Shown here: positions 1-64,000 of the stretch, piece by piece
How the letters are laid out: each line of letters begins with the position of its first letter
Numbering within the stretch: position 1 is the first letter of the stretch
From: Nitrospira sp. BO4
GTDB taxonomy: Bacteria > Nitrospirota > Nitrospiria > Nitrospirales > Nitrospiraceae
DNA: 64,000 bases
Direction of reading: 5' to 3'
Assembly (NCBI GenBank): GCA_030144965.1
Contig: JAMPUU010000006.1
Coordinates: 62,001 to 126,000, forward strand
Program-made: the position numbers and the translations under genes
The notes under the pieces: generated by a model
Databases searched by the model: none
The model's input: only the letters and a program-made list of their open reading frames with translations
Told to the model about the DNA's origin: nothing

Positions 1-420
1 CTGACCAAGGCCCGGCGCGCCATGGATGAGCTGAAGCGCGGCGAGAAATTTGAAGATATCGCCATGCAGTATTCCGACGGCGGCAATGCCCTGCAAGGCG
101 GACGGCTCGGATTGGTCCGGCACGGGGAGCTCTTACCGGTGATTGAACAGGCGATCGCCCACTTGGTGCCGGGGGGGATCTCCGACATTATTGAGAGCCC
201 GGAGGGAATCCAAATCATCCGTCTGGATGACAAGAAGCCGAAACAGTTTCGTCAGTACGAGGATGTATGGCGTGAAATTCAGACGTTGGTCTACCAGAAG
301 AAGAGCGATGACATGTACCAATCCTGGCTGGTAGATTTAAAGAATAAAGCCTACATCGAGATCAAGTTTGACCAAGCTGCCGACAACCCTCAGCCGCAGC
401 CGGTCAGCTCGATTCCTTGA
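1..420 (+). CDS. SurA/PpiC-type peptidyl-prolyl isomerase, C-terminal part (5' cut by window edge)
   Basis: The reading frame is open from base 1 and ends at a TGA at 418-420, so the gene begins upstream. The visible part carries the end of a parvulin (PpiC) domain: a segment reading EKFEDIAMQYSDG, then GGRLGLV and a long helix, then SPEGIQIIRLDDKK, which is the usual final strand of a parvulin fold. About 60 further residues rich in Lys and Asp follow, as in SurA-like periplasmic chaperones. The family assists outer-membrane protein folding in the periplasm. The signal peptide and SurA N-domain lie outside the window, so assignment to SurA rather than PrsA or PpiD is inference. It converges on engB with a 7-base gap. 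Confidence 0.85.
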   Translation: MTKARRAMDELKRGEKFEDIAMQYSDGGNALQGGRLGLVRHGELLPVIEQAIAHLVPGGISDIIESPEGIQIIRLDDKKPKQFRQYEDVWREIQTLVYQKKSDDMYQSWLVDLKNKAYIEIKFDQAADNPQPQPVSSIP

Positions 421-427
421 GGATAGG

Positions 428-1048
428 TCAAGTGGCATCAGCGCGAAGTCTTCCGGCTGCGTCACGTATCGCTCCCCACACTCGATCCCGTCCGTCCCCG
501 GTTACCGACGAATAAGGAATCAACGTTTCTCCCTCGTCCAGACCTAGGAACCGATGCGCTTGCCTCAGGGTACGCACCCGTTCGCTGGGTCTCAGTTTGT
601 CGACCTTGGTCGCAACGACGAGCGGATTCCGCTGGATGGACCGGAGCCATGCGATGGTCTGGCGATCCTGGTCGGTCACGACCCTGCTGTCCACCAACAA
701 GACGACCTCCAGCAGGGAGGTTCGACCGATGAGATAGTCTTCAATCAACGGGCCCCATTGGGTTCGGACGGACTTCGACACTCTGGCAAACCCATAACCG
801 GGTAAGTCAACGAGATAGAATCGCGACATGTCGGGATCAGAGGTCGAAATCAGAAACACGTTGACGGCTCTCGTTTTTCCCGGCGTCCGGCTGACTTTGG
901 CCATGTCCCGACGATTGAGCAACGAATTGATGAGCGACGATTTTCCCACATTGGAACGCCCCACAAAGGCAACTTCATGGAGATCCCCGGAAGGAAATTG
1001 TTCTGGGGATACGCAACTTTTGATAAACTCAGCCGCGAAGATTTTCAT
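428..1048 (-). CDS. engB: Ribosome biogenesis GTP-binding protein EngB (YihA/YsxC)
   Basis: A 206-residue TRAFAC GTPase of normal length for EngB. The G1 loop GRSNVGKSS is at residues 30-38, the switch region SRTPGKTR at 53-60, G3 DLPGYG at 81-86 and G4 TKVDK at 147-151. G5-like SSVTGDG follows. The family acts in large ribosomal subunit assembly and is usually essential. The start ATG is only 16 bases from the divergent mtgA start, so promoters must overlap the opposite gene. No unusual residues are seen. Confidence 0.96.
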   Translation of the reverse strand: MKIFAAEFIKSCVSPEQFPSGDLHEVAFVGRSNVGKSSLINSLLNRRDMAKVSRTPGKTRAVNVFLISTSDPDMSRFYLVDLPGYGFARVSKSVRTQWGPLIEDYLIGRTSLLEVVLLVDSRVVTDQDRQTIAWLRSIQRNPLVVATKVDKLRPSERVRTLRQAHRFLGLDEGETLIPYSSVTGDGRDRVWGAIRDAAGRLRADAT

Positions 1049-1064
1049 GCCGCTGGGCTAGGTA

Positions 1065-1871
1065 ATGGACTCAAGACGGAAACCAAGGCGCAGTCCTGTC
1101 TTTCTGCGTCACTACACATACGATCCTCCCCCACCCAAGTCAACCGGCCGTCGAACCGTGGCACGCGTTCTCCTGTGGACCACGTTACTGGCGGGCGTTC
1201 CTTTGGGCCTCTTGGCATTGAGCTGGCTCGTAACCTTTCCCGATGTAGAACTGCTGGTGCGAACCAATCCGATCTCGACGGCCCTCATGGAACGTCGTCT
1301 GGCAAGCGCAACACAACAGGGGCGCACCGGCCGGCGGGAATGGACCTGGGTGCCGCTGAGCCGAATTTCGCCAGAGCTACAACGTGCCGTGATCGCAGCG
1401 GAAGACGCCGCATTCTTCGACCATGAAGGGTTTGACTGGGACGGCATTCGCGATGCCGCGCTGTATAACCTGGAAGCAGGAGAGATGAAACGGGGTGGGA
1501 GCACCATTACCCAGCAACTTGCAAAAAATCTCTACCTGTCGTCTGAACGTTCGCTGTTTCGCAAGGCTCGCGAGGCGTTGATCACTCGATCTCTGGAACA
1601 CCGGTTGACGAAGGCGCGTATCCTTGAACTGTACTTGAATGTGGCGGAGTGGGGGCGTGGCGTGTACGGGGCCGAGGCCGCCGCTCATCATCATTTTGCA
1701 AAATCGGCTTCGGACCTCACCGCCGACGAAGCAGCCTGGTTGGCGGCCATTCTTCCCAGTCCACAACGATATGACCCCATCAGAAAAACCAATGCTCTGA
1801 CGCGCCGGCACCAACGCATCCTTCGCTGGATGGATCAGGTCGCCGTTTCCTCTCACAAACGCGCCCAGTAA
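1065..1871 (+). CDS. mtgA: Monofunctional peptidoglycan transglycosylase MtgA
   Basis: A 268-residue glycosyltransferase family 51 protein without a transpeptidase domain. One membrane segment lies at about residues 33-55. The catalytic motif is VIAAEDAAFFDHEGFDW with the donor-site Glu, followed by RGGSTITQQLAKNLYLS, then KARILELYLNVAEWG and YGAEAAAHHHFAKSA, all family signatures. It polymerises lipid II into glycan strands on the periplasmic face. It is divergent from engB by 16 bases; the ribosome-binding site (TAGG close to the ATG) is weak, so the true start may be slightly downstream. Confidence 0.93.
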   Translation: MDSRRKPRRSPVFLRHYTYDPPPPKSTGRRTVARVLLWTTLLAGVPLGLLALSWLVTFPDVELLVRTNPISTALMERRLASATQQGRTGRREWTWVPLSRISPELQRAVIAAEDAAFFDHEGFDWDGIRDAALYNLEAGEMKRGGSTITQQLAKNLYLSSERSLFRKAREALITRSLEHRLTKARILELYLNVAEWGRGVYGAEAAAHHHFAKSASDLTADEAAWLAAILPSPQRYDPIRKTNALTRRHQRILRWMDQVAVSSHKRAQ

Positions 1872-1880
1872 AGGGCTCAG

Positions 1881-2318
1881 CTAGATTTCCCTCTCGTCAC
1901 CCACCTGGTCATGATCTTGTTCGCCGAAGATGGCCGATTCGTAGGTGTAGTGTTTGAATTCGAGCAGGTTGTGAGACGGGTCTTCTAGAAAGAACGTGCG
2001 GTGCTCGATGCGCGTCCCGGGGAATCGCACGCGCGGTTGCTGGTAGAACGTAAGGCCTTTCGCCTTGGCCCGATCGGCCAGTGCCTGCCACTCTTCCAAT
2101 GAAAGCAACACCAGTCCGAAATGATGGGGGTAGATTCCTTTCTGAACCGGCAGTTCATCTCGTACCAGATGTCCCACGAGCTGATGGCCGGCCAACCCCA
2201 GAGTTAGGGCTTGTTTCGATCGACGCCCCACAGTACAGCCGAGGCCGTCCACATAGAACCGCTGCGTGGCGTCCACGTCGTGGATCGGAAAGGCGAGATG
2301 AAACACGCTATTGCTCAT
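1881..2318 (-). CDS. VOC-family (glyoxalase fold) protein
   Basis: 145 residues forming one vicinal-oxygen-chelate repeat pair: FHLAFPIHDVDATQRFYVD at the N-terminus, and EHRTFFLEDPSHNLLEFK at the C-terminus, where the His and Glu would bind metal. Members include lactoylglutathione lyases, fosfomycin-resistance enzymes and ring-cleaving dioxygenases; the substrate cannot be read from sequence. Its ATG overlaps the stop of the upstream asparaginase gene (ATGA), indicating translational coupling in a three-gene operon running from 3768 down to 1881. Confidence 0.85.
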   Translation of the reverse strand: MSNSVFHLAFPIHDVDATQRFYVDGLGCTVGRRSKQALTLGLAGHQLVGHLVRDELPVQKGIYPHHFGLVLLSLEEWQALADRAKAKGLTFYQQPRVRFPGTRIEHRTFFLEDPSHNLLEFKHYTYESAIFGEQDHDQVGDEREI

Positions 2319-3199
2319 CGAAATGTATCCCTCACGGTCGGTACTCGTTTACCATCCCACCATCCTGCCGCCATATACGGTGTCACATGCATGATGGCGA
2401 ACTGTCCATTCGGCTTCAGGACCAAACATCCCGCAGAGCCATTGATCCGAGCCACCAATCTGTCCAAGACCAGGCGTGCAGCCAGCGCCGGAGTCTTCCC
2501 GTAACCTAAACGGGTGCAAATCTCTTTGGCAACGGCCAGGCGAATGATGCCCTCGCCCAGTCCCGTCATCGACACGGCGCCGGTTTCATTATCAGCATAC
2601 ACCCCGCAGCCGATAATCGGTGTATCCCCCACTCGTCCGGGCAACATGAGATCAATTCCGCCGGTCGACGCACCGGCAGCAACCGTCCCCGTTCGATCGA
2701 GTGCGACCGCGCCGACCGTTCCATGCTGATTCCGTGCGGATTTCTTCAGCTTCAGCATCGCCCCATAGGAGAGACGGCGGGGCGTCGTCCGAAGCCGGTG
2801 GCGCTCAAGCTTGAAATGCTCGGCAAACTTCGTCGCCGATGGGCCCACAAGTAGTACATGATCCGTTTCTTCCATCACAAGGCGGGCGGCAGTGATCGGA
2901 TGGACCACTCCTTCCACAGAGGCGACCGCTCCTGCGCGCAGATGATCCCCTTCCATGAGAGAGGCGTCCATCCGCCGCACAGCGTCCAGCTGTAGGCGCG
3001 ATCCCTTTCCCGCATTGAAGAGCCCGCTACGCTCGAGAACGCGAATGGTCTGCTCGACAGCCACGAGCGCCGAACCACCGCGATCCAGCACATGGTAACC
3101 GACCTGCAACGCGGCACGCAGGCAAGCAGTCTGTGGTGAGGTCATCGCACGAGGGCCGGCGCCTCCGTGCGCGAGGATGATGGGGCGGACAGATTTCAA
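2315..3199 (-). CDS. Isoaspartyl peptidase/L-asparaginase (Ntn hydrolase, type 2)
   Basis: 294 residues of the plant-type asparaginase family. The precursor is cleaved autocatalytically before the nucleophile Thr161 in NQHGTVGAVALD, leaving alpha and beta subunits; GAST GG and GLGEGIIR further on form the substrate pocket. HGGAG near residue 11 is the usual family N-terminal motif. It hydrolyses isoaspartyl dipeptides and asparagine in the cytoplasm; no signal peptide is seen. It overlaps both neighbours by four bases (ATGA), so it is the middle gene of a coupled operon. Confidence 0.92.
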   Translation of the reverse strand: MKSVRPIILAHGGAGPRAMTSPQTACLRAALQVGYHVLDRGGSALVAVEQTIRVLERSGLFNAGKGSRLQLDAVRRMDASLMEGDHLRAGAVASVEGVVHPITAARLVMEETDHVLLVGPSATKFAEHFKLERHRLRTTPRRLSYGAMLKLKKSARNQHGTVGAVALDRTGTVAAGASTGGIDLMLPGRVGDTPIIGCGVYADNETGAVSMTGLGEGIIRLAVAKEICTRLGYGKTPALAARLVLDRLVARINGSAGCLVLKPNGQFAIMHVTPYMAAGWWDGKRVPTVRDTFR

Positions 3200-3768
3200 T
3201 TCAAGAGCAGATCTCGGGTCTTCCGATAGGCAGGATTCTGCATGCGGTCCAGATCGGACCGCACAAAGCCCAGACCCGTTACACAGAGTTCAAAGTTCTC
3301 GGATAATTTTTGAAACAAAGGCAAGCTGGTTTCCGCATCATCCTGGCCGATCTGGGCCACGATCCCGTAGGACCGTTTGCCGGTCTTCACATAGTCCACG
3401 AGGAAATCCTTGTGATAAATGCGGCCGGCCGATTTAAGCCGTCGAAGATATTCGGGAAATAAACCGGCCATGAACAGGGTGAAATCACCGATATGGCGGT
3501 GGACGTCTCCCTCACGATCCAGGGATTGTGCCTCCAGCATCACTTCCGATTCAAAGAGGAGATCAACGACCGTATCGATCGGCTGATTCTGCCGATTTCT
3601 GATCTTATAGAGCTGATCCGTATGGGTGAAATCGACCAGCAGGTTGGAAACGTACGAGGTGACCTTGGGGTCGGGCCAGCCGAGGTGTTCCGTAAAGCTC
3701 TTCTCGGTTAACGCGCCAAAGAGTTGCCGAAGCGGGTGTCGTGGAGGAACTTGAGTGCCCATCTCCAC
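3196..3768 (-). CDS. Conserved hypothetical protein, 190 residues
   Basis: A soluble-looking acidic protein without signal peptide or membrane segment. Features visible are a helical N-terminus (FGALTEKSFTEHLGWPDP), a charged core with HRHIGDFTLFMAGLFPEYLRRL, and a C-terminal helix pair. I recognise the style of a conserved proteobacterial/Nitrospirota hypothetical but cannot name a function. It is the first gene of the operon with the isoaspartyl peptidase (ATGA overlap) and VOC protein. A ribosome-binding site GGAGGTGG is placed just before the ATG. Confidence 0.8.
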   Translation of the reverse strand: MEMGTQVPPRHPLRQLFGALTEKSFTEHLGWPDPKVTSYVSNLLVDFTHTDQLYKIRNRQNQPIDTVVDLLFESEVMLEAQSLDREGDVHRHIGDFTLFMAGLFPEYLRRLKSAGRIYHKDFLVDYVKTGKRSYGIVAQIGQDDAETSLPLFQKLSENFELCVTGLGFVRSDLDRMQNPAYRKTRDLLLN

Positions 3769-3861
3769 CTCCTGCGAAGGCCGATGAGGCTTGAGCTCAG
3801 TATACCAGATCGCGACTGGAAACCGATCTCCACTCTTGTCGATTCTATCGGAACTCTACCG

Positions 3862-4329
3862 TCAGACCTTGAGTGAGAGTGAGTTCCGCTCTCTACTGTC
3901 GACAACGAAGGTCACGGGGCCGTCGTTGACCAACGCCACCTGCATATGCGCCGCAAAGACCCCTGTTTCAACTGGTGTGCCGGATGTTCGCAAGCCGGCC
4001 GCGACTCGTTCGTAGAGCTGCTTGGCCTGTTCAGAAGGCGCGGCCTCGTCGAAACTGGGCCGGCGGCCGTTCGAGGTTCGGCCCAGCAAGGTGAACTGGG
4101 AGACCAACAAGACAGCGCCACCCACGTCCGACAGCGATCGATTCATCTTTCCCTGCTCATCGGCGAAAATGCGCAGGCTCCGGATTTTGTCGACCAGATA
4201 CCCCGTGTCCGACTCGTCATCGCCTTTCGCCACTCCCAACAACACCATCAAGCCGTTTTGGATCCGGCCGACGATGTTCCCTTCGACCTCCACCGACGCA
4301 TGCGTGACGCGCTGAATGACCGCTCTCAT
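3862..4329 (-). CDS. dtd: D-aminoacyl-tRNA deacylase Dtd
   Basis: 155 residues, slightly longer than usual (about 145) through a short C-terminal tail. The two active-site signatures are present: SQFT at residues 77-80 and NDGPVT at 135-140 with the cross-subunit Gly-cisPro pair at 137-138. It hydrolyses D-amino acids (and glycine mischarged on tRNA-Ala) from tRNA in the cytoplasm, acting as a chiral proofreading homodimer. It lies 9 bases downstream of the methyltransferase gene and is probably cotranscribed with it and murJ. Confidence 0.96.
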
Positions 4330-4338
4330 GGCGTGAGG

Positions 4339-4857
4339 TCATCCTCCCTGCAATTGCGTCAATGTCCCTTCGAGGGACAGCAATTTGCGTTTCATGGAGA
4401 GTCCTCCCGAGAAGCCGCCCAGCGAGGCATCGTGGGCGACAATCCGGTGACAGGGGATAACAATCGGCAACGGATTCGCACCGACCGCATTGCCGACCGC
4501 ACGGGCATAGTGCCGTCCCCCTACGCGCGCCGCGATCCATTGATACGATCGGAGCTTCCCGTACGGCACCCGCTGTAATGCCCGCCAGACTTGTCGTTGG
4601 AACGATGTTCCCTGCGACAGATCGAGCGGCACATCAAAGGTATCCCGTTTCCCCTCCAGATACTGGAGCAACTGCCGACGCGCTGCTTCCAGTTGTGTCG
4701 ATGCTTCTTGCTGCAACGGCCCGTCGGACTGTGCTCTGAGATCGGACTCGACAGCCCGCTTTGAGCGTTTCGGCAACACAATCGCTTGAATCCCTTTCTG
4801 GGATTCCGCGATGCCCATCCAACCCCATGATGAACGAAAGATCATCGCACGCGACAT
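4339..4857 (-). CDS. ogt: Methylated-DNA--protein-cysteine S-methyltransferase (Ogt type)
   Basis: 172 residues from the chosen ATG at 4857, which has AAGGAG eight bases upstream; a longer reading from 4890 would overlap murJ and lacks a better site. The acceptor cysteine is C136 in IPCHRIV, preceded by FQRQVWRALQRVPYGKLRSY (helix-turn-helix DNA-binding part) and followed by GGFSGG. It transfers an alkyl group from O6-alkylguanine to itself in a suicide reaction. It is 13 bases downstream of murJ, so probably in the same transcript. Confidence 0.95.
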   Translation of the reverse strand: MSRAMIFRSSWGWMGIAESQKGIQAIVLPKRSKRAVESDLRAQSDGPLQQEASTQLEAARRQLLQYLEGKRDTFDVPLDLSQGTSFQRQVWRALQRVPYGKLRSYQWIAARVGGRHYARAVGNAVGANPLPIVIPCHRIVAHDASLGGFSGGLSMKRKLLSLEGTLTQLQGG

Positions 4858-4870
4858 GAATCGCTCCTTA

Positions 4871-6484
4871 TTATCCCATCGCTCGTCCAAGCTTCCTGCG
4901 AACCATCCCCCACACTACTCCGAGTTCCTCAGACCGGAACAACGCATGGACGCCGAGATATCCACCGACGCTCAACCCGATGGCGGCAAAAAGCATCACG
5001 GATTTCATGACCCATTCGGCAGGATGCGTCCATACCTGTGCGCCGGCCACCCACCAGCAGGCAATGACGAGGGGAATACATGCCGCCAGTACCCGCAGAG
5101 AAGACCGTCCCACCGCTGCCCAGTCAACTCCGCCGAGCCTCCGGTTTAACACGGCCACCAGAATGACTCCATTGACCATAGCCGCCAATGCCGTAGCGAG
5201 CGCCAACCCTGCCGCGCCCAGAAAAGACATCAATGCCAGCGAGAAGAGGACATTCGCTCCCAGCGCGACCGCTGCCGAGATGGCCGGCGTCTTGGTATCC
5301 TGCAGCGAATAGAATGCCGCGACGATGATGCGCACCCCTCCGAATGCCCACAAGCCGACCGCGTAGCAGAGGACGGCCAACGCAGTCTCCGCCGTATCGT
5401 GGGCGGTGAACGTGCCATGCTCAAAGAAAAGATGCACGATTGGAACGCGCAGCAGAATCAAGCCCACCATCGCCGGCACGATGATGAAGAGAATCATGCG
5501 CAGGCCGAACCCGAGCGTGGTGCGCAGTTCATCCAACGCGCCTCGCGCCGCTTGTGAGGATAACGTCGGTAGAATGGCCGTCGCCAATGCGACACCGAAG
5601 ATGCCCAGTGGAAATTGGATCAGCCGCATGCCGTAAAACAGATAAGTCGGTCCACCGGCGAAGAACGACGCCAACACCGTACTCACGGTCAGATTGATCT
5701 GCGTCACGGAAAGGCCGAGCAGCGTGGGCACCATCAGCGTGCCGATCCGTCGCAGGCCCGGATGGCCCGGCTCGAATCGAAAGCCGAACAGCAATCCTCG
5801 CAGTTTCAGGCTGGGAAGCTGCATGGCGAACTGAGCCGCACCTCCCGCCACTACGCCGATCGCCACCCCGATAATCGGTTCTTCCAAATGCGGCGCCAGC
5901 CAAACGGCCCCGACGATGATGAAGACATTGAGGAAAAGCGGCGAGAAGGCCGGCGCCGCGAAGGCTCGCACCGAGTTCAAAATTCCCATCGCCAACGCCG
6001 CCAAGCTGATGAACAGCAGATAGGGAAACATGACACGGGCGAGCAGCGTCGTGAGCGCGAGTCTGTCGGGATTGTCCTGAAACCCCGGCGCGAGCAGCTG
6101 GACAAGCCAGGGAGCGGCCACAATCCCGACCATCGTGACCAGTGTGACGACGGTCAGGAGCGTCGTGAATACCGCACTAGCCAATTCCCAGGCCTCCTGT
6201 TTACTCCGTGTCGTCCGGTACTCCGTATATACAGGGATGAAGGCCGACGACATCGAGCCTTCGGCAAACAGCTCGCGAAGAAGGCTGGGAATGCGGAACG
6301 CGATGAAAAAGGCGTCGGCCGCCGGCGTCGCGCCGAACAACCGCGCCAGGACCATGTCGCGGATGAAGCCGAGGATGCGGCTGGAAAACGTGGCGACGCC
6401 GATCACCCCGGCCGCTTTGACGACCGAACGATTCTCATCCTGAGGTTTGGCTGGAACGCCGGCCGACACGGTGGGCTCTGACAT
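4871..6484 (-). CDS. murJ: Lipid II flippase MurJ
   Basis: 537 residues, inner-membrane MOP-superfamily transporter with about 14 hydrophobic segments. Recognisable MurJ stretches are SSRILGFIRDMVLARLFG near residue 35, DAFFIAFRIPSLLRELFAEG, and NEVFERGTFT-like text in the middle (HLFFEHGTFTAHDT). The family moves lipid II across the cytoplasmic membrane for peptidoglycan synthesis. It heads the murJ-ogt-dtd gene group on the minus strand. Confidence 0.96.
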   Translation of the reverse strand: MSEPTVSAGVPAKPQDENRSVVKAAGVIGVATFSSRILGFIRDMVLARLFGATPAADAFFIAFRIPSLLRELFAEGSMSSAFIPVYTEYRTTRSKQEAWELASAVFTTLLTVVTLVTMVGIVAAPWLVQLLAPGFQDNPDRLALTTLLARVMFPYLLFISLAALAMGILNSVRAFAAPAFSPLFLNVFIIVGAVWLAPHLEEPIIGVAIGVVAGGAAQFAMQLPSLKLRGLLFGFRFEPGHPGLRRIGTLMVPTLLGLSVTQINLTVSTVLASFFAGGPTYLFYGMRLIQFPLGIFGVALATAILPTLSSQAARGALDELRTTLGFGLRMILFIIVPAMVGLILLRVPIVHLFFEHGTFTAHDTAETALAVLCYAVGLWAFGGVRIIVAAFYSLQDTKTPAISAAVALGANVLFSLALMSFLGAAGLALATALAAMVNGVILVAVLNRRLGGVDWAAVGRSSLRVLAACIPLVIACWWVAGAQVWTHPAEWVMKSVMLFAAIGLSVGGYLGVHALFRSEELGVVWGMVRRKLGRAMG

Positions 6485-6669
6485 GGACCGGATTCTAGCG
6501 GAACGATCGCAGGCCGTCTATCGATGGAGCAATTTCATGGCTGGTGATACGAATGAATCGCGCTCATCATTCATGTTCATACGGAAGAGGAGACCCATCC
6601 GTCATCAACATGGGGATTGCCGAGCGACCAAAAGAAGAGGTCAAGAAGGCGAGTTGAGTTTTTGAATCT

Positions 6670-6709
6670 GGGTCCCTGGCGCTATCCGACGTGTTGCGCC
6701 AGGAGACCC
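6670..6709. terminator. Hairpin downstream of bactofilin gene
   Basis: Arms GGGTCCCTGGCGC and GCGCCAGGAGACCC pair with one mismatch around a 13-base loop. It lies 14 bases beyond the bactofilin stop. There is no clear U-tract on either strand, so it may be a factor-assisted terminator or an mRNA-stabilising hairpin. Confidence 0.5.
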
Positions 6710-6722
6710 GTTGTTCGCTCGA

Positions 6723-7223
6723 TCACGCCGCGAGTCGCTGAACCGGTGGTCGGCTCGTGATGCTGACGACGTTTGATCCCATATCCTTTGACATTTCCGC
6801 CTTGGCCTGCGCCTTCATTTCCAATGTGCCATTGAAGACAACGCCTTCCTCCATCGAAAGGACCGGAGTCGTCAAGCTGCCTTGCACAACAGCGGGAGCA
6901 CGGAGCACGATCTGGTTCGTCGCTTGGATATCACCCGTGATGGTTCCGTGGCACACCACGGTCCCAGCCGTGACCTTGGCCTTGATCACCGCCTCCGGCC
7001 CCACAAGCAATCCGCCGTCCGTATGGATTTCGCCATCAAGCGCGCCATCAATGCGTACCGTGCCGGAATAGGTGATGATCCCCTTGAACTCAACGTCCTT
7101 TCCGACGAAGGCGACCTCATCCGGAAGTGTCGGGCCGCTCTTAGGCTGGCTGCGCCTGTCCTCCACCCAGCGTTCCCGCTCTCGTTCTCCCTCTCCCCCT
7201 TCCCCCTCTTCCTGCTTCCACAT
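6723..7223 (-). CDS. Bactofilin family cytoskeletal protein
   Basis: 166 residues. A charged, low-complexity N-terminus (Glu/Gly/Arg rich) is followed at about residue 35 by the bactofilin beta-helix: VAFVGKDVEFKG, then repeating strands such as RIDGALDGEIHTDG and VVCHGTITGDI. Bactofilins self-polymerise without nucleotides at the inner face of the membrane and organise cell-shape or envelope machinery. It is monocistronic in this window; the exact start is uncertain because the N-terminal extension is repetitive. Confidence 0.92.
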   Translation of the reverse strand: MWKQEEGEGGEGERERERWVEDRRSQPKSGPTLPDEVAFVGKDVEFKGIITYSGTVRIDGALDGEIHTDGGLLVGPEAVIKAKVTAGTVVCHGTITGDIQATNQIVLRAPAVVQGSLTTPVLSMEEGVVFNGTLEMKAQAKAEMSKDMGSNVVSITSRPPVQRLAA

Positions 7224-7353
7224 AATATGACTCCCTCCTTATCCATCCTTATTGGGTCATGGTCCATACCCAGCCGAACGGTCACGCCGAGTCTCTCCTC
7301 TATCGGTTGGTTACGGTTATTTGTTGAGCGCCCAAGGGAGGACGGAAGATTCC

Positions 7354-8016
7354 TTACGGCTCCTGGACCAATTCATTCGGTAATTCATTGGGATTGTCGT
7401 CTCGGTGGCTAGGGCTTACCTCAGCAAGAAGGAGGCCGCACGTCTCGATGCTCAGGCATAACCCGCCGACAACATCGCCCGTTTTCAATCGGCCGACAGC
7501 GGCTTGTGCGATCTGCGACCATCGTTCTATTGAAACTCGTTGAAATAATGGTTGATCCGGCAGCACGTAGATCTGATGCTCCAAGAGAGACACCATGATC
7601 AGTACGCCAGTGCGCTCACGCGTCTGAGACACAGCATGTTGCGCGAACGCACGCTCGGCTCTGAGCCTTACTTTATGCCGCATCCTCTCGCTTGACGTCA
7701 GCAGGCGAATGATAGGCACGAGAGTGCCGAGCCATACTCCCGCACAATAAGCGACGATTATGACCAGCACGAGCCAAGCCGCATTGGAGGCATGCCAACC
7801 CCAGGGAAGCCAGAGCAGTTCGGTGGTCAGCAGAATCGTCAGGGCCGACAGCGCGAGGACCAGTCCGGCCCGATATTGCGCATCGCGATAGAGCCCAGAC
7901 CGGCCTACGATCATTGGAACGATCTCGGCATTCGTGTGTTGCTCCGCCGTATGCACCGCCAGCCTGACCCGCTCCTGTTCTTCGGCTGTCAGTCGAAGCC
8001 CATTACCAGTTTCCAC
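7354..8016 (-). CDS. TPM-domain membrane protein (second of a pair)
   Basis: 220 residues from a GTG at 8016, chosen because GGAGGAGG stands five bases upstream and the longer frame (to 8127) is only a shadow of the glycine-rich tail of the preceding gene. A soluble segment (AEIVPMIVGRSGLYRD) is followed by two membrane helices (about residues 52-100) and a TPM-like C-terminal region with RTGVLIMVSLLEHQIYVLPD. Its first codons overlap the end of the first TPM gene by 14 bases, so the two are translationally coupled and probably act together in the envelope. Confidence 0.85.
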   Translation of the reverse strand: METGNGLRLTAEEQERVRLAVHTAEQHTNAEIVPMIVGRSGLYRDAQYRAGLVLALSALTILLTTELLWLPWGWHASNAAWLVLVIIVAYCAGVWLGTLVPIIRLLTSSERMRHKVRLRAERAFAQHAVSQTRERTGVLIMVSLLEHQIYVLPDQPLFQRVSIERWSQIAQAAVGRLKTGDVVGGLCLSIETCGLLLAEVSPSHRDDNPNELPNELVQEP

Positions 8017-8890
8017 TGGCACCTCCTCCTCCGAAACTCCCGCCGCCACCGCTGAAGCCACCGCCTCCGCCGCCGAACGAGCCTCCGCCCCACCCGCCGC
8101 CGCGGCTACTGTACCAGACCCAATCATCTATCCCTCGGGGTCGCATTGATCTTCCCGCCACACCGGAGGCACCGATGACGAACAGCAGAAGCAGGGTCAC
8201 ACCGCTTGCCATGAGCGCCGGTACCAACCAGGGCGCCAAAAGCAGAGAGATCCCCGCCCCCGCAACCGGCCCGATGAATCGGTGCGCATTCATGAGCACG
8301 AGCCCTACGAATAATCCGACCATGACGGCAATCGCGGCCTGCGTGAGGGCATCGTTCTCCTGTCGAGGGACGGCTTTCTCGGGTGCCTGATAGGTCCCCT
8401 CGATGGTCTTCAGAATGGCGTTGATCCCGCCGGTCACCCCTCCCGGGAAATCACCGGCGCGAAACCGAGGAACGATCTCCTGTCTGATGATTTGCGCCGA
8501 TCGAATGTCGGTCAAGGTGCCCTCTAAGCCGTACCCGACTTCAATTCGAACTTTTCGTTCTCCGATCGCCACCACCAACAAGACGCCGTTGTCGGTGCCT
8601 TTCTGACCAAGTTTCCACGTGGTCGCCACGCGATGGGAGAATTCTTCGAGGGGTTCCCCTTCGAGGGAGGGAATGACGAGCACCGCGACCTGGTTGCTCG
8701 ATTGTGCTTCATGCGTCGCAAGTTGAGCGGTGAGCGACTCAACCGTGGAGGTGGGTAAGACGTGAGCGAGATCGACAACTCGCCCCGTCACTGGAGGAAC
8801 ATCGAGCGCGAAGGCAGGCGGTGTTAAAAAGAAGGAGGCAGCGGCCAGATAACAGCAGAACGCGAGGCGGCTCATTCCGGGTACTTTCAA
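8003..8890 (-). CDS. TPM-domain protein, YgcG family (signal peptide, TPM, Gly-rich tail)
   Basis: 295 residues. A signal peptide (FCCYLAAASFFLTPPAFA) precedes the TPM domain (GRVVDLAHVLPTSTVESL to about residue 165, with GTDNGVLLVVAIGERKVRIE), then three hydrophobic segments and a C-terminal tail of glycine and serine repeats ending GNW. The TTG at 8890 follows AGGAGAGGG; an ATG at 8875 is the alternative. The pairing with LemA upstream (26 bases) and a second TPM gene downstream is a common envelope operon of unclear function. Confidence 0.9.
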   Translation of the reverse strand: MKVPGMSRLAFCCYLAAASFFLTPPAFALDVPPVTGRVVDLAHVLPTSTVESLTAQLATHEAQSSNQVAVLVIPSLEGEPLEEFSHRVATTWKLGQKGTDNGVLLVVAIGERKVRIEVGYGLEGTLTDIRSAQIIRQEIVPRFRAGDFPGGVTGGINAILKTIEGTYQAPEKAVPRQENDALTQAAIAVMVGLFVGLVLMNAHRFIGPVAGAGISLLLAPWLVPALMASGVTLLLLFVIGASGVAGRSMRPRGIDDWVWYSSRGGGWGGGSFGGGGGGFSGGGGSFGGGGASGNW

Positions 8891-8915
8891 CCCTCTCCTC
8901 GGTTTCTCCCTCGAT

Positions 8916-9518
8916 TCAAAACTTCACGTCGGGCGGCTTGGCCACGGCGTTCTCATCGGCGACCGTAAAATTAGGCCGCTCTTCCAGGTGCAGCAGAAAC
9001 TTGGCCGTCAGGTTGGTCGGGAAATACCGGACCATCTTGTTGTACTCCGCGACACGATCGATATACCGCTTGCGTGCCACCGTGATGCGATTCTCCGTCC
9101 CTTCCAACTGATTCTGGAGATCCCTGAAATTTTGATCGGCCTTGAGGTTCGGATAATTTTCGGCAATGGCGATGAGCCGGCCGAGCGCTGATGTCAGACC
9201 GGCTTGGGCCTTTTGAAATGCTTCAAATGCAGCCGGGTCTTTCAGCACCTCGGGCGTCACTTGCACCCCCGTCGCCTTGGCCCGGGCATTGACGACTCCT
9301 TCAAGCGTTTCCTTTTCATGAGCCGCGTACCCTTTGACCGTCGCAACAAGATTGGGAATGAGGTCGGCACGGCGCTGATACTGATTAATCACTTCACTCC
9401 ACGCAGCCTTGGTATCTTCATCCAAACCTTGGAGATCGTTGTAGCCACAACCGGATACCGACAATGCACCGATCATCACCATGACGATCGCCGTCTCTTT
9501 CCACAAGGTGCGCCCCAT
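8916..9518 (-). CDS. lemA: LemA family lipoprotein
   Basis: About 200 residues from the second of two adjacent ATGs, five bases after AAGGAGGGG. A lipoprotein signal ends SVSGC, followed by the LemA coiled-coil body: VINQYQRRADLIPNLVATVK, ENYPNLKADQNFRDLQNQLE and AEYNKMVRYFP are family signatures. LemA proteins are anchored at the membrane and of poorly defined function; they co-occur with TPM proteins as here. Operon order is lemA, TPM-1, TPM-2. Confidence 0.93.
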   Translation of the reverse strand: MGRTLWKETAIVMVMIGALSVSGCGYNDLQGLDEDTKAAWSEVINQYQRRADLIPNLVATVKGYAAHEKETLEGVVNARAKATGVQVTPEVLKDPAAFEAFQKAQAGLTSALGRLIAIAENYPNLKADQNFRDLQNQLEGTENRITVARKRYIDRVAEYNKMVRYFPTNLTAKFLLHLEERPNFTVADENAVAKPPDVKF

Positions 9519-9614
9519 CATCCCCTCCTTGGGCCATACTGATGCAGTGTTCTCCGATTTCACCTTCATGCTACCATGGGGATAATCATTTAGTCGTGTC
9601 GGTCAAGAGGTTCT

Positions 9615-9914
9615 ATGCCGAGAAGGAACGATGAAGCCGGCGGGTTCCAAGTGAGACACCGGACCCTTGGCATCTATCAAGGCAGCGCGATCGACCTGGC
9701 CTTCTGGCATCCGTCATCAGGCATGCCCGAACATGGCCTCTGCCGGTTTTCCACAACAAACAAGGCACAAGCGTTGATCGATGTGCTCTGCTCTTCAGCC
9801 TGTACAGAGCCTATGGATCGGCAAGATCTGACGATCGAGCCGTTCGATATCGCCGAACATGATCGTCTGATAACGGACTATCCCTTGCCGTCTGCCTGGG
9901 AAACGCCGACGTAG
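9615..9914 (+). CDS. Hypothetical protein, 99 residues
   Basis: A short soluble reading frame with ordinary composition and no signal peptide or motif I recognise. It contains two cysteines (VLCSSACTE). The only upstream purine stretch is AAGAGG, seven bases before the ATG. It converges on the PilZ gene, with 15 bases between stops. The frame avoids rare codons and no opposite-strand gene explains it, but the assignment rests on coding style only. Confidence 0.5.
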   Translation: MPRRNDEAGGFQVRHRTLGIYQGSAIDLAFWHPSSGMPEHGLCRFSTTNKAQALIDVLCSSACTEPMDRQDLTIEPFDIAEHDRLITDYPLPSAWETPT

Positions 9915-9929
9915 GGCGAACGAAAGGGA

Positions 9930-10454
9930 TTACGTCGAGACCGTTGACTCAACGGCCTTGGAGAGCACGGAGGATGTGGAACCCGAATGTGACTGGATAA
10001 AATTGAGAAGCCGTTTGTTCTCTTGAGCCTTGCGAAGGAATTTGAACGCAATGCCACGCGCACTGACGGAGCGCACCATGGCCGCCACCTCGACCGGGAC
10101 CTCGTCTTCGGCAAGGACGATTTCCAGGTAAAAGATGTCGTCGATATGCACCTCCGTCTCACTCTTGATGATGCAACCCCCGAGTGAGAGGTCCATCACA
10201 GTGCCATCGCCGCGTATTTTTCCACCGGAAAACGACAGACACAGACGCACGGGAATGCGGAGATGTTCCCGGCGATCTATAAGCTGTGACGATCCTTCCG
10301 TGCCTCTGCGACGAGCGAGAAACCGATGGTCACAATGCCGACAGTGAAACGGAGCCATCCAAACCAGCGCCACGACGAATTCACGCAGTGATTGCGGCCG
10401 TGCGGGAGCGGCACCGTCTTTTCGACATTGTGGGCAGATCACTTGACGACTCAT
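9930..10454 (-). CDS. PilZ-domain protein with N-terminal zinc ribbon
   Basis: 174 residues from an ATG preceded by GGAG; longer in-frame starts are possible but lack support. Two CxxC knuckles (CPQC near residue 7, CRHC near 40) suggest a zinc ribbon. The PilZ domain follows: RREHLRIPVRL holds the RxxxR c-di-GMP-binding motif and DLSLGGC the D/NxSxxG motif. The protein is predicted cytoplasmic and to bind c-di-GMP. The output is unknown; the ribbon suggests nucleic-acid or protein contact. Confidence 0.9.
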   Translation of the reverse strand: MSRQVICPQCRKDGAAPARPQSLREFVVALVWMAPFHCRHCDHRFLARRRGTEGSSQLIDRREHLRIPVRLCLSFSGGKIRGDGTVMDLSLGGCIIKSETEVHIDDIFYLEIVLAEDEVPVEVAAMVRSVSARGIAFKFLRKAQENKRLLNFIQSHSGSTSSVLSKAVESTVST

Positions 10455-10650
10455 GCGGCGGCATCTCCGTCGGATCCACACATAGACTCGTCTCTGATTG
10501 CAATATAAAGGCCTTTCCCCCACAGTCAAGTTGATTGCTATCTGGCGCAAACCGGCTTCCACTCACCCTTTTGGCCATTAGGCTATCGGCGACTGATCGT
10601 CTCCCGCGAGGGTCAAAAAGCGGAATCAGGAGAGACTGTTGGTGGTTTTC

Positions 10651-11439
10651 CTAATCGGACTCTGCGTGGGGGGCTTCCGGCTCACTGAGAAGACCGGATT
10701 CGACGACGCCGGCACGGAGGTATTCACGATTGAGGTTGGCGATGAATCGGACACCGATGCTTTTGGGACAGACGGCTTCGCACTCATACTGGTTGCCGCA
10801 AGAACCAAATCCTTCCCGATCCATGGCTTCGAGCATCGCTCTCACGCGGTGTGTTCGCTCGGGCTTCCCTTGCGGCAAACTCGCCAAGTGCGACACCTTC
10901 GCCGCCACGAACAGCATGGCCGAGGCATTCTTGCACGCCGCCACACAGGCCCCGCAACCGATACACGAGGCAGCATCCATCGCAGTTTCGGCTTGATCCT
11001 TCCCGATCAACAGGACGTTCCCATCCACCGCTCCACCGGTGTTGACAGAGATATAGCCGCCTGCCTGCATGATCCGATCCAGCGCGCGGCGATCGACCAC
11101 CAGGTCCTTAATGATGGGGAAGGACCGCGCCCGCCAAGGTTCGATCGTGATGACGGCCCCATCAGGAAACCGCCGCATGTATAGCTGACAGGTGGTAATG
11201 CCACGGTCCGGGCCATGCGGAACGCCGTTGATCACCAACGAACAACTTCCGCAAATGCCTTCGCGGCAATCCTGTTCGAATGCAACCGGCTCTTCGCCAT
11301 CAGCGATCAACCTTTGATTAACACTATCGAGCATTTCCAGGAACGACATGCCGGAGCTCACGTCGCGCGCCTCATACGTCACAAACCGGCCGCTGTCCTC
11401 CGGACCCTTCTGGCGCCAAATGTTCAACGTGAATGTCAT
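10651..11439 (-). CDS. sdhB: Succinate dehydrogenase/fumarate reductase iron-sulfur subunit
   Basis: 262 residues from the ATG at 11439 (a GTG four codons earlier overlaps the flavoprotein stop). The 2Fe-2S site is CREGICGSC, the 4Fe-4S site [12 protein letters not shown], and the 3Fe-4S site [13 protein letters not shown]. It carries electrons between the flavoprotein and the membrane anchor of complex II. It is the last gene of the anchor-flavoprotein-iron-sulfur operon. Direction (oxidation of succinate or reduction of fumarate, as in a reductive TCA cycle) cannot be read from the sequence. Confidence 0.95.
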
Positions 11440-11447
11440 GTTGCCGA

Positions 11448-13361
11448 TCACTGATAGCTTCTCATTGTCGGTTGTACGAACTCGAAGGCAAGGGGTTCCT
11501 TGTGCAAGATAGGCAACGCCCCCTGTCGATACTCCCAGGCAGCCACGTGCGCGAAACGGCTGTCATCGCGCTTCGGTTCACCGTCGTCCGTCTGATACTC
11601 CTCGCGGAAATGAGCCCCGCACGACTCCTCCCGATGCAACGCATCGTGACAGAGCAGTTCGGCGAATTCGAGATAGTCGGCCACCCGCCCCGCATATTCC
11701 AATTCTTGGTTGAACGCTTCCCCAGAGCCAGGGACCATCACATCTCGCCAAAATTCTTCCCGTAGCGCCGGGACCGATGCCAGCGCCAGCTTGAGTCCTG
11801 CCTCATTGCGAGACATCCCACAATGATTCCATAACAGCGTGCCGACATCACGATGGAAGGAGGCGGCCGTTCGACGCCCCTTCGCATTCAGTAGGCGATC
11901 GATCCGATTCGTCACGCGCTGAAGCGCCGCGCGAGCTTCCTTGTGGTCCTCTCGGATCAGGGAAAGCTTCGCCGTCGCCAAGTAATGGCCGATCGTATAC
12001 GGAAGAATGAAATAGCCGTCGGCGAGCCCTTGCATCAACGAACTGGCTCCAAGCCGGTTGGCGCCGTGGTCCGCAAAGTTCGCTTCGCCGATGACGAAAA
12101 GCCCCGGAACGGTACTCATAAGATTGTAATCGACCCAGAGACCTCCCATCGTATAGTGCGGCGCCGGATAAATCCGCATCGGCGCGTGATAGGCGTCTTC
12201 ACCCGTGATTCGATGATACATGTCGAATAAGTTGCCGTAGCGCTCGCGAACCACATCCAGCCCTTCCTGTTCAATCACATCGGCGAAATCCAGGTACACA
12301 CCATGACCACTGGGCCCGACACCACGACCCTCATCGCATACGTCCTTCACGGCGCGGGATGCGATGTCTCGTGGCGCGAGATTGCCGAAACGTGGATACC
12401 GGCGTTCCAGAAAGTAGTCACGTTCTGCAGCAGAAATGTCGCCCGGACACCGGTGATCCGCCGACATCTTCGGCACCCACAGTCGCCCGTCGTTGCGGAG
12501 CGATTCGGACATCAGGGTCAACTTGGCCTGGTACGCGTCTCCCGGCGGGATCGCCGTTGGATGGATCTGCGTAAAGCAAGGATTTGCGAACGCCGCCCCC
12601 TGCTTCCATGCCCGGTACGTGGCTGTCACGTTGCTGCCGCTGGCATTGGTCGAAAGGTAGTACACGTTGCTGTAGCCACCCGTGGCAAGCACCACGGCAT
12701 GGGCCGTATGGACACTCAACCGTCCAGTGACCAGATCCCGCACCACAATACCCCGAGCCTGACCGTCGACCACAATAAGATCAAGCATCTCGGTACGCGG
12801 GCGCATGGTGACTTGTCCGCGCTCAATCTGCCAACAGAGCGCCGAATAGGCGCCTAAGAGAAGCTGTTGTCCGGTCTGCCCCCGACAATAGAACGTACGG
12901 GAGACTTGAACGCCTCCGAATGACCGGTTTGCCAACTGCCCCCCGTATTCCCTGGCAAACGGAATGCCGAGCGCCACACATTGATCGATGATTTGGGTGC
13001 TGACCTGAGCAAGCCGATAGACGTTCGCCTCACGCGATCGAAAATCTCCGCCTTTGATGGTGTCATAAAATAACCGGCCCACACTGTCTCCGTCGTCCTG
13101 GTAATTCTTCGCCGCGTTGATGCCCCCCTGCGCCGCAATGCTGTGCGCACGGCGCGGGCTATCCTGAAAACAAAAGCACTCCACCTGGTAGCCAAGCTGG
13201 CCCAACGTTGACGCCGCGCTGGCTCCGGCGAGGCCGCTGCCGACGACAATGACCGTGAGCTTCCGCTTGTTGTTGGGGCTGATCAGCTTTTCGCTGAACC
13301 GTCGCCGGTCCCATTTCGTTTCCAGTGGCCCGGAGGGAATTTTTGCATTGAGCATCGTCAT
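11448..13361 (-). CDS. sdhA: Succinate dehydrogenase/fumarate reductase flavoprotein subunit
   Basis: 637 residues. The FAD-binding [18 protein letters not shown] is near residue 40, and [13 protein letters not shown] carries the histidine that anchors FAD covalently in this family. The dicarboxylate site includes [20 protein letters not shown] and [10 protein letters not shown]. The C-terminus reads RDDSRF-like, as in type-B enzymes. It overlaps the anchor gene by four bases (ATGA) and the next gene follows directly, so the three subunits are coupled. Confidence 0.96.
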
Positions 13362-14038
13362 GCGCGCACAATCCCCAGGAAGACAGCCAGAATGATGGCG
13401 ACATTGCCAAGCACCACCAACAGCGCGACCGCAGGACCAGCGGACTTGAACAGACGATTGAACGCCGCATGTTCCAATCCGAGGGACTGTAAGCTGCTGG
13501 AGACGGCATGGCTCACATGCAAGCCCAGCCCCAACTGACCTGCTACGTAGAGCCCTACGATGAGTGGATTTCGAAAGGCATGGATCAACCTGGCATAGAC
13601 ATCGCGATAGCCCTCCGCATCGACACGATCGGAAAATGATGGATCGACGACGCCCGCCGTCAAATGCAGCAGATGGAACACGATGAAGAGCAACAGGACA
13701 ACCCCGGAGACCGCCATCGTCCTTGAAGCCAATGAAGCTTGGCGATAATCACGGATCGCGTATGCGGTCGGGCGGGCGCGGCGGTTTCGCAAGGTCAGCT
13801 GGATGGCCAGCACGATGTGGACAACCGCGATACTCAGCAACCCTATTCGGGCTGTCCACAAGAGGATCGGCATCTCGTGCAGAAACGCCGCGTAACTATT
13901 GAGCGCATGGGGTCCTTCGAATACCTGCAGATTCCCCAACATGTGGAAGATGACATAGACGATGAGCCCCAGTCCGGTCAGGGCCATCACGACTTTGCTG
14001 CCGACGGAAGACCGAAAATGACTAACCAGGCGTGTCAT
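13358..14038 (-). CDS. sdhC: Succinate dehydrogenase/fumarate reductase cytochrome b anchor
   Basis: 226 residues with five hydrophobic helices, the single-anchor layout of type-B complex II. Histidines suited to two haems occur in or near helices: [27 protein letters not shown] and GLHVSHAV. No separate SdhD is present. It anchors the catalytic subunits to the cytoplasmic membrane and exchanges electrons with quinone. First gene of the operon; the 130 bases upstream to the GGDEF remnant hold its promoter region. Confidence 0.93.
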
Positions 14039-14167
14039 CCACCAGCATTATACACGTCTTGAATTCAAGAAAACGCACAGGAGTCTGAGGTGCGTCGTGC
14101 ACATGATGGAAAACAACGGTGTGCCATCACGCTCCCGGATTCAGTCATCCTAACTGACCGGCCTTGC

Positions 14168-14674
14168 CTATCGGGCATTCGGTGAACTTGAGTGTGGAGT
14201 GATCCGCCTGACTTGAAGTTCGAGTTGCTCGGAAGGTTTCAACCATGGAACCAACAGATCGAGCGCCATCACACAATTCCGCGTACCTTGCTTGGCGGCA
14301 TAGAGAGCCTTGTCTGCTTGATCGATCAGCTCCAACGGAGTTCGCGCTCCAAGGGATGTCGTCGAGACTCCGATACTCACCGTAAGAACCATGCCGGCCG
14401 CCATGCGGACTCGGCCGCCGGCCTCTGTTTCAATTCGAATTCGCAGTCGCTCCGCCAGGTCCGAAGCTTCGGCGAGCGTCGTACGTGGAAACATCAGGCA
14501 AAATTCTTCGCCTCCATAGCGCCCTACGATATCCGTCAATCGCAATCCCGCGGATAGACTGTACGCGACCGCTTGAATGGCTTGATCCCCGACTCCGTGG
14601 ACTCGAGCCATTATGGATAGAGAGTCCGTGGATAGGACTACTCTGCTCCTGTCCGGCCCTTTCGGCCTTGACAT
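14168..14674 (-). pseudogene. GGDEF diguanylate cyclase domain, 3' part only
   Basis: The frame encodes the C-terminal two thirds of a GGDEF domain: HGVGDQAIQAVAYSLS, the active-site loop GRYGGEEF, then a cyclase-typical end LIDQADKALYAAKQGTRN. The expected N-terminal metal-binding part (DxDxFKxxND) is missing or unrecognisable and no sensory domain precedes it. Upstream it runs, in a different frame, into the HlyD-like gene. I therefore read it as a truncated gene brought here by a deletion or rearrangement; a functional protein is unlikely. Confidence 0.75.
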
Positions 14675-15623
14675 TGACCTTGTTCAATCGTTCGTACGCA
14701 TAGTTTCGCTCCGTTTCCCGCAGCTCGACTTCGGCTTTCAACAGTGGCACGTCGGCCTTCTGTTCGGCTGCCACGAACGCTCCCTGAGCCGCGCGGCGAT
14801 ACTGCGCCATCGCGACATCAAGATTGCGCTCCGCAATCTGATATTCACTGCGGAAGGTCGTGTCCTCATACCTGAACAACACGTCACCTTGCGCGACCTG
14901 TGTATTGGGTAACACGACAACGTCCGAGATGACTCCGTCAATCGGAGCGCTCACGATCAGCGGGTCCTTGGCCACGATCTTGGCGGGAGCCAACGTCGAC
15001 ATGGGGACGGGGATGATCATGGCCCCGACCATCGTTCCGGTGAGCAGCCAAGTCGTTGTCCGGCTGAGCCTCCATTGCCAACGCGAGCTCTGAGACAGAC
15101 CAACGGCCCGCCACGCGTAGGCATAGGTCTCACTGAGACGCTGTAGAACCGTGCGTTCGTGATCCGGCCACGGTTGCTCTCGCGTGAGCCACAAGCCTCC
15201 GACGATCTGTCCGTCCGGATGCTTGAGGGGACACCAGAGGCCATGACCGGCGGTAAATTCCTTCCAGTCAGATTTGAATTCGGCAGGACAATCGATTTCG
15301 ACAATATGACGGATCTCCTGGCTTGTCGATGCCTTACGCAGGTCATCAACCAAGCATTCGGTCCATTGGATAAGGGGCATCGTGCGATCGACGACCGGAA
15401 CGCTCGATGCGGCACGTACCTCATACTTCGGCGAAGCGGTTGTAGGAGGAATCAGCAAAACGGCCTGGCGGTAGGAGACCAGGCGACGCGTTTCATTGAC
15501 GAAGAGAAATTGCAGTTCCTGCGTGGTTCTGGCGGCCCGCACCATCCCTTCCAGTTGAAGAAGCGTAGACCACGAGGTATTTTTTGGAAGTGCGCTGTGA
15601 AGTGGGGCTTCTACTGACACCAT
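14430..15623 (-). pseudogene. GAF-HlyD membrane-fusion protein, truncated and joined out of frame to a GGDEF gene
   Basis: Residues 20-180 resemble a GAF-type sensory domain (ETRRLVSYRQAVLLIPP, WCPLKHPDGQIVGGLWL), followed by a membrane helix (about 192-210) and the start of an HlyD/biotinyl-lipoyl fold: IDGVISDVVVLPNTQVAQGDVLF, then a coiled-coil arm. At about residue 324 (near 14650) the HlyD sequence stops. The last 73 residues are a low-quality Ser/Arg-rich reading of the GGDEF gene in the wrong frame. The second lipoyl half and beta-barrel are absent. GAF-HlyD proteins normally precede an M50 peptidase-type membrane gene, which is missing here. Confidence 0.8.
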
Positions 15624-15633
15624 AACGGCGTGA

Positions 15634-16422
15634 TCAATGCGGACCTTCCGCGAACGACGCGATACCGCTCATTCCGGAGAGGACCCGGTCCGGTTTCGTA
15701 CGAAATAGTCCCTTTACTTTGACTGTCTGGCTGGCAGGATCAACGTTTGCTCCGATGTCTTCCACGACGGCCGAATAGCAGGATCCCGTCTCATCCACCG
15801 CATATTCAAACGGCTGGCCGACTTTCAGCCATGTCAGTGACCGCGAAGGCAGGATCAGCTCTATCTCGAGCCGGCTGTCATCCAAGAGACTGATGAGTTG
15901 ATCGTTGGGAAATACGTTTTCGTACTCATTGACGATGGCCTTGACTACACGTCCGGGAAATGGCGCCAGCACTGTACATCCGCTGACATTGACCTGCGCG
16001 GCCCTCACGGCAGCGAGTGCTTTCTCTGTCTCGGCCTGGGAAACGTCGAGCTCAAGATGTCCGACGGCCTGATGTGCGGACAGGCGCAGATTATTCTCAT
16101 AGGTTTTCTGCTTCCCACGATACTCAGCCTGCGCGCTGGCCAGTTCCGCTTCGTATTTGGAACAGTCAAGCGCTACCAACAATGCCCCTTTCTTGAACCG
16201 TTGGCCTTCTTTAAAGGGTAGCTTGCTGATTCGGCCTTGCACCTGGCTGGCCAAAGTAGCCTGCGCGGTCGCCTTGACGACACCGCGTATGGTGCTGAGT
16301 TCCGCCGAACTGCTTGGCGGCTTCGCATCGAGCGTGGTGGCATTCACCGGCAGTGCACCGGACCATACCAGCGAGATCCCGACCAAAAAGTTGCCGACGA
16401 CACACCAGTCGCGACGAATCAC
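15634..16422 (-). CDS. Periplasmic adaptor (HlyD/RND membrane-fusion) protein
   Basis: 262 residues from a GTG at 16422, eight bases after AAGGAG and overlapping the TolC-gene stop as GTGA. A signal peptide (GNFLVGISLVWSGALPVNA) is followed by the lipoyl half GVVKATAQATLASQVQGRI, a helical hairpin (KTYENNLRLSAHQA), the second half TVLAPFPGRVVKAIVNEYE and a beta-barrel. It would bridge an inner-membrane pump or peptidase to TolC. Operon order is TolC, this adaptor, and the damaged GAF-HlyD gene. Confidence 0.9.
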   Translation of the reverse strand: MIRRDWCVVGNFLVGISLVWSGALPVNATTLDAKPPSSSAELSTIRGVVKATAQATLASQVQGRISKLPFKEGQRFKKGALLVALDCSKYEAELASAQAEYRGKQKTYENNLRLSAHQAVGHLELDVSQAETEKALAAVRAAQVNVSGCTVLAPFPGRVVKAIVNEYENVFPNDQLISLLDDSRLEIELILPSRSLTWLKVGQPFEYAVDETGSCYSAVVEDIGANVDPASQTVKVKGLFRTKPDRVLSGMSGIASFAEGPH

Positions 16423-17966
16423 TCGAACAACTCCTTGCTTTTCGTCCAGCGAGCCCGTAATTGGATGGCCAGATCGGACAGCCCTTGCTCGGTCGTCAGG
16501 TTGTTGGGCAGAACATCTTCTCCGACGGACGCCAACAGTGAAGCCCACGCTGTTTGGAGCTCAGCTTCCATGGCGTCATAGCGTAGCTGTGCCGCCACCT
16601 GTGCCACACGCTCACGCAACAGCGCCTGTTCGCTCAGCTTGGCCGTGCGCCATGCTAGACGCGTTTGCTCGGCAATTTGAGACTGCGTGTCATAATACAG
16701 AGCGGCCGTCGAGACCTCCTTCTTCGCATAGGCGACCTGTGCCACGCTGACATGTACCTGCGACATGATGGCCATCGTCAAAGCAAGATCCTGCGTATGG
16801 AGAACTTTATCCTGCGCCGCAATGGTCTTGGCCCGAGCTGGATACCGTAAGAGGCTCAGCAAATTCCAACTGGTGCGGGCGGCATAGGCAGCCCAATGAT
16901 TGTTGAAGAGAAAGGTGTTGCTATTGTAGTTTCCACCGGCCTGGAGATTCAGGCTGGGTAACATCTCAAGGATGGCGGCTTTGGCCTCGTGCGCGTTGAT
17001 TCGACGACGGTAGTCGATCATGCGCAGCTCCGGACGCAACTGTAGAGCCCGGTCTTCCAACCCCGACATCTCGGGTGGGAGCTTCACGGTGAGGGCCTCT
17101 CGCTCAGGAACGATGAGGGCCAGTTCTTTCTCTTGCTCGGGAGGAAGGTTCATCAGTGCGGCCAGCTGAAGCTTGGCGGTGTTGAGTTCCCTGAATAACT
17201 GCTGAATGTATCGTTGCGTATTGAGGAGATCGAGCCTGTACTGCAAGGGAACCAGGGGCGTATGCAGCCGTTCATCTTGAACGGCTTGTGCTTTTTCAAG
17301 GGCGGTTCTCACCCATTCATCGAGCAGTTTGAGAGATGGGAGGATCCGTTCCGCGCTGACCGCCCGCCAATAGGCGATGCGCACATCCTGCATGATTCGA
17401 TTGGCCACACGCCGCCGCTCTTCCTCGGCAATCAAGACGTCATCGGCCGCCTGCTTTGCCCGGATATAGGACAAACCGAAATCCAATACATTCCAGCTCA
17501 GCGACAGATCAGCTGAGAAAATGTTTCGTTCTGCTGATGTAAAGGGTTCGAGCACCTGCCGGCCGGTGAGCAAGGATTGTGCGACGCCGCCGGGGAAATT
17601 ATTCCGCCCGTCAAACCCTGCGTTCGCCGCAAGACGGGGCAGCATGGCGTAGTGAGATAGATCAAGCTGCGTCTGCGCCAACATCTTCTGCATCAGCTCA
17701 GTCCGTGCGTCGAGGTTGTACTTCAGCGCCCGGGCCATCGCCTCATAGAGATCCACCGGGCCAGCGAGAGGTTCTTGATCCTTCGTCAGAACTGCCCGAT
17801 CCTGTTTCACCCGTGACTGGACCTCATCAGCGGTCAACGGTATCGGTGTAATGGCGCAACCAGTGCCGAGGGCAACAATGACCAGCAACCACATGGGCGA
17901 AGCCAGGCGAGTGATACCACGCATTCGTTCGCTTGAAGAATCCCGCTTATTGACCGAGTCGCTCAT
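16419..17966 (-). CDS. TolC-family outer-membrane efflux lipoprotein
   Basis: About 515 residues. A lipoprotein signal ends VALGTGC, so the N-terminus is probably lipid-anchored as in OprM-type proteins. Two long helical repeats follow, with DLSLSWNVLDFGLSYIRAKQ and RTSWNLLSLLRYPARAK as the equivalent outer-membrane-efflux signatures in each half. It forms the trimeric exit duct of a type I or RND-like exporter. The start is unsure: ATGs at 18008, 17966 and 17924 are in frame and none has a strong ribosome-binding site. Confidence 0.9.
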   Translation of the reverse strand: MSDSVNKRDSSSERMRGITRLASPMWLLVIVALGTGCAITPIPLTADEVQSRVKQDRAVLTKDQEPLAGPVDLYEAMARALKYNLDARTELMQKMLAQTQLDLSHYAMLPRLAANAGFDGRNNFPGGVAQSLLTGRQVLEPFTSAERNIFSADLSLSWNVLDFGLSYIRAKQAADDVLIAEEERRRVANRIMQDVRIAYWRAVSAERILPSLKLLDEWVRTALEKAQAVQDERLHTPLVPLQYRLDLLNTQRYIQQLFRELNTAKLQLAALMNLPPEQEKELALIVPEREALTVKLPPEMSGLEDRALQLRPELRMIDYRRRINAHEAKAAILEMLPSLNLQAGGNYNSNTFLFNNHWAAYAARTSWNLLSLLRYPARAKTIAAQDKVLHTQDLALTMAIMSQVHVSVAQVAYAKKEVSTAALYYDTQSQIAEQTRLAWRTAKLSEQALLRERVAQVAAQLRYDAMEAELQTAWASLLASVGEDVLPNNLTTEQGLSDLAIQLRARWTKSKELFE

Positions 17967-18008
17967 CTTCTGTTCGACCGGACCAATGCACACCGAGCGC
18001 GCGCTCAT

Positions 18009-18694
18009 AGCATTATCATGGCTATCAATTAGATTAGTTAGCTTACGTAGCTTTGTAGAGAGTACCTAACTTTAATTGTTTGTCATCAATTTTCATATTT
18101 TGGTACGTTCCACTAGTGAGACCAATGCAGCCTCGGACACTACGCATGTTGTGGGGTGGCGCAGCTACGAGTCGGAAACGTATAGAGACTAATCCCACGT
18201 TCAGCGACAACCCTATGGCGTGGAATCCATATGCCGCCAAGTAATTGGGCTGTCGAGGTGACTGGTGTCATGCGGCCGTGTGCGAATCATGGCTCCTTGC
18301 GTGACACGACCAGCCGAACCACAGTGCGGCGTGAGATGAGATCAGAATGGGTATGAGTGGATGTGTCGTCCCCACATTCAAGCGGCAAGCCTTGCAGCCG
18401 CAACACTATAACGATTCGGACCGGCGTCGGCAGCAAAGTGGGTGGACATTCTAGGTTGTCTCCGTATGCCTCACATGTTATTTTTTACTTCTCAGACAGC
18501 TTCCTTTCTCTTCACACAGGAGCCACCTGTCCGCGTGTCAGGTTTTTGTAATACACAGTTGTGTCTTTTTAGATACAGTATGAATTGTGATAAATGGTCA
18601 TATTTTATAGATAAAACAATACTTTACGATTTATTTAGATAGGCTCGCTAATTGCTTACAGAGCGATAACGCGAATCTTATAAATGGAGGACTT
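18009..18694. other. Intergenic region between efflux operon and lpxC
   Basis: About 690 bases without a convincing gene. The half nearest lpxC (from about 18470) is distinctly AT-rich compared with the surroundings, with stretches like TTTTATAGATAAAACAATAC, suitable for promoters of lpxC and possibly foreign in origin. Short ORFs here lack ribosome-binding sites or family signatures. Confidence 0.5.
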
Positions 18695-19624
18695 GTGCGG
18701 AATCAACAAACCTTGGCATCAACGGTCACATGCTCCGGCGTAGGGCTTCACTCTGGTCGATCCGCGTCTATTACGCTACGACCTGCTCCCCCTGACACCG
18801 GAGTGGTGTTTGTCAATCGACAAGCAGACGTTGATGTCTATCTTTCCGCATCCGTTGAACACCGAGTCCCAACCGAATTATGCACAGCCATCAGCGGGAA
18901 TGGGTTCCAGGTTCAAACCATTGAACATTTACTGGCGGCGTTGTCAGGATTGCAGATTGACAATGTCTTGATCGATGTGACGGCAACCGAAATTCCGGTC
19001 ATGGATGGAAGCGCTGCGCCGTTTGTCCGATTGATACAATCGGCCGGAGTCGTATCGCTAGATCGAAAACAGCCTTTCCTTAAGATCATGGCGCCGATTG
19101 AGGTGGCCGAGGGATCGAAGCGCGTACGGATTGAACCGTCCTCTACTTCTCGAATCACCTATTCGATCCATTATGAACATCCTCTGATCAAGACACAGAC
19201 CTATACCTATGACTGCTCTGTGAGCGCGTTTGAGAACGAAATCGCCGAGGCCAGAACATTTGGGTTTTTGCACGAAGTCCAAGCCTTGTGGGCTCGTGGC
19301 CTTGGCAAGGGCGGAACATTGGACAACACCGTCGTGCTATCGGGAGACGGCATCGTCAATGAGTCCGGGCTCCGATTCGACGATGAGTTCGTCCGTCACA
19401 AGATCCTCGATCTTATAGGCGACTTCTCTCTCCTGGGAGTATCCTTCATCGGCCACATCGTCGCAGACCGGTCAGGGCACGCACTCCACACTCGATTAGT
19501 TCAGCAGATCCTTCAGCAACCGGAAAAGTGGGTCCTTCTGAACGCGGAACCATCGGTTGAAAAAGCGCACCCAGTCACACATGTGCGCCGCCTCCAATCA
19601 GCCGTTGCGCTCCAGGCTTCCTAA
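18695..19624 (+). CDS. lpxC: UDP-3-O-acyl-N-acetylglucosamine deacetylase LpxC
   Basis: 309 residues from a GTG five bases after TGGAGG. Family signatures are TCSGVGLHSG at the N-terminus, TIEHLLAALSGL with a zinc-binding His, VMDGSAAPFV, and RHKILDLIGDF carrying the second zinc His and Asp. It performs the committed zinc-dependent step of lipid A synthesis in the cytoplasm, which shows that the organism makes LPS. It stands alone rather than in the dcw cluster. Confidence 0.97.
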   Translation: MRNQQTLASTVTCSGVGLHSGRSASITLRPAPPDTGVVFVNRQADVDVYLSASVEHRVPTELCTAISGNGFQVQTIEHLLAALSGLQIDNVLIDVTATEIPVMDGSAAPFVRLIQSAGVVSLDRKQPFLKIMAPIEVAEGSKRVRIEPSSTSRITYSIHYEHPLIKTQTYTYDCSVSAFENEIAEARTFGFLHEVQALWARGLGKGGTLDNTVVLSGDGIVNESGLRFDDEFVRHKILDLIGDFSLLGVSFIGHIVADRSGHALHTRLVQQILQQPEKWVLLNAEPSVEKAHPVTHVRRLQSAVALQAS

Positions 19625-19628
19625 AATA

Positions 19629-19650
19629 ACAATATTGATCGATATTGTTG
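19629..19650. repeat. Short palindrome after lpxC
   Basis: AACAATAT and ATATTGTT form an 8-base stem around TGATCG, just after the lpxC stop. There is no U-tract, so it is a weak candidate for a terminator or a protein-binding site. Confidence 0.4.
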
Positions 19651-19710
19651 AGGGTAGCTTGTGTCTTACGGGCAGGGCGCTCTTCCGTCTTCAGCAATGA
19701 GACACATGGT

Positions 19711-19742
19711 ACGCCGGGGGTAAGTGACCTCACCCCCGGCGT
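19711..19742. terminator. Strong GC hairpin between lpxC and the convergent winged-helix gene
   Basis: Arms ACGCCGGGGGT and ACCCCCGGCGT pair perfectly over 11 bases around a loop of ten. It lies between convergent genes and may serve both directions. No U-tract follows on the plus strand. Confidence 0.7.
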
Positions 19743-19846
19743 ATCACATCATGGCGGGGATTACTTCTTCTTCTTCTTCGCTGCCTTCTTTGTTGCCAAG
19801 AGTCTCACCCCCCTTCGCAGTTTCAAGTTAGGCCCGATGACCAGTG

Positions 19847-20368
19847 CTATACAGCCTGGATCAGCATGTCATCCACGGCTTCGAACGTGTTGGGACCGAC
19901 CTTTCTGAAGCGTTTATCCCGCTTGAGCGACGTCGCGATAGAAGTCAGCGGCGTTTTCCCTTTGATCTGCAACCCGCCTTCAATCAAACGTTGCACAAGT
20001 TCCTTCGCATGCATCGCCCGATTGGACTCGCGTAGTATTTCATAGGCGGCTTGAGGAACACTCTTCCCGACATATTTACTCCGCCCAAGAAGAATTTCTC
20101 GAGATTGATCGGTCACGTCCATAACAGGCGCAGACCGCATACCTTTGGAGTCATCTGTAGGAATGATCTGGTTCGAGAGGCTGGCCAGCTTGGCCTTGTC
20201 GGCCTCGACCCGGTAGAGGGTTTCAGCAAGTTCGAGGTATTTCTTGATGGTCGCGATTTCGTCGTCAAGTCGACGACGTTTTTTCTCTAGGTCCTGGAAC
20301 CGGCTCTTATACGCGTTGATTCGTTGTTCCAGCCCAACCAGGATGTCGGTTAATTCTTCCACAAGCAC
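19847..20368 (-). CDS. Coiled-coil plus HB1/ASXL-type winged-helix protein
   Basis: 173 residues. Residues 1-60 form a charged coiled coil (LEQRINAYKSRFQDLEKKRR). From about residue 105 the sequence VPQAAYEILRESNRAMHAKELVQRL with ATSLKRDKRF and FEAVDD matches the HARE/HB1-ASXL winged-helix found in restriction-modification and RNA-polymerase delta-type proteins, which is thought to bind DNA or modified DNA. Beyond its stop, another frame stays open for about 30 codons and ends in a Lys-Ala tail, suggesting that the C-terminus was once longer. Confidence 0.82.
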   Translation of the reverse strand: MLVEELTDILVGLEQRINAYKSRFQDLEKKRRRLDDEIATIKKYLELAETLYRVEADKAKLASLSNQIIPTDDSKGMRSAPVMDVTDQSREILLGRSKYVGKSVPQAAYEILRESNRAMHAKELVQRLIEGGLQIKGKTPLTSIATSLKRDKRFRKVGPNTFEAVDDMLIQAV

Positions 20369-20565
20369 CCCGACTAAAGCATGCTTGCTTTATAGCATTG
20401 CTTGTAATCTGTGTCAAGACATATTATTTGAATAATACATTTCATTATACGTATGTACTCTTGCACGCAAGTAATACTTTTCTCATTGCTGTGGATAAGC
20501 CTTGTTCTACTGAAAGGATCATGATTTATTCATATGAACAGTTTGTGTCGTGCTAAAATCAGGCC

Positions 20566-21378
20566 GTGCCGATTCCTCACGAATCAGTTCCTGCGAAGCT
20601 CCTCCTAGACACAGCGGTTGCCGCCAGTCAAAAAGCCGGTGCCATTCTTCTCAAGTATGCCGGGGCTGGCTTCAATATCGAGTACAAGAACCCGATCAAC
20701 TTGGTGACCGATGCAGACCATGCCGCGGAGCAGTGCGTTATCGATTCTATCCAGACTCGCTTTCCGACCCATCGGTTCTTGGCCGAAGAGCGTGGGCCTG
20801 TCGAAGACACTCCATCGCCCTATCTATGGATCATTGATCCGTTAGACGGGACGACCAACTTCGCTCATGGCTACCCAGCCTACTGCGTGTCCATTGGCCT
20901 TGAGTACGATGGGCGATGCATCCTCGGAGTCATCTACGACCCCACACGAAATGAACTGTTCACTGCCATCGAAAATGGCGGCGCCCAGTTAAACGGCCGC
21001 TCCATTCACGTTTCCAACACAATCAGGCTCGACAACAGCCTCTTGGTCACGGGATTCGCATATGACATCAGGGAATCGCCGCGAAACAACCTCGATCACT
21101 TTTCCAAGTTTGCCCTCAAGGCACAGGGAATCAGAAGGACGGGTTCCGCTGCCCTAGATCTCTGCTATGTGGCAGCGGGACGTTTCGATGGTTTTTGGGA
21201 AGTCCGACTTCATCCATGGGATATGGCAGCCGGGTCGGTGATTGTGCGGGAAGCCGGAGGGCGGCTGACCGATTTCCGCGGGAGAGACCTTACCATCTAT
21301 GGGCAGGAACTTGTGGCCAGCAATGGGCCAATCCACTCGGCTATGCTTGAGGTTCTCGCCCAAGAGGGGTCGCGATAG
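20566..21378 (+). CDS. suhB: Inositol-1-monophosphatase family protein (SuhB-like)
   Basis: 270 residues from a GTG. Metal-binding residues are present: Glu in LAEERGP near 74, IIDPLDGTTNFAHG with Asp91 and Asp94, and HPWDMAAG with Asp219. This is the Mg-dependent, Li-sensitive phosphatase fold; members hydrolyse inositol, fructose-1,6-bisphosphate or related monophosphates. Genomic context gives no further hint on substrate. Confidence 0.93.
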   Translation: MPIPHESVPAKLLLDTAVAASQKAGAILLKYAGAGFNIEYKNPINLVTDADHAAEQCVIDSIQTRFPTHRFLAEERGPVEDTPSPYLWIIDPLDGTTNFAHGYPAYCVSIGLEYDGRCILGVIYDPTRNELFTAIENGGAQLNGRSIHVSNTIRLDNSLLVTGFAYDIRESPRNNLDHFSKFALKAQGIRRTGSAALDLCYVAAGRFDGFWEVRLHPWDMAAGSVIVREAGGRLTDFRGRDLTIYGQELVASNGPIHSAMLEVLAQEGSR

Positions 21379-21484
21379 AATGCCTTGCTTCACGACAAGA
21401 TATCCTTCGCCCGTGGATCTCTGGATATACAACCTGACGCTGAATACGGTATGCTACACGAGCTCGCAAGACCGAGGTCATCTC

Positions 21485-21766
21485 ATGGCACGCGCGGTTC
21501 CCCCTTCCGGACAACCGAACATGACCCCTTCCAGCAATAAAGCTACCGACTCGGCGTGGGATGTGGAGCTGCTCCGCGTTCTCGTCAGCAGGACAGGGAC
21601 GCAGGTTGAGGCCCAATGGGCCATCCATCCTCAATTAAAGCATGACTTACTGCCCAAAGAATGGCAAGAGGTGAAGGATCTGATGGCGAAGGTCACCGAC
21701 ATCGTAGGGAATCGATTTTCCGAAACCCTTTCGAATGTCGATCCCATGCCTCCCGGTCATGCCTGA
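21485..21766 (+). CDS. Hypothetical protein, 93 residues
   Basis: Start chosen at the ATG at 21485 with a modest purine-rich site (CCGAGG) upstream; a longer reading would run through the end of the phosphatase gene. The body WDVELLRVLVSRTGTQVEA and KEWQEVKDLMAKVTDIVG looks helical and soluble. It begins about 105 bases after the phosphatase stop, on the same strand. No function can be given. Confidence 0.6.
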   Translation: MARAVPPSGQPNMTPSSNKATDSAWDVELLRVLVSRTGTQVEAQWAIHPQLKHDLLPKEWQEVKDLMAKVTDIVGNRFSETLSNVDPMPPGHA

Positions 21767-21957
21767 TCGTTCCATCGTTCTCTTCTTACCTTCTCCACGT
21801 CCTGCGCGATCTGCGGCGGAGCCTCACTGGTTCATGGCATACAGATGAGAAACCTGGTCGAGCAGTTGTCGATGTAGATCTCCGAACAGTCTCCAGGCGT
21901 TCAGCCTACTAGGGGAACTTTTCAGATCGAGCGGAGATCCCGTCCTCTCCGTAGGAG

Positions 21958-22473
21958 TCAGCGACTCTTCGCTCTAGTAGACTTGATCCTTCTTACGTCG
22001 ACCATCGCGGTGACTGAGCCGCCAAGCGAACCATCGGGGCTTTGCTCTTTGTATTCAATTTCAATTCTGGCGAAGTTGCACGCTACCTGTTCGACAGGTG
22101 CATCGCTAACCCCGCTTGATCCGCCCTGTTGGTAGGAAGAGATCACGACATCGGTCAATCTGATCCTCAAGTACTCCTGTTTTTCGTCTCCTGCTTTTCT
22201 TGCGAATAGCGTGACATCTCTCAAGCGCATTCCCGTGGCGCATGCCTCAAAGAGCTTCGGTGAGGCCTTGCTGGCTTTCGCCGTAAACTGAAAGTCCTGC
22301 GCGTTGAATCTTCCGCTGGCGATACCCGGCCTTGTTGCCCCTGACGGCTTTCCTTCAACCGAGCCAGCCGTCCCTCCGAACGACCACGCATCCAGTGCGA
22401 TTTCTCCCTTGTGTCGCGCATCCGTGCTCTCGCCTTCAATCCCGTCGATTTTGAGGAAATAGTCGTCAGCCAT
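21958..22473 (-). CDS. hcp: Hcp-family type VI secretion protein (stand-alone)
   Basis: 171 residues with Hcp signatures: DDYFLKIDGIEGESTDARHKGEI at the N-terminus, ALDAWSFG, DFQFTAKASKASPKLFEAC and EYLRIRLTDVVISSYQ. Hcp forms stacked hexameric rings of the T6SS tube and can carry effectors. No other T6SS gene (VipA/B, ClpV, VgrG, TssJKLM) is in the window, so it is either an orphan serving a distant cluster or has another role. It lies 245 bases downstream of the FGE/vWA-like gene on the same strand, with a repeat element between them. Confidence 0.9.
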   Translation of the reverse strand: MADDYFLKIDGIEGESTDARHKGEIALDAWSFGGTAGSVEGKPSGATRPGIASGRFNAQDFQFTAKASKASPKLFEACATGMRLRDVTLFARKAGDEKQEYLRIRLTDVVISSYQQGGSSGVSDAPVEQVACNFARIEIEYKEQSPDGSLGGSVTAMVDVRRIKSTRAKSR

Positions 22474-22549
22474 AATATCCTCCTATGAAAGTGGGTAGCT
22501 GTCCTGTCTTGAGTAGATCAATGAATGGTTACCGACCTCGCACGATCCT

Positions 22550-22627
22550 CCGTTCGTCGTGAGCCTGTCGAACCACGAACGGAATGACACGGAATCAGGA
22601 GCCCTTCGACAAGCTCAGGGCAAACGG
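22550..22627. repeat. Inverted-repeat element (REP/BIME-like)
   Basis: A 33-base unit at 22550-22582 has its own terminal inverted repeat (CCGTTCGT and ACGAACGG) with GAGCCTGTCGAA in the middle. A second unit at 22602-22627, CCCTTCGACAAGCTCAGGGC followed by AAACGG, is its imperfect reverse complement. This pattern is a widespread intergenic repeat in GC-rich bacteria and marks the gap between the large FGE gene and hcp. Confidence 0.7.
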
Positions 22628-22717
22628 ATTAATGTAAAAGTTGCAATATCCGGTCACATGCACCCCGCAGACCATAGAAAATATAAGACCCGGAGAAAAG
22701 GAAACAGAGGTTAAAGG

Positions 22718-25700
22718 TTACTTCGGAACGTCCTGGGCACAACGGAACCCGATATTGCTCTTCCGATGCGTAGGTGTGCTCCAGAGGCGGTATGCAGAAC
22801 GTAGGTAGACCAGTACAGTGGACCAGGCTCCACCGCGGAGCACACGATACTGGCCATTAGAGGGCCCTGTCGGATTGCGAACTGGGCTCTTGCTGTAATA
22901 GTTGGCGTCGTACCAGTCCGCCGTCCACTCCGCGACATTTCCAGTGATGTCATACAGCCCCCAGGGATTTGCCTCATAGGACCCGACGGGTGCGGTGCGC
23001 CTCGCACCATCGTCATAGCCGGTAATGATGCCTCCTAGGAAATCTCTAGCGGATTCGTCTGCAAGGTTTTCGACTCGTCGGGCCCCTGGATGTCCTTGCC
23101 CCCACCAGTACCCCGTCGTCGTGCCCGCCCGGGTCGCATATTCAAACTGCGCCTCTGTAGGTAGCTGTTTCCCGGCCCACCGACAATAGGCCTGTGCATC
23201 ATCCCAAGACACAGATACCACAGGATGCTCCGCACGCCCTGAGGCAAAGACTATCTCGCTACCCTCCGGCTGCCTCCACGTTGCCCCATTCACTTCCTTC
23301 CACACTTTTCCCTCACTAAAGGACATCGCGCTGCCTTTCTGCTCCGCTGTGGTCTGGTGGCCGGTTTGCTGAACGAACTGTTGGAAAAGTCGGTTGGTCA
23401 CCTCGTACTGGTCCAGATAAAACTCGTCGATTCGGACTTGGTGCTGAGGGAGTTCGGGCTTGTACAAGCCGTCGCAGGTTTGCTGATCTTTCTTCAGCTC
23501 ATTGACGCAAGATCGGATCGCCCGATCCACCTCGTCTTCCGTGCTGCCCATCAGAAAGTTCCCTGGTGGAATGAGCACCATCGGAGCACCATCTTTACCG
23601 GTGATTGTTGAAAGCAGTTTCCCAACCGGCTGCTCCTGTAATGGTTGCTTCATTGCCAGTTGTTGGCTCTGAGACTGTTCGTGAATATTTGGTTCCGGCT
23701 GTTGTTGCGCTGACCTGAAGAGTTCCGGTTCACGCACGCCGCTTTGCTTGATGTCCATCGACGGTGCCGACTTCTCGGCTGATGTTGTCTCTTTAGACTG
23801 TTGGCGCTTCTTTTCATCAGCCGCCTGTAGCGCATCTCCAGCGGCTTTCTTCTTCGCAGCTAATTCAGCTTGCCGCTTGGCCTCCGCTATTTTCGCCTCT
23901 TTTACCTTGGCCCTCGCTTCGGCCTCTCTGGCCTTCGCTTCAGCAGATGCTTGTTCATCCGTCTTTCTCGCAACCTCCCGCTGACGCAAGCTCTCAAGCC
24001 CATTGACTTTCACTAAGTCGGGAACGTCTGCGTGGGCCACCACCAAGAATGCGTCGAAACCGGCTGGCCAATGCAGACTCGCTACCTGAGCCGCGGGCAC
24101 TGGTTCTCGTGCGAGTTCCCGTCCATCCTCATGCACGGTCACACGGAGCAGCCCTTCCTTCTGATAGGCCAGCTCGAACTCTTTTGTGAGATCAGCCACG
24201 CGAAGTTGCCCCATGTTGACCTTGAGCACGCGATCGGCGAAGGCGCCCTCCTCACCCGATTCCAGGAGAACCAACTCCTGACCTTTCTGCCCCCAGCGTT
24301 CCACACGCCCGTTTTCACGCTTGAGGAACACTTCATTCGTCTCCGAAAGAAACCCCACATCTGCGATGGGTGACGGCAAGGGTACCGGTGCAGGATCCTC
24401 CGACCACCAGAGGCCAGTGGACACCAGGCATGCAGCCATCACGAGGAAAAGCGGTCGAAATCCTAACCACGGTCGTCCCTTGGGAAACAGGAGTGTAAGC
24501 AACGCCTTGGGCACATTGGCGGTGAGAGACTTCCCTTGTTTCCCGGACAGGTATTGCAGCATGACGTAGTCGCGCATGGGGCTCCCCGGCTCAGCAGCTC
24601 GCCCCATTTCTTGTATCGCCAATCTGCGACGGAGGTTCTGGAACCACGCCCTGCTCCCTCCACCGGCATCGGCTGATTGTTGTTTCGCGCCCGGCTGCAA
24701 GGCGATATGGAGCTGGAGTGTGGTGGTCCGTTCAGGGTTCAGGGCACTGATAATTTCGCCGAGTTCCTGACTGATCCGATCAGCTTCTTGCCCCGTCAAC
24801 TGATCATAGAGCGCATGACGGAACCAATCAGGCATGAAAGCTTGCCGAAACCAGATGAGTGGCATGAGCTTGGGCAGTAGCGCCTCCGCAGTAGGGCCGT
24901 GGCCGAACAAACGGACGCCCCACTCCAGCGTCAGAGCCCAGTGAATTTCCGGGTAGGCGGCACAGGCCGCTAGCCAACGGATCCCGTCCAGCCCTAATTC
25001 TTTCCGGATGTCATTCATCAACCTTGCTATGGTGTCCTGTGAAGGCGGATGCCGCTCCAGCCATCGTTGGGCTGTTCGATCCTCGAGGCTCCCCCGTTCT
25101 CGTGAGGCAACTTTGGTAGCCGCTACAGGCGGACTGCCCTGCTCCAAAAGTTGCGAAAATAGCCGCAGACCGAGAAGAGAGAGCGGTATGACCTGAAAGC
25201 CGCGCCGGCTCAAAATCCGTTCTGCATGTCCCCATCGACCATACGTGCGGGTGGTAAACAGGAAGCGTTCCTCCCAGGCCTCCAGCGTTTCGACCCATGG
25301 TCGGATTTTTCCAGTCAAGGGATCAAAACAGGTCATGGGATCTACGAAGCAGAGCAAGCGACTGGTGGGAAACTTGGCCGTTACCTCCCCTAATTCCATA
25401 AACTCTATCATCGCCGCCACGGCCGCCGCGCCCATTCCATGCTTCGGTTCGCCACGGAATGGATCCACCCTCCGCAGCATGATCGGCTGTTCATCAAATT
25501 CATACTGACGAATCAACACATACCCTTTGGCTAAATCCTTCACCAATTGGGCCGCGACATTGGCCTGGTGGTCGGCCACCGTTGCGCGGTCGATCAGGGC
25601 CACATAGCCAGGCTCGCGTTTGGAGCCAAATACTGGCGTGAATAAGCCCCCACGATTCATCGTGCGGTGAATCGTGCTACGGACGTCCAATTCAGTAGAC

Positions 25701-26701
25701 TCCTCAAAGCGCGTTTGGCGGAGACGCTGTGTGACGTGCCTCAACGAAAGCGAGGGGAAAATCCGCTGGGTCCCGGCCTGGACCTGAATCTGTTTGAGTT
25801 GCGGAGGAATCATGCTCGACTGGCGTTTAAGCACGGGTCGGCGGCTGAACCGGTAGAGGAGCCACACCAGCACGACTAACCCAGGTGCCAGCACAGCCAG
25901 GGCAGTTGGATAGGAGAGCCTCGCCCACCAGGGAGGAATCGGAGGTCTACGGCTTGGTGTCTTCTCCAGACTTATTGTTGGGGGAGACGGCTGAAGCGCA
26001 GTAACCTCAGATACCGGCGGCGGGATAGGCAAGGGTGCTTCCCTGGCAAGTTGTACATCACCGATCGGGAATTGGGTGTCCAGATCTATTGGATACAGGT
26101 AGAACAACTTTCGACTCGCTTTGATGGTTTGCCCGGCAAGAGATTGACTCGAGAGATACTGCTTTGTTTTGATATGCAAGTGCAGCGGCATGTCATCATT
26201 TTTGAAGGCAACTTTGAATGTGCCTTGTGCATCCGTTGTAACTGTCTGTTCACCCAGTTGCACCGTCGCTTGAGCAACCGGCTGGTTGTCCGCCATGACT
26301 CGGCCCACCGCCTCACGTGGGCGAAGATCCTGCCAAAGAAACCACGATGTAAGGGCGGGCAAGACGAGCAAACCAGCCGCCGCAAATTTCAGACGCCAAT
26401 GTGTGGGGGTTGCACCGGTGTCAGAGGGAGGAGGTAGGCTCTTTGAAATGGTCTGAGGCCGGCCACTTCGAGCCCGCAACCATTCAAGGTAAATCTTCTC
26501 AAACCGTTCTTGCTCTTCGGGAGTGGAACAGAAGATCGGACGGAGGAGAGTTGTAAGCCGCACCAGGGATCCAAGGGCTACCGCCCTCTGTGATTCCTCG
26601 CGGACCGTCTCTTGCGCGGCCAGGACTTGATAGAGCGAGGGTCTATAGCCTTCTCGTCTAAGATGGTCTGCAAGGTCACCTATCTCCTCTGGATGCAACA
26701 T
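22718..26701 (-). CDS. Large membrane protein: death-like N-domain, TM, degenerate vWA-like region, coiled coil, FGE-sulfatase domain
   Basis: 1327 residues. Residues 1-80 are helical and resemble effector-associated adaptor domains. A membrane helix lies at about 106-123, then a carboxypeptidase-regulatory-like beta domain (GRVMADNQPVAQATVQLG, 133-200) and a second helix (266-284). A vWA-like region begins near 355 with GYVALIDRATVADHQ, where DRATV replaces a MIDAS DxSxS. A third helix (about 750) precedes an Ala/Lys/Glu coiled coil (about 905-980). The last 270 residues are an FGE-sulfatase/C-type-lectin-like domain (APMVLIPPGNFLMGS, GKQLPTEAQFEYATRAGT, LRGGAW, NIGFRCAQD). It starts 8 bases after the MoxR gene and belongs to its operon. 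Confidence 0.85.
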   Translation of the reverse strand: MLHPEEIGDLADHLRREGYRPSLYQVLAAQETVREESQRAVALGSLVRLTTLLRPIFCSTPEEQERFEKIYLEWLRARSGRPQTISKSLPPPSDTGATPTHWRLKFAAAGLLVLPALTSWFLWQDLRPREAVGRVMADNQPVAQATVQLGEQTVTTDAQGTFKVAFKNDDMPLHLHIKTKQYLSSQSLAGQTIKASRKLFYLYPIDLDTQFPIGDVQLAREAPLPIPPPVSEVTALQPSPPTISLEKTPSRRPPIPPWWARLSYPTALAVLAPGLVVLVWLLYRFSRRPVLKRQSSMIPPQLKQIQVQAGTQRIFPSLSLRHVTQRLRQTRFEESTELDVRSTIHRTMNRGGLFTPVFGSKREPGYVALIDRATVADHQANVAAQLVKDLAKGYVLIRQYEFDEQPIMLRRVDPFRGEPKHGMGAAAVAAMIEFMELGEVTAKFPTSRLLCFVDPMTCFDPLTGKIRPWVETLEAWEERFLFTTRTYGRWGHAERILSRRGFQVIPLSLLGLRLFSQLLEQGSPPVAATKVASRERGSLEDRTAQRWLERHPPSQDTIARLMNDIRKELGLDGIRWLAACAAYPEIHWALTLEWGVRLFGHGPTAEALLPKLMPLIWFRQAFMPDWFRHALYDQLTGQEADRISQELGEIISALNPERTTTLQLHIALQPGAKQQSADAGGGSRAWFQNLRRRLAIQEMGRAAEPGSPMRDYVMLQYLSGKQGKSLTANVPKALLTLLFPKGRPWLGFRPLFLVMAACLVSTGLWWSEDPAPVPLPSPIADVGFLSETNEVFLKRENGRVERWGQKGQELVLLESGEEGAFADRVLKVNMGQLRVADLTKEFELAYQKEGLLRVTVHEDGRELAREPVPAAQVASLHWPAGFDAFLVVAHADVPDLVKVNGLESLRQREVARKTDEQASAEAKAREAEARAKVKEAKIAEAKRQAELAAKKKAAGDALQAADEKKRQQSKETTSAEKSAPSMDIKQSGVREPELFRSAQQQPEPNIHEQSQSQQLAMKQPLQEQPVGKLLSTITGKDGAPMVLIPPGNFLMGSTEDEVDRAIRSCVNELKKDQQTCDGLYKPELPQHQVRIDEFYLDQYEVTNRLFQQFVQQTGHQTTAEQKGSAMSFSEGKVWKEVNGATWRQPEGSEIVFASGRAEHPVVSVSWDDAQAYCRWAGKQLPTEAQFEYATRAGTTTGYWWGQGHPGARRVENLADESARDFLGGIITGYDDGARRTAPVGSYEANPWGLYDITGNVAEWTADWYDANYYSKSPVRNPTGPSNGQYRVLRGGAWSTVLVYLRSAYRLWSTPTHRKSNIGFRCAQDVPK

Positions 26702-26709
26702 CTGGTGCG

Positions 26710-27741
26710 TCAGGAAGGCTTGGCAGATCTTTCCTGCACCCAGGTCATTAACATATTCCTATCTTCCTGGGTTTTCGCGAGTGTGCTGATACTCTTTTTC
26801 AAAGACTCTGGAGCATCGGTTACCTTCCTGTTCTTTTCAACGCCATAGTGTTCAAGCGCCTGCAGCCAATTGAGCAGTTCCGCCGTCGACGGAGGCTTCC
26901 TCAAATCCAATTCGCGTACTTCATGAAAAAAGTCCAATGCCGAATCCAGCAGTAGAGAATTCTCTTGCGACGGACTGATGCCCGAGAGTCGGCTTCGGAC
27001 AATTTCAGCCAGCCTTGTCCGATCCGGCAAGGGAATGTGATAGTAAATGCACCGGCGCAGGAAGGCATCCGGCAGATTCTGCTCCGAATTGCTGGTGAGC
27101 ACGAGCACGGGCCGAAGCTCCGGATCCGCTTCGACCTCCGCATTCAGCTCCGGAATGTGGAACCGCAGGGCATCGATCTCCAACAACAGATCGTTGGGGA
27201 AATCCCGCGAGGCTTTGTCAATCTCATCGATCAAGACCACGCTGCGTTTTGGTCCTGTGTGCCTAAAGTTCCGTGGGAGAATCCCCTGCACGTCTCTTGG
27301 TTCGCGAGACAAGACAATGGCTTTCCCCAATCCTACGTAGGTCAGGTAATCCAAATTATTCTGGCTGCCCGAATTCGTATTGGCGGCATGAAAGCGGCTC
27401 AGTGTGTCATAGCGATAGAGCACATCTTTCGCGGTGCTCCCTGATTTCGTATCAAAGCGTAGAGGCTCTCCAAAACCCAACTCCCACGCCACGCGATAGG
27501 CCAATTGGGTTTTGCCTGTGCCGGGCTCGCCGGTCAGCAACAACGGCTGGCTTAGGAGCAACGCCACATTGACCGCATCCACCAACGGCTGATCCATGAG
27601 ATAGCCGACAGGATCCAGTTGCTTGGCTTTGGACGGCTGTGGCAAATTCACCGGCTGGGCCGGCGGCTGTGAGGCTATTCCTGTGATAAACGGAAATGGC
27701 ACGATATCTCCTCCTTGGAAAAGTTTTCCATTTGATGGCAA
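26710..27741 (-). CDS. MoxR-family AAA+ ATPase
   Basis: 343 residues. Walker A GEPGTGKTQ at 71-79, Walker B VVLIDEIDKA at 168-177, sensor 1 VLTSNSEQNLPDAFLRRC near 212-229, and a C-terminal lid. MoxR ATPases act as chaperones that remodel or activate vWA-containing partners. Here the partner is probably the downstream 1327-residue protein. It lies between a DUF4062 gene 11 bases upstream and the FGE/vWA-like gene 8 bases downstream, so the three form one transcription unit. Confidence 0.93.
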   Translation of the reverse strand: MPSNGKLFQGGDIVPFPFITGIASQPPAQPVNLPQPSKAKQLDPVGYLMDQPLVDAVNVALLLSQPLLLTGEPGTGKTQLAYRVAWELGFGEPLRFDTKSGSTAKDVLYRYDTLSRFHAANTNSGSQNNLDYLTYVGLGKAIVLSREPRDVQGILPRNFRHTGPKRSVVLIDEIDKASRDFPNDLLLEIDALRFHIPELNAEVEADPELRPVLVLTSNSEQNLPDAFLRRCIYYHIPLPDRTRLAEIVRSRLSGISPSQENSLLLDSALDFFHEVRELDLRKPPSTAELLNWLQALEHYGVEKNRKVTDAPESLKKSISTLAKTQEDRNMLMTWVQERSAKPS

Positions 27742-27752
27742 ACCGACTGGAT

Positions 27753-29042
27753 TTACCCCCTACGTTTTCCCAATAGGTCCGCTAACTTCGGATAGAGGTC
27801 GTCCATCGGCAGACTGTCGCGACCTTGAAATATCGCCTCAATTTCTCTCTCCCCTACCCTGAGGGCCGAGGACTTCACAAGCTCATGCTCCAACCATCGC
27901 CGCACATCAGCCACTTTCGGAGAAGTCAAGCGAGGCAAAACCTTGACCAGGAGCTTCGAACCATCCCGATATCGTTCTTCTAAATCCTGGATACTCCTCT
28001 CAAACAGATCGGCCGATCTGTTTGAGCCCCCTCTGCCCCACAGCCGACTCAACCAACCTTGTTTCTCATCCTCCTCCAGAGACACCACAACACCCACCAA
28101 GACACTTTCCCTGGTATCGGGAAAGGCGGCCAGATAGCTCGCGATGAGTTGCAGAGGCTTTTGAGGATTCCCCTCGCATTCAGAAGCCAGCAGCTGTATT
28201 TCGATCAAGAGCGCCTTTATCCGTGCTTGTTTGATATGGGCCACGATAACTCCGTCGTCTCCCGTCTCCTGCCCACGCAGCAGCCCCAGGATTTCCATCT
28301 GGAGATGAGCAGGAGTGGTCATCGCGCAGGGAGACTTCCGGAATCGGATGATTTTTTTCTCGCCCCGAATGCTGGCCTTAGCCAAATATTCACCCAAGGA
28401 ACACAACTTGACCCTTTCTAGATAGAGCCCATGTTTTTCTTGAACTGGTCCGGGCAAAATCAGCAATAACGGTCGTGTGGAGCGCACTTGGAAATAGGAG
28501 ACAACCTGCGTCTCCAATTGAATTTCCTGAAGGTCTCGATCACACAAAATCGGCAGGCTGTCTTTCAGATCGATTTGGTTTTCATCCCAATTCTCATGAC
28601 CTACTAACCGATCTCTCCAGGCCCAGAGGTCGCGCTTGATTTGTGCAACCAGATCATCTGTGGATTGAAAATAGTACAGAGTCGGTACGTCCGAAACTCC
28701 GCTGAGGCCTTTCAAAAACTCCTTTAGCTCTTCGCTGCGTTCGTCATCACTCATCTGTTGAACATACAAATGACAGGCAACCCGCTGTGCCCGAGCCATT
28801 TCGTATTCTTCCTTCGTATACGTTCCGCATGCTTTTCCAAACACCCCAATGTACACACTGGCTCCCCGCACCGCCGCCCGAAAGATTTCCTCCGGTGCTT
28901 GATCGGATGCACCCTCCCTTTCAAACAGAAAATTGGGAATCTCAAGGGAATCCAGCTCTTGTTTTACAGCGGTTCTATGGGCACGAAATTCGCCCATGCT
29001 GGAACTCAAGAATACCCTCAGGTTTCTTTTCTCAAACGACAT
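27753..29042 (-). CDS. DUF4062 (TIR-superfamily-like) protein with inactive-STAND-like C-terminus
   Basis: 429 residues from the ATG at 29042 (a TTG seven codons earlier is possible). Residues 8-95 fit DUF4062: LRVFLSSSMGEFRAHRTAVK, ASVYIGVFGKACG and YTKEEYEMA. DUF4062 is a Rossmann-like relative of TIR used as sensor or effector. From about 165 the text SLPILCDRDLQE and then RPLLLILPGPVQEK resembles an inactive STAND domain: the place of the P-loop lacks GKT/S. The C-terminal 200 residues are helical. First gene of the cassette with MoxR and the FGE protein. The domain call for the second half is inference. Confidence 0.8.
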   Translation of the reverse strand: MSFEKRNLRVFLSSSMGEFRAHRTAVKQELDSLEIPNFLFEREGASDQAPEEIFRAAVRGASVYIGVFGKACGTYTKEEYEMARAQRVACHLYVQQMSDDERSEELKEFLKGLSGVSDVPTLYYFQSTDDLVAQIKRDLWAWRDRLVGHENWDENQIDLKDSLPILCDRDLQEIQLETQVVSYFQVRSTRPLLLILPGPVQEKHGLYLERVKLCSLGEYLAKASIRGEKKIIRFRKSPCAMTTPAHLQMEILGLLRGQETGDDGVIVAHIKQARIKALLIEIQLLASECEGNPQKPLQLIASYLAAFPDTRESVLVGVVVSLEEDEKQGWLSRLWGRGGSNRSADLFERSIQDLEERYRDGSKLLVKVLPRLTSPKVADVRRWLEHELVKSSALRVGEREIEAIFQGRDSLPMDDLYPKLADLLGKRRG

Positions 29043-29389
29043 GGAAGGCCGTGTCCTGTTCAAGAACTACACATCTGATTCCAGACGACAACCTCTGCGA
29101 CGCATTTTTGAGTCCTTCAATTGGTCACCTATAGAGTGAAACTAGGAATAATGGTCGACGTAGCAGCGCAGGCGCACAGTGTGATGTGAGGAGTACACCT
29201 AGAACGGTCGGATTAACCGTCATGGCCACCTCTCTCGACAGATCCGAGCGGCTCTTACGTAAAGACCCGGTTTGATGGGCGGGAGTGTAGCGTGGGGACT
29301 AGAAACTGTCTAGTGCCAGGAACAATAGCAATCCGATCTTATTCAGCGGCTTTTCATATCGAAGGCAAATCCCATGGAGGCAACTGTCT
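29043..29389. other. Intergenic region between radical SAM gene and DUF4062 cassette
   Basis: About 350 bases. It holds the promoter region of the minus-strand DUF4062-MoxR-FGE cassette and the downstream end of the radical SAM gene. I looked for a RiPP precursor with a ribosome-binding site and a Cys/Ser/Thr-rich core on both strands and saw none. No strong hairpin is evident. Confidence 0.5.
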
Positions 29390-31240
29390 TTACAGATAGG
29401 GATTCTCCGGAATCGCCAGAGTGAAGTACTTGCGGCGCTCTTCGTACAAGACGCGATGTGCCTTGAGATCGTCGAGGATTGGGGAGAGGATCGCGTCACT
29501 GCCATCGGTTCGGCCGGTCACCGCCGCGCGAATCTGCTCCACGCTTTTTGCCGATTCGTTGCAGATCTCGATCACCGACGCCGCCAAGCCTTCATATCTT
29601 CGGCGAACCGGTGCCTTTGGATCCCTGCCGTCATAGACCGTCACATAGTTTGGCGCCTTTGAGTAGTACAGAAACGGGCGATCTCCCGACCGATGCATTC
29701 GCTGCCAGCCTTCGATCGCTGCAGCGAGCTCTTGATACACGTGAGGATCCACCGGCCAGTTGTCGAGTGCGTACTCGAAATCATAGGCGATCTTCTTCAG
29801 GTCGATCTGCCCTGCGTCATAGACGTACTCGTATGCCAGTCCAGGTCCGGTAATGCGGACTCCATATTCGTGTGGTCGGGTGAAGTAGGGACTGAAGCGC
29901 TGTAACCAGAACTTTCCCGTCGCCTCCGGGGGCTGCAGGTGGAGCAGCGAAGGAATCAGGTTGAGCTGGCATTGATAATCCTCGTTGGTCTCCCCTGGAA
30001 AACCCAGCAGGATATTCCAGAGCACCGTCACGCGATAGTAGAGACTCCATTTGAGGCAGATGATGTTCTGCATCGGCGTGGCGCCCTTGTCCATGGCATG
30101 CAGCTGAGCGAGACTCAGACTTTCCAATCCGGGCTGCATACATTTCACGCCACCGGCCGCCAAGGTCTTGATCTGGCGCTTCTGCAAATTACTCTTGGTT
30201 TCGATAAATACATCCAGGTCGCAATGGTCCGCCGCCAGTCTTCCAAAAAGATCTTCGATATACGCCATGTCGATGATGTTATCGACCATACGAAACCGGA
30301 CCGCATCGTACCGATGCGAGAGATAAGCGATTTCTTGCATGACCTGCTGTGGCGCTTTCGCCCGAAACTTCATGCTCTGCGCATTGAGCCCACAGAATGT
30401 GCAGTGATGTTTCTCACCCCACCAACAGCCGCGCGAGCCTTCATACAGAAGAATGCGGTCCAACCCTTGCGCTGTTTGGCCTAGTTCCGCGAGCAGGTGA
30501 TAATAGTCGTCATAATCGGGTGGTCCGGTCTTCGAAAAGTCGGAGAAGAGCTCCGTATTCTCCGTGAACCCAATCTGCTCCCCTTGCCGATAGGCCACGC
30601 CATTCGGACAGCCTCCTGTCTTGCCGGCCAGAATCTGACGTACCAACGGAAGGAAGCTTTCTTCACCCTCACCGACTACGACATGATCGATAAAGGGAAA
30701 CGCCCTGAAGTACTCATGGCCCATCTCGCCGTCGAAGTTCGCTCCGCCAAAGACGATCGTGACATGCGGATAGAGATCCTTGATCAACTTGGCCATTGTC
30801 AGACTCGCCACGTTCTGGTCGAACGTCGAGGTAAATCCGACCACCTTGTACTGCCCCCAATCGATGGAGCGAAGCGCCCAGGTCAGAAACTGCGGGGCAA
30901 TGCGTGTCGCCATCTCCTCGAAATATCCGATCGGTTTCCCACTCTCTTGAGACACCTGTTCGAACACCGGCTTAAACACCTGCGGATACTCCGCACGTTT
31001 GGGGTTGGCTCGAAACAAGAGGTATGAAAACAGCCATTCACCGAAGAGCGCCCGTTTTTCACAAATCGCCTCGTGCAAATCCATCCCGATCAGGTGAGCG
31101 AACCGTACGTTCAAATGATGACAATCGACGGGAATCCCGTTGGATTTCAAGAGCGTAGAAAGCGTGCCGAGTTGAATCGACGGATACTTGGCGTAGCTGA
31201 ACGGCATATTGACGAGCGCGACTTGAGTTCCGCCACTCAT
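29390..31240 (-). CDS. B12-binding radical SAM protein, RiPP-maturation C-methyltransferase type
   Basis: 616 residues. The N-terminal 200 residues have a cobalamin-binding Rossmann layout (VALVNMPFSYAKYPSIQLGTL, VVGFTSTFDQN, TIVFGGANFD, VVVGEGEESF). The radical SAM cluster motif is CX7CX2C: GCWWGEKHHCTFCGL, with cysteines at 272, 280 and 283, the spacing seen in the rSAM_ocin_1 RiPP-maturation family. Later NILLGFPGETNEDY and FWLQRFSPYFTRP support the family. Such enzymes C-methylate a ribosomal peptide. No precursor gene is visible beside it. Confidence 0.88.
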   Translation of the reverse strand: MSGGTQVALVNMPFSYAKYPSIQLGTLSTLLKSNGIPVDCHHLNVRFAHLIGMDLHEAICEKRALFGEWLFSYLLFRANPKRAEYPQVFKPVFEQVSQESGKPIGYFEEMATRIAPQFLTWALRSIDWGQYKVVGFTSTFDQNVASLTMAKLIKDLYPHVTIVFGGANFDGEMGHEYFRAFPFIDHVVVGEGEESFLPLVRQILAGKTGGCPNGVAYRQGEQIGFTENTELFSDFSKTGPPDYDDYYHLLAELGQTAQGLDRILLYEGSRGCWWGEKHHCTFCGLNAQSMKFRAKAPQQVMQEIAYLSHRYDAVRFRMVDNIIDMAYIEDLFGRLAADHCDLDVFIETKSNLQKRQIKTLAAGGVKCMQPGLESLSLAQLHAMDKGATPMQNIICLKWSLYYRVTVLWNILLGFPGETNEDYQCQLNLIPSLLHLQPPEATGKFWLQRFSPYFTRPHEYGVRITGPGLAYEYVYDAGQIDLKKIAYDFEYALDNWPVDPHVYQELAAAIEGWQRMHRSGDRPFLYYSKAPNYVTVYDGRDPKAPVRRRYEGLAASVIEICNESAKSVEQIRAAVTGRTDGSDAILSPILDDLKAHRVLYEERRKYFTLAIPENPYL

Positions 31241-31279
31241 CGGATGCCCCGTAAGTTCATGGCAAACACTAGATTGGAA

Positions 31280-31630
31280 TTAACTAGCGGCGGCCCTAAA
31301 GGGTTCGAATTCCCGGTCGGCCTTGGCCGCCAGATAGAAGTCGCTCTCAGTCAGGCCGTTGATCTTATGTGTCCAGATCTCAACCTTGGTTTTTCCCCAG
31401 GCCAGATAGAGATCGGGATGATGGCCTTCAGCCTCTGCGATCGCGCTCACCTTGTTGACAAACGCCAATGCTTGAGCAAAGTCTTTGAACGTGTACAACC
31501 GTTCAAGATGCCCCTGGCCATTGAGCGACCAGCCTCGACCCAGTTCCTTCAATAACGCCTGAATCCGATCGTTCGGCAACGGTGGCACACCGCCACGACA
31601 GGGAACACACTTGTTGTCGGCAAGACCCAT
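31280..31630 (-). CDS. phhB: 4a-hydroxytetrahydrobiopterin dehydratase (pterin carbinolamine dehydratase)
   Basis: 116 residues from an ATG five bases after GAGGAGG. The diagnostic stretch is EAEGHHPDLYLAWGKTKVEIWTH, containing the catalytic HH pair, followed by GLTESDFYLAAKAD. It dehydrates 4a-hydroxytetrahydropterin; in bacteria without a phenylalanine hydroxylase the family may act in molybdopterin or folate metabolism. The radical SAM gene begins 40 bases downstream on the same strand. Confidence 0.94.
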   Translation of the reverse strand: MGLADNKCVPCRGGVPPLPNDRIQALLKELGRGWSLNGQGHLERLYTFKDFAQALAFVNKVSAIAEAEGHHPDLYLAWGKTKVEIWTHKINGLTESDFYLAAKADREFEPFRAAAS

Positions 31631-31702
31631 AACCACCTCCTCAGGAACATGACGAAGAAACTATTGTAAAGGGGCCATCGGCATGGAAACAAGACTGAGT
31701 GA

Positions 31703-32725
31703 TCACTCTATCTCGTCCGGACTTCCTCCAGACTTTGCCAGATCGTCCACCTTGATCTTGTCTGGATTGAACTTCTCCGCAGCCTGCATCATCCGATCAA
31801 GTGCGTCCTCGAATGACAGGGCCGGGGCCTCTTTGGGCCTGAACCGAATCGGATTCACGCGGGCGACCACGAAGCTCTTGAGATAGGGACTGGTCAGTCC
31901 TTTGGTCTTGAGGGCTTCAACTTGTTTGACGATCACATCATCCAGGGCGAGAAGTGACCCTGCACGCCGTTTACGAACGTCCAACGCTGTACACAACGGT
32001 TTCTGCAGAAATGCGTCGACTCGTTTCAAAACCGGATGATAAGCCCCACCGCTGAACCGAGGCCGTTCTTTATAGCAGAGTCCCAGCGTGATCAGCGCCG
32101 GCTCTTCAAACTCCAGGGCATAGCTGTCTTCGGTCGCCTGATCGAGGTGAGCCAGTTCCTCGTACATGCGGATGACTTCCAACGCTTTTTCACGGAGGTT
32201 ATGCGCCTTCTCCGTATTCAAGGCGAGAATCTGGTAGGCCGCCGATGGTTCCAGGACGACGATGGCGACGATACTCCTGGCTCCGAGCGTCCGCATGGCC
32301 GAAAGACGATGGTGTCCATTCGGCGTCCAGTACTTTGCTGCCTGATCGGGCTTCGATATGCGCACGGCAATGATAGGATCAAGAAATTGCCCGATCTTGC
32401 CGATCGCCGCTTCCAATTGTTTGACGTGGGAGTCGGAGAGATTCCGTTGATACGGTGTCGGGGCAACGAGCTCGATCGGTAGGGCTGCCAGAACCACCCA
32501 GCGCCCTCCGTACGGTTCGCGGTAGATTGAGAGGACTCGTCCTTCATCCTTCTCAATTTCTTGATGCAGCTCCGCCACTGCGACAGGCGGTGCAGCCGCT
32601 TGTAATTCTTGAGCGGCCAGTCCGGTAGAAACTCCGGCCGGCTTCCGGCGACGTTTCGTACCCTTGGCCAACGATGCTTTTTTGGATTTCTTTTCTCCCA
32701 CGCCGATATGGTAGGACAGTGGCAT
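31703..32725 (-). CDS. ParB/sulfiredoxin-fold nuclease-domain protein
   Basis: About 340 residues. A Lys-rich N-terminus (KKSKKASLAKGTKRRRKP) precedes a ParB-N domain near residues 80-170: PTPYQRNLSDSHVKQLEAAI, FLDPIIAVRI, and the signature PNGHHRLSAMRTLG. The C-terminal half is helical without a recognised DNA-binding domain. ParB-N folds hydrolyse CTP or act as nucleases; this one is not beside parA or an origin, so it is unlikely to be the chromosomal ParB. Its likely ATG overlaps the divergent GDPD start by two bases. Confidence 0.85.
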   Translation of the reverse strand: MPLSYHIGVGEKKSKKASLAKGTKRRRKPAGVSTGLAAQELQAAAPPVAVAELHQEIEKDEGRVLSIYREPYGGRWVVLAALPIELVAPTPYQRNLSDSHVKQLEAAIGKIGQFLDPIIAVRISKPDQAAKYWTPNGHHRLSAMRTLGARSIVAIVVLEPSAAYQILALNTEKAHNLREKALEVIRMYEELAHLDQATEDSYALEFEEPALITLGLCYKERPRFSGGAYHPVLKRVDAFLQKPLCTALDVRKRRAGSLLALDDVIVKQVEALKTKGLTSPYLKSFVVARVNPIRFRPKEAPALSFEDALDRMMQAAEKFNPDKIKVDDLAKSGGSPDEIE

Positions 32726-33413
32726 GCCAAAAGGAAGCCCCAACCGAAGGATCCTCCGCATCGGCCATCGCGGTGCCTGCGGTCACACGCCTGAAAATAC
32801 GTTAGCCTCCATCAAACGGGCGATTACGCTACGATGTTCACTCACCGAAGTGGACATCAGACGAACTGCCGATGACGAATTGGTCCTCCTGCATGATGAG
32901 CGGATGAACCGCGCAACGAACGGTCGCGGACTCGTCTCTGAGATCACACTGGAAGAAATACGGAAGCTGGATGCCGGCGGCGGTCAGACGGTTCCGACAC
33001 TGGAGGAGGCTCTCAGGGCTGCGAGCGGACGAATCGGACTGGTTCTGGAACTAAAGACAGAAGGTCTGGCTTACGATGTCTGCGCAATCGTCCGTGCCAG
33101 CGGCTTCACGAAGCCTGTGATTTACGCATCTTTTGTGCACGAGGAACTTCAACACATACGAAGGATCGATCCTGAGGCCAAGACATTGGTGCTCTTTAAG
33201 CGACTGCCTAAGGATCCCGGTTCCGCCGCCGCCAGGCTGCAAGCGACTCATGTGGGCTTGCGCGTCGATACGGTGACGAAATCCCTCGTGTCTGCTTTAC
33301 ACAACACACGCCTGATCGTGTTCGCCTACACGGTCAATACACCTGCCGAGATCAAGACGATGAAGGCACTCGGCGTAGATGGCCTTATCTCAGATTTCCC
33401 CGATCGCATCTGA
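32724..33413 (+). CDS. ugpQ: Glycerophosphodiester phosphodiesterase
   Basis: 229 residues, single GDPD domain without signal peptide. The catalytic GHRGACGHTPENT is at about 14-26, with VDIRRTADDELVLLHDE supplying the Glu/Asp metal ligands and the second His, and LELKTEG later. It hydrolyses glycerophosphodiesters to glycerol-3-phosphate and alcohols. AGGACAG upstream of the ATG is the ribosome-binding site. The start overlaps the divergent ParB-like gene by two bases. Confidence 0.94.
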   Translation: MPKGSPNRRILRIGHRGACGHTPENTLASIKRAITLRCSLTEVDIRRTADDELVLLHDERMNRATNGRGLVSEITLEEIRKLDAGGGQTVPTLEEALRAASGRIGLVLELKTEGLAYDVCAIVRASGFTKPVIYASFVHEELQHIRRIDPEAKTLVLFKRLPKDPGSAAARLQATHVGLRVDTVTKSLVSALHNTRLIVFAYTVNTPAEIKTMKALGVDGLISDFPDRI

Positions 33414-33449
33414 TTGGGAACACTAAAGAAGGAAAGGATTCAGAAACAG

Positions 33450-33487
33450 CGCGGGCGGCCCTGCACTATGGTGGGAGGCCGCCCGCG
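33450..33487. terminator. GC-rich hairpin after GDPD gene
   Basis: Arms CGCGGGCGGCC and GGCCGCCCGCG pair perfectly over 11 bases around a 16-base loop, about 37 bases after the GDPD stop. ATTT follows on the plus strand. It fits an intrinsic terminator for the GDPD gene. Confidence 0.75.
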
Positions 33488-33968
33488 ATTTGGCGCTTGG
33501 GACGCCTGAATTCTGATTTTGAATGTCGCGGCCCGAAAGACCCGCACGATACTCGTGATGCAAGGTATCCAGTCGGGGGAGACCTCGTCAATCCCAGGCT
33601 CTTGTGTTCCTCTTGCTCTCCGGATATCCCCGCTTGAGACGGCTACCGCCCGATGAGGGCTGAAAGTGCCTCTATGGCACAGCCGACGGGGAATCGGTTA
33701 GCATGACCGACGAGAAACCCGCCCTCGCATCGGCGGGCCTAATGGGCCAGGTGGCGTCGTGTCGTCCATATCCACCCTCCTCTCGCGATGAAGTCACCGA
33801 GAGACCTGGATGATAGCCGCGCGGTCTACCCGATCTCTCGAACTTCGATTGATAGATGGGCCGCAGGCTCCTTCCCTACGCTCATTAAGAAACCTTGTCA
33901 AGAGGCGTGGCGAAGTCGTTATTTCGGCTCTTTTACCTAATGTGCCCTGATTTGCTCCAGACAGCCGG
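33488..33968. other. Structured intergenic region, possible ncRNA or leader-peptide locus
   Basis: About 480 bases between convergent genes with no gene in the usual size range. Visible structure includes CCCGCC/GGCGGG around a short loop at 33718-33739, GTGCC/GGCAC near 33667-33680 and CCGAC/GTCGG pairs nearby. On the minus strand GGAGGG is followed by a 23-codon ORF starting at about 33766. It may be a small RNA or a decayed gene. Confidence 0.35.
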
Positions 33969-34787
33969 CTACACGATCTTCAGCTTGCTGAAATCAACAC
34001 CTTCGGGGGCAGGCGGCGTCTTGAGTTTCATGTTTTCCAACACATCCACAACACGATCCGCAACGACGAGATTGCGGTACCACTTCCTGTTGGCCGGCAC
34101 GATATACCAGGGAGCGCACTCGGTGCTCGTCGCCGCGATGACATCCTCAAACGCTTCCAGATAGTCATCCCACAACTTGCGTTCCTCAAGGTCGCCGGAA
34201 CTCCACTTCCAACGCTTTTCCGGATCGGCGATACGGACTTCCAATCGCTCCTTCTGCTCCTCCTTTGAGATATGAAGAAAGAACTTGAGAACGGCCGTCC
34301 CGTTTTCGGTCAAGAGCTCCTCAAATTCCTTGATTTGATCGAAACGGCGCTTGGCAACTTTATCGGATACCCATCCATGGACGCGGGTAATCAGCACATC
34401 TTCATAGTGCGACCGGTTGAAGATGCCGATCTGTCCGTGGCGAGGAACTTCACGGTGAACCCGCCACAGAAAGTCGTGAGCCAATTCATCGTTGGACGGG
34501 GCCTTAAAGGCCACCACTTTGCAGCCTTGCGGGTTCACCCCGGACATTACGTTTTTGATCGTTCCGTCTTTTCCGCTCGTATCCATCCCTTGCAGCACGA
34601 TGAGAAGCGATCGCGTCGCATTGGCATATAGACGCTCCTGAAGTCCATCGAGACTGGCAATGAGCTTGCCCAATTCAACTTTTGCCTTTTCCTTACCTTG
34701 TTCGCTCTTCTTGTACTCGCCGGTATCGTCCGGATCGTACTGCTTCAGTGAGAGAGGGGTTCCGGGTTTCACACGATATCGTTTCAC
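33969..34787 (-). CDS. ppk2: Polyphosphate kinase 2 family protein
   Basis: 272 residues, single PPK2 domain. Walker A QGMDTSGKDGTIKN at 66-79, Walker B-like IFNRSHYEDVLITRVH near 122-137, lid residues in PEKRWKWSSGD, and YIVPANRKWYRN toward the end. The family transfers phosphate between polyphosphate and nucleotides (ADP/GDP or AMP, depending on class). It lies about 158 bases downstream of the FGE lipoprotein-like gene on the same strand. Confidence 0.94.
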   Translation of the reverse strand: MKRYRVKPGTPLSLKQYDPDDTGEYKKSEQGKEKAKVELGKLIASLDGLQERLYANATRSLLIVLQGMDTSGKDGTIKNVMSGVNPQGCKVVAFKAPSNDELAHDFLWRVHREVPRHGQIGIFNRSHYEDVLITRVHGWVSDKVAKRRFDQIKEFEELLTENGTAVLKFFLHISKEEQKERLEVRIADPEKRWKWSSGDLEERKLWDDYLEAFEDVIAATSTECAPWYIVPANRKWYRNLVVADRVVDVLENMKLKTPPAPEGVDFSKLKIV

Positions 34788-34944
34788 TGGTTGCCTCCTG
34801 CGTGGCGCAGAAATGACTTCCTTGCTCGATGCTCGAAAGCCTTCTAAGAGGTCTCACATATTGTTGCGGAATCAGACGAAACACGCGTCGATATCAGCCG
34901 CCGGGCGACGCGAGACGAAGTTGGAAAACCTTATCGGCATCCTG

Positions 34945-35925
34945 TTATGGCTGCTTCGGAACGTCTTGAGCGCAGCGGAACCCAACGTTCGGATCCTGTT
35001 CGTTCGGATCGCCCTTCGTGCGAAACGAAGACCGCAGCCGATACGGAGTGTTGATATATGATCCCCCTCTCTGTACCTTCGCGGTCCCCTCGCTGGGTCC
35101 CCTCGGATTGATCGCAGGGCTATTGATAAAGTGGGCGTAAAAGTCGTCGCCATACCAATCCATGACCCATTCATAGAGATTGCCGGCCAGATCTTGCACG
35201 CCGTACGGGCTTTGCCCCTTTTGATGATCGCCGATGATCGACACGTTCTCCGCACCACCTTCCTTCAATCCATAGGTCGCATGCACCGAGGTCGGTGGAT
35301 CATTACCCCACGGGTACACCCGTTCGTCAGTCCCACGTGCGGCCTTTTCCCATTCTGCCTCCGTAGGAAGGCGCTTGCCGATCCAGAGGCAGTACCCCAT
35401 GGCATCCATCCAGTTCACCCACCGAACCGGACGATCGGCATGGATGACAGGCGTCTCTTTGTCCGCAAATCCCCATGGGGGTTCACTCTGGATGGCATCG
35501 ACATACTTGGCAAATCGTCCGTTCGTCACCTCAAATTTATCGATGTAAAATGCGCTGAGGTGGACGCGATGCGTTGGAGCTTCATCTTCATCACCCTTAT
35601 CGCTCCCCATCACAAACTCACCAGCCGGAATCAGCACCATTGGCGCACCATCTTTTCCAATCATCTCGTGAGAAGGCGAGACGAGCAGGGCGAGCTGGTG
35701 CACGGTTCCACCGTTCGTCGCGGGCTTGATCTTGTCTCCGACCTTGATCTCTCCGTTGGAACCAGGCTGCTTGGTGGGAACGGAAAGAGTGTCAGGTCTC
35801 GGTAAAGTCGTCGAAGGCGATTCAGGTTTGGTCGTCCGGCTTTCGGGCGCGGCTGTTACGCCACACGGCAGAGACAGAGTGAGAAAACCTATGAAGAACA
35901 CGGCAAGAATTCGTCGGATACCCAT
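34945..35925 (-). CDS. Exported FGE-sulfatase (SUMF1-like) domain protein
   Basis: 326 residues from the ATG at 35925; the longer frame to 36210 runs through the divergent promoter. A signal peptide (ILAVFFIGFLTLSLPCGVTAA) and a Pro/Ser linker lead to an FGE-sulfatase domain: APMVLIPAGEFVMGSDKGDEDE, FYIDKFEVTNGRFAKYV, GKRLPTEAEWEKAARG, LAGNLYEWVMDWYG and VQRGGSY. The C-terminus NVGFRCAQDVPK matches that of the 1327-residue protein. The catalytic cysteine pair of true formylglycine enzymes is not evident, so it is probably a binding or scaffold version in the periplasm. Confidence 0.88.
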   Translation of the reverse strand: MGIRRILAVFFIGFLTLSLPCGVTAAPESRTTKPESPSTTLPRPDTLSVPTKQPGSNGEIKVGDKIKPATNGGTVHQLALLVSPSHEMIGKDGAPMVLIPAGEFVMGSDKGDEDEAPTHRVHLSAFYIDKFEVTNGRFAKYVDAIQSEPPWGFADKETPVIHADRPVRWVNWMDAMGYCLWIGKRLPTEAEWEKAARGTDERVYPWGNDPPTSVHATYGLKEGGAENVSIIGDHQKGQSPYGVQDLAGNLYEWVMDWYGDDFYAHFINSPAINPRGPSEGTAKVQRGGSYINTPYRLRSSFRTKGDPNEQDPNVGFRCAQDVPKQP

Positions 35926-36097
35926 ACCTTTGCCCCGTGAGGTAAGGTACCGAAAACCGATGGCTAAATCCAGTCCACCTCGAGCGGCTCCCTCCCTGCC
36001 CGAACGGTGAGAACGCGTCGAACGTAAGGAGGATGATTGCGCATAAGGTCTCATGGAGTTGCACTTACAAGTCGTCCGGTGTAGCGTAGGCATCAGA

Positions 36098-36547
36098 ATG
36101 TCGGCTTCGATTTCGTCCGCGATCAATAACGGGCTCTCCACTATAGCGCGTGTCCTGCTTGTCGTCCTGGTGATCGGCCTCTCTGGATGTGGAGGCCCGT
36201 GGCGAGACACCTATCTCAAAAAAGGGGTCGGACGGCTGACACAGGAGGACGTGCGTGACCGACTAGGCCCCCCACACACAGCCAAGACCCCAGCCCTCGG
36301 CGGAGATAGCCTCTGGACCTATCGGTTCGCGCTCAGCGAGCAGGAACTCACCACCTGGAATCCCACGTTCATCGCGGATGCTTCCAATTCGGTCACGAGC
36401 ATGATGGGCAAAGGAGGAGCAGACACCGCCAAACCGACACTGTATTGCTATCGGTACATGTTGACGTTTTCCGAAGAGAAGGTCCTCAAGCAATGGAAGC
36501 GCGAGGAATGTGTGCCGGGTACCCGCGAAACGCTGACCACGAAGTAA
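36098..36547 (+). CDS. Small outer-membrane-type lipoprotein (BamE/SmpA-like fold)
   Basis: 149 residues from the ATG at 36098. Signal segment RVLLVVLVIGLSGC gives a lipobox cysteine. The mature part reads GVGRLTQEDVRDRLGPPHT, then SLWTYRF and CYRYMLTFSEEKVLKQWKRE, which is the pattern of SmpA/BamE-type small lipoproteins (a start-point helix, then an anti-parallel sheet ending in a strand of the form LTF..GKV..W). Divergent from the FGE gene and followed nine bases later by the MscS-like gene on the same strand. Confidence 0.78.
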   Translation: MSASISSAINNGLSTIARVLLVVLVIGLSGCGGPWRDTYLKKGVGRLTQEDVRDRLGPPHTAKTPALGGDSLWTYRFALSEQELTTWNPTFIADASNSVTSMMGKGGADTAKPTLYCYRYMLTFSEEKVLKQWKREECVPGTRETLTTK

Positions 36548-36556
36548 AGGACGACT

Positions 36557-37399
36557 GTGACCCAAAGCGAGTGGATTTCGATCGACAGCTCGTTTGCGCT
36601 GGATGGATTGAAGTCGCTGATCCTCTTGCTGTTCCTGGTCATCGTCAGAACGTTGGCCGTACGATGGATCGCCAACAACCCGACGCTCACCATGGAGTCC
36701 AAGCGGCGCTGGGTCGTGACGACCCGAAATTCGGTCGTGTTCGCATTTCTCATCGGCCTGGTGATTATCTGGGCGCACGAACTCCAAGCGTTCGCCGTCT
36801 CCATCATCGCCTTGGCGGCCGCGTTAGTGTTGGCGACGAAGGAGTTGATCCTCTGCTGGAGCGGGGCGGCGCTTCGAGTCGGCGGTAAGGTCTATGGTGT
36901 CGGTGATCGGATCCAAATCGCCGGTCACCGCGGAGTGGTCCTCGACCACGACGTATTCGCGACGAAGTTATTGGAGATCGGCCCCGGGCAATCGGCTCAT
37001 TTGTATACCGGTCGCGTGACCGTTTTCCCCAACAGCCTGCTGTTTACCAATCCCTTGATCAAAGAGAACCCACAACAGGAGTATGGCCTCTATACGCTGA
37101 CGGTTCCGATCAAGAGCGACGGCGACTGGCAACGGGCGGAACGAACCCTGCTGGAAGCGGCCAAACACGAATGCGCACCGTTCATGGATGAAGCGGTGCG
37201 GCAGATGAAATTGCTGGAACAGACCAATCTGTTGGAAGCCCCCTCGCCTGAACCACGCATCACGATTCAATTGCCGGAATTCGGCAAGATCCATCTCGTG
37301 CTTCGATTCCCGGCTCCGGATCGAGGACGATCGCGTATCGAACAAGCGATTCTGCATCGGTACCTCTCTCAATCCTTCACGCCATCTTTGCCTGGCTGA
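36557..37399 (+). CDS. Small MscS-family mechanosensitive channel
   Basis: 280 residues from a GTG. Three membrane helices (about 15-35, 55-75, 80-110) with ILCWSGAALRVGGKVYGVGDRIQIAG marking the pore-lining helix and the start of the beta domain, then GRVTVFPNSLLFTNPL. The C-terminal portion carries the alpha/beta vestibule. It would release osmolytes on hypo-osmotic shock. It is nine bases downstream of the lipoprotein gene and probably cotranscribed. Confidence 0.85.
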   Translation: MTQSEWISIDSSFALDGLKSLILLLFLVIVRTLAVRWIANNPTLTMESKRRWVVTTRNSVVFAFLIGLVIIWAHELQAFAVSIIALAAALVLATKELILCWSGAALRVGGKVYGVGDRIQIAGHRGVVLDHDVFATKLLEIGPGQSAHLYTGRVTVFPNSLLFTNPLIKENPQQEYGLYTLTVPIKSDGDWQRAERTLLEAAKHECAPFMDEAVRQMKLLEQTNLLEAPSPEPRITIQLPEFGKIHLVLRFPAPDRGRSRIEQAILHRYLSQSFTPSLPG

Positions 37400-37407
37400 G
37401 AAATGAA

Positions 37408-37447
37408 AGAGGGACTTCCTCGACCGATCGTCGATGGAAGTCCCTCT
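37408..37447. terminator. Bidirectional hairpin between MscS and cytochrome c peroxidase genes
   Basis: Arms AGAGGGACTTCC and GGAAGTCCCTCT pair perfectly over 12 bases around a 16-base loop between two convergent stops. A-rich sequence precedes it, giving a partial U-tract for the minus-strand transcript. Confidence 0.8.
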
Positions 37448-37475
37448 CTATGACTCGCCCGCTACGAATGTCCGA

Positions 37476-38528
37476 TCACTTCGGAAATGATTTCGGCGCA
37501 GAGACGTGTTGCCAGCCTTCGCCGTTGAGCGTCTGGAGAAACTCCAGCAGATCATGCTTTTCTTGATCTGTCAGCTCTAGCGGAATGATGAGGTTGTCCT
37601 GATGGGGATTCTTGACACCACCCTTGTTGTAGAAATCGACGACTTCTTTAAGCGTCTTGAAGCGGCCGTCGTGCATGTACGGAGCGCTTCGAGCGATCTC
37701 ACGCAAGGTCGGGGTTTTAAATGCGCCGAGTTCCTCAGGATTCTGAGTGACCATGTAACGGCCAAGATCTACTGTATTGTCGTCCCATCCGATGCCGAGG
37801 TTGTGAAATTTTTCGTCGGTGAAATTGAACCCGGAGTGGCACTTTGTACAACGTGCCTTTTCACGGAACAGGATGAGGCCTCTCTGAGCGGCTTCTGGGA
37901 TGGCCCCTGTTTCTCCTCCCTGATCGAACCGGTCCGCCGGACTATTCCCGGACAGTACGGTACGCTGGAAACTGGCAATGGCCATGCCCACTCTCTCCGT
38001 CGTGATGGTGTCATCGCCGAAGACTTGCTTGAAGAGTTTCCGATAGCCTGGGATTTTCATCATCTTCGCGTTCATCACATCGTAGTTGGCAAAGCCGTGC
38101 TCGATCGGATTCGTAAACGGACCGACCGATTGAGCTTCCAATGTCGCGGCCCGGCCGTCCCAAAATTGTGCGCTGCTGAACACCCGGTTGAAGGACGCTG
38201 GTGCACTACGACCACCCTTCTGGCCTCGGATGCCGGTAGAGACGCGCTTGCCATCCGTGAACGCGAATTTCGCCATATGACAATTCGCACAGGCGATGGT
38301 GTTGTCCTGCGACAACCGTTTGTCAAAAAACAGCAACCGGCCTAGCTCGACCTTCTCTTTCGTCAAAGGATTCTCCGTCGGAATAACCACAGCAGTCTCT
38401 TCGAGACCGTAAGGAATCTTGAGCGTGTACTCCTCGGCTTGTGCTTCGCTGAAAGAGAATCCCAACAGCAGTCCCAACACCATACACGCACGCACAGCTA
38501 TCGAATTCGTCAGCTTCCGCCTCTTCAT
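37476..38528 (-). CDS. ccpA: Di-haem cytochrome c peroxidase
   Basis: 350 residues from the ATG at 38528, five bases after GGGAGGAG. A signal peptide (VLGLLLGFSFSEAQA) sends it to the periplasm. Haem sites are CANCH at about 80-84 and CTKCH at 227-231, with MauG/CCP signatures RLLFFDKRLSQDNTIAC and LGAFKTPTLREIARSAPYMHDG. It reduces hydrogen peroxide to water using electrons from small cytochromes. It stands next to dps and oxyR, forming a peroxide-defence neighbourhood. Confidence 0.95.
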   Translation of the reverse strand: MKRRKLTNSIAVRACMVLGLLLGFSFSEAQAEEYTLKIPYGLEETAVVIPTENPLTKEKVELGRLLFFDKRLSQDNTIACANCHMAKFAFTDGKRVSTGIRGQKGGRSAPASFNRVFSSAQFWDGRAATLEAQSVGPFTNPIEHGFANYDVMNAKMMKIPGYRKLFKQVFGDDTITTERVGMAIASFQRTVLSGNSPADRFDQGGETGAIPEAAQRGLILFREKARCTKCHSGFNFTDEKFHNLGIGWDDNTVDLGRYMVTQNPEELGAFKTPTLREIARSAPYMHDGRFKTLKEVVDFYNKGGVKNPHQDNLIIPLELTDQEKHDLLEFLQTLNGEGWQHVSAPKSFPK

Positions 38529-38663
38529 CTTTATCTCCTCCCTTCTACATGTCATATCATGTGATTCTTGACTATCTCTGTGAACTCGCCGCTTCATCGT
38601 TCACCACCTCTGGATCCTTCTCAAGCGGATCGCCCGTATGTGGGGACCGCGATCGCCCTCAGG

Positions 38664-39176
38664 TCACTCCAGCAGGCTTCGGAGCATCCAAGCCGTTTTC
38701 TCATGCACCTGCATGCGCTGAGTCAGCAGATCAATCGTCACCTGATCCGATGCCTTTTCAGCCGTGACAAAGACGTTCCGCAACGTTCGCACCAACGCTT
38801 CCTGCCCTTCGACCAGCTGACGAATCATGTCTTCAGCCTTGGGAACAGCGGTCGCTTCGGAGATGGAGGACAGCTTCGAGAATTGCGCGTAGCTTCCCGG
38901 AGCCGGATGCCCGAGCGCCCTGATGCGCTCAGCAACCAGATCCACTGCCAGCGCCAGTTCGTTGTACTGTTGTTCGAACATCAGATGCAGCGTCTGGAAC
39001 ATCGGGCCCGTCACATTCCAATGAAAGTTATGCGTTTTGAGGTACAGCGTATAGGTATCCGCCAGCACTTTCGCCAGCCCTTGAGCGATGGCTTTCCGCT
39101 GTGTCGGTTCGATCCCGAGATCGATCTGGGGGCCATTCCCGGCAATTCTCTTGGCGTTGTTTTCTGATTTCTTCAT
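38664..39176 (-). CDS. dps: Dps-family ferritin-like DNA protection protein
   Basis: 170 residues. The ferroxidase part reads [20 protein letters not shown], with a second helix [23 protein letters not shown]; the Dps dodecamer uses both across a subunit interface. A Lys/Arg N-terminus may bind DNA. It oxidises Fe(II) with peroxide and shields DNA. GGAAGGAAG upstream of the ATG is the ribosome-binding site. Divergent from oxyR across 318 bases. Confidence 0.95.
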
Positions 39177-39439
39177 GGCTTCCTTCCCCCCGGCCTGGCC
39201 AAATTCGGTGGGTGCCGGCCGATCATTGGGAGGTTGTCATATCATGACTCGTGCCATCGACTCAATGCGCAGCTGAGCGCGGGCCGGTTGTGAAACTGTC
39301 ACTCAGGCTGTGACAGCCATGAATCCGACGATCATCACAACCCATTCTTTTGCAGGACGCCCTCCCTGGTTTGAAACCGGAAGCAGGTTCATTTTTGCTT
39401 GCCTGGGTACAAAGTATCCGACCCTTGGCCATAAGTCCA

Positions 39440-39486
39440 ATTGATATTTTATAAATAGAAGATAAAATCATTTTATATATAGAATG
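39440..39486. promoter_or_regulatory. AT-rich candidate OxyR operator / oxyR promoter
   Basis: A run of about 45 bases of nearly pure A and T lies just before oxyR in otherwise GC-rich DNA. It contains ATAG and ATAT tetramers spaced by seven bases (ATAT, ATAG, AATC, ATAT), loosely like the OxyR pattern ATAG-N7-CTAT-N7. It is also suitable for a -10 region. The remaining part of the dps-oxyR gap shows nothing further. Confidence 0.4.
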
Positions 39487-39494
39487 GGCTGGAG

Positions 39495-40403
39495 ATGACC
39501 CTGACGGAATTGCAGTACATCGTTGCCGTGGCTCAGGAGCGCCATTTCGGGCGTGCCGCCGAGCGTGTGTCCGTGACTCAACCGGCTCTGAGCCTCGCGA
39601 TCAAGAAGCTGGAGGAAGAGTTAGGCACGACGATTTTCGAGCGGCGCCGGGACCGCATTCAACTGACATCGCTCGGAGAGCAAATCGTCCATCAGGCTCA
39701 GCGAGTCCTGGAAGAAGTGGAGCGGATCAAGATTCTGGCGGCGCAAGGCAAAGACCAATTGAATGGGCTGTTGCGGTTCGGCGTCATTGCGACCGTCGGG
39801 CCTTATATTCTTCCGGATCTGGTTCCGTTGCTGAACGCTCGCGCCCCGAAAATGCCGCTGGAATTGGAAGAAAACCTTACACAGAACTTGGCCGGGATGC
39901 TGAAGAGTGGAAAGCTGGACGTGATCATGATCGCGTTGCCTTTCGACGAGCCGGCGATTCTCACGACTGCCTTGTACGATGAACCGTTCAAGGTGTTGGT
40001 TCCAGTCGGACACCCGTGGCAGAAGAAGAAACTCCTCGATTCCCGCCAGCTGAGTTCCGAGAAGGTCCTTCTTCCTCATGCAGGACATTGTTTCCGGCAA
40101 CAAGTTCTCGAGGCGTGTCCGGAACTCAGTCGATCCGATACCGAGGGGTGGCAGGGGAATTCTCTCGAAACCATCCGGCAGATGGTAGCCTCAGGGCTGG
40201 GCATCACCGTACTGCCCTGCAGCGCCTTGACGCCAAAGTACGAGAACAAACGCTTGCTGGCAATCAAGCTGGCTGACCCAGTCCCCGGTCGTCGAATCGG
40301 ACTTGCATGGCGACGCGGCTTCACGAGGCCCGAAGTCATCCAGGTCATTCGGGACGCCGTTCATGAGCTCAAGGTGCCGGGGCTCCGCATGATCGCTGGC
40401 TGA
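39495..40403 (+). CDS. oxyR: LysR-family peroxide sensor OxyR
   Basis: 302 residues. The N-terminal winged helix-turn-helix includes RHFGRAAERVSVTQPALSLAIKKLEEELG. The regulatory domain keeps both redox cysteines, C199 and C208, in AGHCFRQQVLEACPE, at the same residue numbers as in Escherichia coli OxyR, so hydrogen-peroxide sensing by disulfide formation is likely. The divergent dps and nearby ccpA are probable targets. The GGAG lies directly against the ATG, an unusual spacing. Confidence 0.94.
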   Translation: MTLTELQYIVAVAQERHFGRAAERVSVTQPALSLAIKKLEEELGTTIFERRRDRIQLTSLGEQIVHQAQRVLEEVERIKILAAQGKDQLNGLLRFGVIATVGPYILPDLVPLLNARAPKMPLELEENLTQNLAGMLKSGKLDVIMIALPFDEPAILTTALYDEPFKVLVPVGHPWQKKKLLDSRQLSSEKVLLPHAGHCFRQQVLEACPELSRSDTEGWQGNSLETIRQMVASGLGITVLPCSALTPKYENKRLLAIKLADPVPGRRIGLAWRRGFTRPEVIQVIRDAVHELKVPGLRMIAG

Positions 40404-40508
40404 CCCAAAAACCGCCCGCCATAAATCTCGAAGCGCCTCTTTCCGCACGCTTGTTGCCTCCCAGGGCTTTTGTTAGGATGCGTTGCTTCACTTTGGAGCA
40501 CGCGTGAG

Positions 40509-41282
40509 ATGAAAATCGCGACATTCAACGTCAATTCATTGCGCAAACGTTTGCCGATCGTGCTCGAGTGGCTCGATCGGCATAAACCGGATGTCCTATG
40601 CCTTCAAGAAACCAAAGTCCAGGACAGCGAGTTTCCATTGCTCGCCTTGGCGCCCAGCGGATATGAGACGATCTTTCGGGGGATGAAGGCGTATAACGGT
40701 GTGGCGGTCCTGAGCAGAAAAAAACCGGACGCTGTCTCGTATGGATTCGACGATGGAGGAGACTTGGATGAGGCTCGCTTGCTGAGCGTCATCGTCGATG
40801 GAATTCCCATCGTCAACACCTACGTGCCGCAAGGGTTCGAAATCGATTCGCCGAAGTATGCCTACAAATTAGCCTGGTATGAACGATTATGGAACTACTT
40901 CGACAAACATCTGTCGCCGCAGGCTCCGGCTATTTGGTGTGGGGATATGAATGTGGCTCCACGGCCTATGGACGTTCACAGTCCGGAGAAGCATCTGAAA
41001 CATGTCTGCTACCATGAGGCCGCCCGCAAAGCCTATGAACAAACGGTGGCATGGGGATTTCAGGATGTCTTTGTGAAGCTCTACCCGACTCGTCAACAAT
41101 ATACGTTTTGGGACTACCGTGCGCCGAGTTCGCTGGCAGCCAACAAGGGATGGCGCATCGATCATATCATGGCGACGGCACCACTCGCGGAAAAGTGCGT
41201 CAAGGCGGATGTGGACGTCGAGCCGCGGCGAGCGAAAGAGTCTTCAGACCATACCTTTGTGTGGGCAGAATTTTCGGTCTGA
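40509..41282 (+). CDS. xth: Exodeoxyribonuclease III
   Basis: 257 residues from the ATG at 40509. ExoIII signatures: MKIATFNVNSLRKRLP, LCLQETKV with the metal Glu, VNTYVPQG, WCGDMNVAP, WRIDHIMATAPL and SSDHTFVWAEF. It removes 3' blocking groups and cleaves at abasic sites, fitting the oxidative-stress neighbourhood. It follows oxyR by about 105 bases on the same strand. Confidence 0.96.
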   Translation: MKIATFNVNSLRKRLPIVLEWLDRHKPDVLCLQETKVQDSEFPLLALAPSGYETIFRGMKAYNGVAVLSRKKPDAVSYGFDDGGDLDEARLLSVIVDGIPIVNTYVPQGFEIDSPKYAYKLAWYERLWNYFDKHLSPQAPAIWCGDMNVAPRPMDVHSPEKHLKHVCYHEAARKAYEQTVAWGFQDVFVKLYPTRQQYTFWDYRAPSSLAANKGWRIDHIMATAPLAEKCVKADVDVEPRRAKESSDHTFVWAEFSV

Positions 41283-41355
41283 CTGCGTACGCGACGCCCA
41301 CTCCAACCAAGCGGATGCATGCAGCTGTGTGCATCGTGCCAAAGAGGAGCTTTTT

Positions 41356-41511
41356 CTAGGCTGCCTTCGCTCGCACGTGGTTGCTGCGATTCTGTTCAAT
41401 CAATGGGTCGATGATCAGACCGCAATTAAGACAACGCAGAATGATCGTGCTCGACGACACCGCCGGTTGCCGCTCTTGGATCATCAGGCCTTTGCACTTT
41501 TGACACGTCAT
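41356..41511 (-). CDS. 51-residue two-CxxC zinc-ribbon protein (tandem copy 1)
   Basis: Begins MTCQKCKGLMIQE and has a second knuckle CLNCG, followed by a short tail. AAGGAGGG stands eight bases before the ATG. It is a close paralogue of the next upstream mini-gene at 41596-41769 (same order MTC.KCKG..VQERQP or similar, I.LRC.NCGL..DPLIE). The two cysteine pairs should bind one zinc. Function unknown; related in style to the 81-residue protein at 59595-59840. Confidence 0.8.
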   Translation of the reverse strand: MTCQKCKGLMIQERQPAVSSSTIILRCLNCGLIIDPLIEQNRSNHVRAKAA

Positions 41512-41595
41512 TGGCATCCCTCCTTGCCGTTATGAATCTCGAGGGTGTTGTAGCATCCAAAGATTAACGTTGTGTTAACAGCTAGTTAGAATACG

Positions 41596-41769
41596 CTAAT
41601 ATCGGCGCTCTTCCTCCAGTCTGTTTTTACTCAGGACATGATTGCCGCAATGTTTCTCAATCAATGGGTCGAGGAGCAATCCGCAATTGCGACACCGCAG
41701 GATGATTGTATTGGACGATCCCGATGGTCGCTCTTGAACCATGAATCCTTTGCATTTTCGACAGGTCAT
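41596..41769 (-). CDS. 57-residue two-CxxC zinc-ribbon protein (tandem copy 2)
   Basis: Begins MTCRKCKGFMVQERPS with a second knuckle CRNCGLLLDPLIE, then a charged C-terminus. AGAGGGGA precedes the ATG. Roughly 60% identical by eye to the 51-residue protein downstream, showing a tandem duplication. It starts 26 bases after the MscK-like gene stop on the same strand. Confidence 0.8.
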   Translation of the reverse strand: MTCRKCKGFMVQERPSGSSNTIILRCRNCGLLLDPLIEKHCGNHVLSKNRLEEERRY

Positions 41770-41795
41770 TCGTGTCCCCTCTTATTGATATTCAA

Positions 41796-44114
41796 TTAGG
41801 CTGCCGGCAAGACTTTCAGCCCGCCTTCCGAAAATTTTTGCTCGATTGCAAAGCGTAACTCGCTGGCAATCCCATTCGGATCTATCTCGGGGGCAATTTC
41901 GAGCCAGTAATTCATTGTAAAGACGCGGGCTTGCGACCCAAACTCATCCAGAAGCACTTGCGGTGGAGGCTGTTTCATGACTTGGGGGTGCTGCAAAGCA
42001 AGGGCGGAGAGCAGATCCGACACCTGCTGAGCGGCAATGCCGTATGGGACACCGAGGCGAAGGGAAAATCGGCCCACCCGACTGGAATAATTCCAATTGG
42101 TGAGATACTTCTCGAGGAAACTGCTGTTCGGAATCAACGTCTCCGTTCCTTTGACGTCTCTGACAGTGGACGAACGAAGGCCGATCGACGTCACTCGACC
42201 TCGAATGTTATCGACTTCAATGAGATCGCCCACTCGCAACGGCCGTTCGATTAAAACCAGAATGCCGCTGATGACGTTTTTGAGGAGCGTCTGTGCTCCG
42301 AATCCCACGCCGATGGCAAAAGCACCCCCTAGAAATGCGAAGATCGTCAATGGAATCTTGACCCATGTGAAGCTCAACACAATCAAAAACGTAACGAGCA
42401 ATGCCTGGCTCCATTGGCGCATGAGATTGGCGACATCCTGCGCCATGCCGAATTTCGTCGCGGCCAATCGACCGATGGCCTGTGCCACATAGACGCAGAC
42501 AACATAGCCGATCAAAAAGATTGCCAGCGCCGTCAGCCCTTTCCCGACTGTCACACTGCGGTAGCCGGTCATCGTCTTGCCGTCGACGTCAATCGTATCC
42601 TCCGCTGAGAAAAGCTCGTACGTCCATGCGTCCTTCATCACGCTTCCGCTGCGGGCGAGCCATTCTTCAAGGCGATCGAACAGCGGTAATTCCCTCTGTT
42701 GCTGCTTGAATTCAGTTCGCCACCGTTCCATGAACCTCGCCGCTTCATCCATTCGGTGCAAGGCGCGCGTATAGGCTTCCTGCCGCTCGTGGAATGCGCG
42801 CAGCAGGTCTTGCAGTGTCGCACGTTGCGGCGCCGGCGAATGGCGCACCCGATTCTCCAGCTCGCTGATCTGTCCGGATACAATCCCACCCTGCTGGCGT
42901 AAATAATTCCGGGAAGCGTGAAAATTGTCGAAGAGCGGCATGACCCGTGTGTAGGCTTCCCGTGCTTTCCCTGGCTCGGACGTATGGGCGATGACGAAAC
43001 GGCTCTCCCACAGCTGGCGCTCTCCGGCCACGACGTTCATCGATTGCTGCAAGAGGTCAGCCTCTGTCAGGAGATTGTCCATTCGGGCCTGCGCGAGCTC
43101 GACCCCCGCCTTCGCACGAGACAGCGCCGGCGTCTCCTCCGTTGAAGCCTTTCCTGCTTGTTTCCGGCGAAGAAGATCCAGTCGACGCTCGGCATCCTGC
43201 ACGGCCTGAGACTGCCGCTGACGCTCATTGAATGTCTCTTCCAGCTTTTCTTCCAATCGCAGACGTTCTTTATCCGAGCGGCTTCTGATCTGGGCAAGAT
43301 CTGCTTCGCTGAACACGACATGAGCGGAGACTGCGTCAAGCCGCCGCTGCTCGAACGCGAGCCGCGCTTTCGTGCCATCCAGCTCTTCTTCAACCCGCTT
43401 CCTTGAGAGCTGCGCCACTTCAAGGAGAACGGAAGCAGCCTGAGCGTGTAGAACGGCTAGCCCGTGAAGGCGGCGTTCCCGATCTACCTGTGCAGGATCT
43501 TTCGCTGCTTCCAATCGTTCCGACGCCTGCCGCAGCCGCTCCTCAGCCGTTGCCAGCGCTTCGCGCGCCTGTTCAAATCGCAATGTGAGCAACTCCCGTT
43601 GAGACTGCAAACCCTCTACAGCTAATTCGAGGGAATACACGGCGTCCCACGACTGATCTGCAAGGAAAACCGAATAAGGCGGCGGTTCTGGAAGGCCTTT
43701 CCATTCATCGGCGCTGCGGAGGGTATCGGTACGGCGCTGACGCGCTTCAGTAAGCCGCTGAAGATCACTCACTTGCTCGTCATACCCGCGCACGATTTGC
43801 TCCAGTAGCGCCTGCCGTTCCAGCTGCTCCTCTTGAAGAGCGCCGACAGCCCTCTTGGATGAAAGAGATGCCCGTATGGCGTTCAGTTCCGTTTGTGCTT
43901 CTTTGCGTCGATCGCCGAGGAGCGTAAGGTTGATTCCGCTGGGCATAGTCCCGCTGTCTTGATTTCCACTTCCATGGGAATCGGACACAGTGGTATTGGG
44001 CTCAGCGGCATGAACGAATTGCTCGAAGGGTCGATCGAATCCCTCCAAGGCGAATGCGAGGATCAAAAGAAGTTGAAGCCTGACGGTTGGAAATCCGATA
44101 GAGATCGACACCAA
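41796..44114 (-). CDS. Large MscS-family channel with long periplasmic coiled coil (MscK-like)
   Basis: 772 residues. A signal peptide and about 450 residues of Glu/Arg/Gln-rich coiled coil (for example ERLRQASERLEAAKDPAQVD) precede two or three membrane helices (from about 505) and the MscS core: ISGILVLIERPLRVGDLIEVDNI, GRVTSIGLRSSTVRD and LIPNSSFLEKYLTNW. This layout resembles MscK/MscM channels without the full eleven helices. It gates on membrane tension. The 275-base gap upstream, shared with a divergent flavoprotein gene, would hold both promoters. Confidence 0.88.
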   Translation of the reverse strand: MVSISIGFPTVRLQLLLILAFALEGFDRPFEQFVHAAEPNTTVSDSHGSGNQDSGTMPSGINLTLLGDRRKEAQTELNAIRASLSSKRAVGALQEEQLERQALLEQIVRGYDEQVSDLQRLTEARQRRTDTLRSADEWKGLPEPPPYSVFLADQSWDAVYSLELAVEGLQSQRELLTLRFEQAREALATAEERLRQASERLEAAKDPAQVDRERRLHGLAVLHAQAASVLLEVAQLSRKRVEEELDGTKARLAFEQRRLDAVSAHVVFSEADLAQIRSRSDKERLRLEEKLEETFNERQRQSQAVQDAERRLDLLRRKQAGKASTEETPALSRAKAGVELAQARMDNLLTEADLLQQSMNVVAGERQLWESRFVIAHTSEPGKAREAYTRVMPLFDNFHASRNYLRQQGGIVSGQISELENRVRHSPAPQRATLQDLLRAFHERQEAYTRALHRMDEAARFMERWRTEFKQQQRELPLFDRLEEWLARSGSVMKDAWTYELFSAEDTIDVDGKTMTGYRSVTVGKGLTALAIFLIGYVVCVYVAQAIGRLAATKFGMAQDVANLMRQWSQALLVTFLIVLSFTWVKIPLTIFAFLGGAFAIGVGFGAQTLLKNVISGILVLIERPLRVGDLIEVDNIRGRVTSIGLRSSTVRDVKGTETLIPNSSFLEKYLTNWNYSSRVGRFSLRLGVPYGIAAQQVSDLLSALALQHPQVMKQPPPQVLLDEFGSQARVFTMNYWLEIAPEIDPNGIASELRFAIEQKFSEGGLKVLPAA

Positions 44115-44389
44115 CTATACCTCGAATCGTGGTAAGAGCTTCCGACAAGACTCAGCGCGTAGGCACGCGGGATTCGACCTATGATCATGTGTAAGCGTTT
44201 GAGTCACAGAATGCTTTGCGATACGCAACTGTTCACTTTAGGGACCCATTCCCCCAATCGCCTACTAGGCAATCCACTAGTTCGGCTGGAATAACCCTGC
44301 TAGATAGTACCCGGGAGAGAGAAGCGCGCATGGGATGGGAGAAGTAGAAGAACATCTGCGATGGGAATTCTCTGAGCACGAAGGATGCG

Positions 44390-45670
44390 ATGACCGATGA
44401 CGTCGTGAGCATTGCCGTGGTGGGAGCCGGCGCAGCCGGGCTGACCGCTGCTATCGCTGCGGCGGAAACCCTGACAAAGGCAGGGCATTCAGGACAGGTT
44501 CTCCTGCTGGATGGCGCCAAACAAATAGGCGCCAAGATTCTGATATCAGGCGGCGGACGCTGCAACGTCACGCATGATGTCGTGACGCCAAGGGATTTTT
44601 TCGGCAATCGTCACGTGATCAGAAATATTCTTGCGAGCTTCTCCGTTGAACGAACCATCGCCTGGTTTGCGTCGCTGGGTGTTGCATTGAAACGTGAACC
44701 GACGGGCAAGTTGTTTCCCACGACCGACAAGGCGCGCACCGTACTCCATGCATTGCTCGAGCGTTCCCGCCACACCGGTGTCACAATATGTCCGGACCAT
44801 CGTGTGAGTGACATATCTTGGGCAAACTCAGAATTTCTAGTGGATCATAGCCGTGGTTCAATACGCGCGGAGCGGGTCATCTTCGCCACCGGCGGCCAGT
44901 CCTTGCCGAGAACGGGAAGCGATGGATTCGGGTATCGGCTGGTTCGATCCCTCGGCCATCGGGTGACGCCGACAGTCGCGGCCTTAGTCCCTCTGGTCCT
45001 GGATCATTCCATTTTTCATGCGGCGCTCTCAGGCTTGTCGCATGACGTGGAGTTGATCACTCTGGTGAATGGTCGAGAAGTGGATCGGCGCATAGGGAGC
45101 CTACTCTGGACTCATTTCGGGATCAGCGGGCCCGTGGTGATGGACGCCAGCCGGTTCTGGGTGCTGGCGACATCTCAAGGCATGCCCGTAGATCTCTATG
45201 CCAACTTCGCGCCGAGTCGCACAGCTGAGGAGTTGAAGGCTTGGTTGGCCGCTCAGGCAACGGACCATCCAAAGCGTTCCTTGGTCCGAACCATGGCGTT
45301 GCTGGTTCCGGAGCGATTCGCCTATTCACTCTGCCACCACTGCTCTTGCGACCCGCTGAAAGCTGCGGCTCAGGTCTCACGCGTCGATCGGCATCGATTA
45401 CTGAATGCCCTGACCCGGTTTCGATTTCCGATTGAGCGAGACCGAGGATGGAACTTTGCTGAAGTCACGGCCGGCGGGGTGCCATTGGATGAAATCGACT
45501 ATCGGAGCATGGAATCGAAGCTGGTTTCTGGACTCTACCTTGCCGGGGAGATCCTCGATTGCGACGGCCGCATCGGCGGGTTCAATTTTCAATGGGCGTG
45601 GACGACAGGATGGCTGGCTGGACAGTCGGCGGCGAGGAGTCTGCTTACTGCAAAGATCCCCTCGCCCTGA
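44390..45670 (+). CDS. HI0933/YhiN-family FAD-dependent oxidoreductase
   Basis: 426 residues. FAD-binding VVGAGAAGLTAAIAAAE at the N-terminus and the family signature ISGGGRCNVTH near 62. VIFATGGQSLPRTGSDGFGY and GGVPLDEIDYRSMESKLVSGLYLAGEILD complete the pattern. The family (HI0933-like, formerly aminoacetone oxidase) has uncertain substrates. No obvious operon partner. Confidence 0.92.
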   Translation: MTDDVVSIAVVGAGAAGLTAAIAAAETLTKAGHSGQVLLLDGAKQIGAKILISGGGRCNVTHDVVTPRDFFGNRHVIRNILASFSVERTIAWFASLGVALKREPTGKLFPTTDKARTVLHALLERSRHTGVTICPDHRVSDISWANSEFLVDHSRGSIRAERVIFATGGQSLPRTGSDGFGYRLVRSLGHRVTPTVAALVPLVLDHSIFHAALSGLSHDVELITLVNGREVDRRIGSLLWTHFGISGPVVMDASRFWVLATSQGMPVDLYANFAPSRTAEELKAWLAAQATDHPKRSLVRTMALLVPERFAYSLCHHCSCDPLKAAAQVSRVDRHRLLNALTRFRFPIERDRGWNFAEVTAGGVPLDEIDYRSMESKLVSGLYLAGEILDCDGRIGGFNFQWAWTTGWLAGQSAARSLLTAKIPSP

Positions 45671-45724
45671 CCGTGATTGACAAGTCGATTCGCACAGTTG
45701 ACGCCGGTTCTCCGGAGTTGAAGG

Positions 45725-46555
45725 TCACCACACGCCCGCTTCTGCTTCTGAACAGGCCTTTGCCCGTGGAAGGACTTGATACGATACACCTCCGTCCTTC
45801 ATGGCCGGCTCATCCGAAGACAACATCGTCACCTGGAGCTTTTCATCGGTAAAGGCATCGTCACTGGTTCGCAACACTCCCTCGCGATTCAACATTTTGA
45901 CCGCATTTGTGCGCGAGACGATCGGAGGATACTGCCTGAATTGATCCGCCGATACATAGGGAGCCTGAATGGTCACCGGGCGGCGTTTGACATAGATAAA
46001 CTCACGCAAGTTGTCATCGAGGGGAGTCTTCAAGCTGACAACCACCGAGCTCGCTGCCGGAATAGCGGCGATCGAAAGGACATACAAGGGCTTCACGTCC
46101 GGCGGCGCTTCCCGGTTGCCCGAGGCCACCAAACTTGGAGCAGTCAAAACCTGCGTCCCCTGATTGATGGCGGGAGACCTCAGACCGACCCGGAGATTCG
46201 TGATGTCACGATCGGCCACATTTTCGAGCAACAGCTTGATCAAGACCCAGGCCTGCGGATCGGGCGCCTTGGCGCGACCGTTCGGAACAGGTTGCTCGTC
46301 ACGGCGGATGCTGCAGTTGGACACAAGGTTGCGCCTCTCGAAGAAATAGAGCGTATTCATCCCCTGCGGTTGGGATCCTCGTTCATACGTGTAGAAGGAC
46401 ACGCCGACGTGAATCATTGTCGGTCTGAACCAGGCTACGACCGTGGGGAGCACAAACGGCACAAATGCGGCGAAGAGGCCGAGGATGACGACCTTGTTGA
46501 GCACACTTTGCCGCCAGAACCAATTCCAGCTCTTCTTCAGCCATTCCATGAACAT
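45725..46555 (-). CDS. Hypothetical single-pass membrane protein
   Basis: 276 residues. A positively charged N-terminus (EWLKKSWNWFWRQ) and one helix (VVILGLFAAFVPFVLPTVVAWF, residues about 20-42) anchor it, with a large soluble domain outside. The domain looks beta-rich (VSFYTYERGSQPQ, VWVLIKLLLENVADRDITNLRVGL), as in immunoglobulin-like exported domains. I do not recognise the family. It converges on the flavoprotein gene with 54 bases between stops. Confidence 0.7.
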   Translation of the reverse strand: MFMEWLKKSWNWFWRQSVLNKVVILGLFAAFVPFVLPTVVAWFRPTMIHVGVSFYTYERGSQPQGMNTLYFFERRNLVSNCSIRRDEQPVPNGRAKAPDPQAWVLIKLLLENVADRDITNLRVGLRSPAINQGTQVLTAPSLVASGNREAPPDVKPLYVLSIAAIPAASSVVVSLKTPLDDNLREFIYVKRRPVTIQAPYVSADQFRQYPPIVSRTNAVKMLNREGVLRTSDDAFTDEKLQVTMLSSDEPAMKDGGVSYQVLPRAKACSEAEAGVW

Positions 46556-46753
46556 CTCGTCAAGTGTTGTAACACCTAGCGCATTCTAAAACATAGGTCT
46601 CTTGTCAGAGGTCTCGGGGAAACCGAACGCCACAAGGTAATTGCCTATCGGGGAACAGATGCGGAAACCGCCCCTGCGGAACCCTCTGGATATAACATCG
46701 CTCACACACCGGTCCATAGCCCATGCTATGCTGAACCGCTCGTGAGACTGGCT

Positions 46754-46975
46754 ATGGATAGGAAGTCTGAAGAAGGATCACAGCAGACGTTTCAGCGAAT
46801 TTCGATTCGATGGAAGGTCTTGCAGGCTCTCGGTGCCGTTCTCATCGCGCTTGGCCTTTTTATCGACTGGCCACCTCCCCAGGAAGCAAATCTGCCTGAC
46901 ACTTCCTCGTTCCTAATCATCCTAGGCGGGCTTCTCGGCGCGGCGGGGCTCCTCGCTGCATTCCGACACGAATAG
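46754..46975 (+). CDS. Small two-helix membrane protein, 73 residues
   Basis: After a charged start (DRKSEEGSQQTFQRI) there are two hydrophobic helices, VLQALGAVLIALGLFIDW and FLIILGGLLGAAGLLAAF, with an acidic-proline loop between. No strong ribosome-binding site is seen; a GTG four codons earlier is the alternative start. Hydropathy supports a real membrane protein; function unknown. Confidence 0.5.
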   Translation: MDRKSEEGSQQTFQRISIRWKVLQALGAVLIALGLFIDWPPPQEANLPDTSSFLIILGGLLGAAGLLAAFRHE

Positions 46976-47270
46976 CGCATACGTACAAAATAATTCGCTC
47001 CGAGTCAGGGCAGAACCGCTATGCCTCGTGTACGATCCTAGCTTGTCGCGCAGATAGACTTGCGCGCTGGTCGTAAACCACGCCTGGTCGGCCGGCTACG
47101 GACGGACCATGGACGGGCACGACTCTTCCCAGATGAGTGACTTAGCACACGTCAGTTCTGGACCCCTTAGGAGATCCCACGAGAATCCCGCAATAGACTT
47201 TGATAATAGAGTTCAAATTCGCGGAGGTCTCTTATGTGCTGATCGCTTCTTTGCGGGTCATAGGAACTAC

Positions 47271-47561
47271 CTAGCGAACTCCCACCTGGAGCTGAACCGC
47301 GCTCACGCCATATGGGCTCATGAAGGCAAGCACTTTGTCTCCCGGTTTAAACTGGGCACCGAGTTGCGTTTGTTGCGTGAGGTTCAGAATATGAAGCTGC
47401 CCTTTATCGTCTCGAACGACCATCGTTCCCGGAACACCGGCTGAAATCGATACCACTTCTCCTTGCACGGGCGGAGCTGCCAGTGCGGAATTGGGTAGGC
47501 TGGCCATTGTCGTGGCCAGTAATATGAAACCGCTTAGCGTTCTGCTTATAAGTCGTGACAT
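47271..47561 (-). CDS. Exported small beta-domain protein
   Basis: 96 residues from the ATG at 47561, five bases after GAGGAAGG. A signal peptide (SGFILLATTMASLPNSALA) is followed by a small beta-barrel-like domain: VQGEVVSISAGVPGTMVVRD, GQLHILNLTQQTQLG and FKPGDKVLAFMSPYG. It resembles OB-fold-like periplasmic proteins, but no family name can be given. About 290 bases on either side have no gene. Confidence 0.75.
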   Translation of the reverse strand: MSRLISRTLSGFILLATTMASLPNSALAAPPVQGEVVSISAGVPGTMVVRDDKGQLHILNLTQQTQLGAQFKPGDKVLAFMSPYGVSAVQLQVGVR

Positions 47562-47895
47562 GGCAACCTTCCTCTCCGGTGGTGACAGCCCGTCCCACGC
47601 AAGCAGCATACGTGCTCTCGGTTTGAACACTCCTCGATGATTGTACCAGGATGTTTGTCACTCCGGCACACGAGAGCATGGAGATGTCCGTGCTCGACTC
47701 CTTTCGATTCACTATAACAAACTCTAAAACCGCACCAGACCGAATCGGAGGAAGTCGACCGTTGAAGAGTCTGGTTCATCGTCCGATTTATACATATGGA
47801 CGTTGAAACCGGCATATGTGCCGGGAGACAATTGGCCGGACGGGATTGTGCGTTAACGATCTGGATATGTACGGACGAGCCTCGTACAGACTCAC
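47562..47895. other. Intergenic region upstream of the exported small protein and YprB-like gene
   Basis: Divergent promoter region of about 330 bases. Short ORFs seen on both strands lack ribosome-binding sites. I see no strong hairpin or repeat. Confidence 0.4.
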
Positions 47896-48642
47896 ATGAT
47901 TACATCCACCTTTTGTTTGCTTCCGGGAATAGGGCGCACGAGCGAACGGCGGCTGTGGCTGGAAGGGATCGACACCTGGTCGCATTTTCTCGCGGCCTCC
48001 TCCATTCGAGGCATCAGCGCAGGCCGGAAGGCGTTGTATGACGAAGGTGTCGCCGAAGCGCATGCTCATTATTCTCAAGACGATGCGCGCTACTTCGGCG
48101 TGATCTTGCCTCAGCGGGAGCAGTGGCGGCTCTATGAATGGCTTCGTGACCGCGCCGTGTATCTGGATATCGAAACGGATTCGTTCGGACAAATCACCGT
48201 CGTGGGGTTATACGCCCATGGTCGCTTCACCTCATTCGTTCGAGGTGAGTCGCTGGACCAGCGGCAACTTGGGGAAGAATTGTCGCAATACGATCTACTG
48301 GTAACGTTTTGCGGGACGACGTTTGATGTGCCGATGCTGCTCACGCACTATCCCGGCCTTCCCCTGAACCAACCTCATATTGACCTTTGCTTTGTTGGCC
48401 GGCAGCTTGGATACCGAGGGGGACTGAAGGCGATTGAGGCGCAACTGGACATTGCTCGCGCGGCAGATCTGCACGGCTTGGATGGTCATGATGCGGTCCT
48501 GCTGTGGAATCGATGGCGGCACTCCCATGATGAGGCCGCCAGAGAGCGGCTGCTCGGCTATAATGAAGCGGATTGCGTGAATTTGGAGCGGCTGGCCGAC
48601 ATCTTCTACTCCGAGATGGTCCGCCGGTTAAAAGGCTGTTGA
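47896..48642 (+). CDS. YprB-like ribonuclease H-fold exonuclease
   Basis: 248 residues. A helix-hairpin-helix-like start (CLLPGIGRTSERRLWLEGI) is followed by the RNase H-like domain: AVYLDIETDSFGQITVVGLY, LLVTFCGTTFDVPML, HIDLCFVGRQLGYRGGLKAIE and LGYNEADCVNLERLADI. The DxE, D and D of a DEDD exonuclease are all visible. YprB-type proteins act in DNA repair or RNA processing. It converges on the antiporter remnant. Confidence 0.88.
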   Translation: MITSTFCLLPGIGRTSERRLWLEGIDTWSHFLAASSIRGISAGRKALYDEGVAEAHAHYSQDDARYFGVILPQREQWRLYEWLRDRAVYLDIETDSFGQITVVGLYAHGRFTSFVRGESLDQRQLGEELSQYDLLVTFCGTTFDVPMLLTHYPGLPLNQPHIDLCFVGRQLGYRGGLKAIEAQLDIARAADLHGLDGHDAVLLWNRWRHSHDEAARERLLGYNEADCVNLERLADIFYSEMVRRLKGC

Positions 48643-48643
48643 C

Positions 48644-48918
48644 CTACGCATCGACCTGCGCGCCGGTCACCACAAAGAAAAATGGCACCAGGAACGCCAT
48701 CATTAGGTGACAGTTGGTGCTCCAGCGTATGACGCTGTTGGCTTTCGGCGACCACCATCCCGGCCAGAAACGCCTCAATGATCGCGGCCAGGCCGATCCT
48801 TGGCCGCAATCTCGCCGACCACAGCAGGGAGCGTGAGCCGCCCGACGACTTCCGCACCGACCTGCGCAGCCACAAACACGATGAAGAGGGTAAAGAGGAT
48901 GTCCGTCAGGTCATGCAT
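48644..48918 (-). pseudogene. Remnant of a CPA2 cation:proton antiporter (KefB-like)
   Basis: In the first frame from 48918 the text MHDLTDILFTLFIVFVAAQV and LTLPAVVGEIAAK is the N-terminus of a CPA2 antiporter (normally PAVVGEILAG). It then jumps to GLAAIIEAFLAGMVVAES, a motif normally about 200 residues later, and after a further frame change to MAFLVPFFFVVTGAQVDA and a stop. So at least one large internal deletion and a frameshift have occurred. The upstream zinc-ribbon gene stop overlaps its ATG (TGATG). Confidence 0.8.
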
Positions 48919-49343
48919 CACACGCTCGAGGTCTGCTGAAGCCGAGCCATCATGACCCTGGCCCGAGTGTCGAGGCTGACAAGGATCTCATGGAGGCTAA
49001 AGAGCAGGATGGCGCCTTCGCACATCATCCGCCACACCAGATTTCCAACCAGTAAAACCATGATCCCTCCAAAGCGGGTGAGGATCGGGTCCGCCTCATA
49101 CCCCCCGCTCAACGTTTCGGGTGACAGGATCGATATGACCCCTGCCGCAGTGATGAAGCAGGCTCCCACGATATACACCACCTTAATGAGATGTGGTGTC
49201 ACCAATTCGCGAAAGGCAAAATACCCCCCGTAGAAACTGGTGTACACCACAGGCCGAACCGGCTGTGGGGCAAATGGATGCGCGCACACCGAACATTTCG
49301 TGGCGGAGACATCGTTTTCCGTCAAACATTCGGGACATTTCAT
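48918..49343 (-). CDS. Zinc-ribbon plus DUF4282-like membrane protein
   Basis: 141 residues. An N-terminal zinc ribbon (CPEC and CSVC) is followed by two membrane helices in a DUF4282-like arrangement: LVTPHLIKVVYIVGACFIT and a second helix GGIMVLLVGNLVWRM, ending with a helical ILLFSLHEILVSL. The family function is unknown. The stop overlaps the start of the antiporter remnant. Confidence 0.75.
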   Translation of the reverse strand: MKCPECLTENDVSATKCSVCAHPFAPQPVRPVVYTSFYGGYFAFRELVTPHLIKVVYIVGACFITAAGVISILSPETLSGGYEADPILTRFGGIMVLLVGNLVWRMMCEGAILLFSLHEILVSLDTRARVMMARLQQTSSV

Positions 49344-49558
49344 ATCTACTCCTTCCGGTCGACAGTGGATGGATGCGCGGAGCCTCGAGTGAGGTCCGCC
49401 TCGCTAGACGCTTTCCACATACTCGCTCCCAGCCGGTTCTTTTGCAAACCCTCGATATCCATCCGCTGGTTATTCTCGCCTCATGGAGCGGCTCACTGTC
49501 GAAGACACCCGAGATATCACTTAGAGAGTTTGAATGTTGCAACTCGCGAGGTCGCTCC

Positions 49559-49948
49559 CTAGCTGCGGCCGCCCTTGCACCCTGAATCCGGCGACAGCTG
49601 TGCCCGCACGACATCCAGCAACATCTGCCGACTGAATGGCTTTTGCAGCGTCATATGGGCTCCCAGATACGCGGCGACTTGGAGATAGTTCCAGTCCCCG
49701 ATTCCGCCGGACATGGCGATAATCTTGGCAGTGAGGCAGGTACGGCGGAGTTGCCTGATCAGTTCCAAACCGTCCATCCCGGGCATCAGGAGATCGACGA
49801 GCACGAGATCGACAGGCTCTTCGCGTAAGAGGCGGAGCCCTTCGTGCCCATCGGCGGCTGTCAGGACAGAATAGCCCTCAATTTCCAAGGCCTGTTGAAC
49901 ATGTCGCCGCACTTCTGGTTCGTCTTCAATCACGAGCACTCTCTGCAT
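49559..49948 (-). CDS. Single-domain response regulator (duplication copy 1)
   Basis: 129 residues from the ATG at 49948, preceded by AAAAGGGG. A complete receiver domain: acidic pair in VLVIEDEPE, phosphoacceptor Asp in LVLVDLLMPGMDG, Thr/Ser in IIAMSGG and Lys in LQKPFS. No output domain, so it signals by protein contact like CheY or Spo0F. Together with the small secreted protein upstream (50123-50419) it forms a unit duplicated at 51934-52687. Confidence 0.92.
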   Translation of the reverse strand: MQRVLVIEDEPEVRRHVQQALEIEGYSVLTAADGHEGLRLLREEPVDLVLVDLLMPGMDGLELIRQLRRTCLTAKIIAMSGGIGDWNYLQVAAYLGAHMTLQKPFSRQMLLDVVRAQLSPDSGCKGGRS

Positions 49949-50122
49949 GATAGACCCCTTTTCACAGTCTCGAGGCCGACCGGTCAATCCCTCGGCTACA
50001 GCGGCAGATCAATCGCCGCTCGCGAATCCCTCAATCTCGCGCACACGGGAACACCGGACATGGCGGTAACATCTCTGGCCAAAGGCCCGATGGCCGATGC
50101 TCACATGGAGGCTGGCGTGAGA

Positions 50123-50419
50123 TTACGTCAGGGGCGGATGGAAGACCGAGGTGGCCAATACAGGCAGATGGGGAATTGGATGCCCGTCGACACGGAGACA
50201 CAGGGCACTGAAGGGACGGAGTTCAGGTACCGGAGGGAGTACCGAGAAATCTTCAGAAACCGATCCGGCAAGCATGTCCGAGGTCGTCAACAGACTGAGC
50301 AGAGTCACCGGGGCACCGAGCATCTGCGCGAGCACACAGACACAGAGTAAAAGGCTGAGGCACACCGTAACCTGTGGATGATCGATGAAGTCTGTGGCGC
50401 CGCTGATGTTCCGTAACAC
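50123..50419 (-). CDS. Small exported protein, family copy 1
   Basis: A hydrophobic segment (LSLLLCVCVLAQMLGAP) is followed by TLLSLLTTSDMLAG and a conserved tail PELRPFSAL, LRVDGHPIPHLPVLA and VFHPPLT. The start is uncertain; the GTG at 50419 is my guess, since longer frames lack a site. About 75% identical over the last 75 residues to the protein at 52406-52687. Hydrophobic N-terminus suggests export or anchoring; function unknown. Confidence 0.65.
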   Translation of the reverse strand: MLRNISGATDFIDHPQVTVCLSLLLCVCVLAQMLGAPVTLLSLLTTSDMLAGSVSEDFSVLPPVPELRPFSALCLRVDGHPIPHLPVLATSVFHPPLT

Positions 50420-50543
50420 GTCGTTCGTCTTTCTCGGTGGAGGGCTCTCGCCCAGGAGGTACCAGGAAGAGAAAATATCAGTAGAGAGCACCCTGATAGG
50501 CTGTCGACGATGCGACTTGCTTCGACGAGTTATCGTGTATCTT

Positions 50544-50720
50544 ATGAAGGATGGCAAGTCAAGAGGCGTCTCCCCTGCCGCGATCCTGGACGACTCAAAG
50601 TCGCTGGCGAATATGGGTAGCTCTACGCCTCAGCAAGCCGTCCTTGCCTGGCACGATTTTCCGCCAACCAAAAGCGGCAGACAGAACGGCCCCGCGTGCC
50701 CGACAGGATCATCAAAGTGA
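50544..50720 (+). CDS. Possible small protein, 58 residues
   Basis: Reads MKDGKSRGVSPAAILDDS, then PQQAVLAWHDFPPTKSG, and ends right before the strong hairpin at 50729-50759, which would make a natural terminator. There is no clear ribosome-binding site. Other frames in the area are also open, so confidence is low. Confidence 0.3.
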   Translation: MKDGKSRGVSPAAILDDSKSLANMGSSTPQQAVLAWHDFPPTKSGRQNGPACPTGSSK

Positions 50721-50728
50721 TTCGCGCG

Positions 50729-50759
50729 GCCGGCAACGGTTTGCTCTACCGTTGCCGGC
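50729..50759. terminator. Perfect 12-base hairpin
   Basis: Arms GCCGGCAACGGT and ACCGTTGCCGGC pair perfectly around a seven-base loop. No U-tract on the plus strand. It separates the possible 58-residue gene from the minus-strand secreted protein gene and could end either transcript. The rest of 50760-50993 shows no gene. Confidence 0.6.
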
Positions 50760-50993
50760 ACCCATCGTTACGAAATCGTGCGGGTGGCGCGATCATGTTT
50801 GGATGATCCGCTTGCACGACCCGACAAGAGGCAGCTATCTCAGTGACGGCTCACGATGCAATTCCTTCAGCATCGGCTCGCCTTCCCCTCGGCTCCCCCA
50901 CCAGGGATCGGGTCTCTGTGAATGGCCATTCACACTATCGAGTGACTCCGCATACAATCCATATGTTATGGGAACCTGAACAGACCGTGTGAG

Positions 50994-51323
50994 CTAGGGA
51001 AGCTGCACCACCGTAACCGTCCAGTGCGCATTGCTCGAGATTTTGAGAGAGTAGGTCCCGCCTTTCGCGTGATACGTCGCGCCGGCAGCATCGCCGGTCG
51101 AATTCCCCAGCGCCTCCAGCTGTTGTCCCTGAGCATCGAGAAGAAAGAGCGAGAAATCATTCGTGGCTGTCCACCGCACCTCCCAACCGTCTTTCACGGT
51201 GAACGGCCGCGTCGTCCGCGATCCGTTTGCAGTGAGTTCCTGGATGATTTGTTCCTCCGCGGCGAACACCAAGCCGGCGAGCAGCAGCGAACCACACATC
51301 ACAACGCTCATCAATCGATACAT
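50994..51323 (-). CDS. Small exported beta protein, family with 56168-56479 (copy 1)
   Basis: 109 residues from the ATG at 51323, five bases after AGGAGGG. Signal peptide MSVVMCGSLLLAGLVFA, then a compact beta domain: EEQIIQELTANGS, FTVKDGWEVRWTATND, FLLDAQGQQ and GGTYSLKISSNAHWTVTVVQ. The paralogue at 56168 shares the same layout. Likely periplasmic; the fold looks like a small beta-sandwich for ligand binding. Confidence 0.8.
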   Translation of the reverse strand: MYRLMSVVMCGSLLLAGLVFAAEEQIIQELTANGSRTTRPFTVKDGWEVRWTATNDFSLFLLDAQGQQLEALGNSTGDAAGATYHAKGGTYSLKISSNAHWTVTVVQLP

Positions 51324-51505
51324 GGTATCCCTCCTTTTGTTCGGCGCGGATCCAATCACAACATGTTACATCCGGGCACCGCGGGAGCACCAGCTGTCCC
51401 GCGACTGAACTTCTAGTGGGCACTTGGTCCGATAAGGTGATCTGTGGGCATACATACTTGTCAGTGTTGCAGTAGGAGTGCAGAGCATTTCGGCACGCGA
51501 CTTTG

Positions 51506-51937
51506 CTAGGGAACAGCCATCACGGGAATCGACGGATCAACCGCTAGCCAGATGTCGACATACTTCTCTGACAGCGTGAGAGCCAAATCTGACCGATACA
51601 GCGTGTGATCTAACTCCATCGAGATGACATGAAACATCGCGAGGTAGGCAGATTTGAGTGCAAGCGGCACATCGTGTGCGACGGCCTCCTCTCGACTTCG
51701 AAGGAGTCGCGCCCGATACTCATCGACGGCCTTGATGGCCACGAGCAGTTCCCTCTTGAGTTCAATCAGCTGTCCAGTGTCGCGTGAAGAACCCTTTCCC
51801 CTCGTCGCTCGAAAGTCTTGAACCCGTTGCTTATGGTCGGCGTAGTCCGCCACGAGGCTGAGCAGTGTGTCCGGTTCACCTGCCACCGCAAAAACAGGGG
51901 AAGTCAGAATCACGAGCAGTGCCAACAAGCATCTCAT
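51506..51937 (-). CDS. Exported helical protein, 143 residues
   Basis: A signal peptide (CLLALLVILTSPVFAVAG) precedes a helical body with DYADHKQRVQDFRATRGK and LIELKRELLVAIKAVDEYRARL, ending DIWLAVDPSIPVM. GAGGAG lies nine bases before the ATG. The start overlaps the in-frame end of the decayed response-regulator copy (ATGA), so it once was, or still is, translationally coupled to it. No known family. Confidence 0.75.
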   Translation of the reverse strand: MRCLLALLVILTSPVFAVAGEPDTLLSLVADYADHKQRVQDFRATRGKGSSRDTGQLIELKRELLVAIKAVDEYRARLLRSREEAVAHDVPLALKSAYLAMFHVISMELDHTLYRSDLALTLSEKYVDIWLAVDPSIPVMAVP

Positions 51938-52242
51938 TCGTATCGTTTCTCCTCAACGTGGTTGTCTCTCACACCGACAGGACTGGACGACGCCGGTTGC
52001 GCACGCACGACCTCCAAGAGTTCCTGCCGACTGAATGGTTTCTGGAGCGTCGTATGAACGCCCTGATACACCGCGAGATGCTCTCAGTCCCCGATACCTC
52101 CGGCCATGGCGATAATCTTCGCCCTCAGATGGGTGTGGTGGAGCATTCGAATCAGATCCAATCTGTCCATACCCGGGGTGCGGAGTTCAACCAGTACGAG
52201 ATTCACGGGTTCCTCACGAAAAAGACGGAGCCCTCGCTGCAT
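51934..52242 (-). pseudogene. Decayed response-regulator copy (duplication copy 2)
   Basis: Starts MQR like copy 1 and keeps GAGGTG as ribosome-binding site, but lacks about 35 codons that contained the acidic pair. It continues GLRLFREEPVNLVLVELRTPG, where the phosphoacceptor Asp is Glu, and IIAMAGGIGD, then a TGA where copy 1 has TGG. Beyond it the frame resumes with TLQKPFSRQELLEVVRAQ. An internal deletion plus a nonsense codon make it non-functional as a receiver. Confidence 0.85.
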
Positions 52243-52405
52243 AATGCACCTCACTTGATAATTTGAAGCCCCGACCGTTGCCCGAGTGACGGCCTGTTGA
52301 TCGCCGCTCACAAGCCCCTTCATCTCGACACTGAGCGCATCGAACATGGCGGGATCGTCACGGCCAGGAGCCCGGTCGCCGATACACGTCTTGTGCGGAG
52401 TGAGA

Positions 52406-52687
52406 TTAGGTCAAGGGCGGATGGAAGACGGACGCGGCCAACACCGGCAGATGGGGAATCGTATGTCCGTCGACACGGAGGTGTAGGGCGCTGAAGGGAC
52501 GGAGCTCAGGCACTTGGGGAAGCATCGAGGGATCTTCGGAACCTGATTCCGCGAGCACATCGGAGGTCGTCAACAGACTCAGGAGCGTCATCGGCATGCC
52601 GACCACCTGCGCCAGCACACAGACACAGAGAAAGAGTGCGATCCACCTTGAACTCGTTCTCTGACCAATCGACGTCAGGGTCTTCAC
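52406..52687 (-). CDS. Small exported protein, family copy 2
   Basis: Hydrophobic start (WIALFLCVCVLAQVVGMP), then TLLSLLTTSDVLAE and a tail nearly identical to copy 1: PELRPFSAL, LRVDGHTIPHLPVLA and VFHPPLT. The start (GTG at 52687) is uncertain. It precedes the response-regulator copy 2 by about 160 bases, the same order as in copy 1. The coding frame is intact, unlike its neighbour, suggesting selection on this product. Confidence 0.6.
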   Translation of the reverse strand: MKTLTSIGQRTSSRWIALFLCVCVLAQVVGMPMTLLSLLTTSDVLAESGSEDPSMLPQVPELRPFSALHLRVDGHTIPHLPVLAASVFHPPLT

Positions 52688-52937
52688 ACCTGATATATAT
52701 CTGGATAGAAGAAAATATTCACCAAGAATATCCCGTTCACAGGCATTCTCAATGGAACGAGAGAGTAGTGGAGTGGCTTCTCGAGAAGCGATGGGGCTAT
52801 GTGTTGGGGAATCACCGATCAACAAATGTCGCGGTGAGGTTCTAGGCCCTCATGGGTGGAGTCCGAACAGAGTAAGGAGATGATCACAACTTGACGAAAT
52901 CTAACTGCGCCCCGCTTTCATCCGGGCACATCTTCCA

Positions 52938-53108
52938 TCATATTTTGATACGAGGAACAAAGCACTTGAGCACGCCCATGAACAGATGTGCCATCCTGAT
53001 TCTCTCGTTGGTTCTGTCAGAGTAGAGCCCTTGAGCCCCTGTGGAACGCCGTGAGTCGCAGTGCTGTCGTTGAGGGAATAGCTGCTTGACTGGTGCAATG
53101 GCCATCGA
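52938..53108 (-). CDS. Possible small protein, 56 residues
   Basis: An ATG at 53108 has ACGGAGG five bases upstream. The peptide (MAIAPVKQLFPQRQHCDSRR to FVPRIKI) is basic and unlike known proteins. The good ribosome-binding site is the only support. Flanking DNA from 52688 to 53220 shows nothing else. Confidence 0.3.
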   Translation of the reverse strand, partial: SMAIAPVKQLFPQRQHCDSRRSTGAQGLYSDRTNERIRMAHLFMGVLKCFVPRIKI

Positions 53109-53220
53109 GACCTCCGTATGCTGAGGAGTAGAGAGTACGACCGTCATTCTAGTCAATGATCGCTTAGTGTGAACCTAGTAACAATCCCAGTGAGTCACAG
53201 AGAAGGCTCTAGATCACCAC

Positions 53221-53547
53221 TCACTCCGGAAGGCCTGGTGGGACTGGTGCCTGACCCCCTACCCTGAGCCGTACCTTTCCTTCAGGATTGCGCTGTTCTC
53301 TCGACGGCGACACGACTGGGCTCTTGCGCAGCGCCTTAGCATTCTCCCTTTCGAATACGTCGCCAGCTCCCTGCTGTTGGTTGTCCAGCCGAGACGAATC
53401 ATCGCTCGCTTGCTGAGGCATCTGTTTGTGATTGAGCTTGGCACCCTTCGCTTCGTATGGTCCCAGCGACCCTTCCGCGAGTGAACTGAACCCCGCCACG
53501 CTGATCGCAAGCATGAGCACATAGGGAGGATGGTTCCGTCGTCGCAT
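53221..53547 (-). CDS. Exported low-complexity hydrophilic protein, 108 residues
   Basis: ATG at 53547 follows AAGGAGAAACGT. A signal peptide (HPPYVLMLAISVAGFSSLAEG) leads to a Gln/Ser/Arg-rich hydrophilic region with no cysteines, ending in GGQAPVPPGLPE. Probably periplasmic or surface-exposed and disordered. No family recognised. Confidence 0.65.
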   Translation of the reverse strand: MRRRNHPPYVLMLAISVAGFSSLAEGSLGPYEAKGAKLNHKQMPQQASDDSSRLDNQQQGAGDVFERENAKALRKSPVVSPSREQRNPEGKVRLRVGGQAPVPPGLPE

Positions 53548-54063
53548 ACGTTTCTCCTTGTGAAGGATTTTCACCAAGCATAGTGGACCTCGCGGGGCTG
53601 GCGTACTAGGAAAGCACATAGGGAGGAGAGCAGCGAGCCGGCATTGGATGTTGGATTATGGGAAAGGCACAGCCTGGTCAGAGTGACATCCGAATCCTAT
53701 GAATTTATGAGAAGTAGCCTGTGGCGGCCGGCGCGGGAGGAGCCTGAGGGACTATGAAACCGTTTGCTCGGAAAGATACACGGATAAGATAATGAGAATG
53801 AGTCCACCGATTGCTGCGAACTTATAAATACGGTCGTTGGGAGGAATTGTCAGGGTCATCGGAAACTAGACGTATAGCCAACTACCGATGTAAGGCTAGG
53901 GCAACCGTCGGAAGGTGTCAAGGAGCCATTACGAGACTGTCCCGCCACTTTAGAAATGTCCGTTGCATCGAGTGACCTCTTTGGTGAGAGGCCGGAGTAT
54001 TACTTGGTGACTCGCGATCGAATAGTTAGCAAGCGCAGAGAAGTGCTCACGGGTATACCGGCG
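53548..54063. other. Gene-poor stretch
   Basis: About 515 bases without a supported gene. Reading frames on both strands lack ribosome-binding sites and read as random sequence. No clear repeat or terminator is seen. Confidence 0.5.
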
Positions 54064-54252
54064 TCAGTACGCGGGCGATTGAGGACCCCAGCGCAAACCA
54101 GCGAGATCCGGATCTTCCCCCTCGACCGTCGGGCTCCGGTTTACCTTGTTGGCCTGACGTTGCGCGCGCCGCTCTTCCTTCGTCCGCTGCTTCTGTTGAC
54201 GTGCTCGTTCGCGTTCACGTTTGCCGCTGGTAGTTTTTCCTGGTCCTCCGAT
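54064..54252 (-). CDS. Small basic protein, probable non-ATG (ATC) start or start-loss
   Basis: 62 codons reading GKTTSGKRERERARQQKQ, then KEERRAQRQANK, and ending EDPDLAGLRWGPQSPAY. The charged helix with the EDPDLAG end is a recurring small bacterial protein in my experience. AAGGAGG stands five to eight bases before two consecutive ATC codons at 54255 and 54252 and no ATG, GTG or TTG is available. Either initiation uses ATC or the ATG has been lost by mutation. Confidence 0.55.
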   Translation of the reverse strand: MGGPGKTTSGKRERERARQQKQRTKEERRAQRQANKVNRSPTVEGEDPDLAGLRWGPQSPAY

Positions 54253-54983
54253 GATGTCCTCCTTCTGATACAGCGTCGTAAGGCACGAGGCGTTCTAGGA
54301 ACGGGTCCCTCGCTTTCGAGATGCCCGAGTTGCTTTCGGAACTGATGTACGGAGAGAGTCGTTTGCCTGAGCACGAGCGAGTGTATCAGGGCTCAGCCCA
54401 TTGCTTGAGGCGGAGATGATTTGGCGGCGAACATCCTCAATTGACGGTGCGGAGGAGGTTCCGGCCGGATCTTGCAGTCCCAGAAGATCCCAGCGTATCC
54501 TCGTTCTACGAATGCGCGCTTTCCGTCGGTGCGAGGGCTTCGTCCACCACGAGGTACTCATAACTTATCTCTCGTACGAAATGAATTACCGTGCACATGG
54601 TCAATCAGTTCTTGGCTACGATCTTCACGCTCAGAGAGGCTTCTACCAAGTATGCGTTCGTCGTGGTGTGGCCTGCTGAGCTTGCACCCATCCTCCAGCT
54701 CAGTGCCGGACTCGATGATTGACACAAAGGTCTTTGCCCGACCACCCTACCACACACCTATTATTCGATCACACAAGGACAACACAAGGAAGGAATGAGC
54801 GCGAGGATCACAGCTCGACGCATGAAGTGTACCATACGGAAGCCGAGTTTGCGAATGAGGTACCAAACGCTGCTACCATGCGTGTCTGCGCAATTATCTG
54901 GGTCACAGAAGCCACTCCATGACTCTATCCTAGAATGTATAAAGGCCTTTTTGAGCAGTGAAGAACTCAGGCGATGGTGTCCA
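54253..54983. other. Gene-poor stretch
   Basis: About 730 bases. Minus-strand frames at 54295-54561 and 54761-55036 and several plus-strand frames are open but have no ribosome-binding site, signal peptide or family signature. Nothing else is recognisable. Confidence 0.45.
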
Positions 54984-55343
54984 CTATTTTCGCCAATTCG
55001 GGAGGAAGAACACTCTGCGCGGGACACTCGTACCAAAGAAGACCAACGACTGAGCGAAAGCGAAAGTCAGTCTTTTCACCCTGTCCCCGTATGTTCCTAG
55101 AACCGAGCCGTATTCGGACCATGGAACCTGTGCAGGGGGCTCGAGTGAATCGACGATAGGTTTCGCTTCCTCCAGGGCTGCCGCGAGGGCCTCTTCGCGG
55201 GAAGGGAAGCCGCCGTCTGGGCACCCTTTGTGATACCCCCAACAGGTTTGTCGGAATTCAATAATGCGATACTCGCAATGCCAGGCCCCATCAGCTTGAC
55301 GTCTGGGAACCAACTCGATGCTGCGATGCTTATAGTCCGGCAT
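54984..55343 (-). CDS. Single-repeat member of a Trp-Cys small-domain family
   Basis: 119 residues. The first 70 residues match the repeat found twice in the protein at 57092-57574: a strand IELVPRR, then DGAWHCEYRIIEF, PDGGFPSREEALAAALEEAK and IVDS. The remaining 50 residues are poorly ordered and may be a degraded second repeat. No signal peptide. Function unknown. Confidence 0.65.
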   Translation of the reverse strand: MPDYKHRSIELVPRRQADGAWHCEYRIIEFRQTCWGYHKGCPDGGFPSREEALAAALEEAKPIVDSLEPPAQVPWSEYGSVLGTYGDRVKRLTFAFAQSLVFFGTSVPRRVFFLPNWRK

Positions 55344-55409
55344 TGTCGTTTTCTCGAGTCTCCGCCCATCCCTTGAACATGAGCCTCCTTCCGTGTCGCG
55401 GGCACTTGG

Positions 55410-55700
55410 TCAGTGCGTCTGTCTTGCACGGACACTGAGGCCGTCGGTCCCTGCTCGAATGATCTTTCCAGGACTCGCACGGAGCGTGGGGAGCACGGTA
55501 TGCTCCATATACTCCTTGAGGTTCTCCGGACGGAGATCGTTGACGAATTCACGGTCGAGTGCGAGTTCTGAAGTCTGCGCGCCATCGTGATAGACGAAGC
55601 GCTCAGTGTACGGGCCCGGCGTGACATCACGAAACCACCTTTCAAAGCACTGCTGTATGATTCCAATGTTTCCAGGCTCACTACCTCCAGGATTCGTCAT
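55410..55700 (-). CDS. Hypothetical protein, 96 residues
   Basis: ATG at 55700 follows AGGAGGGATT, a strong ribosome-binding site. The body reads IGIIQQCFERWFRDV, YTERFVYHDGAQTSEL and LKEYMEHTVLPTLRAS, a soluble mixed helix/strand protein. No family recognised. 66 bases separate it from the Trp-Cys family gene downstream, which may be cotranscribed. Confidence 0.65.
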   Translation of the reverse strand: MTNPGGSEPGNIGIIQQCFERWFRDVTPGPYTERFVYHDGAQTSELALDREFVNDLRPENLKEYMEHTVLPTLRASPGKIIRAGTDGLSVRARQTH

Positions 55701-56167
55701 AATCCCTCCTGCTGGTCAATATCTGGAACGTGTTCACCTGGACTCCGGAAGTGCAGAAGCTATGCCAATCCGCCCCAATAGAATGGTCATAGCGCCACGT
55801 GTCCGGATATGCCGTTGAACAGGCCCTGCGTTCGCAGTTACTGGTTCAGCAGAAGATGCGGTACCGCTGCTGATTGATCAACAGTGCAATCGTCCTTACA
55901 TGCAATCGACAATCGGGTTGGTGCGGTGAATTTGTGACATCCCACTGGGTTTCTACCAATCCTCTTATGGTATCTCGACGGATACGTGTCGTATCTCAAT
56001 GGATACCAGGGTGATGGCTTGCATTATGCTAGAGGAAAGTCACAGTAGGATATTCTTGAATTCTCGGATCCCGGTGCAGCAGATGAGGTTGTCGCTCTTA
56101 AGCATTTCGGTCCGTTTCGCTGTGTTACTCGACGCACGTCGAGGCAGCCATCACCATAATAAAATGC
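55701..56167. other. Gene-poor stretch
   Basis: About 465 bases, nearer to AT-balance than its surroundings. No frame with a ribosome-binding site or family signature, and no evident hairpin. Confidence 0.45.
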
Positions 56168-56479
56168 TCATGGTTGCTGCACGACCGTCACGGTCCAGGC
56201 CCCCTCGCTGATAACCTTGAGCGAGTACGTCCCGCCCTGTTCTTGAGAAGCGCTCCCGCCTCCGCCGTGCTCTGCATAGGCAATCGCGGCAATACGATTG
56301 CCTTCGCGATCGAACGTTATGATAGAGAGTCCTTCGTCGCCCTTCCAACGCACCTCCCAGTGATCCTTGGCGGTAAAGAGGCCCGACATTTGGGTGCCCT
56401 TCGCGGATAACCGTAGCAGGATCTGCTCGTCCTCAGCGAACGCTGTACTCACGAGTATCAGAACACCGCACAACACCAC
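56168..56479 (-). CDS. Small exported beta protein, family copy 2 (start region damaged)
   Basis: 103 residues: signal-like CGVLILVSTAFA, then EDEQILLRLSAKG, FTAKDHWEVRWKGDE, a Gly/Ser insert and GGTYSLKVISEGAWTVTVVQ. Clear paralogue of 50994-51323. The only good ribosome-binding site (GAGGAG) serves an ATG at 56500 in another frame that begins MRRFLPAWCCAV, a normal signal-peptide start, and soon stops. A one-base indel in the signal sequence would join the two frames. Confidence 0.65.
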   Translation of the reverse strand: MVLCGVLILVSTAFAEDEQILLRLSAKGTQMSGLFTAKDHWEVRWKGDEGLSIITFDREGNRIAAIAYAEHGGGGSASQEQGGTYSLKVISEGAWTVTVVQQP

Positions 56480-56819
56480 GCTGGCAAAAATCGACGCATG
56501 GACTCCTCGCCGCCCTATCGTGTCTCACATCGACACGATGGTAGCGAATGAGCCGTAATCTCCCTACTAGGAAGGACCTTAGGGGGGTGCTTTGCATTCT
56601 CCCTCACCACCCTACTCGACCTCGCCCTCCGTCGAGATGGTGTGGAGAAGATGAATGCGAGGGTGACCTTGATCGCATTCGGCCAGGCCCTTACCGCATA
56701 TCTACACGATCAACGATAAGAAACTGTCCGTCTTCATCGTTAAGATCGGAGACCGGGAAGAAGCCTAAAGTCGATCAACATCGCTGTCGTTGACACCGTC
56801 AGCATCAGACTGACCCAAC

Positions 56820-56921
56820 CTAGTAACCTGCCGTCATCAGCGCGAATACCACAATCGCTATCATGACGATGGCAATGGCGATCAGCATGAGCGGAGGATG
56901 AGCGCCAAACATTCCGGGCAT
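56820..56921 (-). CDS. 33-residue single-helix membrane peptide
   Basis: ATG at 56921 follows GAGGAG. The peptide starts MPGMFGAHPP and continues with an unbroken helix of Leu, Ile, Ala, Val and Met (LMLIAIAIVMIAIVVFALM) before a short TAGY end. Length and hydropathy fit a small membrane regulator or a component of a larger complex. No homologue recognised. Confidence 0.6.
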   Translation of the reverse strand: MPGMFGAHPPLMLIAIAIVMIAIVVFALMTAGY

Positions 56922-57091
56922 GGGCCTACTCCTCGTTTAGGGGTGTGGACTCTCAGATCACCCTAAGCCATTGGGCTACCAAGTGTCTAATGGGAGGGAA
57001 CCCGGCCCATGAACTGTCTTCGTCACGTTCCACTCTGCCCGGTTGTTGACGAGCAGGTAAGCCGAGTTTGTGAGCCTGATCGATTGCTGAA

Positions 57092-57574
57092 TCAACTGAT
57101 GACACGTTTCGCCTTTTTCAAGGCAGCCGCGGTGGCCTCCGTGACTGTAGCGAAGGTGCCATCAGCCAATCCGCGCCTTTTGCCGGTTGGGAGTTTGCCA
57201 GGTTCAAAAAGTATATACTCGCATTGCCAGCTCCCATTCGCTAGTTGGACCGGCAGCAATTTGATCGTGCGGCCATCAGAATGGTAGTCGCGATACTGAA
57301 ATCTCTGAGCCGTAGTTCCTTCTGTCAGGACATTAAAATTGAACAGCGGTATACCTGAATCAATAATGCACTTCGCGGCTTTCAATGCCGCTATTTCTGC
57401 GTCTATAGAAGTAGAAAAGTCTGCCTCGACATGCCCCTCTTTCAAATTGGACTTTGGCTTTAGGGATTCCACAACAATTGAATACCGGCATCCCCATTGC
57501 CCATCCGCCAGTCGATCCGGAGTCAACTTGATCATACACCCGGCATAATAAAAGTCGCTCAGAGGAGTGAACAT
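57092..57574 (-). CDS. Two-repeat member of the Trp-Cys small-domain family
   Basis: 160 residues in two copies of a unit: first YYAGCMIKLTPDRLADGQWGC to IDAEIAALKAAKCIIDSG, second YHSDGRTIKLLPVQLANGSW to TFATVTEATAAALKKAKRVI. Each copy has a conserved G-W-x-C-x-Y turn and a closing helix. The protein at 54984 has one such unit. No signal peptide; cytoplasmic, unknown function. Confidence 0.75.
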   Translation of the reverse strand: MFTPLSDFYYAGCMIKLTPDRLADGQWGCRYSIVVESLKPKSNLKEGHVEADFSTSIDAEIAALKAAKCIIDSGIPLFNFNVLTEGTTAQRFQYRDYHSDGRTIKLLPVQLANGSWQCEYILFEPGKLPTGKRRGLADGTFATVTEATAAALKKAKRVIS

Positions 57575-57638
57575 TGCCGGTTCGATGGATCTTCAGTCAT
57601 CATCTTTTCCATGACAGCGTCTTCACCTCCGCTCTGCT

Positions 57639-57923
57639 CTACTTCTTCACGACTTGTGTGACAAGTTTCTGGGCACTGCCGATCGCCTGGCCCAGGAATC
57701 CGCCGACGGCTCGACCGAGCTTCCCCGCCTGACGACTAGCGGCCGTGGATTTTGTCCTCTTGACTCCTTTCTTCAGTCGCCGGCTCGCTGTGGATGCAAC
57801 GCCGCCCACGGTCTTCTTGAGTTTTCGAGCCGCAGCTCCCGCCTTGCCTCGCAAAGTCTTCTTCCCCTGTCGCATCAGTTGTTTCGTGGCATTCACAACT
57901 TGTTTAGCACGCCGCTTTTTCAT
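57639..57923 (-). CDS. Lysine/alanine-rich basic protein (histone-H1-like)
   Basis: 94 residues from the ATG at 57923, five bases after GGGAGG. Almost every third residue is Lys or Arg (MKKRRAKQVVNATKQL, KAGAAARKLKKTVG, RRLKKGVKRTKS), with a less charged Gly/Ala end (GRAVGGFLGQAIGSAQ). Such composition suits DNA or polyphosphate binding, or a phasin-like role. No globular fold is expected. Confidence 0.7.
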   Translation of the reverse strand: MKKRRAKQVVNATKQLMRQGKKTLRGKAGAAARKLKKTVGGVASTASRRLKKGVKRTKSTAASRQAGKLGRAVGGFLGQAIGSAQKLVTQVVKK

Positions 57924-57949
57924 GTGACCTCCCATGTTGAAGTACCTGC

Positions 57950-58237
57950 CTAAGCGAGACCATGGTCAATTGTTGAGGTGCTGTCAGGTGCCAGCGCCGC
58001 CATGAAGCCATCATCAACGGTCGAGCCCGTGACTCGGTTCGCCTTGTTGCGCATTCCGATCATTGTTGCGTACAGCGTGTGGCACGCGTCACAAATCGCT
58101 TCGGTGAAGACATAGTTGTCGGCTGGTTCGCCATGATATGCACGGTAGTCATTCACTTTCACCCACAAGGATCGGTTCGAATCATAGACTTTTTCACACA
58201 GGTTACAGAGGGTGACGGATTTTAATTGAGAGGCCAT
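57950..58237 (-). CDS. CxxC zinc-site protein, 95 residues
   Basis: Begins with MASQLKSVTLCNLCEK and has a second pair AICDACHTLY, together a four-cysteine zinc site. GGAGGTGA precedes the ATG. The C-terminal 30 residues are polar and probably disordered. The similar two-CxxC design of other small genes in this window is notable, but sequence identity is limited to the cysteines. Confidence 0.7.
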   Translation of the reverse strand: MASQLKSVTLCNLCEKVYDSNRSLWVKVNDYRAYHGEPADNYVFTEAICDACHTLYATMIGMRNKANRVTGSTVDDGFMAALAPDSTSTIDHGLA

Positions 58238-58461
58238 AGGCTCACCTCCATAGCGAGGGCACCTACCGGGTAGGATCCATAACGGAGGTCATTTTGTCAT
58301 GAGTAAGTGCGGTCACTTGCTGGTAGGATCCCTAGCCGGACGATGCCGGTCGTCTTACATACATCGATGAGCTCGTCCGTCTCGAGTATGCCTAAGGCGC
58401 TACACAGGCCTAAGACGAAGCGAATCTCGAAGGGGAGACTGACGGGGGTACTCTTCGTTCG

Positions 58462-59001
58462 TTATTGGAATGGGTCCGATTCACGGATGAGCTCTGGTGG
58501 AGTCGTGGGTCCATAGTTCTCATCCACACTGTGTTCCCACACGCCATCATGTTCCGAGGACATGCCCCACCCGCGTGCATATACCAATTTCAGGAGTGGC
58601 TGTCCTTCCGGACCAACACCGACGACACGACCGACGATGGTCATATCAGCCCAATGGCGGTAGGAACCGGGCAACGTGTGATGGTTCTTCACGACGATCC
58701 AATACCACCCGCCTTCGTGATCGCTTGGGCTGGGGGGAAGATGTGGCCGGTAATTCTCATTGAGTGGGCGATTCTTTACGTGCAACCAGAGGTTTCCACC
58801 CCGAATTTCCTCTTTCACGATGACAGCGCCCAATACGACAAGCCGATCTTGATAACGCTCGGGCGTGGCGGCCAGCGAAGACAACGTGACACTCGGATCT
58901 ACCTCTTTCAGATATTTTCGTGGCACAGCGGTACACCCGACGGTCACGCACAGAGCCGATAGGAAAAGGACCTGAGTCAATCTGCCCACACAAATCCGCA
59001 T
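58462..59001 (-). CDS. slp: Slp-family outer-membrane lipoprotein
   Basis: About 179 residues from the ATG at 59001. Lipoprotein signal QVLFLSALCVTVGC; mature part with PERYQDRLVVLGAVIVKEE, GNLWLHVKNRPLNENYRP and MTIVGRVVGVGPEG, the Slp pattern. Slp proteins are starvation-inducible outer-membrane lipoproteins, in enterics linked to acid or stationary-phase stress. An in-frame open stretch continues for about 50 codons beyond its TAA without a start codon. Confidence 0.88.
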   Translation of the reverse strand: MRICVGRLTQVLFLSALCVTVGCTAVPRKYLKEVDPSVTLSSLAATPERYQDRLVVLGAVIVKEEIRGGNLWLHVKNRPLNENYRPHLPPSPSDHEGGWYWIVVKNHHTLPGSYRHWADMTIVGRVVGVGPEGQPLLKLVYARGWGMSSEHDGVWEHSVDENYGPTTPPELIRESDPFQ

Positions 59002-59181
59002 ACTGTTCAGCGTAGCACGCTGAGCGGTCAAAACGTTCACATTTGCATCGAGCCATATCGTGGGAATATCTTCCGTTCTTGGTACCCGATCGTTGTTCGT
59101 TATCCATTAAACGAACGGTAAACTCAACCCCCTAAGATCGACGCTCATTCTGAAGAGGTTGGCGTGACGGTGCTGTCGTGG

Positions 59182-59544
59182 CTAGTGCTGCAGTTCATAC
59201 TGCACTGCGTAGAGCAACGCCTCGAGATCCAGCGGTTTTGGAAAGGTATGCCGAGCCCCGAGGAGCTTTGCCTTCTGGAGTTCTTCTGCGGAACGCCCGC
59301 TCATGGCGATGACCTTCACATCCAGGAACGCCCGGGTCAACTCCAGGATGACCTCCAGGCCGTTCATCTCTGGCATCTCCAGATCCGTGATGACCAAATC
59401 CACGGGCTGCGCCCGAAACCGTTCGAGTCCCTGCCGGCCATTGGCGGCCTCACAAACCTGATAGCCGGCATCTTCAAGGTTTAGCGCCAGCAGGGTGCGA
59501 AGTGACGCATGATCCTCAATGATTAGGATGGTGACTGGTCTCAT
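59182..59544 (-). CDS. Single-domain response regulator
   Basis: 120 residues, receiver only: acidic pair in ILIIEDHAS, phosphoacceptor in LVITDLEMPEMNG, IAMSGRS and conserved Lys in FPKPLD. AAGGGAC precedes the ATG. Not closely similar to the duplicated regulator at 49559. It lies upstream of the Slp gene on the same strand, with about 180 bases between. Confidence 0.92.
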   Translation of the reverse strand: MRPVTILIIEDHASLRTLLALNLEDAGYQVCEAANGRQGLERFRAQPVDLVITDLEMPEMNGLEVILELTRAFLDVKVIAMSGRSAEELQKAKLLGARHTFPKPLDLEALLYAVQYELQH

Positions 59545-59594
59545 GAGCTTGTCCCTTTTCCATGCCAGAGCCCCTCTTGGGCCAGCCGGTATCC

Positions 59595-59840
59595 TTAAGC
59601 GGCAAGCGGCTCAGACAAATCCGATTCCCACGGCAGCTCCACGGTCTCTTCAACCATCACGGCCTGGGCGCTGACCAAGATCGGCTGGGCGTGGAGCTGA
59701 CGGGACTGCTGCAGGACGGCGTCATCCCGGTGGCCACAATTGACGCAGCGCCAGCTGCGACTCCACATCTCGCCATACCCGGCTTCCATATCGATCATCT
59801 GCTCTTCCAGCATCAATCCCTGACAGCGTGTACAGGTCAT
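59595..59840 (-). CDS. 81-residue zinc-ribbon protein (MTCxxC family)
   Basis: Begins MTCTRCQGLMLEEQM and has CVNCG near residue 34, as in the tandem genes at 41356 and 41596, then a 45-residue hydrophobic/acidic tail (HAQPILVSAQAVMVEE). AGAGGAGGA lies before the ATG. It starts the small group with the response regulator 51 bases downstream. Function unknown. Confidence 0.75.
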   Translation of the reverse strand: MTCTRCQGLMLEEQMIDMEAGYGEMWSRSWRCVNCGHRDDAVLQQSRQLHAQPILVSAQAVMVEETVELPWESDLSEPLAA

Positions 59841-60172
59841 CTCGGTCCTCCTCTTGGTAAGTGCGTCGTGCTTGAGTCAACCGTATCAGGAATGAAGATT
59901 CGAGCCAGATTCGAACGAGGTACGTCGAAAGGGGGGGATGGGAGGTCCGGATGTTGCCTAATCAGCACATCATTTGCGTTGCCATGGGCGTAGAGAGCGG
60001 ATTGACAACCCTTTGAGCCGCTGGCACCCATGCCCCAGGCGCCGACGAAGGCGAAGTGAAGCAACGCCCGCTCTCAGTGAGTGACCGGAGGTGGGCCGAG
60101 ATTTGGTTGATTTAGTGAAGAAGGCCACGGAAGAGAAACGCCAAGCCCATTTCTTAGCGAGTGCAGCGCTTG
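59841..60172. other. Intergenic region
   Basis: About 330 bases, mostly promoter region for the zinc-ribbon/response-regulator group on the minus strand. No further gene or strong structure is seen. Confidence 0.4.
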
Positions 60173-60568
60173 CTAATAACAGTTCGTGAAGACGGAACGT
60201 CCCAATTGTGGAGACATACAGTCAATGGGCGGTCTCGCGGGATCCAATCTTCGGCGTCCAACGGCTTGGCGCAACCCATTCTCCAGCGCATCATCGACAA
60301 GCGCATTGATTTCCGCATCGGTCAGACCGGGGTTTTCCTGTCGAAATTGTTGCTGAAGCGCCGGACGGTTGGTCGCGATGTACCGTTCACGGGCCTGACG
60401 TGCTCCCTCACGGGCCCGCTCATACAGGGCTTTGCGTTCTTCTGTCCAATAACTGTCAGCTCGGTCGATAGCCTGATCAGGTCCGGATTCGGAATAGATA
60501 GCCCTGTCTGGCCTGGCCTGGGAACATCCGCTGAGAAGGAGAATGATCAGAACCAGCGCGACTCGCAT
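60173..60568 (-). CDS. Small lipoprotein, helical
   Basis: 131 residues. Lipoprotein signal ALVLIILLLSGC, then helical charged text TEERKALYERAREGARQARERY and FRQENPGLTDAEINALVDDA, ending with two cysteines (DCMSP, TNCY). Likely periplasmic, anchored by lipid. Family not recognised. The next 260 bases toward the kinase gene hold no gene I can support. Confidence 0.75.
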   Translation of the reverse strand: MRVALVLIILLLSGCSQARPDRAIYSESGPDQAIDRADSYWTEERKALYERAREGARQARERYIATNRPALQQQFRQENPGLTDAEINALVDDALENGLRQAVGRRRLDPARPPIDCMSPQLGRSVFTNCY

Positions 60569-60831
60569 GATGTGCCTTTGAATGCTCGCTGAGTCTCTAC
60601 TGTCGTGGACTACTCCCCCGCGTAACCTGAAAGAGCGTTCACTGGCCCCGTCTCGTCAGATCTCATGATCTCTCCAGTAGGATGGCCAGAGTTGGCTGCA
60701 TATAAGCGTGTTCGAACTGGATTCTCATGGTGAACAGCGAGCTAACTCACCCACACAGACATGCCATGCCAGCGGCCATACTGCTCGGCTTGTCCTATCA
60801 TAATCTGCTGCCCGAGTCTCGCCACGGAATA

Positions 60832-63378
60832 TCAGTTGACAGGATGGTTCTCCGTCGTGCGGTCCCCGCCCCGCACCTTGCTGATCGTGTCGCAGACGAC
60901 ATTGAAGGCCGTGCCCTTCGATAAGTAAGCGCAGGCGCCGGCCTCGTACATCGACTGCTCAAGCTTCGGATCCTCGTGCATCGATAGTCCAATCACGGCG
61001 ATGTTTGGGAACTGGTGCTTGATGCGACGGGTGGCCTCCACGCCGTTGAGCTTCGGCATATTGATGTCCATGAGGATAACGTCAGGATGGACTGAGGCGG
61101 CGAGCTCTACCGCAATTTCTCCGTCCATCGCTTCGCCGGCGATTTCGAATCCCGGTTCGCTCTCAAGCATGCTGCGCAGACCTTGCCGCATGATCTGATG
61201 ATCATCTACTAAGAGAATCCGAAGCTGACTGGGACGGTCATCTCCGTTGCCGGGCTGGGCTGCAGTGGAGGTTTGCTTCCCTTGATACCCGGCCAGCGCC
61301 GTGACCGCACGGGTCTGCAACGGGAACAGCATCGTCACTCGGGACCCGCGCCCAGGGACGGACCAGACCCGAATGCGTCCGCCGATCGCGTGCAGTTGTT
61401 CTTGTAGATTGAACAGACCGAACCCACCCTCCCGTGTGGGTGCCTGCGAGCCCTCCATTTGAAAACCAGCGCCGCGGTCCTTGACTTGAATGGCAAGATG
61501 GTCACCAATTCGGCGCAGCCGCACCGTCGCTTCGGTGACCTGCGCATGCTTGAGCACATTGAAGAGCAGCTCATGGAGCGACTGATATGCAGTACGCAAT
61601 ACCTCGGCATCCAACAGCTTTTGCTTGCCATCATCTATCACTCGGACGACCAATCCATGGCGCTGTAGCTTCTCCGTAACCCACTGGACCGCTGCAGCTA
61701 GATCCCCGTCACCCCCGAGCGTCGGTGGTCGCAAATCGCTCATCAATTGTCGAATGACTGCCAACGCTTCCTTGATCAGCTCCGTAATTGGCGCAATGCC
61801 GGCGGCGCACGACGGCGTCGTGGCGCGCGACAGAGCTTCCAGTTTCATCCGGCACAGGGCGAGCGTCTGCGCAAGATTGTCGTGGAGCTCGGTCGCCACG
61901 CGTTGGCGGACCGTCTCATCTGCTTTACGTAATTGATTCGCGAGCGACTGCAGACGCCCCTGGTACAGCATCAACTCCTTGGTCCGCTGCTTACGCTCGG
62001 TAATATCGACAAACGTGAACACGAAGTCAGTGGTATGGCTGGGTTCCGTGAGGGGAAAGGCCGAACATTCCACCTCCAGCACAGTCCCATCCTTACGCCG
62101 GAACACCTGCTCCTCGAGTCGCGTGAAATTCCCATGTGAAAGAGCCCGTAGCAGCACACACTGATCGCCACAGAGTACGTCGCCTCCACGGTGCACACGA
62201 TCATGGAAGGGATGCCCTAGCAATTCGTAGGGCATATAGCCCAGCATCTTGGCCCCTGACTGGTTCATAAAGGTGCAGCGCCCGTTGTGATCCACTCCAA
62301 AAATGCCCTGATCCGTAGTCTGCAACAACAGATGATACTGTGCCTCGGCCGCCGTGGCGCGCATTCGTTCCGCCTGGGCGAGCTTCCATTCCTTGAGCAA
62401 TCGTCCTTGCATCCAAATGAGGAGATAGAAGATCGGCAGGACAATGACGACGCCGACTGCTCCGACCTTGAAATGAAAACTTCGAACGGGCTGTACTAGC
62501 GACGCCGTGGGTATGCTCACCAATACCGTCCACCGAAATGCATCGGGCTGACCCCATCCCCTGGTGTGACTGTAACCTGTGATGATGGGAATGTGCTTCC
62601 GCAGGTTCATTTCCTCGATATAACGCCCCTTACCTTGGCGCGCCAATTCCAGCGATCTCATTTTCAGGGTGGAAAAGTTGGATCGGCCCTTATGAGCCAA
62701 GTCACTGTCGACGTAGGCCACTCCATCCTCAGCGATGATCTGGTACTCGATATCGGTCAACATGGAACTTTTGTTGGGCAAACTGGGCAGCGTTTCCACT
62801 GCAATCTCTTCCAAGACGGAGAGCGTGATACGGCTCGTTACCACGCCGGCAAAGCTTCCGCGCGAATCGTAGATGGCTCGTGAGATCGCGATCGCATCAG
62901 GTGCACCTTCCTCGGCCAGGAAGGCATCAACTCCTCCCAGTAAGGTGGCATCTGGCCTTGTCAAGGCCAGTGCGCGGATCTCCTGAAACCAGGGGGTCGC
63001 ACTGACATCCATCCCTCGCGGAGATTCATTCGAAGTTGAGGCCACCAAGCGTCCCTCCCCGTCCGCCACCGCAACCCAATGATATGTTTTACGGGTGTCC
63101 CGAACCGTGTGAAGATAATGCTGCACGAACGGCGGATCTTCTTTTATACGATTCGACAAAACAACCGCCATGACGCGCAGATCATCATAGCGTTCAAAAA
63201 TCAGCCGATCGAATTTCGAGGCGATTTCCGCCGCCCCTAAACTGAGAGCTTCCCCGGCTGTTTGTATCAGCGACTGTTGCATATACTGCCACGCCGCCAG
63301 CCAGGTCACCACGACCACCGCCGTGATCGCCGCAATCTGTACGGGTAATTGGTAGAAACTGGGCTTGGAGGACGTCAT
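60832..63378 (-). CDS. Cache-PAS sensor histidine kinase with C-terminal receiver
   Basis: 848 residues from the ATG at 63378 (longer frame to 63495 lacks support). TM at about 15-32, Cache-like periplasmic domain at about 40-300 (YHWVAVADGEGRLVAS), second TM near 304-322, PAS about 345-460, and HisKA_3 with His499 in TELHDNLAQTLALCRM, as in NarX-type kinases. HATPase follows (KDRGAGFQ, GGFGLFNLQEQ), then a receiver with Asp771 in VILMDINMPKLNG. The receiver is NarL-like but has no DNA-binding helix-turn-helix. Hybrid kinase that probably passes its phosphate to a separate regulator. Confidence 0.9.
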   Translation of the reverse strand: MTSSKPSFYQLPVQIAAITAVVVVTWLAAWQYMQQSLIQTAGEALSLGAAEIASKFDRLIFERYDDLRVMAVVLSNRIKEDPPFVQHYLHTVRDTRKTYHWVAVADGEGRLVASTSNESPRGMDVSATPWFQEIRALALTRPDATLLGGVDAFLAEEGAPDAIAISRAIYDSRGSFAGVVTSRITLSVLEEIAVETLPSLPNKSSMLTDIEYQIIAEDGVAYVDSDLAHKGRSNFSTLKMRSLELARQGKGRYIEEMNLRKHIPIITGYSHTRGWGQPDAFRWTVLVSIPTASLVQPVRSFHFKVGAVGVVIVLPIFYLLIWMQGRLLKEWKLAQAERMRATAAEAQYHLLLQTTDQGIFGVDHNGRCTFMNQSGAKMLGYMPYELLGHPFHDRVHRGGDVLCGDQCVLLRALSHGNFTRLEEQVFRRKDGTVLEVECSAFPLTEPSHTTDFVFTFVDITERKQRTKELMLYQGRLQSLANQLRKADETVRQRVATELHDNLAQTLALCRMKLEALSRATTPSCAAGIAPITELIKEALAVIRQLMSDLRPPTLGGDGDLAAAVQWVTEKLQRHGLVVRVIDDGKQKLLDAEVLRTAYQSLHELLFNVLKHAQVTEATVRLRRIGDHLAIQVKDRGAGFQMEGSQAPTREGGFGLFNLQEQLHAIGGRIRVWSVPGRGSRVTMLFPLQTRAVTALAGYQGKQTSTAAQPGNGDDRPSQLRILLVDDHQIMRQGLRSMLESEPGFEIAGEAMDGEIAVELAASVHPDVILMDINMPKLNGVEATRRIKHQFPNIAVIGLSMHEDPKLEQSMYEAGACAYLSKGTAFNVVCDTISKVRGGDRTTENHPVN

Positions 63379-63652
63379 CGGTAAAGCAGGGGAAGCACTG
63401 TACTGGCTTGTGCCGATATGGGAGCTAGGTCGATAAGAACCGGTCTGGAGAGCACGAGGTTGCCCCCTGATGTGGACCGGCCTGCATATACACATACACC
63501 AAGATGGACGAGGACGCTACCCCCCAGCAAGCCCCCGCGCAACCAGCGGCAGCATTCACAGTGCCAACATCGTCAGATCAGCTGACCTATCCAGTCATTG
63601 CGAGCAGGGCAAGTGGGGTGGATGAAAATCTTACAGTCACGACGTGGATGCT

Positions 63653-63856
63653 CTAGACAGCTTGCGTGACCCAATCTGGTACCGGATAACTGGTTACGCT
63701 GGCCTCCCGTCCACAACCATCACATATTCCCTGGCGAGTGACCGAACCATGCCTTCGGAGCTTGGCCCAGTAAAATTTGATTTCGTCTTCATTCCGCGGT
63801 GCCGTGTATGACAACCTATCACCACATTTAAGACAGTATTTAACCGTCATAGTCAT
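63653..63856 (-). CDS. Small zinc-ribbon protein, 67 residues
   Basis: ATG at 63856 follows AAAGGAG. Begins MTMTVKYCLKCGDRL and has ICDGCGREAS near residue 46, a four-cysteine zinc ribbon, with a basic middle (FYWAKLRRHGS). Unknown function, but the third independent occurrence in this window of a mini-protein with two CxxC knuckles. The sequence downstream to 63378 shows no other gene. Confidence 0.7.
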   Translation of the reverse strand: MTMTVKYCLKCGDRLSYTAPRNEDEIKFYWAKLRRHGSVTRQGICDGCGREASVTSYPVPDWVTQAV

Positions 63857-64000
63857 GTTGTGCGCTCCTTTCACGGACCGATAGGTTGGTTCCTCGTAAG
63901 CAGAAGGCCCCAGCCTAATCAGCCTCAATGGGGTGCGGCACTAGGACAAACCCTAGGGTACTAACGTAAACGGGAGAGGATGGTGGGGCACCTCAACACA

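Follow-up and report, generated by a model that had tools for sequence, protein, structure and literature searches.

The window analysed here, 64,000 nt of Nitrospira sp. BO4 (assembly GCA_030144965.1, contig JAMPUU010000006.1, positions 62,001–126,000 of the forward strand), carries on its minus strand two copies of a gene pair: a small-protein gene, for which we use the working name FAM, followed by a gene for a receiver-only response regulator (RR). FAM1 (50123..50419), an open frame for a small single-span member of the family, encodes 98 aa from a GTG start and ends in SVFHPPLT; intergenic DNA that is in part common to the second copy (49949..50122) separates it from RR1 (49559..49948), an intact regulator of 129 aa. 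The paralogue FAM2 (52406..52687) encodes 93 aa, again from a GTG start (both starts were picked by eye), and combines a FAM1-like core with an N-terminus like that of a further copy, C12b. It is followed by intergenic DNA that can be aligned with its counterpart in copy 1 (52243..52405) and by a broken RR (51982..52242). All of these features lie on the minus strand, as do two further genes for exported-looking proteins. The first, between the copies (50994..51359; cluster c42), has a paralogue at 56168–56479, and its Pfam search gave just a sub-threshold, chance-like match. The second, directly downstream of the broken RR (51506..51937; 143 aa), had no Pfam match at E 0.1 and no NCBIfam match at E 1. 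An Rfam search of the window at gathering scores gave no match. Between 48800 and 53800 we found no intrinsic terminators, and three promoter-like sites against 2.1 expected.

Comparison of the window with itself revealed direct repeats at a nearly constant offset of 2283–2399 nt: 50114–50353 with 52397–52636 (240 nt, 80%), 49682–49841 with 52075–52234 (160 nt, 72%), 49589–49677 with 51988–52076 (89 nt, 74%) and, in the intergenic DNA, 50012–50039 with 52300–52327 (28 nt, 79%). Pairwise alignment spans FAM, the intergenic DNA and RR, with identical order and strand in both copies, and the DNA downstream of FAM1 aligns to copy 2 with a local score of 47 (shuffle maximum 22). The repeats and alignments confirm the FAM-RR duplication, which is old. 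The first-pass annotation had described the pairs at 49559–50419 and 51934–52687 as alike in order, orientation and sequence, including intergenic DNA, with the small protein intact in both and the regulator decayed in copy 2 only. The repeats and the alignment agree with this description: both FAM frames are open, RR1 has a full receiver domain, and the second RR carries deletions and a TGA.

FAM is widespread. Our own genome (G000) has 11 copies, at least one copy is present in 55 of the 79 genus genomes searched, and the family also occurs in a few other genera of the same taxonomic family. Stops were absent from all 76 matches of the first profile search; a wider profile showed stops in six of its listed matches, including C12b, where the match extends past the open frame. 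We found no homologue of known function in Pfam, NCBIfam or PDB sequences. When 57 members were searched one by one, only single members gave matches (best E 0.0049 in NCBIfam and 0.0057 in Pfam), and there was no match to PDB sequences up to E 10. As judged from these searches, FAM is a conserved small-protein family without a name or a Pfam or NCBIfam model. It was not found described in the parts available to us of the Nitrospira literature on duplication, small membrane proteins and lineage-specific families, which does not prove its absence from print; a literature look-up for CutF also found nothing. Across 60 FAM upstream regions, k-mers were near the shuffle level (highest 8-mer count 6, shuffle maximum 5), giving no shared promoter motif. 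Spread by plasmids was rejected, since FAM1 had one chance-level match (E 8) in 72,556 plasmid records. Ammonia-oxidation genes, sought as a strain marker, gave no match, but they gave none in the control genomes either and so carry no information here.

RR1 matches PF00072 (Response_reg) over profile positions 1–110 of 111 (E 1.7e-27), the sole family reported; its receiver domain is complete and it has no output domain, as in receiver-only response regulators. Aligned to RR1, the second RR has an in-frame 99-nt deletion near the N-terminus and a 6-nt deletion (lengths counted by eye on the alignment), as well as TGA where RR1 has TGG. Its phospho-Asp is replaced by Glu and its Ser by Ala, and Lys is retained. 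It therefore lacks the full set of intact frame, acidic pair, phospho-Asp, Ser/Thr and Lys. A same-species genome, G091, matches ours at 99.34% identity in one 10,006-column match and also carries this RR, again with a single, identical TGA; of the 66 differences that separate the two genomes, only 2 lie inside the broken RR. The lesion is therefore not an error of one assembly, and sequencing error was rejected as its cause. Outside the species, among 77 genomes with up to 54 candidates scored per genome, none of the matches listed exceeded 55% identity to RR1. The single closer case is a broken remnant behind a FAM in genome G028, 60% identical over 52 residues. We infer that RR is a lineage-specific companion, outside the core function of the FAM family.

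The likeness between FAM1 and FAM2 stops inside the gene. Just before the conserved CVCV codons 26 of 75 nt are identical, against 177 of 222 nt after them. The N-terminus of FAM2 and the DNA upstream match C12b rather than FAM1: the upstream DNA scores 42 against C12b (shuffle maximum 27) but 18 against FAM1 (shuffle mean 17.5), and a protein tree places FAM2 with C12b (support 99/91). With FAM1 and C12b as parents, the breakpoint statistic was reached in 1 of 2000 permutations, and with the G028 copy and C12b in none of 2000; with C12a as second parent the test was weaker (20/2000) and placed the break elsewhere. These tests use short stretches and ungapped anchoring. Because the 5′ end of FAM2 fits C12b and not FAM1, copy 2 looks mosaic. 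By the simplest route, recombination inside the conserved FAM core would have given copy 2 its C12b-type 5′ end. The distances among FAM1, FAM2 and the copy in G028 are roughly equal and give no order of duplication, speciation and exchange. A second case of this kind involves copies C15 and C20. The 703 nt downstream of them, with a gene present in both, match at 80%, yet synonymous divergence is higher in the two FAM cores than in that gene (a difference of zero or less in 34 of 2000 bootstraps). When G028 was taken as a parent of C20, the parallel breakpoint test did not reach significance (225/2000).

FAM1 and FAM2 differ 11, 6 and 30 times at codon positions 1, 2 and 3, with dN/dS of 0.156 (bootstrap 0.07–0.29); this bias and the low dN/dS in the minus frame led us to reject FAM as an antisense artefact. 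For RR1 and the broken RR the value is 0.18 (0.00–0.33, replicates with saturated dS being entered as 0), and the two ranges overlap. These are noisy NG86 estimates from 76–84 codons at dS 0.7–1.2, to be read against an expectation near 0.5 or more had one copy been neutral throughout. Since the dN/dS of the broken RR is as low as that of FAM, the estimates support purifying selection on both copy-2 genes for most of the time since duplication, and the second RR was probably lost late. It lost catalytic residues and broke, with FAM2 staying intact.

In the model of the first-pass annotation, by contrast, the segment was simply duplicated in tandem, selection kept FAM, and the second RR, redundant and dispensable from the outset, decayed neutrally. 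The order, orientation and intergenic DNA common to both copies fit this model, as does an intact FAM beside a broken RR, a state that recurs in the G028 remnant. Two observations speak against it: dN/dS of the broken RR is low, a sign that constraint lasted long after the duplication, and at its 5′ end copy 2 is like a different paralogue. The model is thus contradicted in part, and we think it unlikely as it stands. Its duplication survives, in mosaic form. Its view of the exported protein as the selected part finds support over the long term, FAM being present in 55 of 79 genus genomes and RR1 having no listed match above 55% outside the species, but not for the time since this duplication, when RR appears as constrained as FAM.

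The anatomy of FAM was read from 61 of the 76 profile matches. Members have one transmembrane helix with C-x-C, a variable linker of near-fixed length and F-[HR]-P-P near the C-terminus. The F, P and P are present in 61/61; the motif reads FHPP in 45 of 60 and FRPP in 15, and ends two residues before the stop in 48 of 60. From an invariant Q through the motif the span is 63–66 aa in 60/61. A structure model of low overall confidence (mean pLDDT 60.6, pTM 0.31) has one confident helix (11–29) and a tail mostly below pLDDT 60, and the KD19 maximum is 2.39 and 2.26 in the two window copies. The helix flanks have mean net charges of +1.6 on the N side and −3.4 on the C side, the latter negative in 61/61. 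A cleavage-site-like tract (VLA|Q) in some members is not conserved; the residue before the invariant Q is A in 18, T in 11, V in 9, S in 7, F in 6, L in 5, M in 3 and G in 2 (n = 61), and so is not consistently small. Although the protein had been called exported, the helix, the flank charges and the lack of a conserved cleavage site suggest that it is probably membrane-anchored rather than secreted, with its tail outside the cytoplasm.

FAM would then be a small single-span inner-membrane protein with its N-terminus inside, whose flexible tail of fixed length may dock on a partner through the terminal F-[HR]-P-P. CydX, AcrZ and KdpF are examples of small single-span accessory proteins of membrane transporters or oxidases; CydX is the subject of PMC4325964. 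Several FAM loci adjoin bicarbonate/sulfate, Na+/H+ or other cation transport genes, which may point to an association, although orthologous loci do not count as independent cases. Because of these neighbours, the likeliest job would be that of an accessory or modulatory subunit in ion, pH or envelope-stress homeostasis. The two window copies adjoin RR and uncharacterised genes, not transporters. The overall account, in which an old mosaic duplication was followed by late loss of RR and FAM is a membrane accessory protein, is one we regard as evenly balanced between right and wrong.

Alternatively, FAM might be a translation-arrest leader peptide (an upstream ORF) of the CruR or RAPP/RQH type. 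Its N-terminal helix or C-x-C would then act as a sensor of membrane insertion or of a metal, and stalling of the ribosome at F-[HR]-P-P would control the downstream gene (RR, a SulP-carbonic anhydrase gene or others). Judged by upstream-ORF criteria as in PMC10987492, FAM has the N-terminal segment (helix 11–29), the conserved C-terminus (F, P and P in 61/61) and a near-fixed spacer of more than 30 aa (63–66 aa span in 60/61) leading to a di-proline motif. In 41/61 loci a co-oriented gene begins no more than 300 nt downstream. According to PMC12992588, small secretory and membrane proteins encoded upstream of diverse genes, including PepSY and copper genes, show an enrichment of RAPP-like arrest motifs. 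However, the FAM motif is not R/H/Q-[AG]-P-P or its kin. The next gene downstream is co-oriented for 45/59 FAM against 306/444 other genes in the same stretches (Fisher p 0.29), the upstream gene is co-oriented as often (46/59), and 14/59 have no co-oriented gene next downstream; a site upstream of a co-oriented regulated gene is therefore no family rule, though single members could qualify. There is no C-over-G excess downstream (34 FAM against 152 other stretches, p 0.20), and downstream RNA structure is inconsistent (z −2.7 to +1.7 in 14 stretches folded). FAM2 and the G028 FAM are intact although the RR behind each is broken. We therefore consider arrest distinctly improbable. FAM is no likelier than other genes to precede a co-oriented gene, which favours a role at the protein level. 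A conserved RNA element was likewise rejected, with no Rfam match in the window and no consistent fold in the 14 stretches.

The copies could also be weakly constrained passengers of genomic islands, borne by mobile DNA and homogenised by recombination, as might be suggested by the location of some copies in gene-poor stretches with island-like neighbours (read from sequence only), such as an ORF like a recombinase close to C26 and ORFs of phage type close to C20; we find this very doubtful given dN/dS below 0.43 in 25 of 36 paralogue pairs (those with finite dS, from 9 of the 11 own-genome copies; the other 11 pairs were saturated, and the set excludes the two copies of C26), F, P and P kept in 61/61 analysed members, and several loci whose gene neighbours are conserved across species. 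A bolder form of the arrest idea, a long shot in our view, would make FAM a Nitrospira-centred set of force- or metal-sensing nascent chains, with a C-x-C helix, a ruler-like spacer and an F-[HR]-P-P stall site, whose core recombination re-pairs the sensor with new upstream regions and downstream genes. If true, eleven copies would wire one sensing module to many genes, the window RR among them.

Nitrospira are major nitrite-oxidising bacteria. For studies of physiology particular to this genus FAM offers a concrete target: it is conserved, matches no Pfam or NCBIfam model, lies near ion-transporter genes at several loci and has expanded to eleven copies in one species. A specific biochemical test is open to it through the fixed spacer and conserved C-terminal motif, and the mosaic copies provide an example of small genes swapping 5′ ends and downstream partners by recombination.

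Among known systems, RR1 resembles the receiver-only (CheY-like) regulators of PF00072, being a complete receiver without an output domain, whereas copy 2 has lost part of its N-terminal region and carries Glu, Ala and an internal stop. FAM is like the CruR and RAPP/RQH arrest peptides in being small, with an N-terminal helix, a fixed spacer and a di-proline near the C-terminus, but has neither a RAPP-like motif nor a preference for sites upstream of co-oriented genes. Paired Cys occur in both FAM and CruR, although in FAM they form C-x-C inside the helix, not C-x-x-C; FAM also lacks a DUF2946 match, PF11162 being absent from the eight families matched by any of 57 members at E 0.1. With the CydX, AcrZ and KdpF kind, FAM shares a length under about 100 aa and one transmembrane helix, and we count as a likeness that such proteins are often tied functionally to a membrane complex. 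Unlike them it matches no family model, and it is set apart by its constant-length tail, its conserved C-terminal motif and its many paralogues per genome.

In the window, two pairs of genes share order and orientation. In each pair, a member of an unnamed family of small single-span membrane proteins (FAM) is followed on the minus strand by a response regulator (RR): FAM1 (50123-50419) by RR1, an intact receiver-only regulator (49559-49948), and FAM2 (52406-52687) by a regulator remnant (51982-52242, the second RR). The FAM-RR order recurs at a distance of 2.3-2.4 kb, with two further small minus-strand genes (50994-51359 and 51506-51937) lying between the copies. A repeat search of the window detected ungapped repeats of 240, 160 and 89 nt, with 72-80% identity and matching offsets, and the alignment of the two copies also takes in the intergenic DNA, bearing out the segmental duplication proposed in the first-pass annotation. 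We conclude that the FAM-RR duplication is real and old, and that copy 2 looks mosaic; our evolutionary statements about it are well to moderately supported.

Alignment of the second RR with RR1 showed that 99 nt are gone in frame close to the N-terminus, that a further 6 nt are missing beyond this gap, and that TGA replaces a Trp codon. Glu occupies the phospho-Asp position and Ala replaces the Ser of RR1's IIAMSGG, both positions that we take to have functional roles. The same regulator, with one TGA, is present in a same-species genome that is 99.34% identical over ~10 kb. By the Nei-Gojobori method, the FAM pair has a dS of 0.74 and a dN of 0.116 (ratio 0.156; bootstrap 95% range 0.07-0.29), and the RR pair, over 84 codons, a dS of 1.21 and a dN of 0.219 (ratio 0.18; range 0.00-0.33, with saturated-dS replicates scored as 0). 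A regulator neutral since the duplication would be expected to give a pairwise dN/dS of ~0.5 or more; given the ratio of 0.18, constraint probably acted on the second RR through most of the time since duplication, with breakage coming late. This runs counter to the initial suggestion that uneven decay of the two genes singles out FAM as the selected part. Elsewhere in the window, 59182-59544 encodes a further receiver-only response regulator that is 45% identical to RR1 and has no adjoining FAM gene, and a large ORF at 60832-63495 looks, from its sequence, like a sensor kinase-receiver fusion.

Contig C117 of G028, a genome of another species, holds a third FAM, 80% identical to FAM1, with an RR remnant behind it (L119 4285-4440); this remnant is 60% identical to RR1 over 52 residues, lacks the first ~40 residues and is frame-shifted. 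Among the matches listed for 77 genus genomes outside the species, with at most 54 candidates scored per genome, none exceeded 55% identity to RR1. FAM1, FAM2 and the G028 FAM are roughly equidistant (dS 0.67-0.82). C12a, a further FAM copy of the window's genome (4.7 Mb in 30 contigs), has 78 nt of FAM1-downstream DNA in common at 74% identity, a stretch that takes in the start region of the RR; a tblastn search with RR1 turned up no RR remnant at that copy, its sole hit being a different receiver (35%) farther downstream.

FAM1 and FAM2 are identical at 26/75 nt ahead of the conserved CVCV codons, compared with 177/222 beyond them, and FAM2 matches C12b, another paralogue in the same genome, at 45 of the 75. 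In gapped local alignments of the 260 nt upstream, where fast divergence adds noise, FAM1-FAM2 scored at shuffle level, FAM2-C12b scored 42 (shuffle maximum 27) and FAM1-G028 scored 68. A protein tree groups FAM2 with C12b at 99/91, with few columns for their rows. With FAM1 and C12b taken as the parents of FAM2, 1/2000 permutations reached the breakpoint statistic; the count was 0/2000 with G028 and C12b, and 20/2000, with the break at a different place, when C12a was the second parent. A second segmental duplication (L023 of contig C15, 5235-6226; L026 of contig C20, 2521-3506) retains 80% identity across 703 nt downstream of FAM, including one gene whose match to WYL is sub-threshold (E 0.00029; 21.2 bits, cut-off 21.8). 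Synonymous divergence is higher in these FAM cores (0.58) than in the common downstream gene (0.39), the difference being at or below zero in 34/2000 bootstraps. The C20 breakpoint test gave 7/2000 with FAM1 and C15 as parents; with G028 and C15 it was not significant (225/2000). These comparisons are most simply explained by recombination inside FAM.

FAM has 11 members in this genome, likewise 11 in the same-species genome, and at least one in 55 of 79 genus genomes, among which the highest count outside the species is 7. In a first sample of 59 genomes, the 29 with a match all came from the same genus (35 genomes sampled), and the 24 genomes from other genera had no match. A wider profile gave matches (E 0.01) in 41 of the 295 genomes sampled from the phylum; of these, 33 are from the same genus, 7 from other genera in the same family, and one, marginal (E 0.0017) and containing a stop, from elsewhere. 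No relatives were found in Pfam, NCBIfam or PDB.

We described FAM anatomy from 61 genes in fetched stretches, out of 76 first-sample profile matches; 57 were aligned (alignment A2), omitting three from L103 and one from L116. F-x-P-P is present in all 61, and the span from an invariant helix Q through this motif is 63-66 aa in 60 and 81 in one, despite a poorly conserved linker. The motif is FHPP in 45/60 and FRPP in 15/60, followed by exactly two residues in 48/60. An AlphaFold2 model (mean pLDDT 60.6) has a confident helix at 11-29, a weaker one at 35-46 and a low-confidence tail. The N flank is positive in 48 members and the C flank negative in 61/61, which agrees with an N-in, tail-out orientation.

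One FAM locus is kept across about ten genomes, and a gene for a SulP-carbonic anhydrase fusion (cluster c2) is among the genes that these have in common there. Genes near other loci encode, depending on the locus, Na+/H+ exchangers, a CitMHS-family transporter, NhaA, a cation P-type ATPase or a pump labelled RND-like from sequence reading rather than a family scan; these are raw occurrences, with no background rate for comparison. No such transporter genes adjoin the two window copies. The small exported-looking proteins at 50994-51359 and 56168-56479 (minus strand) are paralogues (cluster c42), with a shorter relative close to FAM in G028:C117. Small proteins at 54984-55343, 55410-55700 and 57092-57574, the last assigned by eye, belong to another two groups of paralogues (clusters c40 and c39) that turn up again near FAM copies on contigs C26, C12 and C15; neither of the two that were scanned, both from L027, matched Pfam.

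Any function for FAM would be inferred. A minority view, that FAM is an arrest peptide, would fit the co-oriented gene start found at most 300 nt downstream in 41/61 cases. However, by gene calls from a simple purpose-written script, a co-oriented gene follows 45/59 FAM genes versus 306/444 other genes of the same stretches (p 0.29), and co-orientation is as common upstream (46/59). Downstream of FAM, a C-over-G excess was absent and no consistent RNA structure was found in 14 stretches. Compared with known arrest peptides (PMC12992588), the FAM motif differs from the RAPP-like di-proline arrest motif.
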